A stretch of DNA of 47,642 bases, from contig NZ_CADEFI010000028.1 of the NCBI RefSeq assembly GCF_902826555.1, positions 1 through 47,642 on the forward strand, written 5' to 3'. The position numbers were made by a program, and so were the translations under genes. Shown here piece by piece: positions 1 to 47,642 of this stretch (position 1 is the first letter of the stretch; each line of letters starts with the position of its first letter). The notes under the pieces were generated by a model that did no database searches, was not told the DNA's origin, and saw nothing but the letters and a program-made list of their open reading frames with translations. This DNA comes from an uncultured Hyphomicrobium sp. (GTDB lineage Bacteria > Pseudomonadota > Alphaproteobacteria > Rhizobiales > Hyphomicrobiaceae).

Positions 1-592
1 AGCGGTCGCCGTCGGCGTCGGCCGAGCCCGGAGGACCACCCGGGATCTTGGGGCCGTGATCATAGAAGATCTCGGTGCAGGGTCCGCAGGGGCCGGTGTC
101 GCCCATCTGCCAGAAGTTATCCTTGGTGGCGATGCGGATGAGGCGATCGTCGGGGAGGTTCGCGAGCTTCTTCCAGATGGCGTGCGCTTCGTCGTCCTCG
201 TGATAGACGGTGACGGTCAGGCGCTTCTTGTCGAGGCCGAAGTCCTTGGTGATGAGGTTCCACGCCAGCTCGATGGCGCGCTCCTTGAAGTAGTCGCCGA
301 ACGAGAAGTTGCCGAGCATCTCGAAGAAGGTGTGATGGCGCGCGGTGTAGCCGACGTTGTCGAGATCGTTGTGCTTGCCGCCGGCGCGGACGCACTTCTG
401 CGAGGACGCGGCGCGGACGTAGGGCCGGGTCTCCTGGCCGGTGAAGACGTTCTTGAACTGCACCATGCCGGCGTTGGTGAACATCAGCGACGGGTCGTTG
501 CGCGGCACAAGCGGCGAAGACGCCACCACCTCGTGGCCCTCGGCCTTGAAGTACTCAAGAAACGCCCGTCTGATCTCGTTGACGCCAGTCAT
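1..592 (-). CDS. alaS: Alanyl-tRNA synthetase, N-terminal part (cut by window edge)
   Basis: AlaRS charges tRNA-Ala with alanine in the cytoplasm. The 197 visible codons begin at the ATG at 592 with [20 protein letters not shown] and contain the class II catalytic-core signatures of AlaRS: the [19 protein letters not shown] region and [18 protein letters not shown] (motif 2 region), then [18 protein letters not shown]. The family is usually about 880 residues, so roughly three quarters of the protein lies beyond base 1. The gene follows recA on the same strand after a 323-base gap; recA-alaS order is common in alphaproteobacteria. The identification is secure; only the truncation by the window prevents judging completeness. 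Confidence 0.97.
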
Positions 593-915
593 TCTCTGTT
601 CCTGAAAGCCGTGCGAGCGAAAGCAAGCGCTCACGCGGGGCGCCGCACCTGTCCGTCTACGTGACGTGGATCCCGGCCTCCGCCGGGATGACGGAGTGAG
701 GGTGCGGCAAGCAGACTTCCGCAGCGGCGGATTAAGCCATTTCGCCGCTTTTAGCGGTCTCGCCCGGGCGTTGTCCAGGAACGCGAGCGGCGCAGGCCGG
801 GGCCATCCCCAGACTGCGCCGGATTTGCTCCGTGGCATGCGGACTTGCTCGAGCCCGTCCCTGGCGTCGACGGCTCACGCCGATCCCGCCGGGCCGACCG
901 TCCGCACCGCGTTCC
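593..915. other. Intergenic region between recA and alaS (323 bases)
   Basis: This stretch holds the 5' leader of alaS and the 3' end of the recA transcript. I find no convincing open reading frame. The only structured element is the palindromic GGATCCCGG-type repeat listed separately. A short CCGCT-TTT-AGCGG hairpin at about 745-757 lacks a U-tract and is too weak to call a terminator. Confidence 0.6.
666..694. repeat. Palindromic GGATCCCGGC...GCCGGGATGACGG element
   Basis: Bases 670-677 (ATCCCGGC) pair perfectly with 682-689 (GCCGGGAT) around a 4-base loop. The core plus its flank (GTGGATCCCGGC, GGGATGACGG) resembles a small palindromic element that I recall as common between genes in many alphaproteobacterial genomes. 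Only one copy is visible in this window, so its repeat status is from general knowledge and not shown here. Confidence 0.5.
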
Positions 916-2079
916 TCAGCGCTTGGCGCCGCGGCCCGCACCCTTCTTGGCGGCGACCTCCGACACGTCCGGCAGCACGCCGTCCTCGTCCGGCTGCTCG
1001 CCATCGTCGCCCGTGCCGCTCTCCGGCTCGGCCAGCATCTTGTCGACGATCAGGCCGGCACTGGCGCGGATGGCCTTCTCGATCTGGTTGGCGATCTTCG
1101 GGTTCTCCTTCAAGAACTGCTTGGTGTTCTCGCGGCCCTGGCCGATGCGCTGACCGTCGTAGGAGAACCAGGCACCGGACTTTTCGACGATATTGGCCTT
1201 GACGCCAAGATCGACCAGCTCGCCGGTCTTGGAGATGCCCTCACCGTACATGATGTCGAACTCGACCTGCTTGAAGGGCGGGGCGACCTTGTTCTTCACG
1301 ACCTTGACGCGGGTCTGGTTGCCGACCGTCTCCTCGCGCTCCTTGATCTGGCCGATACGGCGGATATCGAGGCGAACGGAGGAGTAGAACTTGAGGGCGT
1401 TGCCGCCGGTCGTCGTCTCGGGGTTGCCGAACATGACGCCGATCTTCATGCGGATCTGGTTGATGAAGATCACCATGCACTTGGTCTTGGAGATCGACGC
1501 CGTCAGCTTGCGCAGTGCCTGGCTCATGAGGCGCGCCTGGGCGCCCATCGTGACCTCGCCCATCTCGCCCTCGAGCTCGGCCTTGGGCGTCAGCGCGGCG
1601 ACGCTGTCAACCACGACGACATCGACCGCACCGGAGTTCACAAGCGTATTCGTAATCTCGAGCGCCTGCTCGCCTGCGTCCGGCTGGGAAACCAGCAAGT
1701 CTTCGATGCGAACGCCGAGCTTCTTGGCGTAGGTGGGGTCAAGGGCGTGCTCGGCGTCGACGAAGGCGCAGATGCCGCCCATCTTCTGAGCTTCCGCAAT
1801 CACCTGCAGCGTCAGCGTCGTCTTGCCGGAGGATTCCGGACCGTAGATTTCAACCACGCGTCCCTTGGGGAGACCACCGATGCCGAGCGCAATGTCGAGG
1901 CCGAGCGAGCCGGTCGAGATCGCCTCGATGTCCATCGAGCGCTCGTTGGCGCCGAGCCGCATGATCGACCCCTTGCCGAAGTTCTTGTCGATCAGTGCCA
2001 GGGCGTGCGCCAACGCCTGGGCCTTATGCTCCTTGTCCATTCTTCCCCCTTCGACGACGTGCAGGTCCGGCTTGGTCAT
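916..2079 (-). CDS. recA: Recombinase RecA
   Basis: RecA forms ATP-dependent filaments on single-stranded DNA, promotes strand exchange and triggers LexA self-cleavage. The 387-residue product has Walker A GPESSGKT at residues 80-87, the [11 protein letters not shown] Walker B region, the MAW and L1/L2 loop sequences ([22 protein letters not shown]), and an acidic tail ([11 protein letters not shown]). The start at 2079 is chosen because its N-terminus (LHVVEGG...DKEHKAQAL) matches the layout of other alphaproteobacterial RecA proteins and an AAGGTG ribosome-binding site lies upstream. A second ATG at 2040, preceded by AAGGGGGA, would give a 13-residue shorter form and cannot be excluded. A LexA-type box lies about 60 bases upstream. 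alaS follows on the same strand. Confidence 0.98.
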
Positions 2080-2136
2080 GTGGCACCTTATGGCATAAGT
2101 TAACCGTTGATGGGCGACTCGACGCGTGGATAAGTT

Positions 2137-2151
2137 GTACACGTTTTGTTC
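2137..2151 (-). promoter_or_regulatory. Putative SOS (LexA) box of recA
   Basis: On the minus strand the sequence reads GAAC-AAAACGT-GTAC, one mismatch from the GAAC-N7-GAAC (GTTC-N7-GTTC) operator described for LexA in alphaproteobacteria. It lies 58 bases upstream of the recA start codon, where an operator overlapping the promoter would be expected. Function is inferred from motif and position. Confidence 0.6.
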
Positions 2152-2259
2152 TCGTTTGTCCAGCGAGGCGCCGGTGGCGTGTGGATGCTCTTAACGGGCT
2201 CTTAGGTGGCGGTCGGCGATGGTGGAGGCTTCGCGCCTTACCGATCGGCTCGCCCGCCA

Positions 2260-2544
2260 ATGCTGCAAGTCTTCGCCATCGCGTCCAACGCCCTCGCCGT
2301 GCAGAGCCAAAAGCTCAACGAGATCGCGGCCGCGGTCGCATCCGCCGGCGCAACGCCGGCGCCGGCGACCGAGCGTCCGACGCCGGTGCGCATCGGTGCG
2401 CTGCCCATCGGGGACTCGACCGAAGCGATGGTGTCGCTCAAAGATGTCGAACTCGCGTACAAGATGAATGCTGCGGTGATCGAGACGGCAGCGGAGATGT
2501 TCGACAGCCTGCTCGACGCCATCGATCCCGACGACCGGCGATAG
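2260..2544 (+). CDS. Short FlgC/FlgG-like flagellar rod-related protein
   Basis: The 94-residue product has two parts typical of axial flagellar proteins and little between. The N-terminal helix (MLQVFAIASNALAVQSQKLN) resembles the FlgB/C/G amino terminus. The C-terminal helix (DVELAYKMNAAVIETAAEMF) resembles the conserved carboxy terminus that forms the rod coiled coil. Genuine FlgC is about 135 residues, so this is shorter and has an Ala/Pro-rich linker. No flagellar operon is nearby. There is no clear ribosome-binding site before the ATG at 2260; a GTG at 2206 would add 18 residues that do not look like the family. It may be a diverged family member, not a structural rod protein. The relationship is judged by eye. 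Confidence 0.6.
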   Translation: MLQVFAIASNALAVQSQKLNEIAAAVASAGATPAPATERPTPVRIGALPIGDSTEAMVSLKDVELAYKMNAAVIETAAEMFDSLLDAIDPDDRR

Positions 2545-2608
2545 GTTCGACCGAACTTGGACCTCCCTCTCCAATCGCCGCCGTCGCGCCAACGAACGGA
2601 GACGCGCC

Positions 2609-2803
2609 ATGGAGAACGAAAGCTTCAATCTGTCCTTGCGCCGTTTCCTGAAAGAGGTCGGCATCTCCTCGCAACAGGAAATCGAGCGGATCGTCCGCGA
2701 GCGCGGGCTTGCGGGTCACGGAAAACTCAAGGTCAAGATGGTGCTGACGGCCGAGGGCACGGACCTTCGCCACGAGGTGGCGGGCAACATCGACCTCGGG
2801 TGA
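2609..2803 (+). CDS. DUF6494 family protein
   Basis: A 64-residue cytoplasmic protein starting MENESFNLSLRRFLKEVG, with an IERIVRE helix and a basic-acidic C-terminal strand segment ending EVAGNIDLG. The pattern of an FN-SLR-FLK-VG N-terminus followed by a short beta segment matches what I know of the small DUF6494 family, whose function is unknown. A GGAGA ribosome-binding site precedes the ATG. It lies 64 bases after the FlgC-like gene and may share its transcript. Confidence 0.75.
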   Translation: MENESFNLSLRRFLKEVGISSQQEIERIVRERGLAGHGKLKVKMVLTAEGTDLRHEVAGNIDLG

Positions 2804-2885
2804 TCACGCGGGCGTACGGGCCGCGGCTCGCAATGCGACGTCCGGCTCGCGCCCGGAACGCGGACGCGTCGCTCGCGTTTTCACA

Positions 2886-3086
2886 ATGATGTACGCATTC
2901 GTCGTCATGGTTGTGCTCAACGGTGCGCCGCAATTCTTCATCCTGGAGCGCGGACTCACGGCGTCCGCGTGCGAGGAAATGTCGGCTCGTCCCGACAACG
3001 GACTGCGCATCGACGGAGCGCCCGTCGCTGGAGAAAGCCGTTGCATTCCCGAGGGCGACCTGCCCGAGGACGACTTGCCCTCCTAG
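2886..3086 (+). CDS. Small hypothetical protein
   Basis: A 66-residue frame beginning MMYAFVVMVVLNGAPQFFIL, a hydrophobic N-terminus that could be a signal anchor, followed by a polar segment with two cysteines (SACEEMS and SRCIPEG) and an acidic end (DLPEDDLPS). Small exported proteins with paired cysteines and this kind of spacing are common in the Hyphomicrobiales, but I do not recognise a family. The ribosome-binding site is weak, so the gene call is tentative. Confidence 0.45.
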   Translation: MMYAFVVMVVLNGAPQFFILERGLTASACEEMSARPDNGLRIDGAPVAGESRCIPEGDLPEDDLPS

Positions 3087-3161
3087 AGCGCGATATCGCG
3101 GATGGAACGTTGTCTTGACGACGGCGTTGCTTGCCGGGGGTCACTTTCAAGGAGAAAAATT

Positions 3162-3482
3162 ATGACAAAGCACCTTATCGGAGCCTCTGCGATTGCGATC
3201 ATGGCCTTGGCATCAACCGCTTATGCCGCGGGCGGCCAAAAGCTGAGCAAGGCGGAGTGCGATTCCCTCTGGATGCAGGCCAATCCCAGCGGGGCTGCAA
3301 CCATCGATGAAACGCAGGCCAAGGGCTATGTGACCGACTTCAAGGCCGCGAATCCCGATAACGACGGAACGATCGACAAGGTCGAGTTCGCGAAGGCGTG
3401 CAAGAGCGGCCTCGTGAGCGGGACCGCAAGCTCGGGCGCAGGAACCGGAGCCTCGGGCGCCGGCAGCTCGTCGCAGCAGTAA
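3162..3482 (+). CDS. Exported protein with one EF-hand
   Basis: A 106-residue protein with a clear Sec signal peptide (hydrophobic stretch, then AYA before AGGQK). Its mature part ends with an EF-hand-like loop NPDNDGTIDKVE, which has Asp/Asn at positions 1, 3 and 5, Gly at 6, Asp at 9 and Glu at 12, the usual calcium ligands. An earlier segment (NPSGAATIDETQ) looks like a degenerate second loop. The C-terminus is a Gly/Ser/Ala-rich tail. The start at 3162 is fixed by AAGGAG at 3149-3154 and by the signal peptide. A strong terminator follows. A role in periplasmic calcium binding is inferred; the true function is unknown. Confidence 0.85.
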   Translation: MTKHLIGASAIAIMALASTAYAAGGQKLSKAECDSLWMQANPSGAATIDETQAKGYVTDFKAANPDNDGTIDKVEFAKACKSGLVSGTASSGAGTGASGAGSSSQQ

Positions 3483-3508
3483 GCTTACGCACGTTCTCCC
3501 GTCGAAGG

Positions 3509-3539
3509 CTCCGGAGGCTCAGGTCTCCGGGGCTTTTTC
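3509..3539 (+). terminator. Rho-independent terminator after the EF-hand gene
   Basis: GCTCCGGAG at 3509-3517 pairs with CTCCGGGGC at 3526-3534 (one G-U pair) around an 8-base loop, followed directly by TTTTT at 3535-3539. The U-tract runs into the stop codon of the convergent LysR gene. Confidence 0.9.
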
Positions 3540-4440
3540 ACACGACGATCTCGCGCTTGAGCAGGCGCTCCAGCCAATCGGCAAAGACGCGCAGGCGGCG
3601 CGAAAGATGCTGGCGGTGCGTGTAGAGCAGCGTCACCGGCATCGGCTCCGCACGATGGCGAGGCATCACGTCCACAAGCTCGCCGGCGCGCAGGTGCCGC
3701 TCGACGTCATAGGCCGGAATTTGAATCAAGCCGAGGCCGGACAGGCAGCAGGCGATATAGGCTTCGGCACTGTTGACGGTCACACGTGCGCGTAGAGGGA
3801 TGCGGCGCACCTCGCCCTCGTCGACCCACTCCCACTCCTCGACGCGACCCGTCGAGGGCGATGCGTAGTTGACTGCCCAGTGCGCTCCGAGATCACGCGG
3901 CGTTTGCGGAACGCCATGGCGCTCAAGGTAGCCGGGGCTCGCCACGTTCAACAGGCGCAACGCGCCGATGGAGCGTGCGATCAAGCCGGAATCGCCGAGC
4001 GGCCCCACCCTCAAGACCAGGTCTACGCCGTCCTCGACAAGATTTACCGCGCGGTCGGTGACGCCGAGGTCGATGTCGATCTCCGGATATTGCTCCAGGA
4101 ACTCCGGCAGGGCGGGAGCGATGACCAGGCGTCCGATGCGGCCCGGAACGTCGAGCCGCAACTTGCCTGAAGGCCGTGACGCCGCCTGGCGAAACAGCGC
4201 CTCGGCTTCCTCGACGTCGGCGATCAGGCGCGTGCAGCGCTCGTAGAAAGCGAGACCATCCTGGGTCGGCGACACCTTGCGCGTGGTTCGATGGAGCAGC
4301 CGGGCGCTGAGCCGGGCTTCCAGCTCCTGCACTGCGGCCGAGACGGACGAGCGCGGCAGGCCGAGTGTGTCGGCCGCGCGCGTGAAGCTCGCGGAGTCGA
4401 CGACGCGGACGAAGATGCGGAACAGGTCGATGCGATCCAC
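3538..4440 (-). CDS. LysR-family transcriptional regulator
   Basis: A 300-residue regulator with an N-terminal winged helix-turn-helix (SFTRAADTLGLPRSSVSAAVQ, then LEARLSARLLHRTTRKVSPT) and a C-terminal effector-binding domain of the LysR substrate type (KLRLDVPGRIGR onward). The GTG at 4440 is preferred because the product then starts VDRIDLFRIFVRVV, the usual beginning of this subgroup. An ATG at 4503 would add 21 residues that run into the probable operator. The gene is divergent from the SDR oxidoreductase at 4574, the classical arrangement in which a LysR protein controls its neighbour. Its ligand cannot be read from the sequence. Confidence 0.93.
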   Translation of the reverse strand: MDRIDLFRIFVRVVDSASFTRAADTLGLPRSSVSAAVQELEARLSARLLHRTTRKVSPTQDGLAFYERCTRLIADVEEAEALFRQAASRPSGKLRLDVPGRIGRLVIAPALPEFLEQYPEIDIDLGVTDRAVNLVEDGVDLVLRVGPLGDSGLIARSIGALRLLNVASPGYLERHGVPQTPRDLGAHWAVNYASPSTGRVEEWEWVDEGEVRRIPLRARVTVNSAEAYIACCLSGLGLIQIPAYDVERHLRAGELVDVMPRHRAEPMPVTLLYTHRQHLSRRLRVFADWLERLLKREIVV

Positions 4441-4464
4441 GGCGATTGTTCGGCTGAACTGACA

Positions 4465-4515
4465 AGTCAATCCAGAATGATCGTATTTATCGTTCAATTG
4501 CAATCGATACCGTGC
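4465..4515. promoter_or_regulatory. Probable LysR operator/promoter region (divergent)
   Basis: The 133-base space between the LysR gene and the SDR gene contains an AT-rich stretch with overlapping partial dyads (ATCG at 4490-4493 and CGAT at 4505-4508, around CAATTGCAAT). This is where a LysR T-N11-A type site would be expected. I cannot pick one precise operator by eye. Confidence 0.35.
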
Positions 4516-4573
4516 AGGGCATCGGCGGCTTCTCCGCGCCGCTACGTCACCCCGCGATCAAAGGACCCATGTC

Positions 4574-5347
4574 ATGACCGATCACAGCATCCGAGGCAAA
4601 ACCGCAATCGTCGCCGGCGGCGGCAAGAATCTCGGCGGGCTCATTGCGCGCGATCTGGCGGCGCAAGGTGCCAAGGCGGTGGCGGTTCACTACAACAGCG
4701 CGGCTGCGAAAGCCGAAGCGGATGCGACGGTCGCTGCCATCAAGGCGCTCGGCGCCCATGCCGTCGCCCTGCAGGCGGATCTGACAACGGCTGGCGCGGT
4801 GGAGAAGCTCTTCTCCGAGGCCACGGGCGCAGTTGGCAAGCCGGACATCGCCATCAACACCGTCGGCAAGGTGCTCAAGAAGCCGATGGCCGAGATCGGC
4901 GAAGCCGAATACGACGACATGAGCGCGGTCAACGCGAAGTCCGCCTTCTTCTTCATCAAGGAAGCGGGTAAGCATCTCAACGACAACGGCAAGATCTGCA
5001 CGCTCGTGACGTCGTTGCTCGGGGCCTTCACGCCGTTCTATGCCGCGTATGCGGGAACCAAGGCGCCGGTCGAGCACTTCACGCGCGCAGCGTCGAAAGA
5101 GTTCGGTGCGCGCGGCATCTCAGTGACGGCGATCGGTCCCGGCCCGATGGATACGCCGTTCTTCTATCCAGCCGAAGGTGCGGATGCCGTCGCCTATCAC
5201 AAGACAGCAGCGGCGCTCTCGCCCTTCACCCCGACCGGCCTGACCCATATCGAGGATATCGTGCCCTGGATCCGCTTCCTGGTCTCGGATGGCTGGTGGA
5301 TGACGGGACAGACGATCCTCGTCAACGGCGGCTACACGACCAAGTAG
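4574..5347 (+). CDS. SDR family oxidoreductase
   Basis: A 257-residue classical short-chain dehydrogenase. It shows a variant nucleotide-binding loop (AGGGKNLGG, about residues 14-22), NTVG in place of the usual NNAG, a catalytic serine in TLVTSLLG, and the active-site YAGTK (YxxxK), followed by PGPMDTPFF and the C-terminal WMTGQTILVNGG signature. The family uses NAD(P)(H) to oxidise alcohols or reduce ketones; the substrate is not evident. The two glycine-loop and NNAG changes are seen in the subgroup often paired with LysR regulators. Divergent from the LysR gene, it is probably controlled by it. A U-less stem-loop follows the stop codon. Confidence 0.93.
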   Translation: MTDHSIRGKTAIVAGGGKNLGGLIARDLAAQGAKAVAVHYNSAAAKAEADATVAAIKALGAHAVALQADLTTAGAVEKLFSEATGAVGKPDIAINTVGKVLKKPMAEIGEAEYDDMSAVNAKSAFFFIKEAGKHLNDNGKICTLVTSLLGAFTPFYAAYAGTKAPVEHFTRAASKEFGARGISVTAIGPGPMDTPFFYPAEGADAVAYHKTAAALSPFTPTGLTHIEDIVPWIRFLVSDGWWMTGQTILVNGGYTTK

Positions 5348-5365
5348 CTCGCCGAGCCCTCAACA

Positions 5366-5390
5366 CGCGCCGCGCGTCCATCGCGGCGCG
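5366..5390. terminator. Perfect stem-loop between convergent genes (no U-tract)
   Basis: CGCGCCGCG at 5366-5374 pairs perfectly with CGCGGCGCG at 5382-5390 around a 7-base loop, between the 3' ends of the SDR gene and cckA. There is no T-run on either side, so it is a possible bidirectional terminator or mRNA 3' protecting element and not a classical one. Confidence 0.5.
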
Positions 5391-5450
5391 ACCTCTACGG
5401 CACACCGCCGCTAGGACAGCGCGCCGTCGCGCGTCCTCTCCGGTGACGAC

Positions 5451-8048
5451 CTAGCGGGCGAGCTGCTCTTTCACCTTGGCGGCGAGCTGGGGCAGCGAGA
5501 ACGGCTTCGGCAGAAAGGCGAACTGCTCGTTCTTGTCGAGGCTGGTCTCAAAGGCCTCGTGCGGATAGCCCGAGACGAAGATGATCTTGAGATCCGGGTT
5601 CTTCTTGCGCAGCTCCTTCAGGAGCGTCGGCCCGTCCATCTCCGGCATGACGACGTCGGAGACCACGATGTCGATCCTGTCCTCGAGCTCGGCCATCACC
5701 TCCAGCGCCTCGACGCCGGTCGATGCCTCGAACACCTCGTATCCCTGGCGCTTCAGAGCACGCACGGCGAACGATCGCACGACGTCCTCATCCTCGACCA
5801 GGAGCACGCGGCCGGAGCCCGTGAGGTCCTGCGGGCGCTCCTTCTTGGCGGTCTTCTGCGCGACAAGCTCGTCCTCGTTGTCGGGCATGTAGCGCGGCAG
5901 GTAGACACGGAAGGTGGTGCCACGGCCGAGCGTGCTCTCGGGATAGATGAAGCCACCCGTCTGCTTGACGATACCGTAGACGGTGGAGAGACCGAGACCG
6001 GTGCCCTTGCCCACGCCCTTGGTGGTGAAGAACGGCTCGAAGATCTTCGCCATCACCTCCGGCGGCATGCCGGACCCGGTGTCGGACACCTCGATCAGAA
6101 CGTACTCGCCGACGGCCATGCCGTGCTGGCCGAGCTTCTGGCTTTCGCGCTCGGTGACATTGCGGGTGGTGATGGCGAGCGTGCCTCCCTCCGGCATGGC
6201 ATCGCGGGCGTTGACGGCAAGGTTGATGACAACTTGCTCGAACTGGGTGCGGTCGGTCTTGACGTACCAGAGATCGCGGCCCGACGGCATCTTGAGGTCG
6301 ATCGTCTCGCCGATGGAGCGCTTGAGGAGCGGCGCGAGATCGCCCAGCACCTCGCCGAGCTGCAGGGGCTCAGTCTGCAGCGTCTGGCGACGGGAGAACG
6401 CCAACAGCTTGGCAACGAGACCCGCGGCGCGCGTGGCGCTCGAGCGGATGTTCATGATGTCCTTGTGCGCGGGATCGGTCGGCCGGTGCGTCTGCAGAAG
6501 CAGATCCGAGAAGCCGATGATGGCCGTCAGCACGTTGTTGAAGTCGTGGGCGATGCCGCCGGCCAGCTTGCCGACCGCCTCCATCTTCGACGACTGGGCG
6601 AATTTCGCCTCGAGTGCCTTCTGCTCGGTGGCGTCGATCAGATAGAGGATGGCAGCCTCGCGGGCGTCCTTGGCCTGAGTCAGCGGCGCTGCGTAGAGGC
6701 GGCGCGAGAATTCGTTGTTGGGTCCGACCGTGATCTCGATCGGAGCCGGGCTCACGGTGCCGGTCATCACCTGGCGCAGCGCCGTCTCGACCGCGGCGCG
6801 CATCTCGGCGTCGGCAAAGCGGCAGAGAACATCGGCAGCGGCGGAGCCGATCGCGGACGACCCTTCGGGGATCATGCGCGCGAAGGCGGCGTTGGTGCTC
6901 ATCAGGCGGCCGTCGGCGCCGATGGTGGCAATGCCGAACGGCGAAGACTGGAAAAAGCGGGCGAAGCGGATCTCTGCGGCGGCCGGACCATCATCGGCTG
7001 CGCTTCCCTCACGCCGGAAGGCGGCGATCAGGAGGCCGCCCTGGTTGTCCCGGCGGGCGAAGAAGCGGAGCGGCACCTGTGCGCTCTTGTCGATCGCGAC
7101 GTCGAGATCGACGCCCTGGCCGGTGGTGTAGAAGGCGGCTGCGGCATTGGCGATCAGCTCAGCGCCTTCGGGGGCGACGATATCGGTGAGCTTCAGCGTG
7201 CGTTCGGACAACGTCTGCGGCTCGAGGCCAAGCCAACGCAGAAGCGTGGCGTTGAGCCGGCGCACGGCGCCGTGGCTATCGACCTCCATGAGGCCCGCCG
7301 GCACGCTGTCCATGCGCTCGAGCGTGGTCTCGAGGGTTGCGACTGCACTGACCTGGCGGGCGCGCTCGGCAGTGACGTCGGTAATGGTCCAGAGCGCCAT
7401 GGGCCCGAGCTCGCGATCGTGGCCCGGAACCGAGCATGGACGCTGGGCAACGCGGAACAGTTGCGAGCGGCGTCCCTCGACGCGGATCTCGATCTCCTCA
7501 CGCCATGGCTCGCGGCGCGAAGCTGCGCGCTCAAGGCGGAAGTAGGCTGCCGCCGCGCGCGGATCGCCGGCAAACAGGGTTTCGAGGGCGTTGATCTCGC
7601 CCGCTGCGGTGACGCCCACCATCTCGGCGAGCGAGCGGTTGGCATAGAGCGGGCGGCCGTCGCGGCGGGTGACGAGGAGACCGTCGTCGAGGCTGTTGGC
7701 AAAGGCGCGGACGAGGTCGTCGTCGCGAACGCGTTCTCCGATGCGCAGGTGACCGGCGGCGTAGCCGAACACGGCGAACAGGCCCAGCATGGCGAGCACC
7801 GACAGCAGCGTGAGCAGGAGCGGCTCGCCGGCCGGAGACGCGACGAGCGCAAGCACCAATGCGCCGGCGGCGACGGACGCGGCAACGATCGGAATGACGC
7901 CGGGCTCGGAGGCGCCACCGGGAAGGGCGCTCGCATTTGCCAAGCTTGGCCGGGGTTGGCGGAGGTCGCTCTCGCTCATGAAGGCGAAAGCTATCTGATT
8001 CTCTGGGGGAGCCGCCTTGGAGGCCTGCATGGGAACTCTGATACTCAT
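5451..8048 (-). CDS. cckA: Cell-cycle hybrid histidine kinase CckA
   Basis: CckA is the membrane kinase/phosphatase that, through the phosphotransferase ChpT, controls phosphorylation of the master regulator CtrA. The 865-residue protein has two membrane segments (about 51-70 and 76-98), three PAS-like segments (about 110-230, 235-345 and 358-475) and a HisKA domain with the phospho-acceptor His501 in GGIAHDFNN. It continues with an HATPase domain (N-box Asn613, [19 protein letters not shown]) and a C-terminal receiver (about 745-862) with acceptor Asp798 in [12 protein letters not shown]. The FSDLLLQ and FSRRQTLQ segments around the DHp domain are characteristic of CckA. An internal ATG at 7979 is an alternative start. 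The gene is divergent from the FliO-like gene and near recA, as in related genomes. Confidence 0.95.
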
Positions 8049-8153
8049 ACGCTTACGCTACGCCCGTGTCTTATTCCTGGTCGGGTCGGAAACCGGCCGT
8101 GTCCCGGCGGCATCCGTGCCCGCGCCTCGCCGTCCACAGTTCGATCAATAGGG

Positions 8154-8168
8154 TTAAATTGGCGTGAA
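8154..8168. promoter_or_regulatory. Putative CtrA binding site between cckA and fliO-like gene
   Basis: TTAA-ATTGGCG-TGAA is one mismatch from the CtrA consensus TTAA-N7-TTAA. It lies in the 175-base divergent region between cckA and the FliO-like gene, 56 bases before the latter's start. CckA activates CtrA, and flagellar genes are classical CtrA targets, so the position is biologically sensible. The motif is short and could occur by chance. Confidence 0.45.
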
Positions 8169-8223
8169 TTCCGCGCTATACGGGCAATGACACCGGATCC
8201 AGGGGACGCGCGGGGCAGCCCGC

Positions 8224-8595
8224 GTGCACGATTTTATGTGGGATATGCTCTACTACCTCGCGATCGTTCTGTTTCTCGCGGTCGCCATGATCGGGGGGGC
8301 GTACGCGGTGCGCCAATACCTGGGCGGGACGGCCGGGACGCTCCCATCCGTCAGTTCGCTGTTCGGGGGGCCCAAGCCCCTGCGGCGGCTCTCCATCAGC
8401 GAACAGTTCAATATCGACAACCGGCGCCGCCTCATTCTCGTGCGGCGCGACAACGTCGAGCACCTGATCATGACCGGCGGGCCGGTCGACATGCTGATCG
8501 AAACTGGAATTGGGACCCCCGTGGGCTCCGTGCAAACGGACGCGACCGCGCCGGTCGCAAATTCCCCGCAACGGGTCGATCCAACCCTCACGTGA
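8224..8595 (+). CDS. FliO-like flagellar biosynthesis membrane protein
   Basis: A 123-residue protein with one N-terminal membrane helix (LYYLAIVLFLAVAMIGGAYA) followed by the small cytoplasmic FliO-type domain: RRLSISEQFNIDNRRRLILV and VRRDNVEHLIMTGGPVDMLI. FliO assists assembly of the FliP-FliQ-FliR export gate of the flagellar type III secretion system. Alphaproteobacterial FliO-like proteins often lie outside the flagellar cluster, and here there are no other export genes nearby. The GTG start at 8224 is used; the ATG at 8236 is nearly equivalent. Function as true FliO is inferred from the domain. Confidence 0.75.
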   Translation: MHDFMWDMLYYLAIVLFLAVAMIGGAYAVRQYLGGTAGTLPSVSSLFGGPKPLRRLSISEQFNIDNRRRLILVRRDNVEHLIMTGGPVDMLIETGIGTPVGSVQTDATAPVANSPQRVDPTLT

Positions 8596-8711
8596 TGAGC
8601 GGCGCGGCAATCCAGTGCGCCCAATCGCGTTGAGCCCTCGGAAAGGGACGCTGGGCCGTCTGGTTTTCCACACATTTGCCGCCTGACCGGGCGGTCTCGC
8701 CCACGAGGACG

Positions 8712-11363
8712 ATGATGGCTTCGGCAGGGATTCTGGCTTGCTTCCAAAACGCAGTTCGCCCTGCGCGCCTCGCGCTTGCCGTGCTCGCCGTAACGTCGGT
8801 TGCCGCGTGGGCCCAGACGCAACCGGCGCCGAACGCTCAGAGTGCGCCTCCGGCTCAACAGACGCAGGGCGGCGCGGCGCCGGGCGCAGAGGCTCCCGCT
8901 TCGGCGGGTCCGGCGGCGGAACCGGCGCCGCCGCCTGCGCCCGTCCTCACTGCGGCCGAGCAACAGGAAATCGCTGACATCCAGCGCCCTGTCGCCGAGC
9001 TCAAGGACACTATCGATCGCCTGTCCAAAGCCGCCGAGCGCAGCCTCGACAACGAGGAGGAGCTGCAGCGTCTCAGGGGAGATCTGATCGGCGTGTTTCA
9101 GACGGCGCGCGTGGTCCGAGACGACCTCAAGCCCAAGCTCGATGCGCTGCAGCAACAGATCGACAAGCTCGGCCCTCCGCCGGCCAAGGATGCGGCTCCG
9201 GAATCGGCCGAGGTGACGGCGGAGCGCGCACGCCTCAACGCGCTCGCGTCCGAGGTCGATGGTGCGCTGAAGAGTACCGACCTGATTTTCGTGCGCGCAC
9301 GCCAGCTGCGCGACACCGTGCAGACAGCGCGGCAGAACCTTTTCGCGTCGCAGATCCTGAAACGCAGTCCATCGCCGCTCGCCCCCACGACGTGGCTCCG
9401 GATTGCCGACGACGCGCCCGGCGCGCTGCGGCAAGTGAGCGAGACGCTGTCGGGATGGCTGACGCTCGCGTCACGCAAGAGCACCCAACTCGCGGGGCTT
9501 GTCGCGGGCGTGCTGGCGCTCTTTTTCGCCCTGACCGCGCTGGTGCGCCGGTTCCTGGCCAAGCGTCTTGACCCGCGACGCGAGGCGCCGCCCAGCTTCT
9601 TCGTGCAGGCGGCCACCATCGGTTGGGTGGCGCCTCTGCTCGCGGTGCCGGCCGTGGCCGCACTCTCCGTGCTCGGGGTGGGGCTCGACTGGCTCAACCT
9701 GCTCACGCTCGAAGTCGGACAAATTGCCGATACGGCCTTTCCCGCGCTTTTCGTTTTCGTCGGAGTTGCCGCTCTGACGCGCGCCATGCTGCAGCCGCGC
9801 CGTCCGGCCTGGCGGCTCGTCGACCTTTCCACGCCGGCGGCGCGAACGGTGACGAAGATCATCACGCGCATCGCCGCCGTGTTCTCGGCGGATCTCATCC
9901 TGCAGGAGGCGGTCCGCCGCCTGTTCCTGCCGCTCTCGATCGGCGTCATGGAGATGGCGCTCGCCAGCATCGCCATCGGGCTCCTGATGCTCGCGCTCGT
10001 GCGCACGCCGTTCGAACCGAAATCGGTCACGACGGGCGTCGTGCACCACGGTGACGCCGATGCCGCAATCGCGGGCCGGCGTGGACCGATGTCACGGCTG
10101 CGCCCCTATCTGATCAAGATCCCGATTCTGATCGCCGCCGTGGCGATCCTCACCCTTTCGCTCGCGGGCTACATCGGGCTCGGCCGGTTCATCACCACGC
10201 AGGTGCTCGTCACCGGCAGCGCCATCGCCATCATCCTGGTGTTCCACCTCGCCATCAGCGCCCTGCTCGGCGCACCGGGCACGGGCATGAAACCCTTCGC
10301 TACGGTGCTTTTCGAAAAGGTGGGGCTCGATCCCAGGCAGGGCGTGCTCCTGACGCGGGTACTCTCGATCCTACTCAATGCCGCGCTGGCACTGGCTGCA
10401 ATTCCGCTCATCCTGGTCACGTGGGGGTTCAGTGCCCAGGAAGCGCTTTCGGCGATGCGGTCGCTGGTGTTCGGATTCGAGATCGGAGAATTCCGCATCT
10501 CGCTCGCCCGCATTCTCATCGCCGCGGCGCTGTTCCTCGCGCTGGCTTTTGCGACGCGCCTCATCCAGCGCTGGATCGACAAGGGCGTTGCGAAGTCCCA
10601 GCGTATCGACCAGGGTATCGCCAATTCGATCCACACGGCGATCGGATACACGGGTTTCATCGTCGCGGCGCTGGCGGCGATCGCCTATGGCGGCATCGAC
10701 ATCACGAACTTCGCCATCGTCGCGGGCGCGCTCTCGGTCGGCATCGGCTTCGGCCTGCAGTCGATCATCAACAACTTCGTCTCGGGACTCATCCTGCTCG
10801 TGGAGCGACCAATCAAGGTCGGTGACCGCGTGTCGGTCAAGGATCAGCAAGGATTCGTGCGGCGCATCTCGGTGCGCTCGACCGAGATCGAGACCTTCGA
10901 CAAGGCGAGCGTCATCGTCCCCAACTCGGACCTCATCCAGTCGGCCGTCACCAACTGGACGCACCGCAACTCGCTCGGCACGGTCACGGTGAACGTGCGC
11001 GTCGGCTACAAGTCCGATCCGGAGAACGTGCGGGATATCCTGCAGAAGGTCGGGTCCGAATGTCCGCTGCTGATGCAGCACCCGGCACCGAGCGTGGCGT
11101 TCACGGATTTCGGCGCGGACGGCCTCGAATTCTCACTCGGAGGCGTGGTGCCGGACGTCGCCAAGGGCGACGCGGCGAAAAGCGATTTGCGCTTCCGGAT
11201 CTTCAAAGCGTTTCGGGACGCCGGGATCGAAATGCCCTACGCGCAACACGACGTGCACCTGCGCGATCTGGACATGGTGCGGGTGCTGCTGTCGCGGCTA
11301 GCCGAGGAGCGGGCGCAGCGTGCGGCGCACCCCGTAAGCGGCAAGCCCGTCACGGAGAAATAA
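8712..11363 (+). CDS. Large mechanosensitive channel protein (MscS family, DUF3772 type)
   Basis: An 883-residue inner-membrane protein. A signal peptide (ending VAAWAQ) leads to a Pro/Ala/Gln-rich segment and a periplasmic coiled-coil domain of DUF3772 type (about residues 80-250). Roughly ten membrane helices follow. The last is the pore-lining MscS helix in the region NFAIVAGALSVGIGFGLQSI, followed by the conserved beta domain (NNFVSGLILLVERPIKVGD, then VPNSDLIQ) and the C-terminal cytoplasmic alpha/beta domain. Such channels release solutes when membrane tension rises under hypo-osmotic shock. The ATG at 8712 has GAGG just upstream; a TTG at 8676 is less likely. It ends 18 bases before the convergent dksA stop codon. 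Confidence 0.93.
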   Translation: MMASAGILACFQNAVRPARLALAVLAVTSVAAWAQTQPAPNAQSAPPAQQTQGGAAPGAEAPASAGPAAEPAPPPAPVLTAAEQQEIADIQRPVAELKDTIDRLSKAAERSLDNEEELQRLRGDLIGVFQTARVVRDDLKPKLDALQQQIDKLGPPPAKDAAPESAEVTAERARLNALASEVDGALKSTDLIFVRARQLRDTVQTARQNLFASQILKRSPSPLAPTTWLRIADDAPGALRQVSETLSGWLTLASRKSTQLAGLVAGVLALFFALTALVRRFLAKRLDPRREAPPSFFVQAATIGWVAPLLAVPAVAALSVLGVGLDWLNLLTLEVGQIADTAFPALFVFVGVAALTRAMLQPRRPAWRLVDLSTPAARTVTKIITRIAAVFSADLILQEAVRRLFLPLSIGVMEMALASIAIGLLMLALVRTPFEPKSVTTGVVHHGDADAAIAGRRGPMSRLRPYLIKIPILIAAVAILTLSLAGYIGLGRFITTQVLVTGSAIAIILVFHLAISALLGAPGTGMKPFATVLFEKVGLDPRQGVLLTRVLSILLNAALALAAIPLILVTWGFSAQEALSAMRSLVFGFEIGEFRISLARILIAAALFLALAFATRLIQRWIDKGVAKSQRIDQGIANSIHTAIGYTGFIVAALAAIAYGGIDITNFAIVAGALSVGIGFGLQSIINNFVSGLILLVERPIKVGDRVSVKDQQGFVRRISVRSTEIETFDKASVIVPNSDLIQSAVTNWTHRNSLGTVTVNVRVGYKSDPENVRDILQKVGSECPLLMQHPAPSVAFTDFGADGLEFSLGGVVPDVAKGDAAKSDLRFRIFKAFRDAGIEMPYAQHDVHLRDLDMVRVLLSRLAEERAQRAAHPVSGKPVTEK

Positions 11364-11381
11364 GCCCCGAAGGGCTCTTTG

Positions 11382-12056
11382 CTAGTCTTCGCGGTAGACG
11401 CGCTCCCGGCGCTCATGGCGCTCCTGGGCCTCGAGCGAGAGGGTAGCGATGGGGCGTGCGTCGAGACGCTTGAGCCCAATCGGCTCCCCCGTCTCCTCGC
11501 AGTAGCCGTAGGTGCCGTCCTCGATGCGGGCCAACGCGGCGTCGATCTTGGCGATCAGCTTGCGCTGACGGTCGCGGGCCCGGAGCTCCAGCGCGCGGTC
11601 GGTCTCGGATGTGGCGCGATCGGCGAGGTCGGCGTGCTGTGTCGAGTCCTCGTGCAGCCCGGCCAGTGTCTCCTTGGTCTGGCGGATGATCTCCTCCTTC
11701 CAGGCCGTAAGCTTCTGGCGGAAGTACATCCGGTGCCGCTCGTTCATGAACGGCTCGTCCTCGGAGGGGCGATAGTCGGGCGAAAGAACGATGGTGGACG
11801 TGCCGGCCTTCGCGGTCAGCTTCTTGTCCTTAGCCTTGTCGATGGCCTGGGTCCTCGGTTTTGCCTGACTGGCGCTGGATTTCTGCGCGACGGCCTTCGG
11901 CGATGTCTTTGTTGCGGTCGTGGCCTTGGCCGGCTTCGCGGCGGGGCGCGCGGGCTTCGACTTTGCAGCAGCGCTTTTGGCGGCCGGCTTTGGCGCAGCC
12001 TTAGCCTTAACGGCGGCCTTCGATTTGACCGGCTTCGACGTGGCTCGCTTGCTCAT
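11382..12056 (-). CDS. dksA: RNA polymerase-binding protein DksA with lysine/alanine-rich tail
   Basis: DksA binds in the secondary channel of RNA polymerase and works with ppGpp to adjust rRNA and amino-acid promoters. In this 224-residue protein, residues from about 100 onward are the DksA core. The coiled-coil tip motif DxxDxA is present (D143, D146, A148), as is the zinc-finger region YGYCEETGEPIGLKRLDARP. Only the first of the four zinc-site cysteines (C186) is kept; the others are Thr, Ser and Ala, as in other alphaproteobacterial DksA proteins. Residues 1-85 form an unusual Lys/Ala/Pro-rich extension resembling a histone H1 tail. GGAGG precedes the ATG at 12056. A 5-bp hairpin (AGCCC/GGGCT) lies in the 18-base gap to the mscS-type gene. 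Confidence 0.93.
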   Translation of the reverse strand: MSKRATSKPVKSKAAVKAKAAPKPAAKSAAAKSKPARPAAKPAKATTATKTSPKAVAQKSSASQAKPRTQAIDKAKDKKLTAKAGTSTIVLSPDYRPSEDEPFMNERHRMYFRQKLTAWKEEIIRQTKETLAGLHEDSTQHADLADRATSETDRALELRARDRQRKLIAKIDAALARIEDGTYGYCEETGEPIGLKRLDARPIATLSLEAQERHERRERVYRED

Positions 12057-12426
12057 ATGGAGCCTCCAATAACGGGCCTGCCCAAGCGACTTTTACCGAC
12101 GCATCTCACGGGGATGCGCGCGGCCCCAAGCGTTTGGCGTGGCTCTCTTGGCGGGAGCGGCTGCTTATGTCAAGAAATTCCGGCGTTTAACTCTTAAAAG
12201 CTGTGAGGGAATCGGGTCCGCAAGTGACGGATATCGCGAACGATTTGGCGGCGCCCCACGCCAAGCGGCCAAGTCAGGATTTTTTGCACCTTTGGGTTGT
12301 GCATCCCTCCGGACATCCCGGAGGCTGCGGCTACAGGCCCGTTTACCCTTCTTGCGGGCGCGAAAGCGGCCGCCTATGACGGATCAGCACGGCAAAAGCG
12401 CGAAATTCGAGAAGGAAATCCGGCTC
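12057..12426. other. Divergent intergenic region dksA/moxR (370 bases)
   Basis: This space must hold the promoters of dksA (leftward) and the MoxR gene (rightward). I see an AT-rich patch with TTTAACTCTTAAAA at about 12185-12200, and a 7-bp hairpin (CCTCCGG/CCGGAGG, 12306-12324) without a U-tract. The reading frame of the MoxR gene is open upstream to about 12139, but the predicted extra residues resemble no MoxR N-terminus. Confidence 0.5.
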
Positions 12427-13314
12427 ATGACGGCATCCGGCACCGACAAGGGCATGAGCAACGGCAGCGGGCGGTTCGAGGGCACGTCCAGCTACGTTGC
12501 CACGCGCGACCTAACGGTCGCCGTCAACGCCGCCGTCGCGCTTCAGCGCCCCCTTCTCATCAAGGGAGAGCCGGGGACCGGCAAGACGGTTTTGGCGCTG
12601 GAGGTGGCCCGCGCGCTCGGGGCGCCGCTCATCGAGTGGCACATCAAATCGACGACCAAGGCCCAGCAGGGGCTTTACGAGTACGACGCGGTCTCGCGGC
12701 TGCGCGACGGGCAGCTCGGCGACGAGCGCGTGAAGGACATCCGCAACTACATCAAACGCGGCAAGCTCTGGGATGCTTTCGTCTCAGAGGTGCGGCCGGT
12801 GCTCCTCATCGACGAGATCGACAAGGCCGACATCGAGTTCCCGAACGATCTCCTACAGGAGCTCGATCGCATGGAGTTCTTCGTCTACGAGACCGGCGAG
12901 ACTGTGAGCGCGCACGTCCGGCCGGTGGTCATCATCACGTCCAACAACGAGAAAGAGCTTCCGGACGCCTTCCTGCGCCGCTGCTTCTTCCATTACATCA
13001 AGTTCCCCGATCCCGAGACCATGACGCAAATCGTGGACGTGCACTTCCCCAACCTCAAGGGGCGGATGGTGTCGGAAGCGCTGCGCGTGTTCTACGATCT
13101 GCGCGAGCTGCCCGGCCTCAAGAAGAAGCCGTCGACGTCGGAGCTACTCGATTGGCTGAAGCTGCTCCTCAACGAGGACATCGACCCGGCGGTGCTGCGG
13201 GAGACGGACAGCCGCAAGATCATCCCGCCGCTGGCCGGTGCGCTGATCAAGAACGAGCAGGACATGCACCTGTTCGAACGCCTCGCCTTCATGAGCCGGC
13301 GCAAGGGCGATTAA
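12427..13314 (+). CDS. MoxR-type AAA ATPase
   Basis: A 295-residue AAA+ ATPase of the MoxR family: Walker A GEPGTGKT at residues 47-54, Walker B VLLIDE at 125-130, sensor 1 TSNN at 171-174, and an arginine-finger region FLRRC at 182-186. The segment KSTTKAQQGLYEYDAVSRLR is typical of the CoxD/CbbQ-like subgroup that acts as a metal-insertion or assembly chaperone with a VWA-domain partner. The start at 12427 follows AAGGAA and matches relatives beginning just before RFEGTSSYVATRDL; ATGs at 12376 and 12454 are alternatives. The expected VWA partner is not adjacent but lies at 26761-27936. The client enzyme is unknown. Confidence 0.93.
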   Translation: MTASGTDKGMSNGSGRFEGTSSYVATRDLTVAVNAAVALQRPLLIKGEPGTGKTVLALEVARALGAPLIEWHIKSTTKAQQGLYEYDAVSRLRDGQLGDERVKDIRNYIKRGKLWDAFVSEVRPVLLIDEIDKADIEFPNDLLQELDRMEFFVYETGETVSAHVRPVVIITSNNEKELPDAFLRRCFFHYIKFPDPETMTQIVDVHFPNLKGRMVSEALRVFYDLRELPGLKKKPSTSELLDWLKLLLNEDIDPAVLRETDSRKIIPPLAGALIKNEQDMHLFERLAFMSRRKGD

Positions 13315-13429
13315 CGCATCCTCAACCCTAGTTGCAGCGAATTCGGCTCCCGGCGTGATCCTTAAGACAAGGGATAGAGGACTTGTGCCAGTGTGGCTTC
13401 CTCTCCTTCTTGTCAGCAAGGACGCGCTC

Positions 13430-13609
13430 ATGACCTCGACGACCGCCCAGCGCCTTATGGTTTTCGCGCTCGCGCCCCTCGTGCTGATGGGCGCGCTGCG
13501 TCCGGCCGCTCAGGCCGAACCCGGCTTCTCCTCCGGCGACGTGCGGCTCGAGCTGGCGTCTCTCAAGGCGGAAGCCCGCAGCCTCGCGGTGCATATCGAC
13601 GGGCCGTGA
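13430..13609 (+). CDS. Small exported hypothetical protein
   Basis: A 59-residue frame with a plausible signal peptide (MTSTTAQRLMVFALAPLVLM followed by a short region ending AQA) and a mature part of only about 30 residues (EPGFSSGDVRLELASLKAEA...). I recognise no family. The ribosome-binding site is weak (GGACGC). It is followed by a heptamer repeat and a strong terminator, which supports a real transcript ending here. Confidence 0.4.
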   Translation: MTSTTAQRLMVFALAPLVLMGALRPAAQAEPGFSSGDVRLELASLKAEARSLAVHIDGP

Positions 13610-13613
13610 GCTG

Positions 13614-13655
13614 AGGCAGTAGGCAGCAGGCAGCAGGCAGCAGGCAGCAGGCAGC
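13614..13655. repeat. Tandem heptamer repeat (AGGCAGC, six units)
   Basis: Six consecutive 7-base units, AGGCAGT once and then AGGCAGC five times, occupy 13614-13655 in the non-coding space after a small gene and before a terminator. Such arrays can change length by replication slippage. A related fragment (GTAGGCAGTAGG) appears alone at about 36632, just after the uup stop codon. Confidence 0.9.
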
Positions 13656-13670
13656 TAAGAAAACAGTTTT

Positions 13671-13704
13671 GGCCGGAGCGCGCAAAATCGTGCTCCGGCC
13701 TTTT
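13671..13704 (+). terminator. Rho-independent terminator
   Basis: GGCCGGAGC at 13671-13679 pairs perfectly with GCTCCGGCC at 13692-13700 around a 12-base loop and is followed by TTTT. It terminates rightward transcription of the small gene, and perhaps of the MoxR gene, before the convergent chemoreceptor gene. Confidence 0.9.
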
Positions 13705-13798
13705 CGTTGTCCGACGCATGGCGCAAATCCGCTCGCAGTGGAGACACCGCTCTCGTCCTAACCGGCGTTGCAAACGCCTAGGGCAATGAAACCCGCGA

Positions 13799-15523
13799 TC
13801 AGGCGGCGGCGACTCCGGCGAGGAAGCTTTCAATGCGGGCGCTCAGCGCCTTGGTGCGGGCACTCACCTTGGCGCTCGTCTCGAGGACCTCGCGCGCGGA
13901 GTTGAAGGTCGTGGTCGCGGCCTCCGTCACGCCGGAGATGGTCTCGCTCACATGGCGCGTGTCGCCGGCGGCGTGATGCACGGAGACATTGATCTCGGAG
14001 GTGGCGGCCCCCTGCTCGGTCACCGCGGCTGCGATCGTGGTCGTGATGCTGTTCACCTGCCCCATGCGCTCGGCTATCTCGGCGATGGAGCTCACGGCCT
14101 GGTCGGTGGCGGATTGGATCTGCTCCACCTGCTTGGAGATGCTCTCGGTGGCCTGGGCCGTGCGCATGGCGAGGGTCTTGACCTCGGTGGCGACGACGGC
14201 GAAGCCACGCCCCGCCTCGCCTGCCCGCGCAGCCTCGATGGTAGCGTTGAGCGCCAAGAGATTGGTCTGGCCGGCGATCTCGCGAATGAGGGTCACCACC
14301 TCGCCGATCTGTTGCGCGGAGGACATCAGCTCGCTCATGCGGTCGTTGCTGGACATGGCCATGGCGCTCGTCGAGCTGACGTTGTTCAGGGCCTCGCTGA
14401 TCTGATTGCTGATCTCGGTGATGGAGGCTGACAACTCCTCGGAGGCGGCGGCGACGGTCCCGACGTTGGCCGAGGCCTGATCGGACGCGGTCGCCACGAG
14501 CTGCGCCTTGTCGTTGGTGCCGGACGCAATGCCCTGCAAGGCTCCCGCCGTGCGTTCGAGGTCTGCCGCCATTACGGTCACGGCAGCGATCGTCTGCTCC
14601 GCATCGGCTTTGAAGCTCTCGATCAGGGTTTCGAGAGCCTTCTGGCGGGCCTCGCGCCGCTCGGCCTCACGGGCGCGCTCGGCTTCGAGCTTGGTTCTTT
14701 CGAGGGTGTTGTCGCGGAAAACGGAGACGGCGCGCGCCATCTCGCCGATCTCGTTGGTATAGGAGGTGTAGGGGATGTCGCTGTCCGAGTCGTTGCGCGC
14801 TAAGCGCGCCATGACGCCGGCGAGCGTCGGGATGGGGCGCGTCAGCATGCGCGACAAGGCGAGGCCCACCATCGTCATGACAACGAGCAGCACGCCCGAG
14901 ACGAGTAGGATCTTCTTCTCGAGGGCGGCGGCAAGCTCGTAGGCGACCGATTGCCGGGCGCCGGCAAAGAGCAGGCCGATCACCTTGGAGGATTGGTCGA
15001 CGATCGGGAAATAGATGGTGAAGTACGGCGTACCCAGGATGTCGGCCGCGCCGTTGTAGACTTGGCCGCTCTTCACGACCTTGTAGGCTGCGCTCTCCTT
15101 GCCGAGCCACGTGCCGATCGCACGCTTGCCGTCGGCCGTCTTGACCGTGGTGGAGGCGCGGATGAAGTCGTCCGTCTTCTCGTCATAGGCAAAGAGGGTG
15201 ACCGGCTCGCCCGTCATGCGGGTCATGGAGTCGACCAGCCGGTGCTCCGTGTCGTCCGGCAGGGTCGTCACGACGATTTTCTCGACGGCGCCGGCGGGCG
15301 ACCATTCCACGCGGGTTCCGGGATGCACGTTGGTCAGGAGCTCGGCGCCGATGCGGAGCGAGAGCTGCTGGTGCTCGATCGCCTTGCGCTCAGCGTCCGC
15401 ATTCAATTGCAGATGCACGACCAGCATCAAGCAGGCCGTGGCAACGACGACGGCCATGATCGTAAGCAGAGAAATGAGCGTTTCCAGGCGAACGCGCTCG
15501 AACGCCATGTTTATCAGTTTCAT
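13799..15523 (-). CDS. Methyl-accepting chemotaxis protein
   Basis: A 574-residue chemoreceptor. Helix 1 (about 15-37) and helix 2 (about 204-225) flank a periplasmic Cache-like sensor (about 40-200, with the [16 protein letters not shown] segment typical of single-Cache receptors). A HAMP domain (about 226-280) and a signalling domain follow. The hairpin tip that contacts CheA/CheW is at about 410-440 ([20 protein letters not shown]). No C-terminal NWETF-type CheR/CheB tether is present. The ATG at 15523 is preceded by AAGG. The ligand is unknown. No other chemotaxis genes are nearby, so it is an orphan receptor gene. Confidence 0.96.
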
Positions 15524-15844
15524 CTGCTACCTTAATTGGATTACACAACCGCCTGACTTTGACGCATATTATTTGTCTTCGATGAATGATTTGTTTCGTT
15601 CGAAAAACAGATCTCTTCTTAATCAGCCGGTCATCTTTGCTGCGCTCCGCCGGGTTTGAGATCTCCTTCCAGAAAACGCCGTTTTGTTTTTCTCATTCCC
15701 ATCGGCGCCGCACTCCAACGCGCAGATTTTCTTTCCGAGGCGCCGCGCTTGCTCCCGCGTAGCCGCAATGATGCCCAGGTGCTGTCGTCGGGTGGCGCCG
15801 ATTTCAGAGAACGCCACTCAGGGGCTGCAGGTCGCAGGGTCATC
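15524..15844. other. Divergent intergenic region (321 bases)
   Basis: The space between the chemoreceptor and the next gene is AT-rich near 15530-15620, as expected for the chemoreceptor promoter on the minus strand. The plus-strand frame of the next gene remains open back to 15656, but its upstream residues are Arg-rich and unlike a protein start. I find no further structured element. Confidence 0.5.
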
Positions 15845-16534
15845 ATGTCAGGCATCCACACTCCGCCGCCGGCCAGCGGCTCGGATACGACTATTGCGGA
15901 CGTCGGCGGACGCGGAGGGCTCATCGCGTCGGTGCTCTCGGCGGTCGCGCTCGGGTTCTCCGGGCTGTCGTTCTACGAAAGCGTGCTCAAGACGGCTTCC
16001 CTCGAGGTGTATGTGCCGCCCGTCATTCACTACGCGCGCGCCCAAGGAGGGGATGTCGAGTTGTTCGCCGTTCCGATCACCATCGTCAACTCGGGCGCCC
16101 GGACAGGAACCGCGCTCACCATGGAGCTCACGGTCGAAAACCTTCGGGCCGATGCTCCGGTCAAAACGAAGCGCTACTACAGCGCCTATATCGGCGAGCA
16201 TTCACCCAAGGACGACGAGCCGAACAGGACGTTCGCGCCGTTGAGCCTCGCCGGTCGCGAAACGTTCTCGGATACGGTCCAATTCTATCCCGAGGGCAAC
16301 CCTTTGCCGGCGCTGATCGACGATGCCGGCGATTTCCGCTTCACGCTCAAGCTTACGACCGCGCTGCCGGCGCACCCGGGATGGCTCGACGGGGTCCTGA
16401 GGAAGGATATCCCGGCCATCTCCTTCGATCGGACGCTGCCGTGGTTCTCGGAGCAGCAGCTGGGCATGCGGCGGATCACCATCCCCATGCACGAGAAGAA
16501 CTGGAAGCCCACCACGGCGCCGGCCCCGCAGTAG
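15845..16534 (+). CDS. Membrane-anchored conserved hypothetical protein
   Basis: A 229-residue protein. A short Pro/Ser-rich cytoplasmic start is followed by one membrane helix (LIASVLSAVALGFSGLSFYE) and a soluble domain, presumably periplasmic, rich in beta strands (VPITIVNSGARTGTALTMEL, then FSDTVQFYPEG, FRFTLKLTTAL). The layout suggests an immunoglobulin-like fold. I recognise no named family. The start at 15845 is placed after a GCAGGG sequence and gives a sensible topology. A long upstream extension of the frame to 15656 is unlikely to be translated. Confidence 0.8.
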   Translation: MSGIHTPPPASGSDTTIADVGGRGGLIASVLSAVALGFSGLSFYESVLKTASLEVYVPPVIHYARAQGGDVELFAVPITIVNSGARTGTALTMELTVENLRADAPVKTKRYYSAYIGEHSPKDDEPNRTFAPLSLAGRETFSDTVQFYPEGNPLPALIDDAGDFRFTLKLTTALPAHPGWLDGVLRKDIPAISFDRTLPWFSEQQLGMRRITIPMHEKNWKPTTAPAPQ

Positions 16535-16656
16535 CTGGCGACCGCGGGACATGAACGCTCGCTGACACCCCCTTTCAGGGGAGGTTCATTGGCCGAACAG
16601 TAATGATTTTCCCGTACCCTGCGGAGCATGCTGCCCGGCCGGGTCCGGAGTGAACC

Positions 16657-16743
16657 ATGATCGAATTTCTGAAAAGCGCGGCGATCGTCCTCATGGGACT
16701 GACTGTCATCGGCGCCGGCGTGTTTGTCGCCTTCTACGGCTAG
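16657..16743 (+). CDS. 28-residue single-pass membrane peptide
   Basis: ATG at 16657 opens a 28-codon frame encoding MIEFLKSAAIVLMGLTVIGA followed by GVFVAFYG and TAG. It is a nearly complete hydrophobic helix with a short charged start, the form of small membrane regulators or subunits. GGAG at 16647-16650 lies at good spacing before the ATG, which is the main support that it is translated. It lies 81 bases upstream of ycjX, possibly in the same transcript. No function can be assigned. Confidence 0.7.
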   Translation: MIEFLKSAAIVLMGLTVIGAGVFVAFYG

Positions 16744-16824
16744 TCCGTCTTCGCAGACACGCCGCGCGTCTTGCGGCGAACGCGCGCGCCGCCTACGTAG
16801 GGAAGCCAATAGCGAGGTTTCCCT

Positions 16825-18279
16825 TTGGACGCGCGAGACCTTCCCCAATCCCTCACCGATACGTGGTCGAGCGCCAAGCACCGCCTCGCGGATTACCTGA
16901 CGCCCTCGCTGCGCCTCGGCGTGACGGGCCTGGCGCGTGCCGGCAAGACCGTCTTCATCACCGCGCTGATCCGCAACCTGACGCAAGGCGGGCGCCTGCC
17001 GTTCTTTGCACCCTATGCCGAAGGACGCCTCATCTCGGCCGACCTCGAGCCTCAGCCCGACGACAACATTCCGCGGTTCGATTACGAGGCTCATGTCGCG
17101 GCGCTGGCGGCGGATCCGCCCGAATGGCCGGAGAGCACGCGACGCGTTTCGGAGTTGCGGGTCGCGTTGTCGTTCGTGCCGGAGCACCCGGTGCGGCGTG
17201 CGCTCGGCATCCGCAGGCTCAATCTCGACATCGTCGACTACCCAGGCGAGTGGCTGCTCGATCTCGCCATGCTCGGCCAGAGCTTTGCCGCCTGGTCGCG
17301 CGATGCGCTGGCTCGTGCCCGAAGCGCCGCCAACGGCACGGCTGCCGCCGACTGGCTCGCGTTCGCCGGCACCTTGGACGCGGCTCAACCCGAAGACGAG
17401 CAGACGGCGCTCGAGGGCGCGCGTCTCTTCACGGCCTATCTTCGTGCGGCGCGTGACGCCTCGAAGGTGGCGACGCTCGGACCGGGACGCTTTCTCATGC
17501 CCGGCGATCTCGAAGGCTCGCCGCTCCTCACCTTCTTTCCGCTCGATCTTGCCGACGATGCGCCGCCCCAGCGCGGCAGCCTCGCGGCCATGATGGCGCG
17601 GCGCTACGAGAGCTATCTCGCGCACGTCGTGCGGCCGTTCTTCCGCGAACACTTCAGCCGCCTCGACCGGCAGATCGTGCTCGTCGACGTGCTGGGCGCA
17701 CTCAACGGCGGCGCGGATTCCGTGCTCGAGCTCGAACGGGCGCTGGCCGCGGTGCTCAGCGCATTCCGGCCCGGACCGTCGAGCTGGCTTCAGAGCCTGT
17801 TCGGGCAACGGCGCATCGACCGGCTTCTGTTCGCCGCGACCAAGGCCGACCACATCCACCACACCAGCCACGACCGGCTGGAGGCAATCCTGGCGCTGGT
17901 GACGGAACGGGCGGCATTGCGCGCGGGAGACGCCGGTGCGGAGGCGCGCGTCATGGCGCTGGCGGCGCTGCGCGCGACACGCGAAGCGCAAGCCCGCGAC
18001 GGCAAGGCGATGCTGCCGTGCATCGTCGGCGTTCCGCTCCCCGGCGAGACCATCGGCGGGGAGCGCTTCGACGGCCGGAGGGAGGCCGCGATCTTTCCGG
18101 GCGACCTGCCAGAGGACGCGGCGGCCGCGCTCTCCGGGACGGTGCCCTTCACAGCTACTTTTCCCCGCTTCCGGCCGCCGCGGCTGCTTCCGGTGCAGCC
18201 TTCCGGCGAGATCCCGACCCCGCCGCACATTCGCCTCGACCGCGCGCTCGACTTCCTAATCGGAGATTGGCTGGCATGA
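16825..18279 (+). CDS. ycjX: YcjX-like GTP-binding protein (DUF463)
   Basis: A 484-residue P-loop protein with Walker A GLARAGKT at residues 35-42, followed by VFITALIRNLT and the family-typical LNLDIVDYPGEWLLDL and FAATKADHIH segments. YcjX proteins are stress-related GTPases paired with the membrane protein YcjF; in enterobacteria the pair belongs to the phage-shock regulon. The likely start is TTG at 16825, preceded by GCGAGG. The stop codon overlaps the start of the next gene by four bases (ATGA), so the two are translationally coupled. Confidence 0.93.
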   Translation: MDARDLPQSLTDTWSSAKHRLADYLTPSLRLGVTGLARAGKTVFITALIRNLTQGGRLPFFAPYAEGRLISADLEPQPDDNIPRFDYEAHVAALAADPPEWPESTRRVSELRVALSFVPEHPVRRALGIRRLNLDIVDYPGEWLLDLAMLGQSFAAWSRDALARARSAANGTAAADWLAFAGTLDAAQPEDEQTALEGARLFTAYLRAARDASKVATLGPGRFLMPGDLEGSPLLTFFPLDLADDAPPQRGSLAAMMARRYESYLAHVVRPFFREHFSRLDRQIVLVDVLGALNGGADSVLELERALAAVLSAFRPGPSSWLQSLFGQRRIDRLLFAATKADHIHHTSHDRLEAILALVTERAALRAGDAGAEARVMALAALRATREAQARDGKAMLPCIVGVPLPGETIGGERFDGRREAAIFPGDLPEDAAAALSGTVPFTATFPRFRPPRLLPVQPSGEIPTPPHIRLDRALDFLIGDWLA

Positions 18280-19268
18280 CGGACGCTCCTTCATCCGCCC
18301 CGCGGGGCCCGCGCGTGTTCGCGTCCGACGATCCGAAGATCGTCGACGACATGTCGCAAGGCGGCGACGACGATTTCACGCCCGGCGCATCGGACGGGCC
18401 GCTTGTGAATCCAAGCGCGAAGGGGGCAAGCATCGGCGGGGTCTTCATTTCCGCCGTGACCGGTCTCGTGGGACTGGCGCTGGCGGCAAGCTTTGCCGGC
18501 TTCGTGTCGACGGCGCTCGCGCGCGAGGACTGGATTGGCTGGACGGCGACCAGCCTCGCCATCGTCGCCGCTGTTACAGGCGCCGTCATCTTGCTCCGGG
18601 AGATCGTGGGGCTTTTCCGGCTCGCGCGGCTTGCGCGTCTCAAGCGGGATGCCGAGACGGCGCTTAGAACCAAGGACAAGTCTCTCGAACGCAAGACGGT
18701 GGCAGCTCTCGCCGAGACGCTCCGCGGCCGGCGCGACCTGGCGTGGAGCCTGGCGCGGTTGCGCGATCATGCGGGCGACGTGCGTGACCCCGGCGAACTT
18801 CTGCGCCTCGCCGACCGCGAGGTACTGGCGCCCCTCGACGCCGTCGCGCGGCGGCTGGTGCTGAAATCGGCCAAACGCGTATCGGTGGTGACGGCGATGA
18901 GCCCCATGGTGTGGGTGGCGATGCTCTACGTCGCGGCCGAGAACCTCCGGCTCCTGCGCGGACTGGCGACGCTCTACGGAGGCCGGCCCGGCGGTCTCGG
19001 CGCCTTCCGGATCGCACGCATGGTCGTGACGCACATCGTCGCCACCGGCGGCGTCGCCATGACGGACGACCTGGTGGGGCAATTTCTCGGGCAGGATCTG
19101 CTGCGCCGGCTCTCGCGCCGGCTCGGCGAAGGCGTGTTCAACGGCGCGCTCACCGCCCGCGTCGGCACGGCCGCTATCGAAGTGACGCGGCCGATCCCGT
19201 TCCTCGATGCAGAGCCGATCCGCGTCCGCGATCTGCTTCCGGAGCTCCTGCGGCGCGCGGGTCGCTAG
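18276..19268 (+). CDS. ycjF: YcjF-like membrane protein (TIGR01620/DUF697)
   Basis: A 330-residue inner-membrane protein. An acidic N-terminal region (residues 1-50) leads to two helices (about 52-72 and 83-103). A basic linker follows (RLARLARLKRDAETAL), then a DUF697 region with membrane-associated helices (SVVTAMSPMVWVAMLYVAAE onward, and TDDLVGQFLGQDLLRRLSRR). It is the usual partner of YcjX. Its ATG overlaps the ycjX stop codon (ATGA). Its own stop codon overlaps the convergent opgH stop by four bases. Confidence 0.93.
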   Translation: MTDAPSSAPRGPRVFASDDPKIVDDMSQGGDDDFTPGASDGPLVNPSAKGASIGGVFISAVTGLVGLALAASFAGFVSTALAREDWIGWTATSLAIVAAVTGAVILLREIVGLFRLARLARLKRDAETALRTKDKSLERKTVAALAETLRGRRDLAWSLARLRDHAGDVRDPGELLRLADREVLAPLDAVARRLVLKSAKRVSVVTAMSPMVWVAMLYVAAENLRLLRGLATLYGGRPGGLGAFRIARMVVTHIVATGGVAMTDDLVGQFLGQDLLRRLSRRLGEGVFNGALTARVGTAAIEVTRPIPFLDAEPIRVRDLLPELLRRAGR

Positions 19269-21259
19269 GCGGCGACGCGCTCGGGGCGACGGCCCGCCTC
19301 GGCCGCATCGCCGGCAGCGGGTGCCGAGAGGCGCTCGCGCCAGATCTCGGTGTGGCGCAAGGCGCGCAGAACGATGGACGCAGGCGACCTGTCGATCGGT
19401 GTCGAGAGGACTGCCGACACGGCGGGGCCGGCCTCTTGCGCCGTGACCCAATTGATGAGACCCGAGAGCACAAGACCCAGCACCACCGGCGCCATCCAGA
19501 CCAAGAGGCCCGGAGAGGTCTCCCAGCAGACGATGGTGACGACGACGCCCACGAGCATGTGGCTCCAGTGGAAGCGGATGGCGTCGGACAGCTCCAAGGT
19601 CGCGCCGTCGCGCCGCTGAGCCTTCCAGCCCGCGTCGCGGCCGAACAGGATCTGCAGGACCGAAGACGTCTGCGTCATCATCATGATCGGCGCGAGCAGC
19701 ATCGAGAACACCGTCTCGGTGGCAACGCCCGCCACGGCACGCGGCAGGCCAAACACCTCTCTCGCACGGCGCGCCCGCTTCATTTCGAGCGCAAGACCCA
19801 GCGCCTTGGGCAGCAGGACGACCGCCATGGTGGCGAGGAACAACCGCATGGCGGCGCCGGGGTCGATGACGGGCCACACCGGGAACAGCGTCTTCGAGTC
19901 GGTGAAATAGCTCGGCAGGAGCTGCTGGCCCTGTAGGGCGAGGACGAGGCCGACAGCAAGGGAGCCCGCCCAGATGGCGGAGACGATATAGGACAAGGCG
20001 CCCATGAAGAGATGCAGGCGGCCCATGCCGGGAACGCCGGGCCGCGCCAGCAACGCGAGGTGCTGCAGATTACCCTGAGACCAGCGGCGATCACGCACGA
20101 TGAGATCCGTCAGCGCCGGCGGCATGCTCTCGAACGAGCCCTCGATGGAGGGCGCCATGTGCACGCCCCAGCCGGCGCGCTGCAGCAGCATCGCCTCGAC
20201 GAAATCGTGGCTCAAGATGTGACCACCGAAGGGCGGCGGTCCGGGAAGATTCGGCAGCCCCGCAGAACCCGCGAAAGCGGCCGTGCGGATGATGGCGTTG
20301 TGACCCCAGTAGTTGCCCTGGTCCTGGCCCCAGAACGCGATGCCGGCGGCGGCCGACGGGCCGTAGATGTTGGCCGCAAACTGCATCAGCTTCTGAAGGA
20401 GCGTCTTGCCGCCGATCAGCTTCGGCACGGTTTGGATCAAACCCGCCGATGGATTGGCCTCCATGGCGCGCGCCAAGCGGACCAGCGCCACACCCGACAT
20501 GATGCTGTCGCCGTCGAAAATGACGAAGGTCTCGTAGGCGGCGCCGAAGCGCTCCACCCAGTCCTTGATATTGCCGGCCTTGCGGCCCGTGTTCTCGATG
20601 CGGCGGCGGTAGTAGATCCGGCTCTCTCCGGTCAGCTTGCGCGCCAGTGCGGCGTAAGCGGCCTCCTCGGCCGCGCCGGCGTCGGCGCCGCGCGTATCGG
20701 ACAGCACGAAGATGTCGAAAGACCCCACCTTGCCGAGGGAGCCCAGTTCCTCGACGATGGCGGCGATGGTGCCGGAGATGGTCGCGGGATCCTCGTGATA
20801 GACGGGAAACAGGAGTGCGGTTCGCTGCGTCAGCGGGCCGTCGGCGGGCGGTACGTCAATGTTGTCGGCGTTCTCGCCGGCAAACAGCGGCAGGAAACCC
20901 AGCGCTGCCGAGAGCGTCCCCACCGAGATCCAGGCGAAGGTCATCGTCGACAGCACGAGAAACAGAAGCTGGATCGGCGTCATCTGCACGAAGGAGAGCA
21001 CGCCGTAGAGCTCGTGCGCGAACGCCACGGTCATCAGGGCGGCGCCGAGGAAAACAGCGGTCCGTGGAATGCCCGGGCCGCGGCGGCGCGGCCAGATGCG
21101 TGCGGGACGCTCCGAGAAATCCTGCGCCGGCATGGCGAGCGGCGCCGCCGCCGGCAGCAGTGACGGGTCGCTCGCATCATGGAAGGTCGGAGACCGGGGC
21201 GCGGAATCCGGCGCAGCGGCTTTGTCCGCCGCACCGACAGAAGGGTCCTCGGCGATCAT
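19265..21259 (-). CDS. opgH: Periplasmic glucan glucosyltransferase OpgH (MdoH)
   Basis: OpgH polymerises beta-glucan chains from UDP-glucose at the inner membrane and passes them to the periplasm for osmoregulated glucans. The 664-residue product has membrane helices near its start (PRTAVFLGAALMTVAFAHEL, and IQLLFLVLSTMTFAWISV), a family 2 glycosyltransferase domain (FPVYHEDP, FDGDSIMSG, WGHNAIIR, RDRRWSQGN), and several C-terminal helices. The start at 21259 is chosen because its ATG overlaps the opgG stop codon (ATGA). An ATG at 21271 would add four residues. Its 3' end overlaps ycjF by four bases. Confidence 0.95.
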   Translation of the reverse strand: MIAEDPSVGAADKAAAPDSAPRSPTFHDASDPSLLPAAAPLAMPAQDFSERPARIWPRRRGPGIPRTAVFLGAALMTVAFAHELYGVLSFVQMTPIQLLFLVLSTMTFAWISVGTLSAALGFLPLFAGENADNIDVPPADGPLTQRTALLFPVYHEDPATISGTIAAIVEELGSLGKVGSFDIFVLSDTRGADAGAAEEAAYAALARKLTGESRIYYRRRIENTGRKAGNIKDWVERFGAAYETFVIFDGDSIMSGVALVRLARAMEANPSAGLIQTVPKLIGGKTLLQKLMQFAANIYGPSAAAGIAFWGQDQGNYWGHNAIIRTAAFAGSAGLPNLPGPPPFGGHILSHDFVEAMLLQRAGWGVHMAPSIEGSFESMPPALTDLIVRDRRWSQGNLQHLALLARPGVPGMGRLHLFMGALSYIVSAIWAGSLAVGLVLALQGQQLLPSYFTDSKTLFPVWPVIDPGAAMRLFLATMAVVLLPKALGLALEMKRARRAREVFGLPRAVAGVATETVFSMLLAPIMMMTQTSSVLQILFGRDAGWKAQRRDGATLELSDAIRFHWSHMLVGVVVTIVCWETSPGLLVWMAPVVLGLVLSGLINWVTAQEAGPAVSAVLSTPIDRSPASIVLRALRHTEIWRERLSAPAAGDAAEAGRRPERVAA

Positions 21260-22830
21260 GCTTTGGTCCATCGATAGAGCCAGTTCTCTGAGATCAACTG
21301 GCCAGCCAGCTTCAGGCATAAACGCAACTCTACGAGCTCAGTTCCCGCCGCATTGAGCTCGAACTTGACGCGGTAGCCTTGCAGTTCCGGATGACGCTGC
21401 ACACTGAGGTTCGATGTCGCTCCCGACGTCACGGCGAGTTCCGCCAAAGGAAGCTCGCGGGCTTCCCGAACGGCGGGACCGGCGAAATCGATCACGAATT
21501 GCGTCGAGTCAGGGTTCTTCGCCGCGCCAACCTGCGTCTTGACGACCCAGCTTCCCGACCACACGGCCGGGACCTCGTCGCCCCACGACATGCGATAGGC
21601 GTACCTGTATTTCTTGCCCGGCTGCAGCGGCTTCGAGGGCTTCCAATAGGCGACGATGTTGTCGTGGATCTCCTCGCTGATCGGAATCTCGATCAACTCG
21701 ACGTAGCCGTCGCCCCAACTCGTCGAGGGTTCGATCCACACCGTGGGGCGCTTGTCATAGCGGGCTTCGATATCCTCGTAGCCGGCAAAGTTGCGATTGC
21801 GCTGAACGAAGCCGAAGCCCTTGAGGTCCTTGTCAACGAAGGCGCTCGTCTGAAGCATCTTCGGGTTCGAGAGCGGGCGCCACAGGCGCTCGCCGTGACC
21901 ATTGATCACCGCGAGGCCTTCGCTGTTGTGGACCGCCGGACGGTAGTCGCGGTCGACGCGCCGTTGCGCGGGGCCGTAAAAGTACATGCTGGTGAGCGGC
22001 GCGATGCCGACGTGCGTCAGCTCGCGACGCGGGAAGAGGAGAGCATCGACCTCCATGTCGGTCGAGCGGCCGGGGCGGATGACGAAGCGGTAAGCGCCGG
22101 TGACGCTTTCGCTGTCGAGCAACCCGTGAATGACGATCTCGGTCGCCGCGGCACTCGGCTTCTCGATCCAGAATGCCCTGAAGAAGGGAAACTCCTCGCC
22201 GCCCGGGCGGGCCGTATTGATGGCGAGCGCACGCGCGGACAAGCCGTACTGCTGGCCGCGGCCAACCGCTTTAAAGTAGCTCGCACCCTGAAACGAAACG
22301 AAGTCGCTCAGGGCATCTGCCGTGTTGAGCAGGCCAGATACGCGGAACCCCGAAAACGCAAAGGGTGCCGCATCGGTCGCCTTCTCGATGGAAGGCCCGA
22401 TGGAAAAGCTCGTGCTGTCGGCTTTCAGGCTGCGCGTCTTGCCGGCATCGACGATCCAGATCTCGACCGGCGTATCATAAAGCCAGCCCAACGCGAGCAG
22501 CTGCACCTCGTAGCCGAGATTCTCGCCACGCCAAACGGCGGCCTCGGGGCGAAAGCGAATATCGCGGTACTGCTCGGCGCTGAGGGCGCCGAACGGCTCC
22601 GGCAGCTCGACGCGCGGCCGCACGAACTCGCGCGCCGCCATCTCTTCGGCGAGCTTGCGGACATGATCAGCGGCAAATGTTTCGTCGGCCGGCGGGGTCG
22701 CGCTTTGCGCTGCTGCCTCCGAGAGGCCGAGCACGTGCTCTGCCAACGCCGCAACCAAGGCGTATGCGCCTGCGCCGATCAGAACCCTACGGCGATTTGG
22801 GCCACGGCCCATGCCAGGATCATCGTTCAT
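21256..22830 (-). CDS. opgG: Periplasmic glucan biosynthesis protein OpgG/OpgD type
   Basis: A 524-residue periplasmic protein that works with OpgH to build branched or modified osmoregulated glucans. The start region contains a twin-arginine signal (NRRRVLIGAGAYALVAALAE, then AAAQS), so export is probably by the Tat route. The family signatures are present: AADHVRKLAEEMAAREF, PEPFGALSAEQYRDIRFRP, the SMYFYGP segment, HNSEGLAVINGHGERLWRPL, and DNIVAYWKP. Enterobacterial OpgG is Sec-exported whereas OpgD uses Tat, so the symbol is approximate. opgH follows with a four-base overlap. The ATG at 22830 has a weak ribosome-binding site, but the signal peptide fixes the start region. Confidence 0.93.
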   Translation of the reverse strand: MNDDPGMGRGPNRRRVLIGAGAYALVAALAEHVLGLSEAAAQSATPPADETFAADHVRKLAEEMAAREFVRPRVELPEPFGALSAEQYRDIRFRPEAAVWRGENLGYEVQLLALGWLYDTPVEIWIVDAGKTRSLKADSTSFSIGPSIEKATDAAPFAFSGFRVSGLLNTADALSDFVSFQGASYFKAVGRGQQYGLSARALAINTARPGGEEFPFFRAFWIEKPSAAATEIVIHGLLDSESVTGAYRFVIRPGRSTDMEVDALLFPRRELTHVGIAPLTSMYFYGPAQRRVDRDYRPAVHNSEGLAVINGHGERLWRPLSNPKMLQTSAFVDKDLKGFGFVQRNRNFAGYEDIEARYDKRPTVWIEPSTSWGDGYVELIEIPISEEIHDNIVAYWKPSKPLQPGKKYRYAYRMSWGDEVPAVWSGSWVVKTQVGAAKNPDSTQFVIDFAGPAVREARELPLAELAVTSGATSNLSVQRHPELQGYRVKFELNAAGTELVELRLCLKLAGQLISENWLYRWTKA

Positions 22831-23597
22831 CTGTGGTATTGTTCCGGAGACGTCGCTTCCGCCCTGCCGCGCAACCCGTGTCCGCGCCGGCTGACGCTCC
22901 TGCAGCGCCAATCCAGCAAGTTGCTCGGCTGCTCCCCCCGGGGCAAACCGGATTCCCAAGACACCAGGCTTCCACGTGCTGACCACGCAGATAAACTCCG
23001 ATTGTGGCAACATTTATCGGCAATATCGCCACCTTGAAACGCAGGCATGCCGAGCGGGTGCACAACGGGAACGGCGAAGTTTGTTGCGTTGCAACATCGT
23101 ATCCGAGCCGTTGAAAGGCCGCAAGGACCCGCTCCGCCATTATTTGGAGGTTCGGGATGCCCGGCGTGCGCCCATGCTGCATAAGTTATATGCACGCTCT
23201 ATAAGTGATGTGCGGATGCATCGGTTGTGCGGCCGCTTATCCTCACCTCTCCCGTCAGGCCGGGCAGTTTTCCCATTTCAGTCAATATGCAGAGGCGCTC
23301 GGACCGTCGTGAAACCCGCCTGCAGCACATTTCACGCCCCTTTTACGGATTTTTAATTTTTTGTTTTTGTTCAATGAGTTATGCCCGGTGTCCAACTCGT
23401 TGCAATCACGCCACACGGGTGGGCAAATCCACCGAAAATGCGATGTTCTCCATTCCCTGGGCGACAGAGATCTGCGTAGTATCTCGGCCTGAGGCGGTGA
23501 TTCGGACTGTCGTGCTGCCGCTGTCTTTCGAGCTTGTGTGCGCGTGGCGTTAAGGCGTCAAGCGCCCGTTTCGAAGTTAGTAGACGGGAGAAGGTAA
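22831..23597. other. Long intergenic region between opgG and porin 1 (767 bases)
   Basis: This is the longest gap in the window. It must hold the opgGH promoter (leftward) and the porin 1 promoter (rightward). Features seen are a TGCATA-AGTTA-TATGCA dyad at 23178-23194 and a very T-rich patch at about 23340-23372, unusual for this DNA and about 230 bases before the porin start. Several short frames cross the region, but none has a good start signal or a protein-like composition. A small RNA in this region is possible but not demonstrated. Confidence 0.5.
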
Positions 23598-24821
23598 ATG
23601 AAAAAGCAAAGCCTATACGCACTGGCAGCAGCCGGCCTCCTCGCAGGTGGCATGTCTGTTACCAGCGCGTCCGCAGCGGACCTTGGGGGGAACTGCTGCG
23701 CTGATCTCGAGGAGCGCATTGCCGAGCTCGAGGCAACCACTGCTCGCAAGGGCAACCGTAAAGTCTCGCTCACGATCTCCGGCTGGGTTGCCGAGCAGGT
23801 CATGTGGTGGGATGACGGCGAAGAGAGCAACGTCTACGTCGGCGGTATCGGCACCACGATCGGCACGAACGTGAAGTTCACCGGTCAGGCCACCATCGTC
23901 CCCGGCTGGACCGCTGGCTACGTGATCCACATCGAAGCCGACGGCAGCGAGGGTCTGCTGGCTCAGGACGAGGACACGGACAACGGCAAGAGCGTTTACA
24001 CGGGTTCGAACAACTACGTGCACACGCTGCAGTCCTACTGGTTCATCAAGAGCGAGAGCCTCGGCAAGCTGTCGGTTGGTCTGCAGTCGCAGGCTTCGGA
24101 CAACACGGCCATCCTGGTTGACGGCTCGGGCTCGCTCATTCCTGCCAACTACGTGCAGTTCGATTGGGGCGCCTTCAACGTCGGCGCGTTCGCGACCTGC
24201 GCAGACTGCAACGGCGTGCCTCTGAACTCGGTTCGTTACGACACCCCGACCTTCGCCGGCTTCTCGGCTTCGGCCACCTGGGGTGAGGACGACTTCTGGG
24301 ATGTGGCTCTCCGCTATGCGGGCGAGTTCGCTGGCTTCAAGCTGGCCGCCGCCGCCGCCTACTCGGAGTCGGATGACGACTGCAACGGAACCCGCGACTT
24401 CTCGGTCACCCCGTCTCTCTGCGCTGGCACCCAGGGCAGCAACGGTACCGACACGACGCAGTTCTTCCAGGTCGGCGCTTACGTGCAGCACGTTCCCACG
24501 GGTCTGTTCGTCTACGGCGCTTACGGCGACTTCGAGGAAGATCTCGCCGGCGGCGTGGAGAGCAACTTCTACTACGTGAAGGGCGGTCTGCGTCAGCGCT
24601 GGACCCCGCTCGGCCACACGGTTCTCTACGGTGAGTACGAGAACATGGACGGCGAGAGCGCCGGTACGAACCTCGACCTCTGGGGCGCAGGCGTCGTGCA
24701 GGAAATCGACAACGCTGCAATGTCTCTCTGGCTGACCTATCGCCACATCGAAGGTGACGACGATGCCGGCAACAGCGCAGAGTTCGACTACGTGAAGGCC
24801 GGCGCTCTCATCAACTTCTAA
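23598..24821 (+). CDS. Outer-membrane porin, copy 1
   Basis: A 407-residue porin of the alphaproteobacterial Porin_2 type. A signal peptide ends ASA; the mature start ADLGGNCCADLEERIAELEA forms a short coiled coil; KVSLTISGWVAEQVMWWDDG begins the beta barrel; the chain ends in phenylalanine (GALINF), as outer-membrane barrels require. Cysteine pairs (CADC and DDDC...SLC) suggest disulphide-stabilised loops. GGGAGAAGG lies just before the ATG. It is followed by its own terminator and by a second, roughly 85 percent identical porin gene. It provides non-specific diffusion of small solutes. Confidence 0.95.
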   Translation: MKKQSLYALAAAGLLAGGMSVTSASAADLGGNCCADLEERIAELEATTARKGNRKVSLTISGWVAEQVMWWDDGEESNVYVGGIGTTIGTNVKFTGQATIVPGWTAGYVIHIEADGSEGLLAQDEDTDNGKSVYTGSNNYVHTLQSYWFIKSESLGKLSVGLQSQASDNTAILVDGSGSLIPANYVQFDWGAFNVGAFATCADCNGVPLNSVRYDTPTFAGFSASATWGEDDFWDVALRYAGEFAGFKLAAAAAYSESDDDCNGTRDFSVTPSLCAGTQGSNGTDTTQFFQVGAYVQHVPTGLFVYGAYGDFEEDLAGGVESNFYYVKGGLRQRWTPLGHTVLYGEYENMDGESAGTNLDLWGAGVVQEIDNAAMSLWLTYRHIEGDDDAGNSAEFDYVKAGALINF

Positions 24822-24883
24822 TCGAAGTCGAGAGACCCGAACCAAACAGGAAGCCGCCCCTCGGGGCGGCTTCTTTGTTTTGT
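24720..24883 (+). repeat. Porin 3' direct repeat, copy A
   Basis: These 164 bases (end of porin 1, its 3' untranslated part and terminator) match 26521-26684 with a single substitution (A versus G in a Glu codon). Identity stops abruptly after TTTTGT. See copy B and the finding on homogenisation. Confidence 0.95.
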
Positions 24884-25401
24884 ATAAGGCTGTGGATAAG
24901 CCCCTCTCCTGTTTCGGCGACGCTCGGGCCGGCGACTAACCGAGGCGCGACCGCTCGCGGCGCCAGACTCTCCTTTCTTTGCCTCCGGAACGGCCATCTT
25001 CCAGAGACGCTCCCGTGGGGGGTGTCATCGAATCGCTTTATGGATTTCGGCGTGCCGCCGTTCCGTGAACGGACCGGCATCGTGCAGGGCCGGCCGATAT
25101 CCCCAGGCCATCCCCAGCTGCCCACAGCCGGGGTCCGGCCCGAGACTCCGCCGATCTCCCCGTGGATTCGGACTTTGAAGGCATATTCGTGGCGGCAGCG
25201 CCACAGTTGCCAATCCGTCGGGGTGAAAATGACATTGCTCGATTGTTGCGCAGGGGAGAATCGCAGAGTTTCACGCCTAGCGGCGGTTCCGAGGGAATCT
25301 TCGCGCCGTCAACATCGCAGAGCGCGGCCTAGTTTGCGTAACCGTACCGAGTGAGAGGCGTCCGCCATCTCGATTACCAACGCAGATTGGGAGAAGGTCT
25401 G
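24822..25401. other. Intergenic region between the two porins (580 bases)
   Basis: It starts with the porin 1 terminator. A perfect DnaA-type 9-mer (TGTGGATAA, 24891-24899) follows, but alone. Then comes GC-rich DNA without a credible gene, and from about 25230 a more AT-balanced leader containing GGGAGAAGG at 25389-25397 for porin 2. The upstream leaders of the two porins are not similar apart from the ribosome-binding site, so their promoters probably differ. Confidence 0.55.
24850..24882 (+). terminator. Rho-independent terminator of porin 1
   Basis: GAAGCCGCCC pairs perfectly with GGGCGGCTTC (10 bp) around a CTCG loop and is followed by TTTGTTTTG. It begins 28 bases after the porin 1 stop codon and is identical to the porin 2 terminator. 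Confidence 0.95.
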
Positions 25402-26622
25402 ATGAATAAATATAGCCTAAGCGCCCTGGCGGTGGCCGGCCTGCTCGCAGGTGGTCTCGCTACGAGCGCAAATGCAGCCGACCTTGGGGGTAACTGCTGC
25501 GCCGACCTCGAGGAGCGGATCGCCGAACTCGAAGCAACTACGGCTCGCAAGGGTAACCGCAAAGTCTCGCTGACGATCTCCGGCTGGGTAGCCGAGCAGG
25601 TCATGTGGTGGGATGACGGCGACGAGAGCAACGTCTACGTCGGCGGTATCGGCACCACGATCGGCACGAACGTGAAGTTCACCGGTCAGGCCACCATCGT
25701 TCCCGGCTGGACCGCTGGCTACGTGATCCACATCGAAGCAGACGGCAGCGAAAACCTGCTGTCGCTGAATGCTGACACGGACAACGGCAAGAGCGTCTAC
25801 ACGGGCACGAACAACTACGTGCACACGCTGCAGTCCTACTGGTTCATCAAGAGCGACCATTGGGGCAAGGTCGGCGTCGGCCTTCAGTCGCAGGCTTCGG
25901 ACAACACGGCCATCCTGGTCGACGGTTCGGGCTCGCTCATTCCGGCCAACTACGTGCAGTTCGATTGGGGCGGCTTCGGCATCGGTGCGTTCGCAACTTG
26001 CGCGGACTGCAACGGCGTGCCTCTGAACTCGGTCCGTTACGACACCCCGACCTTCGCCGGTTTCTCGGCTTCGGCCACCTGGGGTGAAGATGACTTCTGG
26101 GATGTGGCTCTCCGCTATGCTGGTGAGCTGCACGGCTTCAAGGTCGCCTTCGCAACCGCGTACAGCGAATCCGATGACAACTGCAACGGAACCCGCGACT
26201 TCACGGTCGTTCCGTCTGCCTGCGCCGGCACTCAGGGTAGCGATGGAACGAATTCGACCGAGTTCTTCCAGATCGGCGGCTACGCTCAGCACATTGGCAC
26301 GGGCCTGTTCCTCTACGCAGCCTACGGCGACTTCAATGAAGACGGCGCCGGCGGCACGGAGAGCGACTTCTTCTACATTAAGGGCGGTCTCCGTCGTAAC
26401 CTGAACCATCTTGGCGCCACCGTGTTCTACGGTGAGTACGAGAACATGGACGGTGACACGGCCGGTACCGAACTCGACCTCTGGGGCCTCGGTGTTGTCC
26501 AGGAAGTCGACGCCGCTGCCATGTCTCTCTGGCTGACCTATCGCCACATCGAGGGTGACGACGATGCCGGCAACAGCGCAGAGTTCGACTACGTGAAGGC
26601 CGGCGCTCTCATCAACTTCTAA
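25402..26622 (+). CDS. Outer-membrane porin, copy 2
   Basis: A 406-residue paralogue of the upstream porin with the same layout: signal peptide ending ANA, coiled-coil start ADLGGNCCADLEERIAELEA, 16-strand type barrel, paired cysteines, and terminal GALINF. Differences cluster in presumed loops (for example GSENLLSLNADTDN versus GSEGLLAQDEDTDN, and RRNLNHLGAT versus RQRWTPLGHT), while strands are nearly identical. The start at 25402 has GGGAGAAGG upstream; the frame is open to 25351 but without a start signal there. Differing loops and leaders suggest the two copies serve different conditions or solutes. Confidence 0.95.
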   Translation: MNKYSLSALAVAGLLAGGLATSANAADLGGNCCADLEERIAELEATTARKGNRKVSLTISGWVAEQVMWWDDGDESNVYVGGIGTTIGTNVKFTGQATIVPGWTAGYVIHIEADGSENLLSLNADTDNGKSVYTGTNNYVHTLQSYWFIKSDHWGKVGVGLQSQASDNTAILVDGSGSLIPANYVQFDWGGFGIGAFATCADCNGVPLNSVRYDTPTFAGFSASATWGEDDFWDVALRYAGELHGFKVAFATAYSESDDNCNGTRDFTVVPSACAGTQGSDGTNSTEFFQIGGYAQHIGTGLFLYAAYGDFNEDGAGGTESDFFYIKGGLRRNLNHLGATVFYGEYENMDGDTAGTELDLWGLGVVQEVDAAAMSLWLTYRHIEGDDDAGNSAEFDYVKAGALINF

Positions 26623-26684
26623 TCGAAGTCGAGAGACCCGAACCAAACAGGAAGCCGCCCCTCGGGGCGGCTTCTTTGTTTTGT
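26521..26684 (+). repeat. Porin 3' direct repeat, copy B
   Basis: This is the partner of 24720-24883, 163 of 164 bases identical, covering the last 34 codons, the untranslated 3' segment and the terminator. Confidence 0.95.
26651..26683 (+). terminator. Rho-independent terminator of porin 2
   Basis: This is the same GAAGCCGCCC/GGGCGGCTTC stem with CTCG loop and TTTGTTTTG tail as after porin 1, beginning 28 bases after the stop codon. Confidence 0.95.
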
Positions 26685-26760
26685 GTGCGGCTGCCGGTGC
26701 GGCGCGGCGCTGCCCGTCTTCCCCCTCCCCCAAATGTGGGCGGCGGGGTAGTATCCGGTG

Positions 26761-27936
26761 ATGTTTGCCACTTTCTTCAAGGAGCTTCGGGACGCCAAGG
26801 TCCCGGTTACGCTCAAGGAATACCTCACGCTGCTGCAAGCGCTCGACGCGAACGTCGTGGGCCGCCGCGTGGAGGACTTCTATTATCTTTCACGCGCCGC
26901 GCTGGTGAAGGATGAGCGTTATATCGATCGCTTCGACCGCGTCTTCGGGCATGTCTTCAAAGGGCTCGACCTGATGAGCGAAGCCGCCACCGCCGAGATC
27001 CCGGAGGAGTGGCTGAGGGCCGTATCGCAGCTCTATCTCAGCGAGGAGGAGAAGGCGAAGATCGAAGCACTCGGCGGATGGGAAAAGATCATGGAGATGC
27101 TCGCCAAGCGTCTCGCCGAGCAGCAGGAGCGTCACCAGGGCGGCAACAAGTGGATCGGCACGGGCGGCACCTCGCCGTTTGGGGCCTACGGCTACAATCC
27201 GGCCGGCGTGCGTATCGGGCAGAAAGAAAGCCGTCACCGGCGCGCGATCAAAGTGTGGGACAAGCGCGAGTTCAAGGATCTCGCAGGCGACGTCGAACTC
27301 GGCGTTCGCAACATCAAGCTGGCGCTGCGCCGCCTCAGGCGTTTCGCCCGCGAAGGCGCGGCGGAAGAGCTCGATCTGGATCAGACCGTGCGCGGCACAG
27401 CGCGCAAGGGTTATCTCGATCTCACGCTGCGCCCCGTCCGGCGCAATGCCGTCAAAGTGCTGATGTTCTTCGACGTCGGCGGCTCGATGGACTGGCATGT
27501 GCGCACGGCCGAGGAGCTGTTCTCAGCAGCACGCAGCGAATTCAAGCATCTCGAATACTACTACTTCCACAACTGTCTCTATGAGGGCGTGTGGCGCGAC
27601 AATGCGCGGCGCTTTAGCGAGACGATACCGACCTGGCAGGTCCTCAATACCTATCCGGCCGACTACAAAGTGATTTTCATCGGCGATGCGTCGATGAGCC
27701 CCTACGAGATCACGCATATCGGCGGCGCGGTCGAGCACATGAACGAGGAAGCGGGCGCCACGTGGCTGCAGCGCGTGGCAAGCATCTATACGCATGCGGT
27801 GTGGCTCAACCCGGTGCCGGAGGCACACTGGGGCTACACGCCGTCTATCGGCCTCATCCGCCGCCTGATGGAAGGGCGCATGTATCCGATGACGCTCGCC
27901 GGGCTCGATAGCGCCATCCGCGAGCTGATGCGCTGA
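26761..27936 (+). CDS. CoxE-like VWA-domain protein
   Basis: A 391-residue cytoplasmic protein. Its first 60 residues (FATFFKELRDAKVPVTLKEY) and the FYYLSRAALVKDERYIDRFDRVF segment are typical of the CoxE-like VWA family. The von Willebrand A domain has the metal-site motif DVGGS (DxGxS) in MFFDVGGSMD, and IGDASMSPYEI further on. These proteins act with a MoxR-type ATPase to activate or load metals into a client enzyme. In related genomes the two genes are normally adjacent; here the matching ATPase is at 12427-13314. The ATG at 26761 is used; the GTG at 26758 adds one residue. Confidence 0.92.
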   Translation: MFATFFKELRDAKVPVTLKEYLTLLQALDANVVGRRVEDFYYLSRAALVKDERYIDRFDRVFGHVFKGLDLMSEAATAEIPEEWLRAVSQLYLSEEEKAKIEALGGWEKIMEMLAKRLAEQQERHQGGNKWIGTGGTSPFGAYGYNPAGVRIGQKESRHRRAIKVWDKREFKDLAGDVELGVRNIKLALRRLRRFAREGAAEELDLDQTVRGTARKGYLDLTLRPVRRNAVKVLMFFDVGGSMDWHVRTAEELFSAARSEFKHLEYYYFHNCLYEGVWRDNARRFSETIPTWQVLNTYPADYKVIFIGDASMSPYEITHIGGAVEHMNEEAGATWLQRVASIYTHAVWLNPVPEAHWGYTPSIGLIRRLMEGRMYPMTLAGLDSAIRELMR

Positions 27937-27957
27937 GTGGGCATCAAGTTTACCGAG

Positions 27958-27967
27958 TTGTATACAA
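27958..27967. promoter_or_regulatory. Palindrome TTGTATACAA (possible GntR-type operator)
   Basis: A perfect 10-base palindrome fitting the TNGTNNACNA pattern of FadR/VanR-like GntR operators lies 21 bases after the VWA stop codon and 109 bases before the lipoprotein start. No GntR gene is in the window, so this rests on the motif only. Confidence 0.3.
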
Positions 27968-28075
27968 TGGGGCGCAAGTGCCGTGAGTTGCTCACAGAGT
28001 CGGGTTTGCTCGGATTGACCTGACCTCAAAAAGGGCGCAAACCTGCGCTGATTTCGGGCAACTTGAGGATCACCT

Positions 28076-28648
28076 ATGCAGCGCCCTGTCCTCCCCGTCC
28101 TTATGCTCGTCCTCGGCCTCGCCGGTTGCTCCTCAAGCAACGGCGTGTCGACGTCCTCTATCCTCGGAAACGCTCCGACGCCACCTCCCGGAGCGGCCCA
28201 GGCCGGGGCTGCGGTTCCCGTGGCGCCAGCATCGACTCCGACGGACCGCGCGTTCTTTGTCGGCAGCGTTTCGGCGCGTGCCGCCAAGTGCGGCTATAAT
28301 TTCGATCCTGCCAAGCTCAAGGCCTCCTACATGGCCAACGAGATGGGGCGCGGCACCGATACTTCGCAAATCGAGAAGATCTATAACGTCGCCTACAACG
28401 GCGTGATGAAGGCTGCGGTCGAAGATCCCAACTATTGCTCGGACCGCAAGACGCAAGCCATCAAGACCGACCTCAACCGTCTGCTGGCCGGCGATTTCGA
28501 GCCGCCTCAGAAAGCTATGGTCGCACAGAAGGCCGAGGATGAAGGCGGATTCTTCGACGACTTCTTCAGCGGCAGCTCGAACGACTCCGGACCTTCATTC
28601 GGATCGGGCGACTGGTGGGAGAGCCAGGCCGAAAAGGCCGGTAAGTAG
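28076..28648 (+). CDS. Putative lipoprotein
   Basis: A 190-residue protein with a lipoprotein signal (VLMLVLGLAGC; lipobox LAGC, lipidated Cys18), then a Ser/Pro/Ala-rich linker. The globular part begins DRAFFVGSVSARAAKCGYNF and has two cysteines (AAKC and NYC), which may form a disulphide. The C-terminus is acidic and Gly/Ser-rich (DDFFSGSSNDS, GSGDWWESQAEK). GAGG precedes the ATG at 28076. No named family is recognised. It probably sits in the inner or outer membrane facing the periplasm. Confidence 0.85.
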   Translation: MQRPVLPVLMLVLGLAGCSSSNGVSTSSILGNAPTPPPGAAQAGAAVPVAPASTPTDRAFFVGSVSARAAKCGYNFDPAKLKASYMANEMGRGTDTSQIEKIYNVAYNGVMKAAVEDPNYCSDRKTQAIKTDLNRLLAGDFEPPQKAMVAQKAEDEGGFFDDFFSGSSNDSGPSFGSGDWWESQAEKAGK

Positions 28649-28702
28649 TCGCTCTCGGCGCAGCCGCATTTCGTAACCCCTCAATCTCGCGACGCCAGTC
28701 CC

Positions 28703-29065
28703 GTGGATCAGCTTCTCTGGCTCGAAACGCTTCTCAAGCTCGTCAGCGGCTTTGCGCTGGCCGTCGCTCCTCTCACAACCCTCCGCATCCTCGGACTGCC
28801 GTCCAGCGCGAGCGGATTCTGGCCGCGCCTGCTCGGTGCGGTGCTGATCGGCATCGGCGGCGCGACCTTCATCGAAGGCGCCTGGGAGGGATCGCGAGGC
28901 CTCGGGCTTGCGGGGCTGATCATTATCAACCTCACGGCTGCGGCCGCCGTGGCGCTCTCCGCATCGTTCGGAGGCGGCGCGATGACGCGGCGCGGAACGT
29001 TTGCGCTTTGGTCGCTCGTGGTGCTTTTGTTCGTGCTCGCTTTGGTCGAAATCGCGCACGCCTGA
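28703..29065 (+). CDS. Small four-helix membrane protein
   Basis: A 120-residue hydrophobic protein with about four membrane helices (LETLLKLVSGFALAVAPLTT; WPRLLGAVLIGIGGATFIEG; GLAGLIIINLTAAAAVALSA; ALWSLVVLLFVLALVEIAHA). The first codon is GTG at 28703, without a strong ribosome-binding site. It lies 54 bases after the lipoprotein gene and may be cotranscribed with it. No function is known to me. Confidence 0.75.
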   Translation: MDQLLWLETLLKLVSGFALAVAPLTTLRILGLPSSASGFWPRLLGAVLIGIGGATFIEGAWEGSRGLGLAGLIIINLTAAAAVALSASFGGGAMTRRGTFALWSLVVLLFVLALVEIAHA

Positions 29066-29208
29066 CGGGATGGCGGTCGTGGCCTGCTCGCCCCTGTTGG
29101 ATGCGACGGGACCTGACAAATCGTTATCCTTTTTGTGGGACTATTGGCCATTCGTCCGAGATCCCATTTTCGGACGGCGCTTAGCCTTGCTTTTAGAGAT
29201 CGCCCCCC

Positions 29209-30495
29209 ATGTTCCTGCCCGCGCGTAACGTCGAGCGCCAAAATTCGGTGCCTACGGAGGCTATGGCCAAGCTGCGCGCACTGCGCGACAGTCTCCCGCT
29301 TGGTGCGGCGGCTCAGCGAGCGAAGCTCGACCTGGTCACGACACGCGCCGGTTTCGATGCGCTCGAAGAGCCGTGGAACGATCTTTTTGCGCGCGCGGGC
29401 CGCGATACTCAGCTGTTCCAGTCCTTCAACTGGCTTTGGCATTGGGCCAATCACTTTCTTCCTGTTTCCGGAGAAGCCGGCCCCGAGCTCGCAATCGTCA
29501 CGGCGCATGTCGACGAGCGACTGGTGATGGTATGGCCGCTGGTCCTTGAACGCGGTCGCGGCTTGAACCGCCTGACCTGGATGGGCGAACCCGTCAGCCA
29601 ATACGGTGACGTCCTGATCGACGATCTGCCGGATGCACTCGACCTTCTGCGCGCGGCGTGGGGGTTCGTGACGCGCCACACGAACGCGAATGTCGTGCAA
29701 ATGCGCAAAGTGCGCGCCGACGCCGCCATCGCTCCACTGCTTCCCGAAATGGGAGCGGTGATGACCGCGGAACTCAAGGCTCCCTATCTCGATCTTGCCA
29801 GCGCTCCCTCATTCGACGAATACGAGAAGCGCTATTCCGGCAGCGCCCGGCGCAACCGCAAGCGGCAGCGGCGCCGTCTCGAGGAGCGCGGCGCAACCGC
29901 CGTCTCCTGGCATACACACGGCACGGAGGCCGCAGCGCTCGTCGCCGACACGTTCCGGCTCAAGCGGGCCTGGCTCCTCCAACGCGGCATCGTCTCTCCG
30001 GCGCTCACCGACCCCAGGACGGAGCGCTTTTTCGCCGACGCGACGCGGGCGGAGACGCATCCCGCCGGTTGCCATGTCATAAAGCTTTGCAGCGACGGGC
30101 GTCCGGTCGCGGTCGAGATCGGCGTGCGCTGCAAGGGCCGCTCGGCGATCCACATCATCGCCTATGATCTCGACTTCGAGAAGACAGCGGCGGGTGCACT
30201 CCTCATGGAGGACAGCATCCGCAACGCGTGCGAAGCCGGCATGGCGTCGTTCGACCTTTTGGCACCCGGCGACGGCTACAAGCTCGAGTGGGCGGACAAC
30301 GCGATCGTCGTCTGCGATTGGGCGGCGCCCATCTCGTTGCGCGGGCGCATCTACGCTACCGTCTATCTAGGTATCATCAGAACGGCGCTGAAGCGAGGCG
30401 TCGAAGCGATGCCGGTCGGAGCCCGCCGCCGGCTGATGAGCATGCTCGATTTCTGGAACAAGCCGAAGGCGCCGTCGGAGCCCGTCAGCCCGTAA
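29209..30495 (+). CDS. GNAT-type acyltransferase, CelD/BcsL-like
   Basis: A 428-residue protein of the family annotated as CelD or acetyltransferase 6 type (two GNAT-like halves). Typical segments are FDALEEPWNDLFARAG and LFQSFNWLWHWANHF near the start, DEYEKRYSGSARRNRKRQRR in the middle, and SIRNACEAGMASFDLLAPGD, then YKLEWAD, in the second half. Members are linked to cellulose or other exopolysaccharide production in some bacteria, but no polysaccharide cluster is nearby. The ATG at 29209 is used; an ATG at 29263 with GGAGG very close to it is an alternative. The last 11 bases overlap the 3' end of the convergent protease gene. Confidence 0.88.
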   Translation: MFLPARNVERQNSVPTEAMAKLRALRDSLPLGAAAQRAKLDLVTTRAGFDALEEPWNDLFARAGRDTQLFQSFNWLWHWANHFLPVSGEAGPELAIVTAHVDERLVMVWPLVLERGRGLNRLTWMGEPVSQYGDVLIDDLPDALDLLRAAWGFVTRHTNANVVQMRKVRADAAIAPLLPEMGAVMTAELKAPYLDLASAPSFDEYEKRYSGSARRNRKRQRRRLEERGATAVSWHTHGTEAAALVADTFRLKRAWLLQRGIVSPALTDPRTERFFADATRAETHPAGCHVIKLCSDGRPVAVEIGVRCKGRSAIHIIAYDLDFEKTAAGALLMEDSIRNACEAGMASFDLLAPGDGYKLEWADNAIVVCDWAAPISLRGRIYATVYLGIIRTALKRGVEAMPVGARRRLMSMLDFWNKPKAPSEPVSP

Positions 30496-32170
30496 GACGC
30501 GAAAGGCGCAGGGTCGCGAGCCCAAATGCGATTTCGTGCCCCGTATCGCTGAGCGTGACCGCGCGCGCGCCGATGCTTTCGCCGTCGAGGCGCGTTCCGT
30601 TCATGGAGCCCATATCGCGCAGCATCAGCGCTTCTCCCGGATTGAACATGAGCTGGGCGTGCAGCGACGACACGCTGCTGTCATCGATGACGTAGTCGGC
30701 CCGGTTCGGATCGCGCCCGAACGTCCACGTGGCAGGGACATCACGGCCGGAGGCCGGATGGGCGGCGGGACGGAGCTCGAACTGCAGCGCCCGGCCCGAC
30801 GGATCGAAACCGGACAACATCCAGCCGCTGCCCGCGCCGGCGGCAGCAGCCGCCGATGCGGCAGGCGTCTTCTCGCGCACAATCGTGAACTCGAGCGCAC
30901 CCAAGCGCAGCAACGTACCGGGAGAGGCCTCCGCCTCCGTGATGCGTCCGCCGTTGAGATAGGTCCCGTTCGATGAGCCGAGATCGGTGATGCGAATGCG
31001 CTGGCCGGCACGGTCGAAGGCGAGCCGTGCGTGCACCTTGGAGACCGTATCGCTCACGACGGTGATGTCGGCGCCCGGGCCGCGGCCGATGGTGGCCGGG
31101 CGGCCGGTGTCGTCAAGATGGATCGTGGTTCCGCCCGCCACCGGCCTCAGTGACAGTGTTGCGGGCGATCCGGCATCCAGGACTGCCTGAGCTCGCTGCT
31201 GGCCCTTGCCCTTTGCGCCCGCCGCTTTTGGAGCCGCGAGTTCGGCCAGCGCCTTCGGCACGGCATTTCGCAGCCAGGACGGCGCGCGGTTCGTCCGCAG
31301 CATAAAGGCCGCCGCTGCGAGCGCCAACGCGGCCGTGAGGCCCACAGCCAACGGCACGAAGCTCGACCCCCCGCCTCCGGTACATGGACGCGCCGTCGAG
31401 TCATAGGCGATCTGGACTGCGCGCAGGAAGCGTCCGACTTCGGCCGCGTGGACGGAGAAAAACAGGCCCTGCGAGTTCAATCCCTGGAGGGTATTCACGC
31501 CGACAACCACACCACAGGCGTCGAACAGCGGCCCGCCGCTGTTGCCTGGGTTAATCGCCGCGTTGTGCTGCACGGTGCGCACGCTCAGCGTCTGGCTCTC
31601 GCTGACCTTGAGGTTGGTGAAGGTCATGCGCGAGACGACGCCGCTGGTGACGGTGGAGTCGAGGTCCGTCAGGGGCACTCCCTGCGCATCGGCCCCGGGC
31701 ACCAGATCCTTGTTGAGGTTGGCGGCGCCAGGAAATCCGATCGCCACCACGTCGGTCAGTTTGTCGGGCTCATACTCGCCGAGCTTCAGCGCCTCACCCG
31801 GCAGATCCTCGCGCGCTTCAAGGAGGGCGAGGTCGACGTTGGGGCGGCTGTCGACGCGCCGCGCCTCGACCAGCTTGGCCTCGCGCCCGCTGCGGAAGGC
31901 GACGTAGAAGCGCGCTCCTCCCTCGATGACGTGGAAGTTTGTCACCACGTAACGGCGCCCCGAGACCAGGAAGCCCGTACCGGAGGAGACGCTGTACTGG
32001 TCGTTTTTTTGCGGGATGAACGTGTAGATCTTGTAGACGGACGGCTCGACGCGGCCGGCGTCGAAGGCATAGGACGCCAGGGAGGACAGGCTCGCAATCA
32101 AAACGGCGGCCAACAGTGCCGTTGACCGCCTGTAAAGGCCCCAGAACATGCCTCGGTTGAAAAACGGCAT
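30485..32170 (-). CDS. Trypsin-like serine protease with two FHA domains
   Basis: A 561-residue membrane protein. A signal sequence (about 16-36) leads to a chymotrypsin-fold protease domain (about 45-255) with a complete triad: His80 (TNFHVIEGG), Asp113 (NVDLALLE) and Ser211 (NPGNSGGPLFD). A Gly-rich linker and a membrane helix follow (about 270-291). Then come two forkhead-associated domains, at about 340-430 (IGRGPGADITV, SKVHARL, DLGSSNGTYLNG) and 465-558 (FGRDPNRADYVI, SSLHAQL, DMGSMNGTRLDG). The protease would face the periplasm and the phosphothreonine-binding FHA domains the cytoplasm, joining the two sides. The start at 32170 gives a normal signal peptide. No Ser/Thr kinase gene is in the window. 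Confidence 0.92.
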   Translation of the reverse strand: MPFFNRGMFWGLYRRSTALLAAVLIASLSSLASYAFDAGRVEPSVYKIYTFIPQKNDQYSVSSGTGFLVSGRRYVVTNFHVIEGGARFYVAFRSGREAKLVEARRVDSRPNVDLALLEAREDLPGEALKLGEYEPDKLTDVVAIGFPGAANLNKDLVPGADAQGVPLTDLDSTVTSGVVSRMTFTNLKVSESQTLSVRTVQHNAAINPGNSGGPLFDACGVVVGVNTLQGLNSQGLFFSVHAAEVGRFLRAVQIAYDSTARPCTGGGGSSFVPLAVGLTAALALAAAAFMLRTNRAPSWLRNAVPKALAELAAPKAAGAKGKGQQRAQAVLDAGSPATLSLRPVAGGTTIHLDDTGRPATIGRGPGADITVVSDTVSKVHARLAFDRAGQRIRITDLGSSNGTYLNGGRITEAEASPGTLLRLGALEFTIVREKTPAASAAAAAGAGSGWMLSGFDPSGRALQFELRPAAHPASGRDVPATWTFGRDPNRADYVIDDSSVSSLHAQLMFNPGEALMLRDMGSMNGTRLDGESIGARAVTLSDTGHEIAFGLATLRLSRLTG

Positions 32171-32432
32171 AGAGACCCGGCGAACGTCACCCTCTCGGGC
32201 GATTCCTAGCGCAACGGACGATTGGCATCCAGACGGTTTCGGCACTGCAGCGGGTTGGAGCTACAGCGAAATCGGTTCCGGCGCCGCGTTGACTGTACCC
32301 TCAGATTCCCTCTCCCGGGCCAAAGCCAGTTCGGTTATCCTCCGCCCGGATCCAAAGACTATCCCCCGGGGCCAAATGTTCCGGAAACGCCAGGGCAAAC
32401 CCGTTTCTGGACGCACTCCAGGGAGCCGAGAT

Positions 32433-33182
32433 ATGCTGACTCGCATTCTTTGTGTCTTTCTCGCGGCCTCAGTGGCCGTGACCAGCCTGCCGCCTCCGGC
32501 CGATGCTCAGTTCGGCATCCGCAGAACCTTCAAAAAAGTGGTCCGGGCGCCCGCCCGTGTCCTGCCCGGCGTGGCGGCGCCCGTCATCGGCGGAGCGATC
32601 CTGTTCGGCGGACCCTTCCGCTCCGCCTTCGGCGTGGTGGCGGCAGTGGCCATCGGCGTCGTAATCTTCGAGCATCTGTCGCGCCACGAGCGCCGTGAAG
32701 TCGCGCGCCGCGCCAAGGAGGTGGTCGCCAAAGACCCCGAGCAGCGCGTCTCCGATACCTACACGTCGAAGGACGGCAAGAAGCAGGTGACGATTGTCGC
32801 CGAGCCAACGCAGAAAGCGTCCGACCTCAAGAATGACCCGGCGATCCTGGTGGCAGCCGACACGGTCGTCGCGCCCGACGCCGGTAAAGGCGCTGTCCCG
32901 CCAAGCGGCCTCGCCGCCGATTCCTCCAAGGCGACCGACGCGGCGCCGCCAGCTGCTCCGCCGACGGACTCCAAGCAGGCTGCGCCGCCCGCCGCCAAGC
33001 CCGTCGTGGACGAGGAAGTGGTGCGCATCAGCGAGATCCCGCCCGATACCCAGTGCCGCAAGGTGACGACCGAGCTCGAACTTCGCAAGAAGAAGGGGCA
33101 GGAAACGCCCGACGAGAAGAACAGCAATACGGCGATCTTCTGCCAGACGGCGCCAGGCGAATGGAAACCGGCTTCGACCTAA
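32433..33182 (+). CDS. Exported protein with surface-antigen-like C-terminus
   Basis: A 249-residue protein with a signal peptide (ending ADAQ), then a basic segment (RRTFKKVVRAPARVLPG), a hydrophobic Gly-rich helix region (VIGGAILFGGPFRSAFGVVAAVAIGVVIF), a Pro/Ala/Lys-rich linker, and a C-terminal part (TQCRKVTTELELRK ... AIFCQTAPGEWKP) that faintly resembles the C-terminus of 17-kDa surface antigens. AGGGAG lies before the ATG at 32433. It is divergent from the FHA-protease and ends in a strong terminator. The family assignment is weak; export and a possible membrane anchor are better supported. Confidence 0.8.
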   Translation: MLTRILCVFLAASVAVTSLPPPADAQFGIRRTFKKVVRAPARVLPGVAAPVIGGAILFGGPFRSAFGVVAAVAIGVVIFEHLSRHERREVARRAKEVVAKDPEQRVSDTYTSKDGKKQVTIVAEPTQKASDLKNDPAILVAADTVVAPDAGKGAVPPSGLAADSSKATDAAPPAAPPTDSKQAAPPAAKPVVDEEVVRISEIPPDTQCRKVTTELELRKKKGQETPDEKNSNTAIFCQTAPGEWKPAST

Positions 33183-33206
33183 GACAAGCGCGCTTCACGG
33201 ACACGA

Positions 33207-33240
33207 GCGAGGGGCGGAGTTACGGCCGCCCCTCGCTTTT
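33207..33240 (+). terminator. Rho-independent terminator
   Basis: GCGAGGGGCGG at 33207-33217 pairs perfectly with CCGCCCCTCGC at 33226-33236 (11 bp, 8-base loop) and is followed by TTTT. Confidence 0.93.
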
Positions 33241-33308
33241 CGGCACGTTGCCCTCGGCGTCCCCCAGCGGTAGATTCTCGTGACGACGCAATCCACCCGG
33301 GCTGACCG

Positions 33309-34724
33309 ATGAGCCGTCTTTGCATCCGGACCCTGTCGACGGCTGCCCTCTCGCTGCTCATCGCGACGGGCGCAGCCGCGGGTCTTGCGCGTGCCGACGA
33401 TGCGGAGGAGACCGACGAGCGGGATATCATCCGCCTCCTGCCGCCCGGAAAAGGACTACCGGATACCGCCGGGCCCTCGACACCAGACCTTCCCTTTCCG
33501 CCTTCCGGCGGCGGCGTGGTGCCGGGACATGGGCTCAGCCTGAAAGGCCAGACGATCCAGGTTCCGATCCAGTTCCAACCGTGGCCAGGCAAGGAAAAGC
33601 TTGCCTACGTGGGGATCCGGCTCGACGGCGTGCACGATCCGGCCCTTGCGTCCGCACTGGGGCTCAGCAACGAGGCCGGCGTTTTCGTCGTGGACACGAC
33701 TCCCGGTGCGCCGGCCGCACAGGCGGGGCTGCGTTTCGGCGACTTCGTGACGGCGCTCGACGGCACGCCGCTCGCCGAGACTTCGGATTTCGTCGAGGCC
33801 GTAAAGACCCGCGCACCCGGCACGCAGGGGACGCTCACGGTCTGGCGCGTCGGCGACGACGGCACGGGGTACCTGCAGGCGCTTCGCGAAATCGCCGATC
33901 GCGGCAGCACGCCGGCCATGATGTTTCTGGCGCGTCTCTACACGAACGGGACGGGCGTGAAGACCGACGCAGCGGAGGCCGTGTCCTGGTACAAGAAGGC
34001 CGCGCTCGCGGGGAGCACAAACGGCATGCTTCTCTACGGCGATGCTCTGGCCGCCGGCCGAGGCACCGTGACGGACATGACGGAAGCCCAGCGCTGGATT
34101 CGCAAGTCGGCGGAGGCGGGGAACGTCGCGGCGCTGTTCCGGCTCGGGCGCATGTATCGCGACGGCGAAGGCATGATCAAAGATCCGCTGGAAGCCGTGA
34201 ACATGTTCAAGAAGGCGGCGGAGGCCAACTATACGCCGGCGATGGTAGCGGTCGGCCTGATGTTCGAAGGCGGCGGCGGGCTGGAAGCCGACCATCACCA
34301 GTCCGTGCAATGGTACAAGAAGGCAGCGGACGCAGGCGATGCAGAGGGCATGGCCGCGCTCGGCACCATGTATTCGACGGGTCGCGGCGTGGAACGCAAC
34401 CCGGCGACCGCTGCGGCGTGGTACATCGAGGCCGCGAAACGCGGGCAGCTGCTCGCCATCCACAATCTCGCTTACCACTACGACAAAGGGATCGGCGTGG
34501 CCAAGGACCCGCAACTGGCGGCGGGCTACATCTATCAAGCCCTCGAACGACGCTATCAATTCACCTACCAGCAGATGCTCCAGAACAACCGGGCCTGGAG
34601 CCGCGAGTTCCGCAAGGCGCTGCAACAGCGTCTTGCCCAGGGCGGTTTCTATTCGGGCACCGTGGACGGCAGCTTCGGCCGCACCACGTATGACGCCATC
34701 AACGCCATGGTGCAGGCGCAATAG
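33309..34724 (+). CDS. PDZ/Sel1-repeat exported protein with C-terminal peptidoglycan-binding-like motif
   Basis: A 471-residue periplasmic protein. The signal peptide ends ARA before Asp30. A PDZ-like domain (about 95-185: YVGIRLDGV, AAQAGLRFGDFVTALDGTPL) is followed by about five Sel1-like repeats (about 190-400: AMMFLARLYTNGTGVKTDAA, ALFRLGRMYRDGEGMIKDPL and similar). The C-terminus (LAQGGFYSGTVDGSFGRTTY) resembles a PG-binding domain 1 repeat. The combination suggests a scaffold that recognises proteins through PDZ and Sel1 and contacts the cell wall. A terminator separates it from the gene before. It is upstream of the uup-like gene by 94 bases. Confidence 0.88.
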   Translation: MSRLCIRTLSTAALSLLIATGAAAGLARADDAEETDERDIIRLLPPGKGLPDTAGPSTPDLPFPPSGGGVVPGHGLSLKGQTIQVPIQFQPWPGKEKLAYVGIRLDGVHDPALASALGLSNEAGVFVVDTTPGAPAAQAGLRFGDFVTALDGTPLAETSDFVEAVKTRAPGTQGTLTVWRVGDDGTGYLQALREIADRGSTPAMMFLARLYTNGTGVKTDAAEAVSWYKKAALAGSTNGMLLYGDALAAGRGTVTDMTEAQRWIRKSAEAGNVAALFRLGRMYRDGEGMIKDPLEAVNMFKKAAEANYTPAMVAVGLMFEGGGGLEADHHQSVQWYKKAADAGDAEGMAALGTMYSTGRGVERNPATAAAWYIEAAKRGQLLAIHNLAYHYDKGIGVAKDPQLAAGYIYQALERRYQFTYQQMLQNNRAWSREFRKALQQRLAQGGFYSGTVDGSFGRTTYDAINAMVQAQ

Positions 34725-34818
34725 CCCCTAACTCCCGACCCTGGAAGGGTGAGTGGACGCTGGCCTTCGGATCCCGAAAGCCTGTATAGACGCGCAGAAC
34801 ATGCGCTTCCGGAGTTCC

Positions 34819-36630
34819 ATGGCCCCTCCCCTGATCCAGCTCACCGATATCGCGCTGACGTTCGGCGGCACGAGCCTGCTCGACGGCGTCGATCTCGCGG
34901 TCGGAGCGGGCGAACGCATCTGCCTCGTCGGCCGCAACGGCTCGGGTAAATCGACCCTTCTACGTATTGCCGCCGGCCTGATCGAGCCGGATCGCGGCAG
35001 CCGCTTCGTGCAGCCGGGCGCGCTCGTGCGCTACCTGCCGCAGGAGCCCGATCTCACGGCTTACGCGACGACGCGCGCCTATGTGGAAGCCGGGCTCGCC
35101 GCGAGCGACGATCCGCACCGGGCACAGCACCTTTTGGAGGATCTCGGCCTCGACGGGATGGAAGATCCAGCGAACCTTTCCGGCGGCGAGGCCCGGCGCG
35201 CTGCCCTCGCTCACGTGCTCGCACCCGAGCCGCAGATCCTTTTGCTCGACGAGCCGACCAACCATCTCGATCTGCCGACCATCGAATGGCTGGAAGGGCG
35301 GCTTCGGCAATCGCGGGCGGCGCTGGTCATCATCAGCCACGACCGGCGCTTCCTCGAGAAGCTGTCGCGCACGACGGTGTGGCTCGACCGCGGGCAGGCA
35401 CGACGCGTCGAACTGCCGTTCTCGGGCTTCGAGGACTGGCGCGACCAGCAGCTCGCCGAGGAGGAGGTGCAGCAGCACAAAATCGATCGCAAGATCGTGG
35501 CCGAGGAGCACTGGGTGCACGGTGGCGTGACCGGGCGGCGCAAGCGCAACGTGCGGCGAATGGCGGAACTCAGGAAGCTCAGGCAGCAGCGGCGCGACTA
35601 TCGTGCGGTGCAGGGCAAGGCGACGCTGACCGTCGCTGAGGCCGAAACGTCGAGCAGCCTGGTCATCGAGGCCAAGGGCCTCGCGAAGTCGTTCGGGGCG
35701 CAGCCGATCGTGCGCGATCTTTCGCTGAGGCTCATGCGCGGCGACCGGCTCGGCGTCGTGGGGCCGAACGGGTCAGGTAAAACGACGCTGGTCTCGCTGC
35801 TGACCGGAGCGCTGCAAGCGGATGCGGGAGAGATACGGCGCGGCGCGAGCGTCGAGATGGCGTCTCTCGATCAGGGCCGCGAGAGCCTCGATCCGACATG
35901 GACGCTTTCGGAAGCCTTGACGCGCGGGCGCGGCGACACCGTGACGATCGGCGGGGAGAAGAAGCATGTCGTCGCCTACATGAAGGACTTCCTGTTCGCT
36001 CCCGAGCAACGGCTGACGCCGATCGGCGCGCTTTCCGGCGGTGAGCGCGGACGGCTGATGCTGGCACGGGCGCTGGCGAATCCGTCGAACCTTCTGGTGC
36101 TCGACGAGCCGACCAACGACCTCGATCTCGAAACGCTCGACGTGCTGGAAGACGTGCTCTCCGATTACAAGGGCACCGTGATCCTGATCAGCCACGACCG
36201 CGATTTTCTGGACCGGGTGGTGACGAGCGTGATCGTGCCCGAGGGCGACGGGCGGTGGACCGAGTATGCGGGCGGCTATCAGGATATGCTGGCGCAGCGC
36301 GGCGAGGAGCTCAAGCGGCGCGAGGCGGGCGCGAAGCCGGCGCCGGAGCCGAAGAAGGCCGCAGCCGAGGCACCGGCGGCCGCGGCTGGAAAACGGCGGC
36401 TCTCGTTCAAGGACAAGCATGCCCTCGAGACGCTGCCGGGCGAAATCGCGGCGCTCGAAGCCAAGCAAAAGGATCTGTCGCGCCTGCTCGAGGCGCCGGA
36501 TCTCTATGCCCGCGACCGCGCTCGCTTCACCGAGCTTTCGAATGCACTCGCCAACCTGCAGGCCAAGCTCGCGGCGGCGGAGGAGCGCTGGCTGGAGCTG
36601 GAGCTGCTCCGGAGCGAGATCGAGGGCTGA
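34819..36630 (+). CDS. uup: ABC-F ATPase, Uup type
   Basis: A 603-residue cytoplasmic protein with two ABC ATPase domains and no membrane helices. The first Walker A is GRNGSGKS (residues 38-45), with signature LSGGEARRAAL and LLLDEPTNHLDL. The second is GPNGSGKT, with LSGGERGRLML and LVLDEPTNDLDL. A C-terminal coiled-coil region after an Ala/Pro-rich linker (FKDKHALETLPGEIAALEAK onward) is typical of Uup, which acts on ribosomes or branched DNA intermediates and affects transposon excision. The ATG at 34819 has GGAG just upstream; ATGs at 34753 and 34801 are less likely. It ends 13 bases before the convergent flavoprotein stop. Confidence 0.95.
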   Translation: MAPPLIQLTDIALTFGGTSLLDGVDLAVGAGERICLVGRNGSGKSTLLRIAAGLIEPDRGSRFVQPGALVRYLPQEPDLTAYATTRAYVEAGLAASDDPHRAQHLLEDLGLDGMEDPANLSGGEARRAALAHVLAPEPQILLLDEPTNHLDLPTIEWLEGRLRQSRAALVIISHDRRFLEKLSRTTVWLDRGQARRVELPFSGFEDWRDQQLAEEEVQQHKIDRKIVAEEHWVHGGVTGRRKRNVRRMAELRKLRQQRRDYRAVQGKATLTVAEAETSSSLVIEAKGLAKSFGAQPIVRDLSLRLMRGDRLGVVGPNGSGKTTLVSLLTGALQADAGEIRRGASVEMASLDQGRESLDPTWTLSEALTRGRGDTVTIGGEKKHVVAYMKDFLFAPEQRLTPIGALSGGERGRLMLARALANPSNLLVLDEPTNDLDLETLDVLEDVLSDYKGTVILISHDRDFLDRVVTSVIVPEGDGRWTEYAGGYQDMLAQRGEELKRREAGAKPAPEPKKAAAEAPAAAAGKRRLSFKDKHALETLPGEIAALEAKQKDLSRLLEAPDLYARDRARFTELSNALANLQAKLAAAEERWLELELLRSEIEG

Positions 36631-36643
36631 GTAGGCAGTAGGG

Positions 36644-37885
36644 TCAAATTTGCGAGCGGCGTGCAAGGTAGGAAAGCGCGCCATTGGCAGCGGCGCGTCC
36701 GGTGGCGAATGAGGCCTGCAGAAGATAGCCGCCTGTCGGCGCCTCCCAATCCAGCATCTCGCCGGCGACGAACGTGCCGGGCCGTGCGCGCAGCATGTAC
36801 GTCTCGTCGATTGCGTCGAACGACACGCCACCGGCAGTCGAGATGGCGCGCTCGATCGGCATCAACCCCGTGACCTCGACCGGAACGGATTTTATGAGGC
36901 GTGCCACGGCATCTGCCGGCATTGCGGCAAGGGGCGTCGCCGCCTTGTGCGCCGCCTCCTGCAGCAAGCCAAGTGCGGGCGCATCGAGGTGCAAAGCCTT
37001 GCGCAGGTAGGTGGCGAGCGATTGCTTGCCGCGTGGCCTCGCCAAACGGGCGACTAGATCGCTTTCGGAGGCGTCCGGGCGCAAGTCGATGGCAAGCCCT
37101 GCTCGTCCGTTTGTCGCGATGGCGTTGCGGATGAGTGGCGTGAGCGCGTAGACCGCGCCGCCTTCGATCCCTTCCGCCGTAATCATCGCCTCACCGCGCG
37201 CGCTTTCATCTCCAATTGCGAGCGCGATCCGCTTCAGTGGCGCACCGGCAAAGCGCGTGCGAAATATCTCACTCCACTGGACGCGCACCCCGCAGTTGGA
37301 GGGCGCGAGCGGCGCCACCTCGATGCCTGCGCCTTCGAAGGGTGCGACCCAACTCGCGTCCGATCCGAGCCGTGGCCAGCTCGCGCCGCCGAGCGCCAGC
37401 ACCGCGCAGGCGGCGTCGATGGTGATCTCTCCCGCCGATGCCTCGAACACCAGCTGGTTTTTGGCATTCCACCCGGTCCAGCGATGCCCCAGCCGGACCT
37501 CCACGCCGAGCGCCGCCAAACGTTGCATCCACGCCCTCAGCAACGGAGAGGTCTTCATGGCCCGCGGAAACACGCGACCGCTGGTTCCGACGAACGTTTC
37601 CTGACCCAGCGCTTCGCACCATGCGCGAAGATCCGCTGGCGGAAAGGCCTCGATGGCCGCGCGCAGATGGGGGGCTGCTCCGCGGTAGCGGGAGATAAAA
37701 TTCTCGATCGGCTCGCTGTGCGTGAGATTGAGGCCTCCTCGCCCGGCGAGCAGCAGCTTGCGCGCCAGGCGCGGCATGCGCTCGAACAGCACGACGCCGA
37801 CACCGGCTCGAGCCAGCGTCTCGGCAGCCATCAGGCCGGCGGGGCCGCCTCCGACGACGGCGGCAATGTCAGGAAGACGTTGCAG
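36644..37885 (-). CDS. HI0933/YhiN-type flavoprotein, apparently with non-AUG start
   Basis: A FAD-dependent protein of the HI0933 (BaiN/YhiN) family, TIGR03862-like. It has an N-terminal dinucleotide fold (AAVVGGGPAGLMAAETLARA), GRGGLNLTHSEP, the VLALGGASWPRLGSD segment and the C-terminal FVAGEMLDWEAPTGGYLLQ signature. The reaction of the family is uncertain. Translation from the first in-frame ATG (37831) would remove the GGGPAG motif. Upstream, no ATG, GTG or TTG occurs in frame before a TAA at 37892-37894. A CTG at 37885, six bases after AAAGG, is the best candidate start. An ATG further upstream (37918-37920) is in the same frame but stops at that TAA. A nonsense mutation is therefore the alternative explanation. 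Confidence 0.82.
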   Translation of the reverse strand: MQRLPDIAAVVGGGPAGLMAAETLARAGVGVVLFERMPRLARKLLLAGRGGLNLTHSEPIENFISRYRGAAPHLRAAIEAFPPADLRAWCEALGQETFVGTSGRVFPRAMKTSPLLRAWMQRLAALGVEVRLGHRWTGWNAKNQLVFEASAGEITIDAACAVLALGGASWPRLGSDASWVAPFEGAGIEVAPLAPSNCGVRVQWSEIFRTRFAGAPLKRIALAIGDESARGEAMITAEGIEGGAVYALTPLIRNAIATNGRAGLAIDLRPDASESDLVARLARPRGKQSLATYLRKALHLDAPALGLLQEAAHKAATPLAAMPADAVARLIKSVPVEVTGLMPIERAISTAGGVSFDAIDETYMLRARPGTFVAGEMLDWEAPTGGYLLQASFATGRAAANGALSYLARRSQI

Positions 37886-37987
37886 AGGGGACCTTTATAG
37901 GACGTGCACGGCGCAAGCGTTCATCTCCGATTAATGGGCGATCCCGCAAAGAGCAACCGTGTCGCGCGTTTTTCGTCAGCGATACAT

Positions 37988-38020
37988 TTCCGTGTGTTAC
38001 GCGCGGATACTAACACGGAA
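37988..38020. promoter_or_regulatory. Inverted repeat TTCCGTGT...ACACGGAA
   Basis: TTCCGTGT at 37988-37995 and ACACGGAA at 38013-38020 are perfect complements separated by 17 bases, 66 bases before the small exported protein gene. It could be an operator or a leader hairpin; there is no direct evidence. Confidence 0.3.
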
Positions 38021-38085
38021 GTCGCGATCGGAACCCGACCATCGGCTTCGCGTTAACACTTGCGATAACTTGGAGGTGACGACCC

Positions 38086-38352
38086 ATGAGAAAACTTCTC
38101 GCCGGCCTCGCCGGCGCTCTTGCAATTGCGCTTTTCGCCCCGGCTCTCCAGGCTGCGCCGCTCGGTGCGGCCGGAAACGCGTCCGGTGCCCAGGTCTCGT
38201 CCGAGATCATTCAAGTGCACGGGCTTCACAGCGCTTGCCGGCGCGACCGGTTCGGCTGGCATCGCTCGCATATCTGGGGCCGTGAGCGGTGTGTGCCGCA
38301 TTGGCTGAGGCACCACCATCACGGCAAGAAGTACTGGAAGAAGCGTCGCTGA
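38086..38352 (+). CDS. Small exported basic, His-rich protein
   Basis: An 88-residue protein with a signal peptide (LLAGLAGALAIALFAPALQA). The short mature part has two cysteines (SACRRDR and RERCVPHW), many Trp/His/Arg residues, and a final HHHHGKKYWKKRR. GGAGGTGA precedes the ATG. The composition suggests metal or anionic-surface binding in the periplasm, but no function is established. A strong terminator follows, so it is probably a single-gene transcript. Confidence 0.85.
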   Translation: MRKLLAGLAGALAIALFAPALQAAPLGAAGNASGAQVSSEIIQVHGLHSACRRDRFGWHRSHIWGRERCVPHWLRHHHHGKKYWKKRR

Positions 38353-38388
38353 CCTGAGCGGCGTTGATTTCCCGATCTTGCGTTTTCC

Positions 38389-38418
38389 GGCCCGTCCCCA
38401 CGAGGGGGCGGGCCTTTT
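38389..38418 (+). terminator. Rho-independent terminator
   Basis: GGCCCGTCCCC at 38389-38399 pairs with GGGGGCGGGCC at 38404-38414 (one G-U pair, ACGA loop) and is followed by TTTT. Confidence 0.93.
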
Positions 38419-38558
38419 CGTTCGACAGGGAGGGAGAGAGCGGCATCGGCCGGTAATCCGCGCGCTTCCCGGAAGTTCGCGCTGGCTGCCGGGCGCTCGC
38501 TGTCCGGCTGCTCGATCATTCGATAAGATCGGCTGATCGAACCTCGAGAGGCCCCTGC

Positions 38559-38966
38559 ATGCGCACCTTTCTTTCCGGCCTGGTCCTGCTCTGCACATGC
38601 GCAGCGCACCCCGCCGCCGCGGACGACGCCATCGACTGCACCAACGCCAGCACCACGGTGGAAATGAATTTCTGCTCGGACAAGGACTTCAAGGCGGCCG
38701 ACGCCAAGCTCAATGCCGTCTATCAAAAGGTGCTGGCGCAGATCGCCACGTCGGGCCTCGAAAAGCCGTACGATTCGCAGAGCTGGGAGGCGGCCATGCG
38801 GGAGGCGCAGCGGGCGTGGGTGGCGTTCCGCGACGCGGATTGCAAAGGTGTCGTGCCGATGGAATGGTCGGGTGGAACAGGCACCAGCTCGGCGGTGTCC
38901 GGCTGCATGACGCAAAAGACGGAAGAGCGCATCAAGGAACTCAGCGAGCGCTACGACCCAAAATAG
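38559..38966 (+). CDS. LprI-like exported protein (DUF1311)
   Basis: A 135-residue periplasmic protein. The signal peptide ends PAAA. The mature part DCTNASTTVEMNFCSDKDFK, then ADAKLNAVYQKVLAQI, and LREAQ-type helix WEAAMREAQRAWVAFRDADC are the hallmark of the lysozyme inhibitor LprI N-terminal family (DUF1311), with cysteines positioned for disulphides. Inhibition of lysozyme is documented for the mycobacterial LprI; other members are uncharacterised, so the activity here is inferred. It is convergent with the His-rich gene, with a stem-loop in between. Confidence 0.9.
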   Translation: MRTFLSGLVLLCTCAAHPAAADDAIDCTNASTTVEMNFCSDKDFKAADAKLNAVYQKVLAQIATSGLEKPYDSQSWEAAMREAQRAWVAFRDADCKGVVPMEWSGGTGTSSAVSGCMTQKTEERIKELSERYDPK

Positions 38967-38972
38967 GAGGAA

Positions 38973-39003
38973 CTCTCTCCCCGCGCGCCGCGCAGGGAGA
39001 GAG
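38973..39003. terminator. Long stem-loop between convergent genes (no U-tract)
   Basis: CTCTCTCCC at 38973-38981 pairs with GGGAGAGAG at 38995-39003; after one C/A mismatch, GCGC pairs with GCGC around a GCC loop. It sits exactly between the stop codons of the LprI-like and His-rich genes and has no U-tract on either strand. Confidence 0.55.
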
Positions 39004-39015
39004 AAAGTTCGCGTC

Positions 39016-39252
39016 TCAGTATTTGCAGAGATAGTAGCGGTCGAGGAAGTACTCGTTGCCGGTCTTCTTGTACTTGCGAAGCCAATGCTTGCAGCCATAG
39101 TCGGACGAGCCGATCACGATCAGGCCGTGGTGATGATGGCCGAAGTGATGATGATTGAGCTTCTTGCCATGGGCATTGGCCGCCGTCATGCCGGTGCCGA
39201 GCGCGGCAACAGCAACCGCAGCGGCGAGAGCGGCAGTCTTAGTGAACGTCAT
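39016..39252 (-). CDS. Small exported His-rich protein
   Basis: A 78-residue protein with a signal peptide (AALAAAVAVAALGTGMTAANA), a histidine cluster (KKLNHHHFGHHHHGL), then IVIGSSDYGCKHWLRKYKKT and a C-terminal YYLCKY with the second cysteine. AAGGAGA lies before the ATG at 39252; a longer frame to 39291 has no start signal. The His cluster suggests binding of a metal such as nickel, zinc or copper in the periplasm, but this is inferred only from composition. Confidence 0.83.
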   Translation of the reverse strand: MTFTKTAALAAAVAVAALGTGMTAANAHGKKLNHHHFGHHHHGLIVIGSSDYGCKHWLRKYKKTGNEYFLDRYYLCKY

Positions 39253-39411
39253 TCGTGGTCTCCTTATGCTTGCCCGGCACACACGGCGCACGGGTCGGCG
39301 TGATCGGGAGACTTTGGCGGAACGGCACGCACGGAGCTGTCCCGCGCGGGACAGAACGCAATGTCTCTGCGAAAAATACTCCGATAAAGCAAAAGCCTGG
39401 AAGCTTGTGCC

Positions 39412-40479
39412 TTACATTTTGCGAAAGGATTTGTAATCCGCGCGCGTGGCTGCTGCCGCCTTTTCCGCCGCAGCGACGAGCCATCCCGCCTGTCTCGCTT
39501 TCAGGTCTTTCCCGATCGCCACGCCGGCTCCCCTCGTGCCGGCGTGAATGTTCGCCAGCTCGAAACCCATTGCTTTCAGCATCCTGTGGCCATGGAGCTT
39601 CACATCGATCGTCGCCGCCTCGATCTTGCGGTTGTTGGGCGACAGCCGGCGGGCGATGATGTTGCCCACGAGCCTGTACCAGGGATCCGGCGCGCGGAAT
39701 TTTCCGGCTGCAACCTCCATGATGCGAAGCGGCTCGGCCGGCGTACCGTGCGCGATGGTCCACGCGGATCTAAGTGCGGCCTTGGCCTCGCGCACGACAG
39801 GGGCCCCGCGCCAGTCGGCCACGCCAATCCAGCGCGGGCGGCCGAGACTTCCCGTCCCGGCAACGCGGCGTGCCGTATCGAAGGCAAGACGCGGCTCCGG
39901 CATCGCGGCCCGTAGGGCCTTCATAAATCGGGGCGGCGCCGGCTCGATCTTGCGTTGCTCGATCTTCTTCCAGAACTTCTGCCGCACGACATCCGGCACC
40001 ACGACCTTGTCGCGCAGCCAGGCCCAATCGCGATCCAGAACCACAGGCGCGGGCGCCGCCAAGCCGGAACGGTATCCCTCCATGATCGCATCGCAGATGC
40101 TTCCGAGATCGGGCTTCGACGTTGCATCCGCGAGGGCGGCGCTGGTCGCGAGGCGCACCAAATCCAATCCGTAAGACATGGTCGCAGCCTCGTCGAAGTC
40201 GTTGATGCCCCAGACCAGGCGTCCGTCGGCATCGCGCCACGTGCCGAAGTTCTCGAGGTGGATGTCGCCAACGGCGAGCACGGACGGGCCGGAGGCGAGA
40301 TCCGGCACGATCTCGAACGCGAGCTCCGCCCATCGCCAATAGGTGCCGCGCAAAAAGACAAACGTGCTCTCTTCAATCACGCGGTTCTTCTCGGCGAGGT
40401 CGGCGGCGACGAAATCGCTGCCGAGCGCCTTGCGAAGCCAGGTCTCATAGCGCTTTTTGGATAGGGAAAATTGGATCAT
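39412..40479 (-). CDS. DUF2252 family protein
   Basis: A 355-residue cytoplasmic protein with the DUF2252 signature motifs: FVFLRGTYWRWAEL, AVGDIHLENFGTW and WGINDFDEAATMSYGLDLVR. The GDxHxxNF and NDFDEA motifs resemble the catalytic and metal-binding loops of aminoglycoside-phosphotransferase-type kinases. The family may therefore be a small-molecule kinase fold, though its substrate is unknown. The C-terminus is basic. The ATG at 40479 is followed by IQFSLSKKRYETWLRKA. It is divergent from the DUF3592 gene. Confidence 0.88.
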   Translation of the reverse strand: MIQFSLSKKRYETWLRKALGSDFVAADLAEKNRVIEESTFVFLRGTYWRWAELAFEIVPDLASGPSVLAVGDIHLENFGTWRDADGRLVWGINDFDEAATMSYGLDLVRLATSAALADATSKPDLGSICDAIMEGYRSGLAAPAPVVLDRDWAWLRDKVVVPDVVRQKFWKKIEQRKIEPAPPRFMKALRAAMPEPRLAFDTARRVAGTGSLGRPRWIGVADWRGAPVVREAKAALRSAWTIAHGTPAEPLRIMEVAAGKFRAPDPWYRLVGNIIARRLSPNNRKIEAATIDVKLHGHRMLKAMGFELANIHAGTRGAGVAIGKDLKARQAGWLVAAAEKAAAATRADYKSFRKM

Positions 40480-40681
40480 GCCGCGAGAACCGCCTTCCGG
40501 CGCGCATTGGGCCCGGCTGTCGCCGATAATCTAGGAACCGGATGACGATGTGCCAAGTGCGGCCCGGAACCGGCTCATGCGTCCGGCTCTCCACTGCCGC
40601 GTTCCGCTCAGGTCTCGCCAGGAACAGCGCGACAGGCTATGCTGAGCTTAGGTCGATCTATTGTTGTGTGGGGTGGCGGCC

Positions 40682-41149
40682 GTGAACGACCTCAAGCTCT
40701 CGCTTTTCGTACTGACGGCACCGTTCGTCATTCTCGCCGCGCTGGCACAGCTCGGTGCGGATTTTGTGCGCTTCCGGCACATCACAGCCTACGGCCTGCC
40801 GGCGACGGCCGTCGTGGAGCGCATCGAGCCTTCCTCGTGGCTCGAGCGCCCGGAAGGCGGCGTGCTGCTCACTTACACCCTGGATCTCCCGGGGCCGGCG
40901 TTCATCCATGGCGCCGCGCATTTGTCCGACGCGGCGGCCGCGCGCTACGAGCCGGGCGAAGACATCGAGATCGTTTATGCGGCTAACAATCCCAAGCACC
41001 ATGCCCTTTCCGTCGCGCAAGCGTGGAGCGTGCTCGTTAACGCCGTGATCGTTTTCACAGCCTACGGTGCCGTACTGGCGCTGGCGCTGGCTCTGTTACG
41101 GGTGTCGCCCTACAAGAGCTGGCGCGACGAGCCGGGTGCGATGCCGTAA
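40682..41149 (+). CDS. DUF3592-like membrane protein
   Basis: A 155-residue protein with two membrane helices (LFVLTAPFVILAALAQLGAD and VLVNAVIVFTAYGAVLALAL) flanking a beta-rich domain of about 65 residues (GLPATAVVERIEPS, VLLTYTLDLPG, YEPGEDIEIVYAANNPKHHA), which is the DUF3592 arrangement. The function is unknown. The GTG at 40682 follows a GGGGTGG sequence; a TTG at 40661 in the same frame is possible. It is convergent with the VHL-like gene after a 10-base gap. Confidence 0.8.
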   Translation: MNDLKLSLFVLTAPFVILAALAQLGADFVRFRHITAYGLPATAVVERIEPSSWLERPEGGVLLTYTLDLPGPAFIHGAAHLSDAAAARYEPGEDIEIVYAANNPKHHALSVAQAWSVLVNAVIVFTAYGAVLALALALLRVSPYKSWRDEPGAMP

Positions 41150-41159
41150 CACCGGCCGC

Positions 41160-41780
41160 CTATCTGTTTCCCGGGTCGGGAGCGCCGAGGTTCGCGACCG
41201 TGGTGCCCTTGCCCGCAAGGAAGACGCCGACGCAGTGCCCAAGCTCGGTTTGCACGAGCCAGACGTGGTCCTGGAACGTCTGCTGCGCCAATTCCCCTCC
41301 CGGGGCGACGCGTGCGTACTCCTTGCGGTCTCCAGCGTAGTCAATCCAGAAGACGACGCGGAGGCCATCGGAGGCGTTGACGAACTTCAACGTTGCCGCC
41401 GCCTCCGAGACTGGCGACTGCAGCGACGGGACATCGCCACACGGGACGGACCGGGCCGGCGTCAGGGCGCTCCCAGCGCTTTCGCCAGAAGCGGGGCCAG
41501 TCTGCCGGGCCTTGAGCTTTTGGATTTCGGCGCGGGCCACGCTGGCGTAAAAGCCACCCGGAAACTGGGCGAGAAATCCGTTCCAACTCTCGACGGTGCC
41601 GGTTGCCTTTGCGGTGTCGAATGCCCGTTGCTCGGCGGCGGGCCCCGTGCTTACGGGAGCATCCTGCGCGGCCGCCGGCGGCGGCAGAAGCGTCGACTGG
41701 GACGTGCCATTGGGCGTGCCCATGACCAGTGCAGCACAGGCCACGGCAGCGACTTTGGCGATGTCGAAAAAGACGGACAT
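41160..41780 (-). CDS. Exported protein with von Hippel-Lindau beta-type domain
   Basis: A 206-residue protein. The hydrophobic N-terminus (VAAVACAALVMG) suggests export. A helical repeat-like segment at residues 53-92 (FDTAKATGTVESWNGFLAQF) resembles the short solenoid units found beside bacterial signalling domains. Residues 118-192 match the beta domain of VHL: VNASDG, FWIDYAG, EYARVAPGG and DHVWLV. Aligned without gaps to human VHL 88-117, W145, Y155, H172 and W174 fall on W88, Y98, H115 and W117, and T168 on S111. These are the hydroxyproline-pocket positions. GGAGG precedes the ATG. The gene lies downstream of the RDD gene on the same strand. The ligand is unknown. Confidence 0.82.
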   Translation of the reverse strand: MSVFFDIAKVAAVACAALVMGTPNGTSQSTLLPPPAAAQDAPVSTGPAAEQRAFDTAKATGTVESWNGFLAQFPGGFYASVARAEIQKLKARQTGPASGESAGSALTPARSVPCGDVPSLQSPVSEAAATLKFVNASDGLRVVFWIDYAGDRKEYARVAPGGELAQQTFQDHVWLVQTELGHCVGVFLAGKGTTVANLGAPDPGNR

Positions 41781-41879
41781 CCTGAAACCTCCGCCTGAAA
41801 ATGAGTTGGATATAAAAAGGGATCATCGCTCCGTGGGCGGGCGACGGTCAAGCGACGGGCGGGAAGCCAGGGATCGCGC

Positions 41880-42584
41880 TCAATGCGTGACGACGTATGT
41901 GCCAACGATCTTATCGTGAAGCGCCTGCTTGCGCTGCGTCCATCCGGCCATCATGAAGCCGACGCAAATGATCGCGGCCGACAGGATTTTCAGGAGGTTG
42001 CGGGCCGCGGCAGCCGCCAGAGTGAGGCGCTGTCCTTGCGCGTCGACAACCTCGAGCCCCAGAACCCGCTTGCCGAGGCCGCCTCGATAAAGGCTGGCAT
42101 CCGTGAAGATCCAATAGAGCATCAGCACGGCGAGCACGATCTCGTTGACCTCCACCGTCTCGATGGGCTGGCCGGTCGCCGGGTCGATCTGCCACGACAG
42201 GCTCGTGCGCAGGGTGACAGTGTAGACCGCGCCTTCAGTCTCGCGCGCCGTCTCTTCGATCCTGTAGCGATAGACCCACGTGTCGAGCACGGACCGCTCG
42301 ATGATCTTGTCGGTTTTGATGACTTTATCGCCGTCCGCGTCCGTGGTCTCGGTGCTCCTGCTGTCTATCGTGCGTTCCACCGTGCCGATGCCGAACGGCG
42401 TGCTCAACGTCACGATGCGGCCGATGTTCGGCTCCGCGGCGGCGAGCAGCAGGTACAGGGTCGAGACGATGGTTCCGACCACGCCTACATCAATCAGGAG
42501 CGCGAGCGCTCGCTTCCAGAAGCCGGCGTCGCGCGTCACGCCGCTCGCGATGGCGTCATCGGCCACATTATCGACGTTCGCCAT
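41880..42584 (-). CDS. RDD family membrane protein
   Basis: A 234-residue inner-membrane protein with the RDD layout: an N-terminal AGFWKRALALLIDVGVVGTI (Arg and Asp in the first helix), a long polar insert (about residues 60-140), then VLAVLMLYWIFTDASLYRGG, LGKRVLGLEVVDAQG and a final helix before LHDKIVGTYVV. RDD proteins are thought to be transporters or ion-handling proteins, but most are uncharacterised. The ATG at 42584 has GGAGAG upstream; a TTG at 42596 is unlikely. It is followed by the VHL-like gene after 99 bases. Confidence 0.9.
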   Translation of the reverse strand: MANVDNVADDAIASGVTRDAGFWKRALALLIDVGVVGTIVSTLYLLLAAAEPNIGRIVTLSTPFGIGTVERTIDSRSTETTDADGDKVIKTDKIIERSVLDTWVYRYRIEETARETEGAVYTVTLRTSLSWQIDPATGQPIETVEVNEIVLAVLMLYWIFTDASLYRGGLGKRVLGLEVVDAQGQRLTLAAAAARNLLKILSAAIICVGFMMAGWTQRKQALHDKIVGTYVVTH

Positions 42585-42687
42585 CGAACTCTCCAACCGG
42601 GCTGCGGCGCTTCAAGGCGCACTCGATCAGCTTCAGTGTGGGGGATGATGTCCGTCAACGATGTTCCGCCGGGAACACGATCCAGCG

Positions 42688-44310
42688 TCAGCTCCGAAGA
42701 CCCGGAGCTTCCTGACCGGTGCGCTCGACGTATTCGGTATAGCCACCGCCGTACTGGTGAATGCCCTCCGGCGTCAGCTCCAGAACGCGGTTCGACAAGC
42801 CGGCCAGGAAGTGGCGGTCGTGCGAGACGAACAGCATGGCGCCCTCATAGAGCGCCAGCGCCTTGATCAGCATTTCCTTCGTCATCAGGTCGAGGTGGTT
42901 TGTCGGCTCGTCGAGGACGAGAAAGTTGGGCGGATCGAACAGCATCTTCGCCATCACGAGGCGCGCCTTCTCGCCGCCCGACAGCACACGGCACCGCTTC
43001 TCGACGTCGTCGCCGGAAAAGCCGAAGCAACCGGCCAGCGTGCGCAATGTGCCGGTGCCCGCCTGAGGAAACGCGTCCTCGAGCGACTGGAACACGGTGC
43101 GCTCGCCGTCGAGCAGATCCATGGCGTGCTGGGCGAAGTAACCCATCTTGACACTGGCGCCGATCGAGACCGTACCCTCGTCCGGCGCGGCCGCACCTGC
43201 CACGAGCTTCAGCAGCGTCGACTTGCCGGCGCCGTTGATACCCATCACGCACCACCGCTCCTTGCGGCGAACCTGGAAGTCGAGCCCCTCGTAGATGCTG
43301 CGGCTGCCGTAACTCTTGTGCACGCTCTTGAGCGTCGCCACGTCCTCGCCCGACCGAGGCGCCGGCGGGAAATCGAAAGCGATGGCCTGACGCCGGCGCG
43401 GCGGCTCGACGCGCTCGATCTTCTCGATCTGCTTCACACGGCTCTGCACCTGGGCCGCGTGCGAGGCGCGCGCTTTGAAGCGCTCGATGAACCGGATCTC
43501 CTTCGCCAGCATGGCCTGCTGGCGCTCGAACTGCGCCTGCTGCTGCTTCTCCTTCAGCGCGCGTTGCTGCTCGTAGAATTCGTAGTCGCCCGAATAGGAG
43601 GTCAGCGTACCGCCGTCGATCTCGACAATCTTGCCCACGATGCGGTTCATGAACTCGCGGTCGTGCGAGGTCATCATGAGCGCACCTTCGTAGCCCTTCA
43701 GGAACTCCTCGAGCCAGATCAGGCTTTCGATGTCCAGATGGTTGCTCGGCTCGTCGAGCAGCATCACGTCCGGGCGCATGAGCAGGATGCGAGCAAGGGC
43801 GACGCGCATCTTCCAGCCACCCGACAGATTGCCGACGTCGCCGTCCATCATATCCTGGCTGAAGGACAAGCCCGCCAGCACCTCGCGTGCGCGTCCGTCC
43901 AATGCATAGCCGCCCAATTCCTCGAAGCGGCCTTGCACCTCGCCGTAGCGCTCGATGAGGGCTTCCATTTCGCCGGCGCGGTCGGGATCGGCCAGGGCTG
44001 CTTCGAGATCGGCCAGCTCCGCGGCAAGCGCGCTCACGGGCCCGGCTCCGTCCATGACCTCGGACACGGCGCTGCGGCCCCCCATCTCGCCGACGTCCTG
44101 GCTGAAGTAGCCGATGGTGACGCCGCGATCGACGGAGACCTGCCCCTCGTCCGGCTGCTCCTGGCCGGTGATGAGGCGGAACAGCGTGGTTTTCCCGGCG
44201 CCGTTCGGGCCGACCAGGCCGATTTTCTCGCCGCGCAGCAGTGCCGCCGAGGCCTCGATGAAGAGGATCTGGTGGCCGTTCTGCTTACTGATGTTGTCGA
44301 GGTGAATCAT
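42688..44310 (-). CDS. ABC-F family ATPase (YbiT/EttA-like)
   Basis: A 540-residue cytoplasmic protein with tandem ABC domains. The first has GPNGAGKT, LSGGWKMRVAL and MLLDEPSNHLDI. A charged linker helix pair follows (EKQQQAQFERQQAMLAKEIR, the ABC-F P-site tRNA interaction motif region). The second has GINGAGKS, LSGGEKARLVM and LVLDEPTNHLDL. ABC-F proteins act on the translating ribosome; this subgroup resembles YbiT/YheS and not EttA proper. It is a different paralogue from the Uup-type gene at 34819. The ATG at 44310 lies 13 bases after an AGG. Confidence 0.95.
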   Translation of the reverse strand: MIHLDNISKQNGHQILFIEASAALLRGEKIGLVGPNGAGKTTLFRLITGQEQPDEGQVSVDRGVTIGYFSQDVGEMGGRSAVSEVMDGAGPVSALAAELADLEAALADPDRAGEMEALIERYGEVQGRFEELGGYALDGRAREVLAGLSFSQDMMDGDVGNLSGGWKMRVALARILLMRPDVMLLDEPSNHLDIESLIWLEEFLKGYEGALMMTSHDREFMNRIVGKIVEIDGGTLTSYSGDYEFYEQQRALKEKQQQAQFERQQAMLAKEIRFIERFKARASHAAQVQSRVKQIEKIERVEPPRRRQAIAFDFPPAPRSGEDVATLKSVHKSYGSRSIYEGLDFQVRRKERWCVMGINGAGKSTLLKLVAGAAAPDEGTVSIGASVKMGYFAQHAMDLLDGERTVFQSLEDAFPQAGTGTLRTLAGCFGFSGDDVEKRCRVLSGGEKARLVMAKMLFDPPNFLVLDEPTNHLDLMTKEMLIKALALYEGAMLFVSHDRHFLAGLSNRVLELTPEGIHQYGGGYTEYVERTGQEAPGLRS

Positions 44311-44659
44311 AGGCGCATTTACCTGTGCGCCGGGCGATGCGGCAAGGGACTAAGGGGCGCAGGGGTGGGCCGTCGAGGCGGGCAAAGACCCTGGTGCCGC
44401 AGCGAAATAGCCGTCCTACCGCAAGCGCCCGCCGGGGCGTGCCGGTACGCCAACTTTTCCGATCGGCTGTCAGCTGGCCTTCAGGTTTCGGGACCATGTT
44501 CCGTCACATCGGGGAGGCGGGCAAGCCTCGTGCCGCAGGCGTTCCAGTGGGGGTTTCCGCGGTCCACAGGCTTTAACACGCCTGTCGTGATCGTCCCCTA
44601 TCTAGGATGAAAATTGAACCTCGACCGCCCGTGCGGGGCGGCACAAAAGTGGAGCGACC
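44311..44659. other. Divergent intergenic region (349 bases)
   Basis: This space lies between the ABC-F gene and a small membrane protein gene. I find no credible reading frame or long stem-loop. The last 60 bases hold the promoter and the GTGGAGCG ribosome-binding region of the downstream gene; CTATCTAGGATG at about 44598-44609 is a possible -10 region but no clear -35 box accompanies it. Confidence 0.5.
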
Positions 44660-44941
44660 ATGCAGTCTCCGGTCATCGTTCTGGCGGCGCTGCTTCCTAT
44701 TTCGATCGGCGCGATGGTGCTCATTTACCAGCACACGGGCGTGCGGCGGTTTGATACCCTGCTCTCCTTTTTCGGCGTCGCCCTTGTCGCCAGCGGTCTG
44801 GCGATGGCTCGTGACGGCGTCGAGGGTACGCGGCGCATCCTCTGGATGTTGCCGAGCGACGCCGCGGCCGTGACAGCCCAGGACGGAATGACGTCCGTCG
44901 CGACGGCGCCTGCATTGCGCGCGGTCGCTGTGCGCGACTAA
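44660..44941 (+). CDS. Small two-helix membrane protein
   Basis: A 93-residue protein with two membrane helices (VIVLAALLPISIGAMVLIYQ and LLSFFGVALVASGLAMARDG) and a polar C-terminal tail ending RAVAVRD. TGGAGCG lies just before the ATG. No family is recognised. A U-less stem-loop follows the stop codon. Confidence 0.75.
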   Translation: MQSPVIVLAALLPISIGAMVLIYQHTGVRRFDTLLSFFGVALVASGLAMARDGVEGTRRILWMLPSDAAAVTAQDGMTSVATAPALRAVAVRD

Positions 44942-44973
44942 GCGCAATCTAGCCCTTCCATACGACGGCGAAG

Positions 44974-44998
44974 GATCCAGGCGCAGCGCGCCTGGATC
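44974..44998. terminator. Perfect stem-loop between convergent genes (no U-tract)
   Basis: GATCCAGGCGC at 44974-44984 pairs perfectly with GCGCCTGGATC at 44988-44998 around an AGC loop, between the small membrane protein gene and the tautomerase gene. There is no T-run on either side. Confidence 0.55.
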
Positions 44999-45007
44999 GT
45001 GCATCGC

Positions 45008-45232
45008 CTATTTCCTGCCGCCCGCCTGGATGGCCTTCACGTCGGCGGCTGTCATGCCCTTGCCGCCGATGCCCCAGTGGCCGCTCGCCACCTCGTGCAC
45101 GCGCACCCAGGTGACAGAGCGCATGGCCTCGCCTTCGATCTCGACCATGGCGTCCGTGATCTTCCCGATCATGGCCTGCTTCTGGCGGGCGTCGAAGACG
45201 CCTTCGATCAGCTCGATGTCGATCAGTGGCAT
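45008..45232 (-). CDS. 4-oxalocrotonate tautomerase family enzyme
   Basis: A 74-residue tautomerase. After removal of Met the chain begins PLIDIELIEGVFDARQKQAM, with the catalytic amino-terminal proline, and continues with ITDAMVEIEGEAMRSVTWVR and the VASGHWGIGGKGM segment. These enzymes interconvert keto and enol forms of small acids. It is slightly longer than the 62-residue type enzyme. AAGGAAA lies before the ATG at 45232; a longer frame to 45364 crosses the operator region and is not credible. It is divergent from the HxlR regulator and probably controlled by it. Confidence 0.93.
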   Translation of the reverse strand: MPLIDIELIEGVFDARQKQAMIGKITDAMVEIEGEAMRSVTWVRVHEVASGHWGIGGKGMTAADVKAIQAGGRK

Positions 45233-45310
45233 GTGTTTCCTTTCGTTTTCGCTGCTGCGGGAACCTGCTCCCGCGCGCCGAGCCAGATCGCACGGCAGGC
45301 GCGGCGGCCT

Positions 45311-45353
45311 CCAGTTCAGCAACTGAACCCCGGCGATACAGAAACTGAACTGG
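45311..45353. promoter_or_regulatory. Probable HxlR operator (three GTTCAG/CTGAAC half-sites)
   Basis: The 182-base space between the tautomerase and HxlR genes contains GTTCAG at 45313-45318 and CTGAAC at 45323-45328 (a dyad separated by four bases), and a further CTGAAC at 45345-45350. The outer edges CCAGTTCAG and CTGAACTGG are perfect inverted repeats of each other. HxlR regulators commonly bind such repeated half-sites between their own gene and a divergent target. Confidence 0.65.
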
Positions 45354-45414
45354 TCGCGGCTCATTCGACGGCGTAGGTTGCGCGGCGATGGGGCGCCAAT
45401 CCAGGGAGCAATCC

Positions 45415-46113
45415 ATGAGCGAAGGCAGCTACGGCCAGTTCTGCCCGGTGGCGATGGCGGCAGAGATTCTATGCTCGCGCTGGACTCTGCTTCTGCTGCG
45501 CGAGCTTGTCTCCGGCTCGACGCGTTTCAACGAGCTGCGCCGCGGCGTGCCGCGCATGTCGCCTGCGCTACTTTCCAAGCGCCTCAAGGATCTCGAGGCG
45601 GCGGGCATCGTCACGCGGCACCGCGCTGCGGACGAGCCCGGCACGATCGCATACCGTCTGACGAAAGCGGGCGAGGATCTGCGCCCCGTCATCGAAGCGG
45701 TCGGCGCGTGGGGCCAGCGGTGGATCGAGACCGATGCGTCGCTCAAGAACCTCGATCCCAACCTGCTGATGTGGGACATCCGGCGCAACATCGATCCGAA
45801 GCCGATGCCGCGCAAACGGAGCACGATCGAGGTCATCTTCAGCGATCTTCCGAAAGCGCAGCGGACCTGGTGGCTGGTGGTCGCGCCCGGACAGGAGGTC
45901 GATCTCTGCTCGTCAGATCCCGGCTTCGACGTGGATCTCTATCTCGCGACCGACCTCAGGACTCTGACCGAGATCTGGATGGGATATCTCACGGCGGCGC
46001 GGGCGAAGCGCGAGGGGCGGCTCACGATCACGGGCAGCCGGCCGCTCGAAGCAAGCCTCACGTCGTGGCTCACGCTGAGCACGTTTGCGAAGGTGGACAA
46101 GCTCGTCGCTTGA
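45415..46113 (+). CDS. HxlR-family transcriptional regulator with C-terminal sterol-carrier-like domain
   Basis: A 232-residue protein. The N-terminal winged helix domain (about 1-105) has the HxlR hallmarks: CPVAMAAEILCSRWTLLLLR, RFNELRRGVPRMSPALLSKR and LKDLEAAGIVTRH. The C-terminal part (about 120-232; IEVIFSDLPKAQRTWWLVVA, VDLYLATDLRTLTEIWMGYL) resembles an SCP2-like ligand pocket. It probably senses a small hydrophobic or electrophilic molecule and represses its own gene and the divergent tautomerase. AGGGAG precedes the ATG at 45415. It is the first gene of a plus-strand group with the DUF1272 and SRPBCC genes. Confidence 0.93.
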   Translation: MSEGSYGQFCPVAMAAEILCSRWTLLLLRELVSGSTRFNELRRGVPRMSPALLSKRLKDLEAAGIVTRHRAADEPGTIAYRLTKAGEDLRPVIEAVGAWGQRWIETDASLKNLDPNLLMWDIRRNIDPKPMPRKRSTIEVIFSDLPKAQRTWWLVVAPGQEVDLCSSDPGFDVDLYLATDLRTLTEIWMGYLTAARAKREGRLTITGSRPLEASLTSWLTLSTFAKVDKLVA

Positions 46114-46126
46114 CCGGGAGACAAGG

Positions 46127-46435
46127 ATGCTCGAACTCAGACCGACGTGCGAGAACTGCAATACGGCGCTGCCGCCCGAAGCGACGGACGCGCGCATCTG
46201 CTCGTACGAGTGCACGTTCTGCGCGGACTGCGTGGAGCACGTGCTGCAGAACGTGTGCCCGAACTGCGGAGGCGGGTTCGCGCCGCGTCCCATCCGGCCG
46301 GTCACGAACTGGCGCGGCGACAACTATCTCGGCAAGGACCCGGCGAGCACGACGGTCAAGCATCAGCCGGTGGATGCGGCGGCGCATGCGGCGTTCGTTG
46401 GCGAGGTCGGGCGTCTTGCGCCGCAGCGACGGTGA
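46127..46435 (+). CDS. DUF1272 zinc-binding small protein
   Basis: A 102-residue protein that begins MLELRPTCENCNTALPPEAT and has CxxC pairs (CENC, CSYEC, CADC, CPNC) spaced as in the DUF1272 family, which suggests one or two zinc sites. The function of the family is unknown. GGGAG lies before the ATG at 46127, 13 bases after the HxlR stop codon, so the two are almost certainly cotranscribed. The second half of the protein is less conserved. Confidence 0.92.
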   Translation: MLELRPTCENCNTALPPEATDARICSYECTFCADCVEHVLQNVCPNCGGGFAPRPIRPVTNWRGDNYLGKDPASTTVKHQPVDAAAHAAFVGEVGRLAPQRR

Positions 46436-46614
46436 GGCGGGGGCTGTTTGCCTGAGTTTCAACGGCTTGGCTCGTCCAGGTGCCAAAGGTTGCCCGCAAG
46501 ATCAAAATCTCCAGGGTGAGGTGTCGGGAGCGAGGCGTGTCGAACGTCTTGATATCGACGGGCGGAACTGCCCTTGTCACTCCGCTCCACCGGCGGTCAA
46601 CACAGGAGACACCC

Positions 46615-47088
46615 ATGTCCAAGAAGCAGGAAGCGAAAATGCCGGAAACGAGCACCATTCGCCTGCACCGCGTTTTCGCCACCACGCCGGAGAAAGTCTA
46701 CCGTGCGTTCCTCGATGCCGATGCCATGGCCAAATGGCTGCCCCCGTACGGCTTCACGTGCACGGTCCATCATTTCGAGGGGAAAGCCGGCGGCACCTTC
46801 AAGATGTCGTTCAAGAACTTCACGACGGAGAAGAGCCATTCCTTCGGTGGTGAGTATGTGGAGCTCGTACCCCACACGCTCATCCGCTACACGGACCGCT
46901 TCGACGATCCGAATCTTCCGGGCGTCATGTCGGTGACGGTGAAGCTCACGGCCGTGTCCTGCGGCACCGAGATCAACATCGAGCAGGCGGGCGTGCCGGC
47001 CGTCATCCCAGCGGAAGCGTGCTATCTCGGCTGGCAGCAATCGCTCGCGCAGCTCGCGAAGCTCGTCGAGCCGGACAATCCGGAGTAG
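46615..47088 (+). CDS. SRPBCC (AHSA1-like) family protein
   Basis: A 157-residue protein of the START/Bet v1 (SRPBCC) fold, AHSA1 type: IRLHRVFATTPEKVYRAFLD, MAKWLPPYGF, FEGKAGGTFKMSF, FGGEYVELVPHTLIRYTDRF and YLGWQQSLAQLAKLVE. Such proteins bind hydrophobic ligands in a deep pocket; the ligand is unknown. AGGAG precedes the ATG at 46615. It lies 179 bases after the DUF1272 gene and is probably part of the same regulated group. HxlR/ArsR regulators beside SRPBCC proteins are a recurrent arrangement. Confidence 0.93.
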   Translation: MSKKQEAKMPETSTIRLHRVFATTPEKVYRAFLDADAMAKWLPPYGFTCTVHHFEGKAGGTFKMSFKNFTTEKSHSFGGEYVELVPHTLIRYTDRFDDPNLPGVMSVTVKLTAVSCGTEINIEQAGVPAVIPAEACYLGWQQSLAQLAKLVEPDNPE

Positions 47089-47115
47089 GGCCGGCCTGGC
47101 CACAAGCTGGCGTGG

Positions 47116-47146
47116 TCGTCGATAGCCGAACCTCGGCTATCGACGA
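47116..47146. terminator. 14-bp perfect stem-loop between convergent genes (no U-tract)
   Basis: TCGTCGATAGCCGA at 47116-47129 pairs perfectly with TCGGCTATCGACGA at 47133-47146 around an ACC loop. It lies between the convergent SRPBCC gene and the Cys-rich gene, without a T-run on either side. It is the longest perfect stem I found in the window. Confidence 0.6.
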
Positions 47147-47215
47147 AGCATCCTCGAGCGGATCGAAGCTCTCGTCCGGTCCCGCGCTATTCTTCAATCC
47201 GCGCCGGGCAACGGG

Positions 47216-47512
47216 TCAGAAGCACAACCAAGCGCCCAGGCAGGCTTTGGGCTCCGACACTTTGCACGCCATCTGCGAGGCGCGACACGTCGTTGTCCCC
47301 GTGCCGTCTTCGCACTTCAGGCTGACAGGGCCTTTGCCCTCGCGGCCCTGCCCGTAGATGATGTTTTTCAGACCGTTCGTCGCAAAGAGCGCGGCGACAT
47401 CGTGGCTCGCGAACTCGCCAACGGATCCCACTCTGACGCAGTCGGCATGAGCCGTCGCCGAAAGTGCGAAGATGACCGCCGTGGCAGCCAAGCCGAGTTT
47501 CAAAGATCGCAT
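47216..47512 (-). CDS. Small exported Cys-rich protein
   Basis: A 98-residue protein with a signal peptide (LGLAATAVIFALSATAHA) and a mature part of about 75 residues with six cysteines (DCVR, LKCE, TTCR, MACK, ACLG, WLCF), probably three disulphides. The FASHDVAALFATNGLKNIIY segment may be helical. GGAGGGG lies before the ATG at 47512; the frame to 47611 has no start signal. I recognise no family. The remaining bases to the window end are its upstream region and show no further gene. Confidence 0.82.
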   Translation of the reverse strand: MRSLKLGLAATAVIFALSATAHADCVRVGSVGEFASHDVAALFATNGLKNIIYGQGREGKGPVSLKCEDGTGTTTCRASQMACKVSEPKACLGAWLCF

Positions 47513-47642
47513 TCGCCCCTCCGAAAAAGGATCTACCTCAGTATCGATACTTAGTTGAGAGCGCGGCCCTCGACAACAAACTGGCCAGCCGCAAACAGCG
47601 TTATCCAGCAAGATACTGGAAAGCGTGCCGCTTTTGCCACGC

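What the first reader, a model, noticed from the sequence alone, without database searches (positions are those of the whole stretch)
41160..41780. Bacterial exported protein with a VHL beta domain that keeps the hydroxyproline pocket
Residues 145-174 align without any gap to human VHL 88-117. Four of the five residues that line the hydroxyproline pocket (W88, Y98, H115, W117) are identical, and the fifth (S111) is Thr. Flanking marks agree too (W-I-D-Y-x-G versus W-L-N-F-x-G, then P-G, then H-V-W-L versus H-L-W-L). VHL is known as the oxygen-dependent receptor for hydroxylated HIF. A VHL-like domain behind a signal sequence in an alphaproteobacterium raises the question of what it binds in the periplasm, perhaps hydroxyproline-containing host or bacterial peptides. 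The alignment is seen directly; the binding is inferred. VHL-like domains in bacteria may already be listed in domain databases, but I know of no described function.
Basis: partly seen in the sequence, partly recalled or inferred. Interest (0 to 1): 0.7.

Follow-up and report, generated by a model that had tools for sequence, protein, structure and literature searches.

The report
Exported bacterial VHL-type pocket protein
A bacterium carries a gene for a small, probably exported protein with the same binding domain, and the same hydroxyproline-gripping pocket, as the human tumour suppressor VHL; related bacterial proteins keep that pocket too, so it probably still binds something similar outside the cell, but what it binds is untested.

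Summary
ORF 41780-41160 (-), 206 aa, passes the Pfam cut-off for the VHL beta domain (25.4 versus 21 bits) and aligns without a gap to human VHL, with W88, Y98, Thr for S111, H115 and W117. An AlphaFold2 model retrieves pVHL entries in all 50 PDB rows shown. In all 60 domains of a 297-genome survey of the order, W88 and Ser/Thr111 are kept in 60, H115 in 58, W117 in 58, Y98 in 44. Two cyanobacterial plasmid proteins keep all five. Unlike pVHL, this protein has no alpha domain; the bacterial domains share a Cys pair and lie in probably exported proteins. I read it as an envelope or surface module whose pocket binds a hydroxylated, probably hydroxyproline-like, ligand. The ligand is inference: VHL-bearing genomes are not enriched in PF13640 oxygenases or PF05544 epimerases, so any hydroxyproline may be foreign. 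Pfam's model already recognises such proteins and one paper describes a bacterial case; my searches found no study of the pocket in bacteria.

The parts
41160..41780 (-). Gene for the 206-aa probably exported VHL-beta-domain protein (P0001)
   Evidence: ORF from ATG to stop; Pfam hit
41788..41792 (-). GGAGG ribosome-binding-like motif 7 bases before the ATG
   Evidence: read from the sequence
41709..41780 (-). Signal-sequence-like N-terminus (residues 1-24): Lys then a hydrophobic stretch
   Evidence: read by eye; low-confidence region in the model; inferred
41502..41642 (-). Helical module, residues 47-93, recurrent in other proteins of the family
   Evidence: helices 47-60, 63-72, 77-93 in the model; shared with another protein of the same genome and with relatives
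41187..41441 (-). VHL beta domain, residues 114-198
   Evidence: Pfam PF01847 at 41253-41420; seven strands from 128 to 197, block means of pLDDT above 90 for 111-190 and 88 for 191-200; Foldseek pVHL
41346..41348 (-). Pocket W145 (human W88)
   Evidence: W in 60 of 60 domains
41316..41318 (-). Pocket Y155 (human Y98)
   Evidence: Y in 44 of 60 domains, F in 4
41277..41279 (-). Pocket T168 (human S111)
   Evidence: T in 53, S in 7 of 60 domains
41265..41267 (-). Pocket H172 (human H115)
   Evidence: H in 58 of 60 domains, N in 2
41259..41261 (-). Pocket W174 (human W117)
   Evidence: W in 58 of 60 domains, F in 2
41439..41441 (-). C114, first of a conserved Cys pair
   Evidence: C in 47 of the 48 domains (of 60) with a residue in this column; disulfide inferred
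41232..41234 (-). C183, second of the Cys pair
   Evidence: C in 59 of 60 domains; disulfide inferred

Best explanation
The gene encodes a probably exported envelope or surface protein of a Hyphomicrobiaceae bacterium: signal-like N-terminus, a helical module, then a VHL beta domain closed by a probable disulfide (shown: sequence, profile match, predicted model; inferred: export, disulfide). The domain keeps the pocket that in human VHL holds 4-hydroxyproline: two Trp and a Tyr as walls, Thr and His to grip the hydroxyl (shown by homology and conservation, not by a solved structure). It most likely acts as a binding module that captures a hydroxylated, proline-like group on a peptide or glycoprotein outside the cytoplasm, probably of foreign origin such as plant, algal or animal hydroxyproline-rich material (inferred). 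It has no alpha domain, so it should not work as an Elongin-dependent ubiquitin-ligase receptor.
For: PF01847 over the cut-off. Predicted fold = pVHL (second model from a relative: TMq 0.64-0.72, 29-36% identity). Pocket conservation in all 60 matches of the order survey: W88 60, S/T111 60, H115 58, W117 58, Y98 44. By entropy these rank 1 (W88), 15 (Y98), 8 (S111), 5 (H115) and 6 (W117) of 85 positions; rank-sum permutation p 2e-5 in 200,000 draws. Position 111 only exchanges Thr and Ser, so a hydroxyl is kept. The hydroxyproline OH bonds to S111 and H115 and its carbonyl to Y98 in human VHL (PMC9528729, passages). Hydrophobic residues lining the peptide groove are also fairly conserved (F76, L101, aromatic at 112). 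All five pocket residues are present in 9 of 12 domains outside the order (by eye) and in 2 of 2 cyanobacterial plasmid proteins read. VHL shares a protein with SH3_3 in L046 and with LprI in L058, and an SH3-like domain stands in place of VHL in one related scaffold.
Against: No binding was measured. VHL-positive genomes are not enriched in PF13640 (25 of 53 versus 92 of 244, p 0.22) or PF05544 (28 of 53 versus 131 of 244, p 1.0). The own genome lacks PF05544, PF13661 and collagen repeats. Y98, which binds the ligand's carbonyl, is lost in 16 of 60 (4 of them Phe). Polar flank contacts of human VHL vary: columns of N67, R69, R107 and H110 rank 75, 47, 51 and 41 of 85, although H110 acts through its backbone. 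The domains were found with a VHL profile, which favours conserved columns. AlphaFold2 may have seen pVHL in training. In L058 the VHL match itself is just under the cut-off (20.3 versus 21).
Confidence: 0.45

Rival explanations
1. The pocket is a true binding site but its ligand is not hydroxyproline: for example a sugar, a peptidoglycan stem peptide or another hydroxylated compound of the bacterium's own envelope.
For: Aromatic walls plus Thr and His also suit sugars (general knowledge, no call). Fusion to SH3_3 (L046) and LprI (L058), and an SH3-like domain in place of VHL in one scaffold, point to the envelope. No statistical link to PF13640 or PF05544 and no collagen repeat in the own genome. 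Y98 is variable.
Against: The residues that recognise the 4-hydroxyl in human VHL are the ones kept, also in two cyanobacterial proteins.
Confidence: 0.35
2. The conserved residues hold the fold together and the domain is a structural spacer without a ligand.
For: Other highly conserved positions are reported as structural in human VHL: S65 and N78 (PMC6464237, passages); G93 is kept in 59 of 60. Trp residues are often conserved for packing (general knowledge).
Against: T/S111 and H115 bind ligand in human VHL and are kept in 60 and 58 of 60. Metazoan VHLs conserve the same residues as a binding pocket (PMC6650433, passages).
Confidence: 0.15
3. The protein is a eukaryote-derived mimic that acts on a host's HIF pathway.
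For: The closest bacterial domain in the set has 37% identity to human VHL over 75 aligned positions.
Against: Found in 53 of 297 genomes of the order with varied architectures, and the second copy of this genome has gene order shared with four Hyphomicrobium loci. No alpha domain. The window protein itself has only 22.7% identity to human VHL, and the human branch is unplaced in the tree, so descent is not excluded by the tree.
Confidence: 0.03

Closest known systems
Human pVHL (von Hippel-Lindau tumour suppressor), beta domain
   Same: Predicted fold; ungapped register over about 60 residues; W88, Y98, H115, W117 identical and S111 as Thr
   Different: No alpha domain; probably exported; conserved Cys pair; polar flank columns N67, R69, R107 and H110 vary; human I109 is Gln in 35 of 60 bacterial domains
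Litorilituus sediminis EMK97_00595 (PMC9002001)
   Same: Bacterial protein with a VHL beta domain that the paper predicts to be secreted
   Different: The paper (abstract, Results section and passages seen) proposes tumour suppression. A term search of its text found one mention of hydroxyproline, in the Introduction, and none of Trp117 or His115. Its sequence was not compared here
Bacterial SH3_3 modules (PF08239)
   Same: An SH3-like domain occupies the place of VHL in a scaffold with the same helical module and Cys-rich tail
   Different: Different fold; the SH3_3 match in that scaffold protein is below the Pfam cut-off (18.7 versus 27 bits)

Membership tests
Pfam PF01847 VHL beta domain | Score above the curated cut-off | tested here: met
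   25.4 bits, cut-off 21
Pfam PF01847 VHL beta domain | VHL beta-sandwich fold | tested here: met
   Predicted model retrieves pVHL entries in all 50 PDB rows shown, of 75 with E up to 0.001; a prediction, not a solved structure
pVHL orthologue (Elongin/Cullin-2 substrate receptor) | Alpha domain that binds Elongin C after the beta domain | tested here: not met
   The chain ends 9 residues after the last strand and the model has no helix there
pVHL orthologue (Elongin/Cullin-2 substrate receptor) | Hydroxyproline pocket W88, Y98, S111, H115, W117 | tested here: met
   W, Y, T, H, W at 145, 155, 168, 172, 174, with Thr for Ser; sequence only, geometry not measured
Hydroxyproline receptor | Binds 4-hydroxyproline but not proline | not testable with these tools
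   needs a binding assay
Oxygen-sensing PHD/VHL pair | A prolyl hydroxylase partner in the same genome | tested here: inconclusive
   One PF13640 hit, beside what looks like a TonB-dependent receptor; PF13661 none; PF05118 none but its controls were silent. Other oxygenase families were not searched
Exported protein | Signal peptide | tested here: inconclusive
   Hydrophobic N-terminus by eye; a loose screen for a hydrophobic 11-mer anywhere before the domain passes 65 of 67 proteins (some loci twice) and has no control

The most novel reading that the evidence does not exclude
Bacteria have long used the VHL beta domain as an extracytoplasmic hydroxyproline receptor; the oxygen-sensing VHL of animals is a later, intracellular use of the same pocket, coupled to the ubiquitin machinery by adding the alpha domain.
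Probability: 0.25. Interest if true: 0.87.

Novelty: new variant of a known kind. Interest (0 to 1): 0.6.

Why it matters
VHL is the best-studied reader of hydroxyproline and the basis of animal oxygen sensing and of many PROTAC drugs (general knowledge; PMC9528729, passages). Existing VHL inhibitors and peptides offer a ready assay.

Tried and rejected
Search for a functional partner: PF13640 and PF05544 co-occurrence were null. In the neighbourhoods of 38 named loci, called with a crude ORF finder that also picks antisense frames, no gene cluster reached more than 4 loci. The clusters of 3 or 4 were within related genomes, plus one small exported domain beside VHL in L042, L044, L052 and L054. 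The window gene and a VHL gene of G124 both lie downstream of an ABC-F gene, and in L121 an ABC-F gene lies nearby in the opposite direction; no function follows. One tblastn of phage records and one pattern scan of viral contigs found no relative.

Idea that the C-terminal FGPE-like tail of many relatives folds into the pocket: the second model leaves the tail end disordered. Inconclusive, and the window protein lacks the tail.

Tree with human VHL: 96 rows, few columns, human branch length 2.36, place unresolved (33/81), so no statement on direction of descent. The second-look structural aligner was not available and no model coordinates were released, so pocket geometry was not measured.

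Homology of this protein alone to human VHL is weak (E 0.04; 22.7% identity); the case rests on the profile and the family. One search used the pattern H[PIV]WM, so loci L040-L077 cannot serve for H115/W117 statistics; the counts use only the 60 profile hits. One search read minus-strand loci in the wrong direction; redid them.

Full report
What was checked. The ORF 41780-41160 on the minus strand encodes 206 residues and starts 7 bases after a GGAGG motif. Pfam finds one family up to E 10: PF01847, VHL beta domain, residues 121-176, 25.4 bits against a cut-off of 21. NCBIfam finds nothing. VHL fills the 24 best rows of the PDB sequence search, but at best E 0.04. The host is taken as Hyphomicrobiaceae because contigs of two genomes of its family, G001 and G220, have the lengths of named Hyphomicrobium and Filomicrobium records.

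Fold. An AlphaFold2 model from an alignment of this protein and 38 bacterial loci has block means of pLDDT above 90 for residues 111-190, seven strands between 128 and 197, and three helices at 47-93. Foldseek against the PDB shows pVHL entries in all 50 rows printed (75 have E up to 0.001), E down to 8.8e-8, rmsd 1.0-2.9 over 86-98 columns. A second model, of the Nitratireductor domain, also gives only pVHL entries in 50 rows, TM-score by query length 0.64-0.72, 29-36% identity. A profile of 27 bacterial domains finds human VHL at E 1.3e-10 over 60 ungapped positions; the next sequences, xylanases, are at E 0.15 or worse. AlphaFold2 may remember pVHL; the profile result does not depend on that.

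Family. The own genome has two copies; the second, on contig 27, has a Cys-rich tail and lies by a dxs-like gene. PF01847 occurs in 53 of 297 genomes of the order, 7 of 385 of a class sample, 7 of 398 of a phylum sample, each counting the own genome, in 1 of 78 of the class of G504, and in 0 of 14 control genomes. The samples overlap and are drawn by relatedness, so these are not world frequencies. tblastn of plasmid records gave three matches: Nostoc, Calothrix and Jannaschia. The first two are small proteins annotated as hypothetical, with signal-like N-termini by eye; the third was not read.

Pocket. In all 60 matches, aligned: W88 60, S/T111 60 (53 Thr, 7 Ser), H115 58, W117 58, Y98 44 (plus 4 Phe). 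All five are present in 43 of 60; W-x-[ST]-H-W in 57 of 60 (from the exceptions listed). Of 85 domain positions ranked by entropy, W88 is 1, H115 5, W117 6, S111 8 and Y98 15; a random set of five is as low with p 2e-5 in 200,000 draws. The other top positions include the Cys pair, G93, N78, F76 and S65; S65 and N78 are reported as structural in human VHL (PMC6464237, passages). According to PMC9528729 (passages) the hydroxyproline site is formed by W88, Y98, H110, S111, H115 and W117, with the hydroxyl bound by S111 and H115 and the carbonyl by Y98. Metazoan VHLs conserve the pocket almost invariably (PMC6650433, passages). Around the site the picture is mixed. Polar contacts vary: columns of N67, R69, R107 and H110 rank 75, 47, 51 and 41, though H110 acts through its backbone. 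Hydrophobic neighbours are kept better: F76 in 52 of 59, Leu/Ile/Val at 101 in 60 of 60, Phe or Tyr at 112 in 53 of 60. Read by eye, 9 of 12 domains outside the order keep all five; L034, L037 and L039 lack Y98, and L039 also W117. Some of these 12 are close relatives of each other. The profile used to find the domains favours conserved columns; matches with broken pockets were still found (L102, L104, L106).

Differences from pVHL. There is no alpha domain: 9 residues follow the last strand. C114 and C183 are kept in 47 of 48 and 59 of 60 domains, which together with hydrophobic N-termini suggests an exported, disulfide-closed domain; both are inferences. Architectures vary: alone, behind a helical module as here, or behind unnamed exported domains. 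In the 10 proteins scanned, VHL shares a chain with SH3_3 in L046 (40.3 bits, cut-off 27) and in L077 (25.5, under the cut-off), and with LprI in L058 (31.5, cut-off 22; there VHL itself is 20.3, just under its 21) and in L077 (20.3, under the cut-off). In this genome another protein has the same helical module and Cys-rich tail as a VHL protein of G090, with an SH3-like domain in place of VHL (42% identity overall; SH3_3 18.7 bits, under its cut-off). The VHL domain thus looks like an exchangeable module of envelope proteins; that is an inference from few cases.

What it binds. If the ligand were made by the cell, a hydroxylase might be expected with it. PF13640 is in 25 of 53 VHL-positive and 92 of 244 VHL-negative genomes (E up to 0.001). 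In the own genome the single PF13640 protein lies after what looks like a TonB-dependent receptor; I take it for a PiuC-like enzyme from recall and context. PF13661 and collagen repeats are not found there; PF05118 is not found but its controls were silent; other oxygenase families were not searched. PF05544 shows no association (28 of 53 versus 131 of 244) and is not found in the own genome. A foreign hydroxyproline-bearing ligand, or a different hydroxylated ligand, therefore remains. The hydroxyl kept at position 111 and His at 115 speak for a hydroxylated ligand; loss of Y98 in 16 of 60 speaks against a strict hydroxyproline peptide in all of them.

Neighbourhood. In the window the gene follows an RDD-family gene and an ABC-F-like gene in the same direction. 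In G124 a tandem VHL gene also lies downstream of an ABC-F gene, with other ORFs between. This does not indicate function.

Known or new. Pfam's model already recognises such proteins. PMC9002001 (abstract, Results and passages seen) describes one from Litorilituus sediminis and proposes tumour-suppressor activity. My nine paper searches brought up no study of the pocket in bacteria; the library holds open-licence papers only. PMC4848768 was opened for the pocket residues and did not contain the terms. A Toxoplasma paper listed for PF01847 did not contain the term in its main text.

Verdict. The binding claim is plausible but untested. I class it as a new variant of a known kind.

Noticed in passing
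L142:7680-8624 (G000 contig 27, minus strand): Second VHL protein of the same genome, 314 aa with a Cys-rich tail, between a dxs-like and a histone-deacetylase-like gene (names by eye); both neighbours recur in four Hyphomicrobium loci, L060, L063, L064, L065.
   Followed up: partly
L139:929-1786: Own-genome protein with the same helical module and Cys-rich tail as a VHL protein of G090, but an SH3-like domain in place of VHL.
   Followed up: yes
C-termini of loci such as L041, L042, L044-L046, L048, L051, L052, L055: FGPE-like C-terminal tail in 24 of 67 proteins read (some loci twice); its end is disordered in the model; function unknown.
   Followed up: partly
L117:1408-2358: Tandem VHL domains in one protein of G124; the first has a broken pocket (W-N-T-H-F), the second is intact.
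   Followed up: no
L041:3518-4288; genes next to VHL in L042, L044, L052, L054: A small exported domain with a DDWSVYL-like motif (by eye) is fused to VHL in L041; a related gene lies beside VHL in four other loci.
   Followed up: no
window 38559-38966, plus strand: LprI family protein (PF07007, E 1e-26) about 2.2 kb from the VHL gene; LprI also shares a protein with VHL in L058 and, below Pfam's cut-off, in L077.
   Followed up: partly
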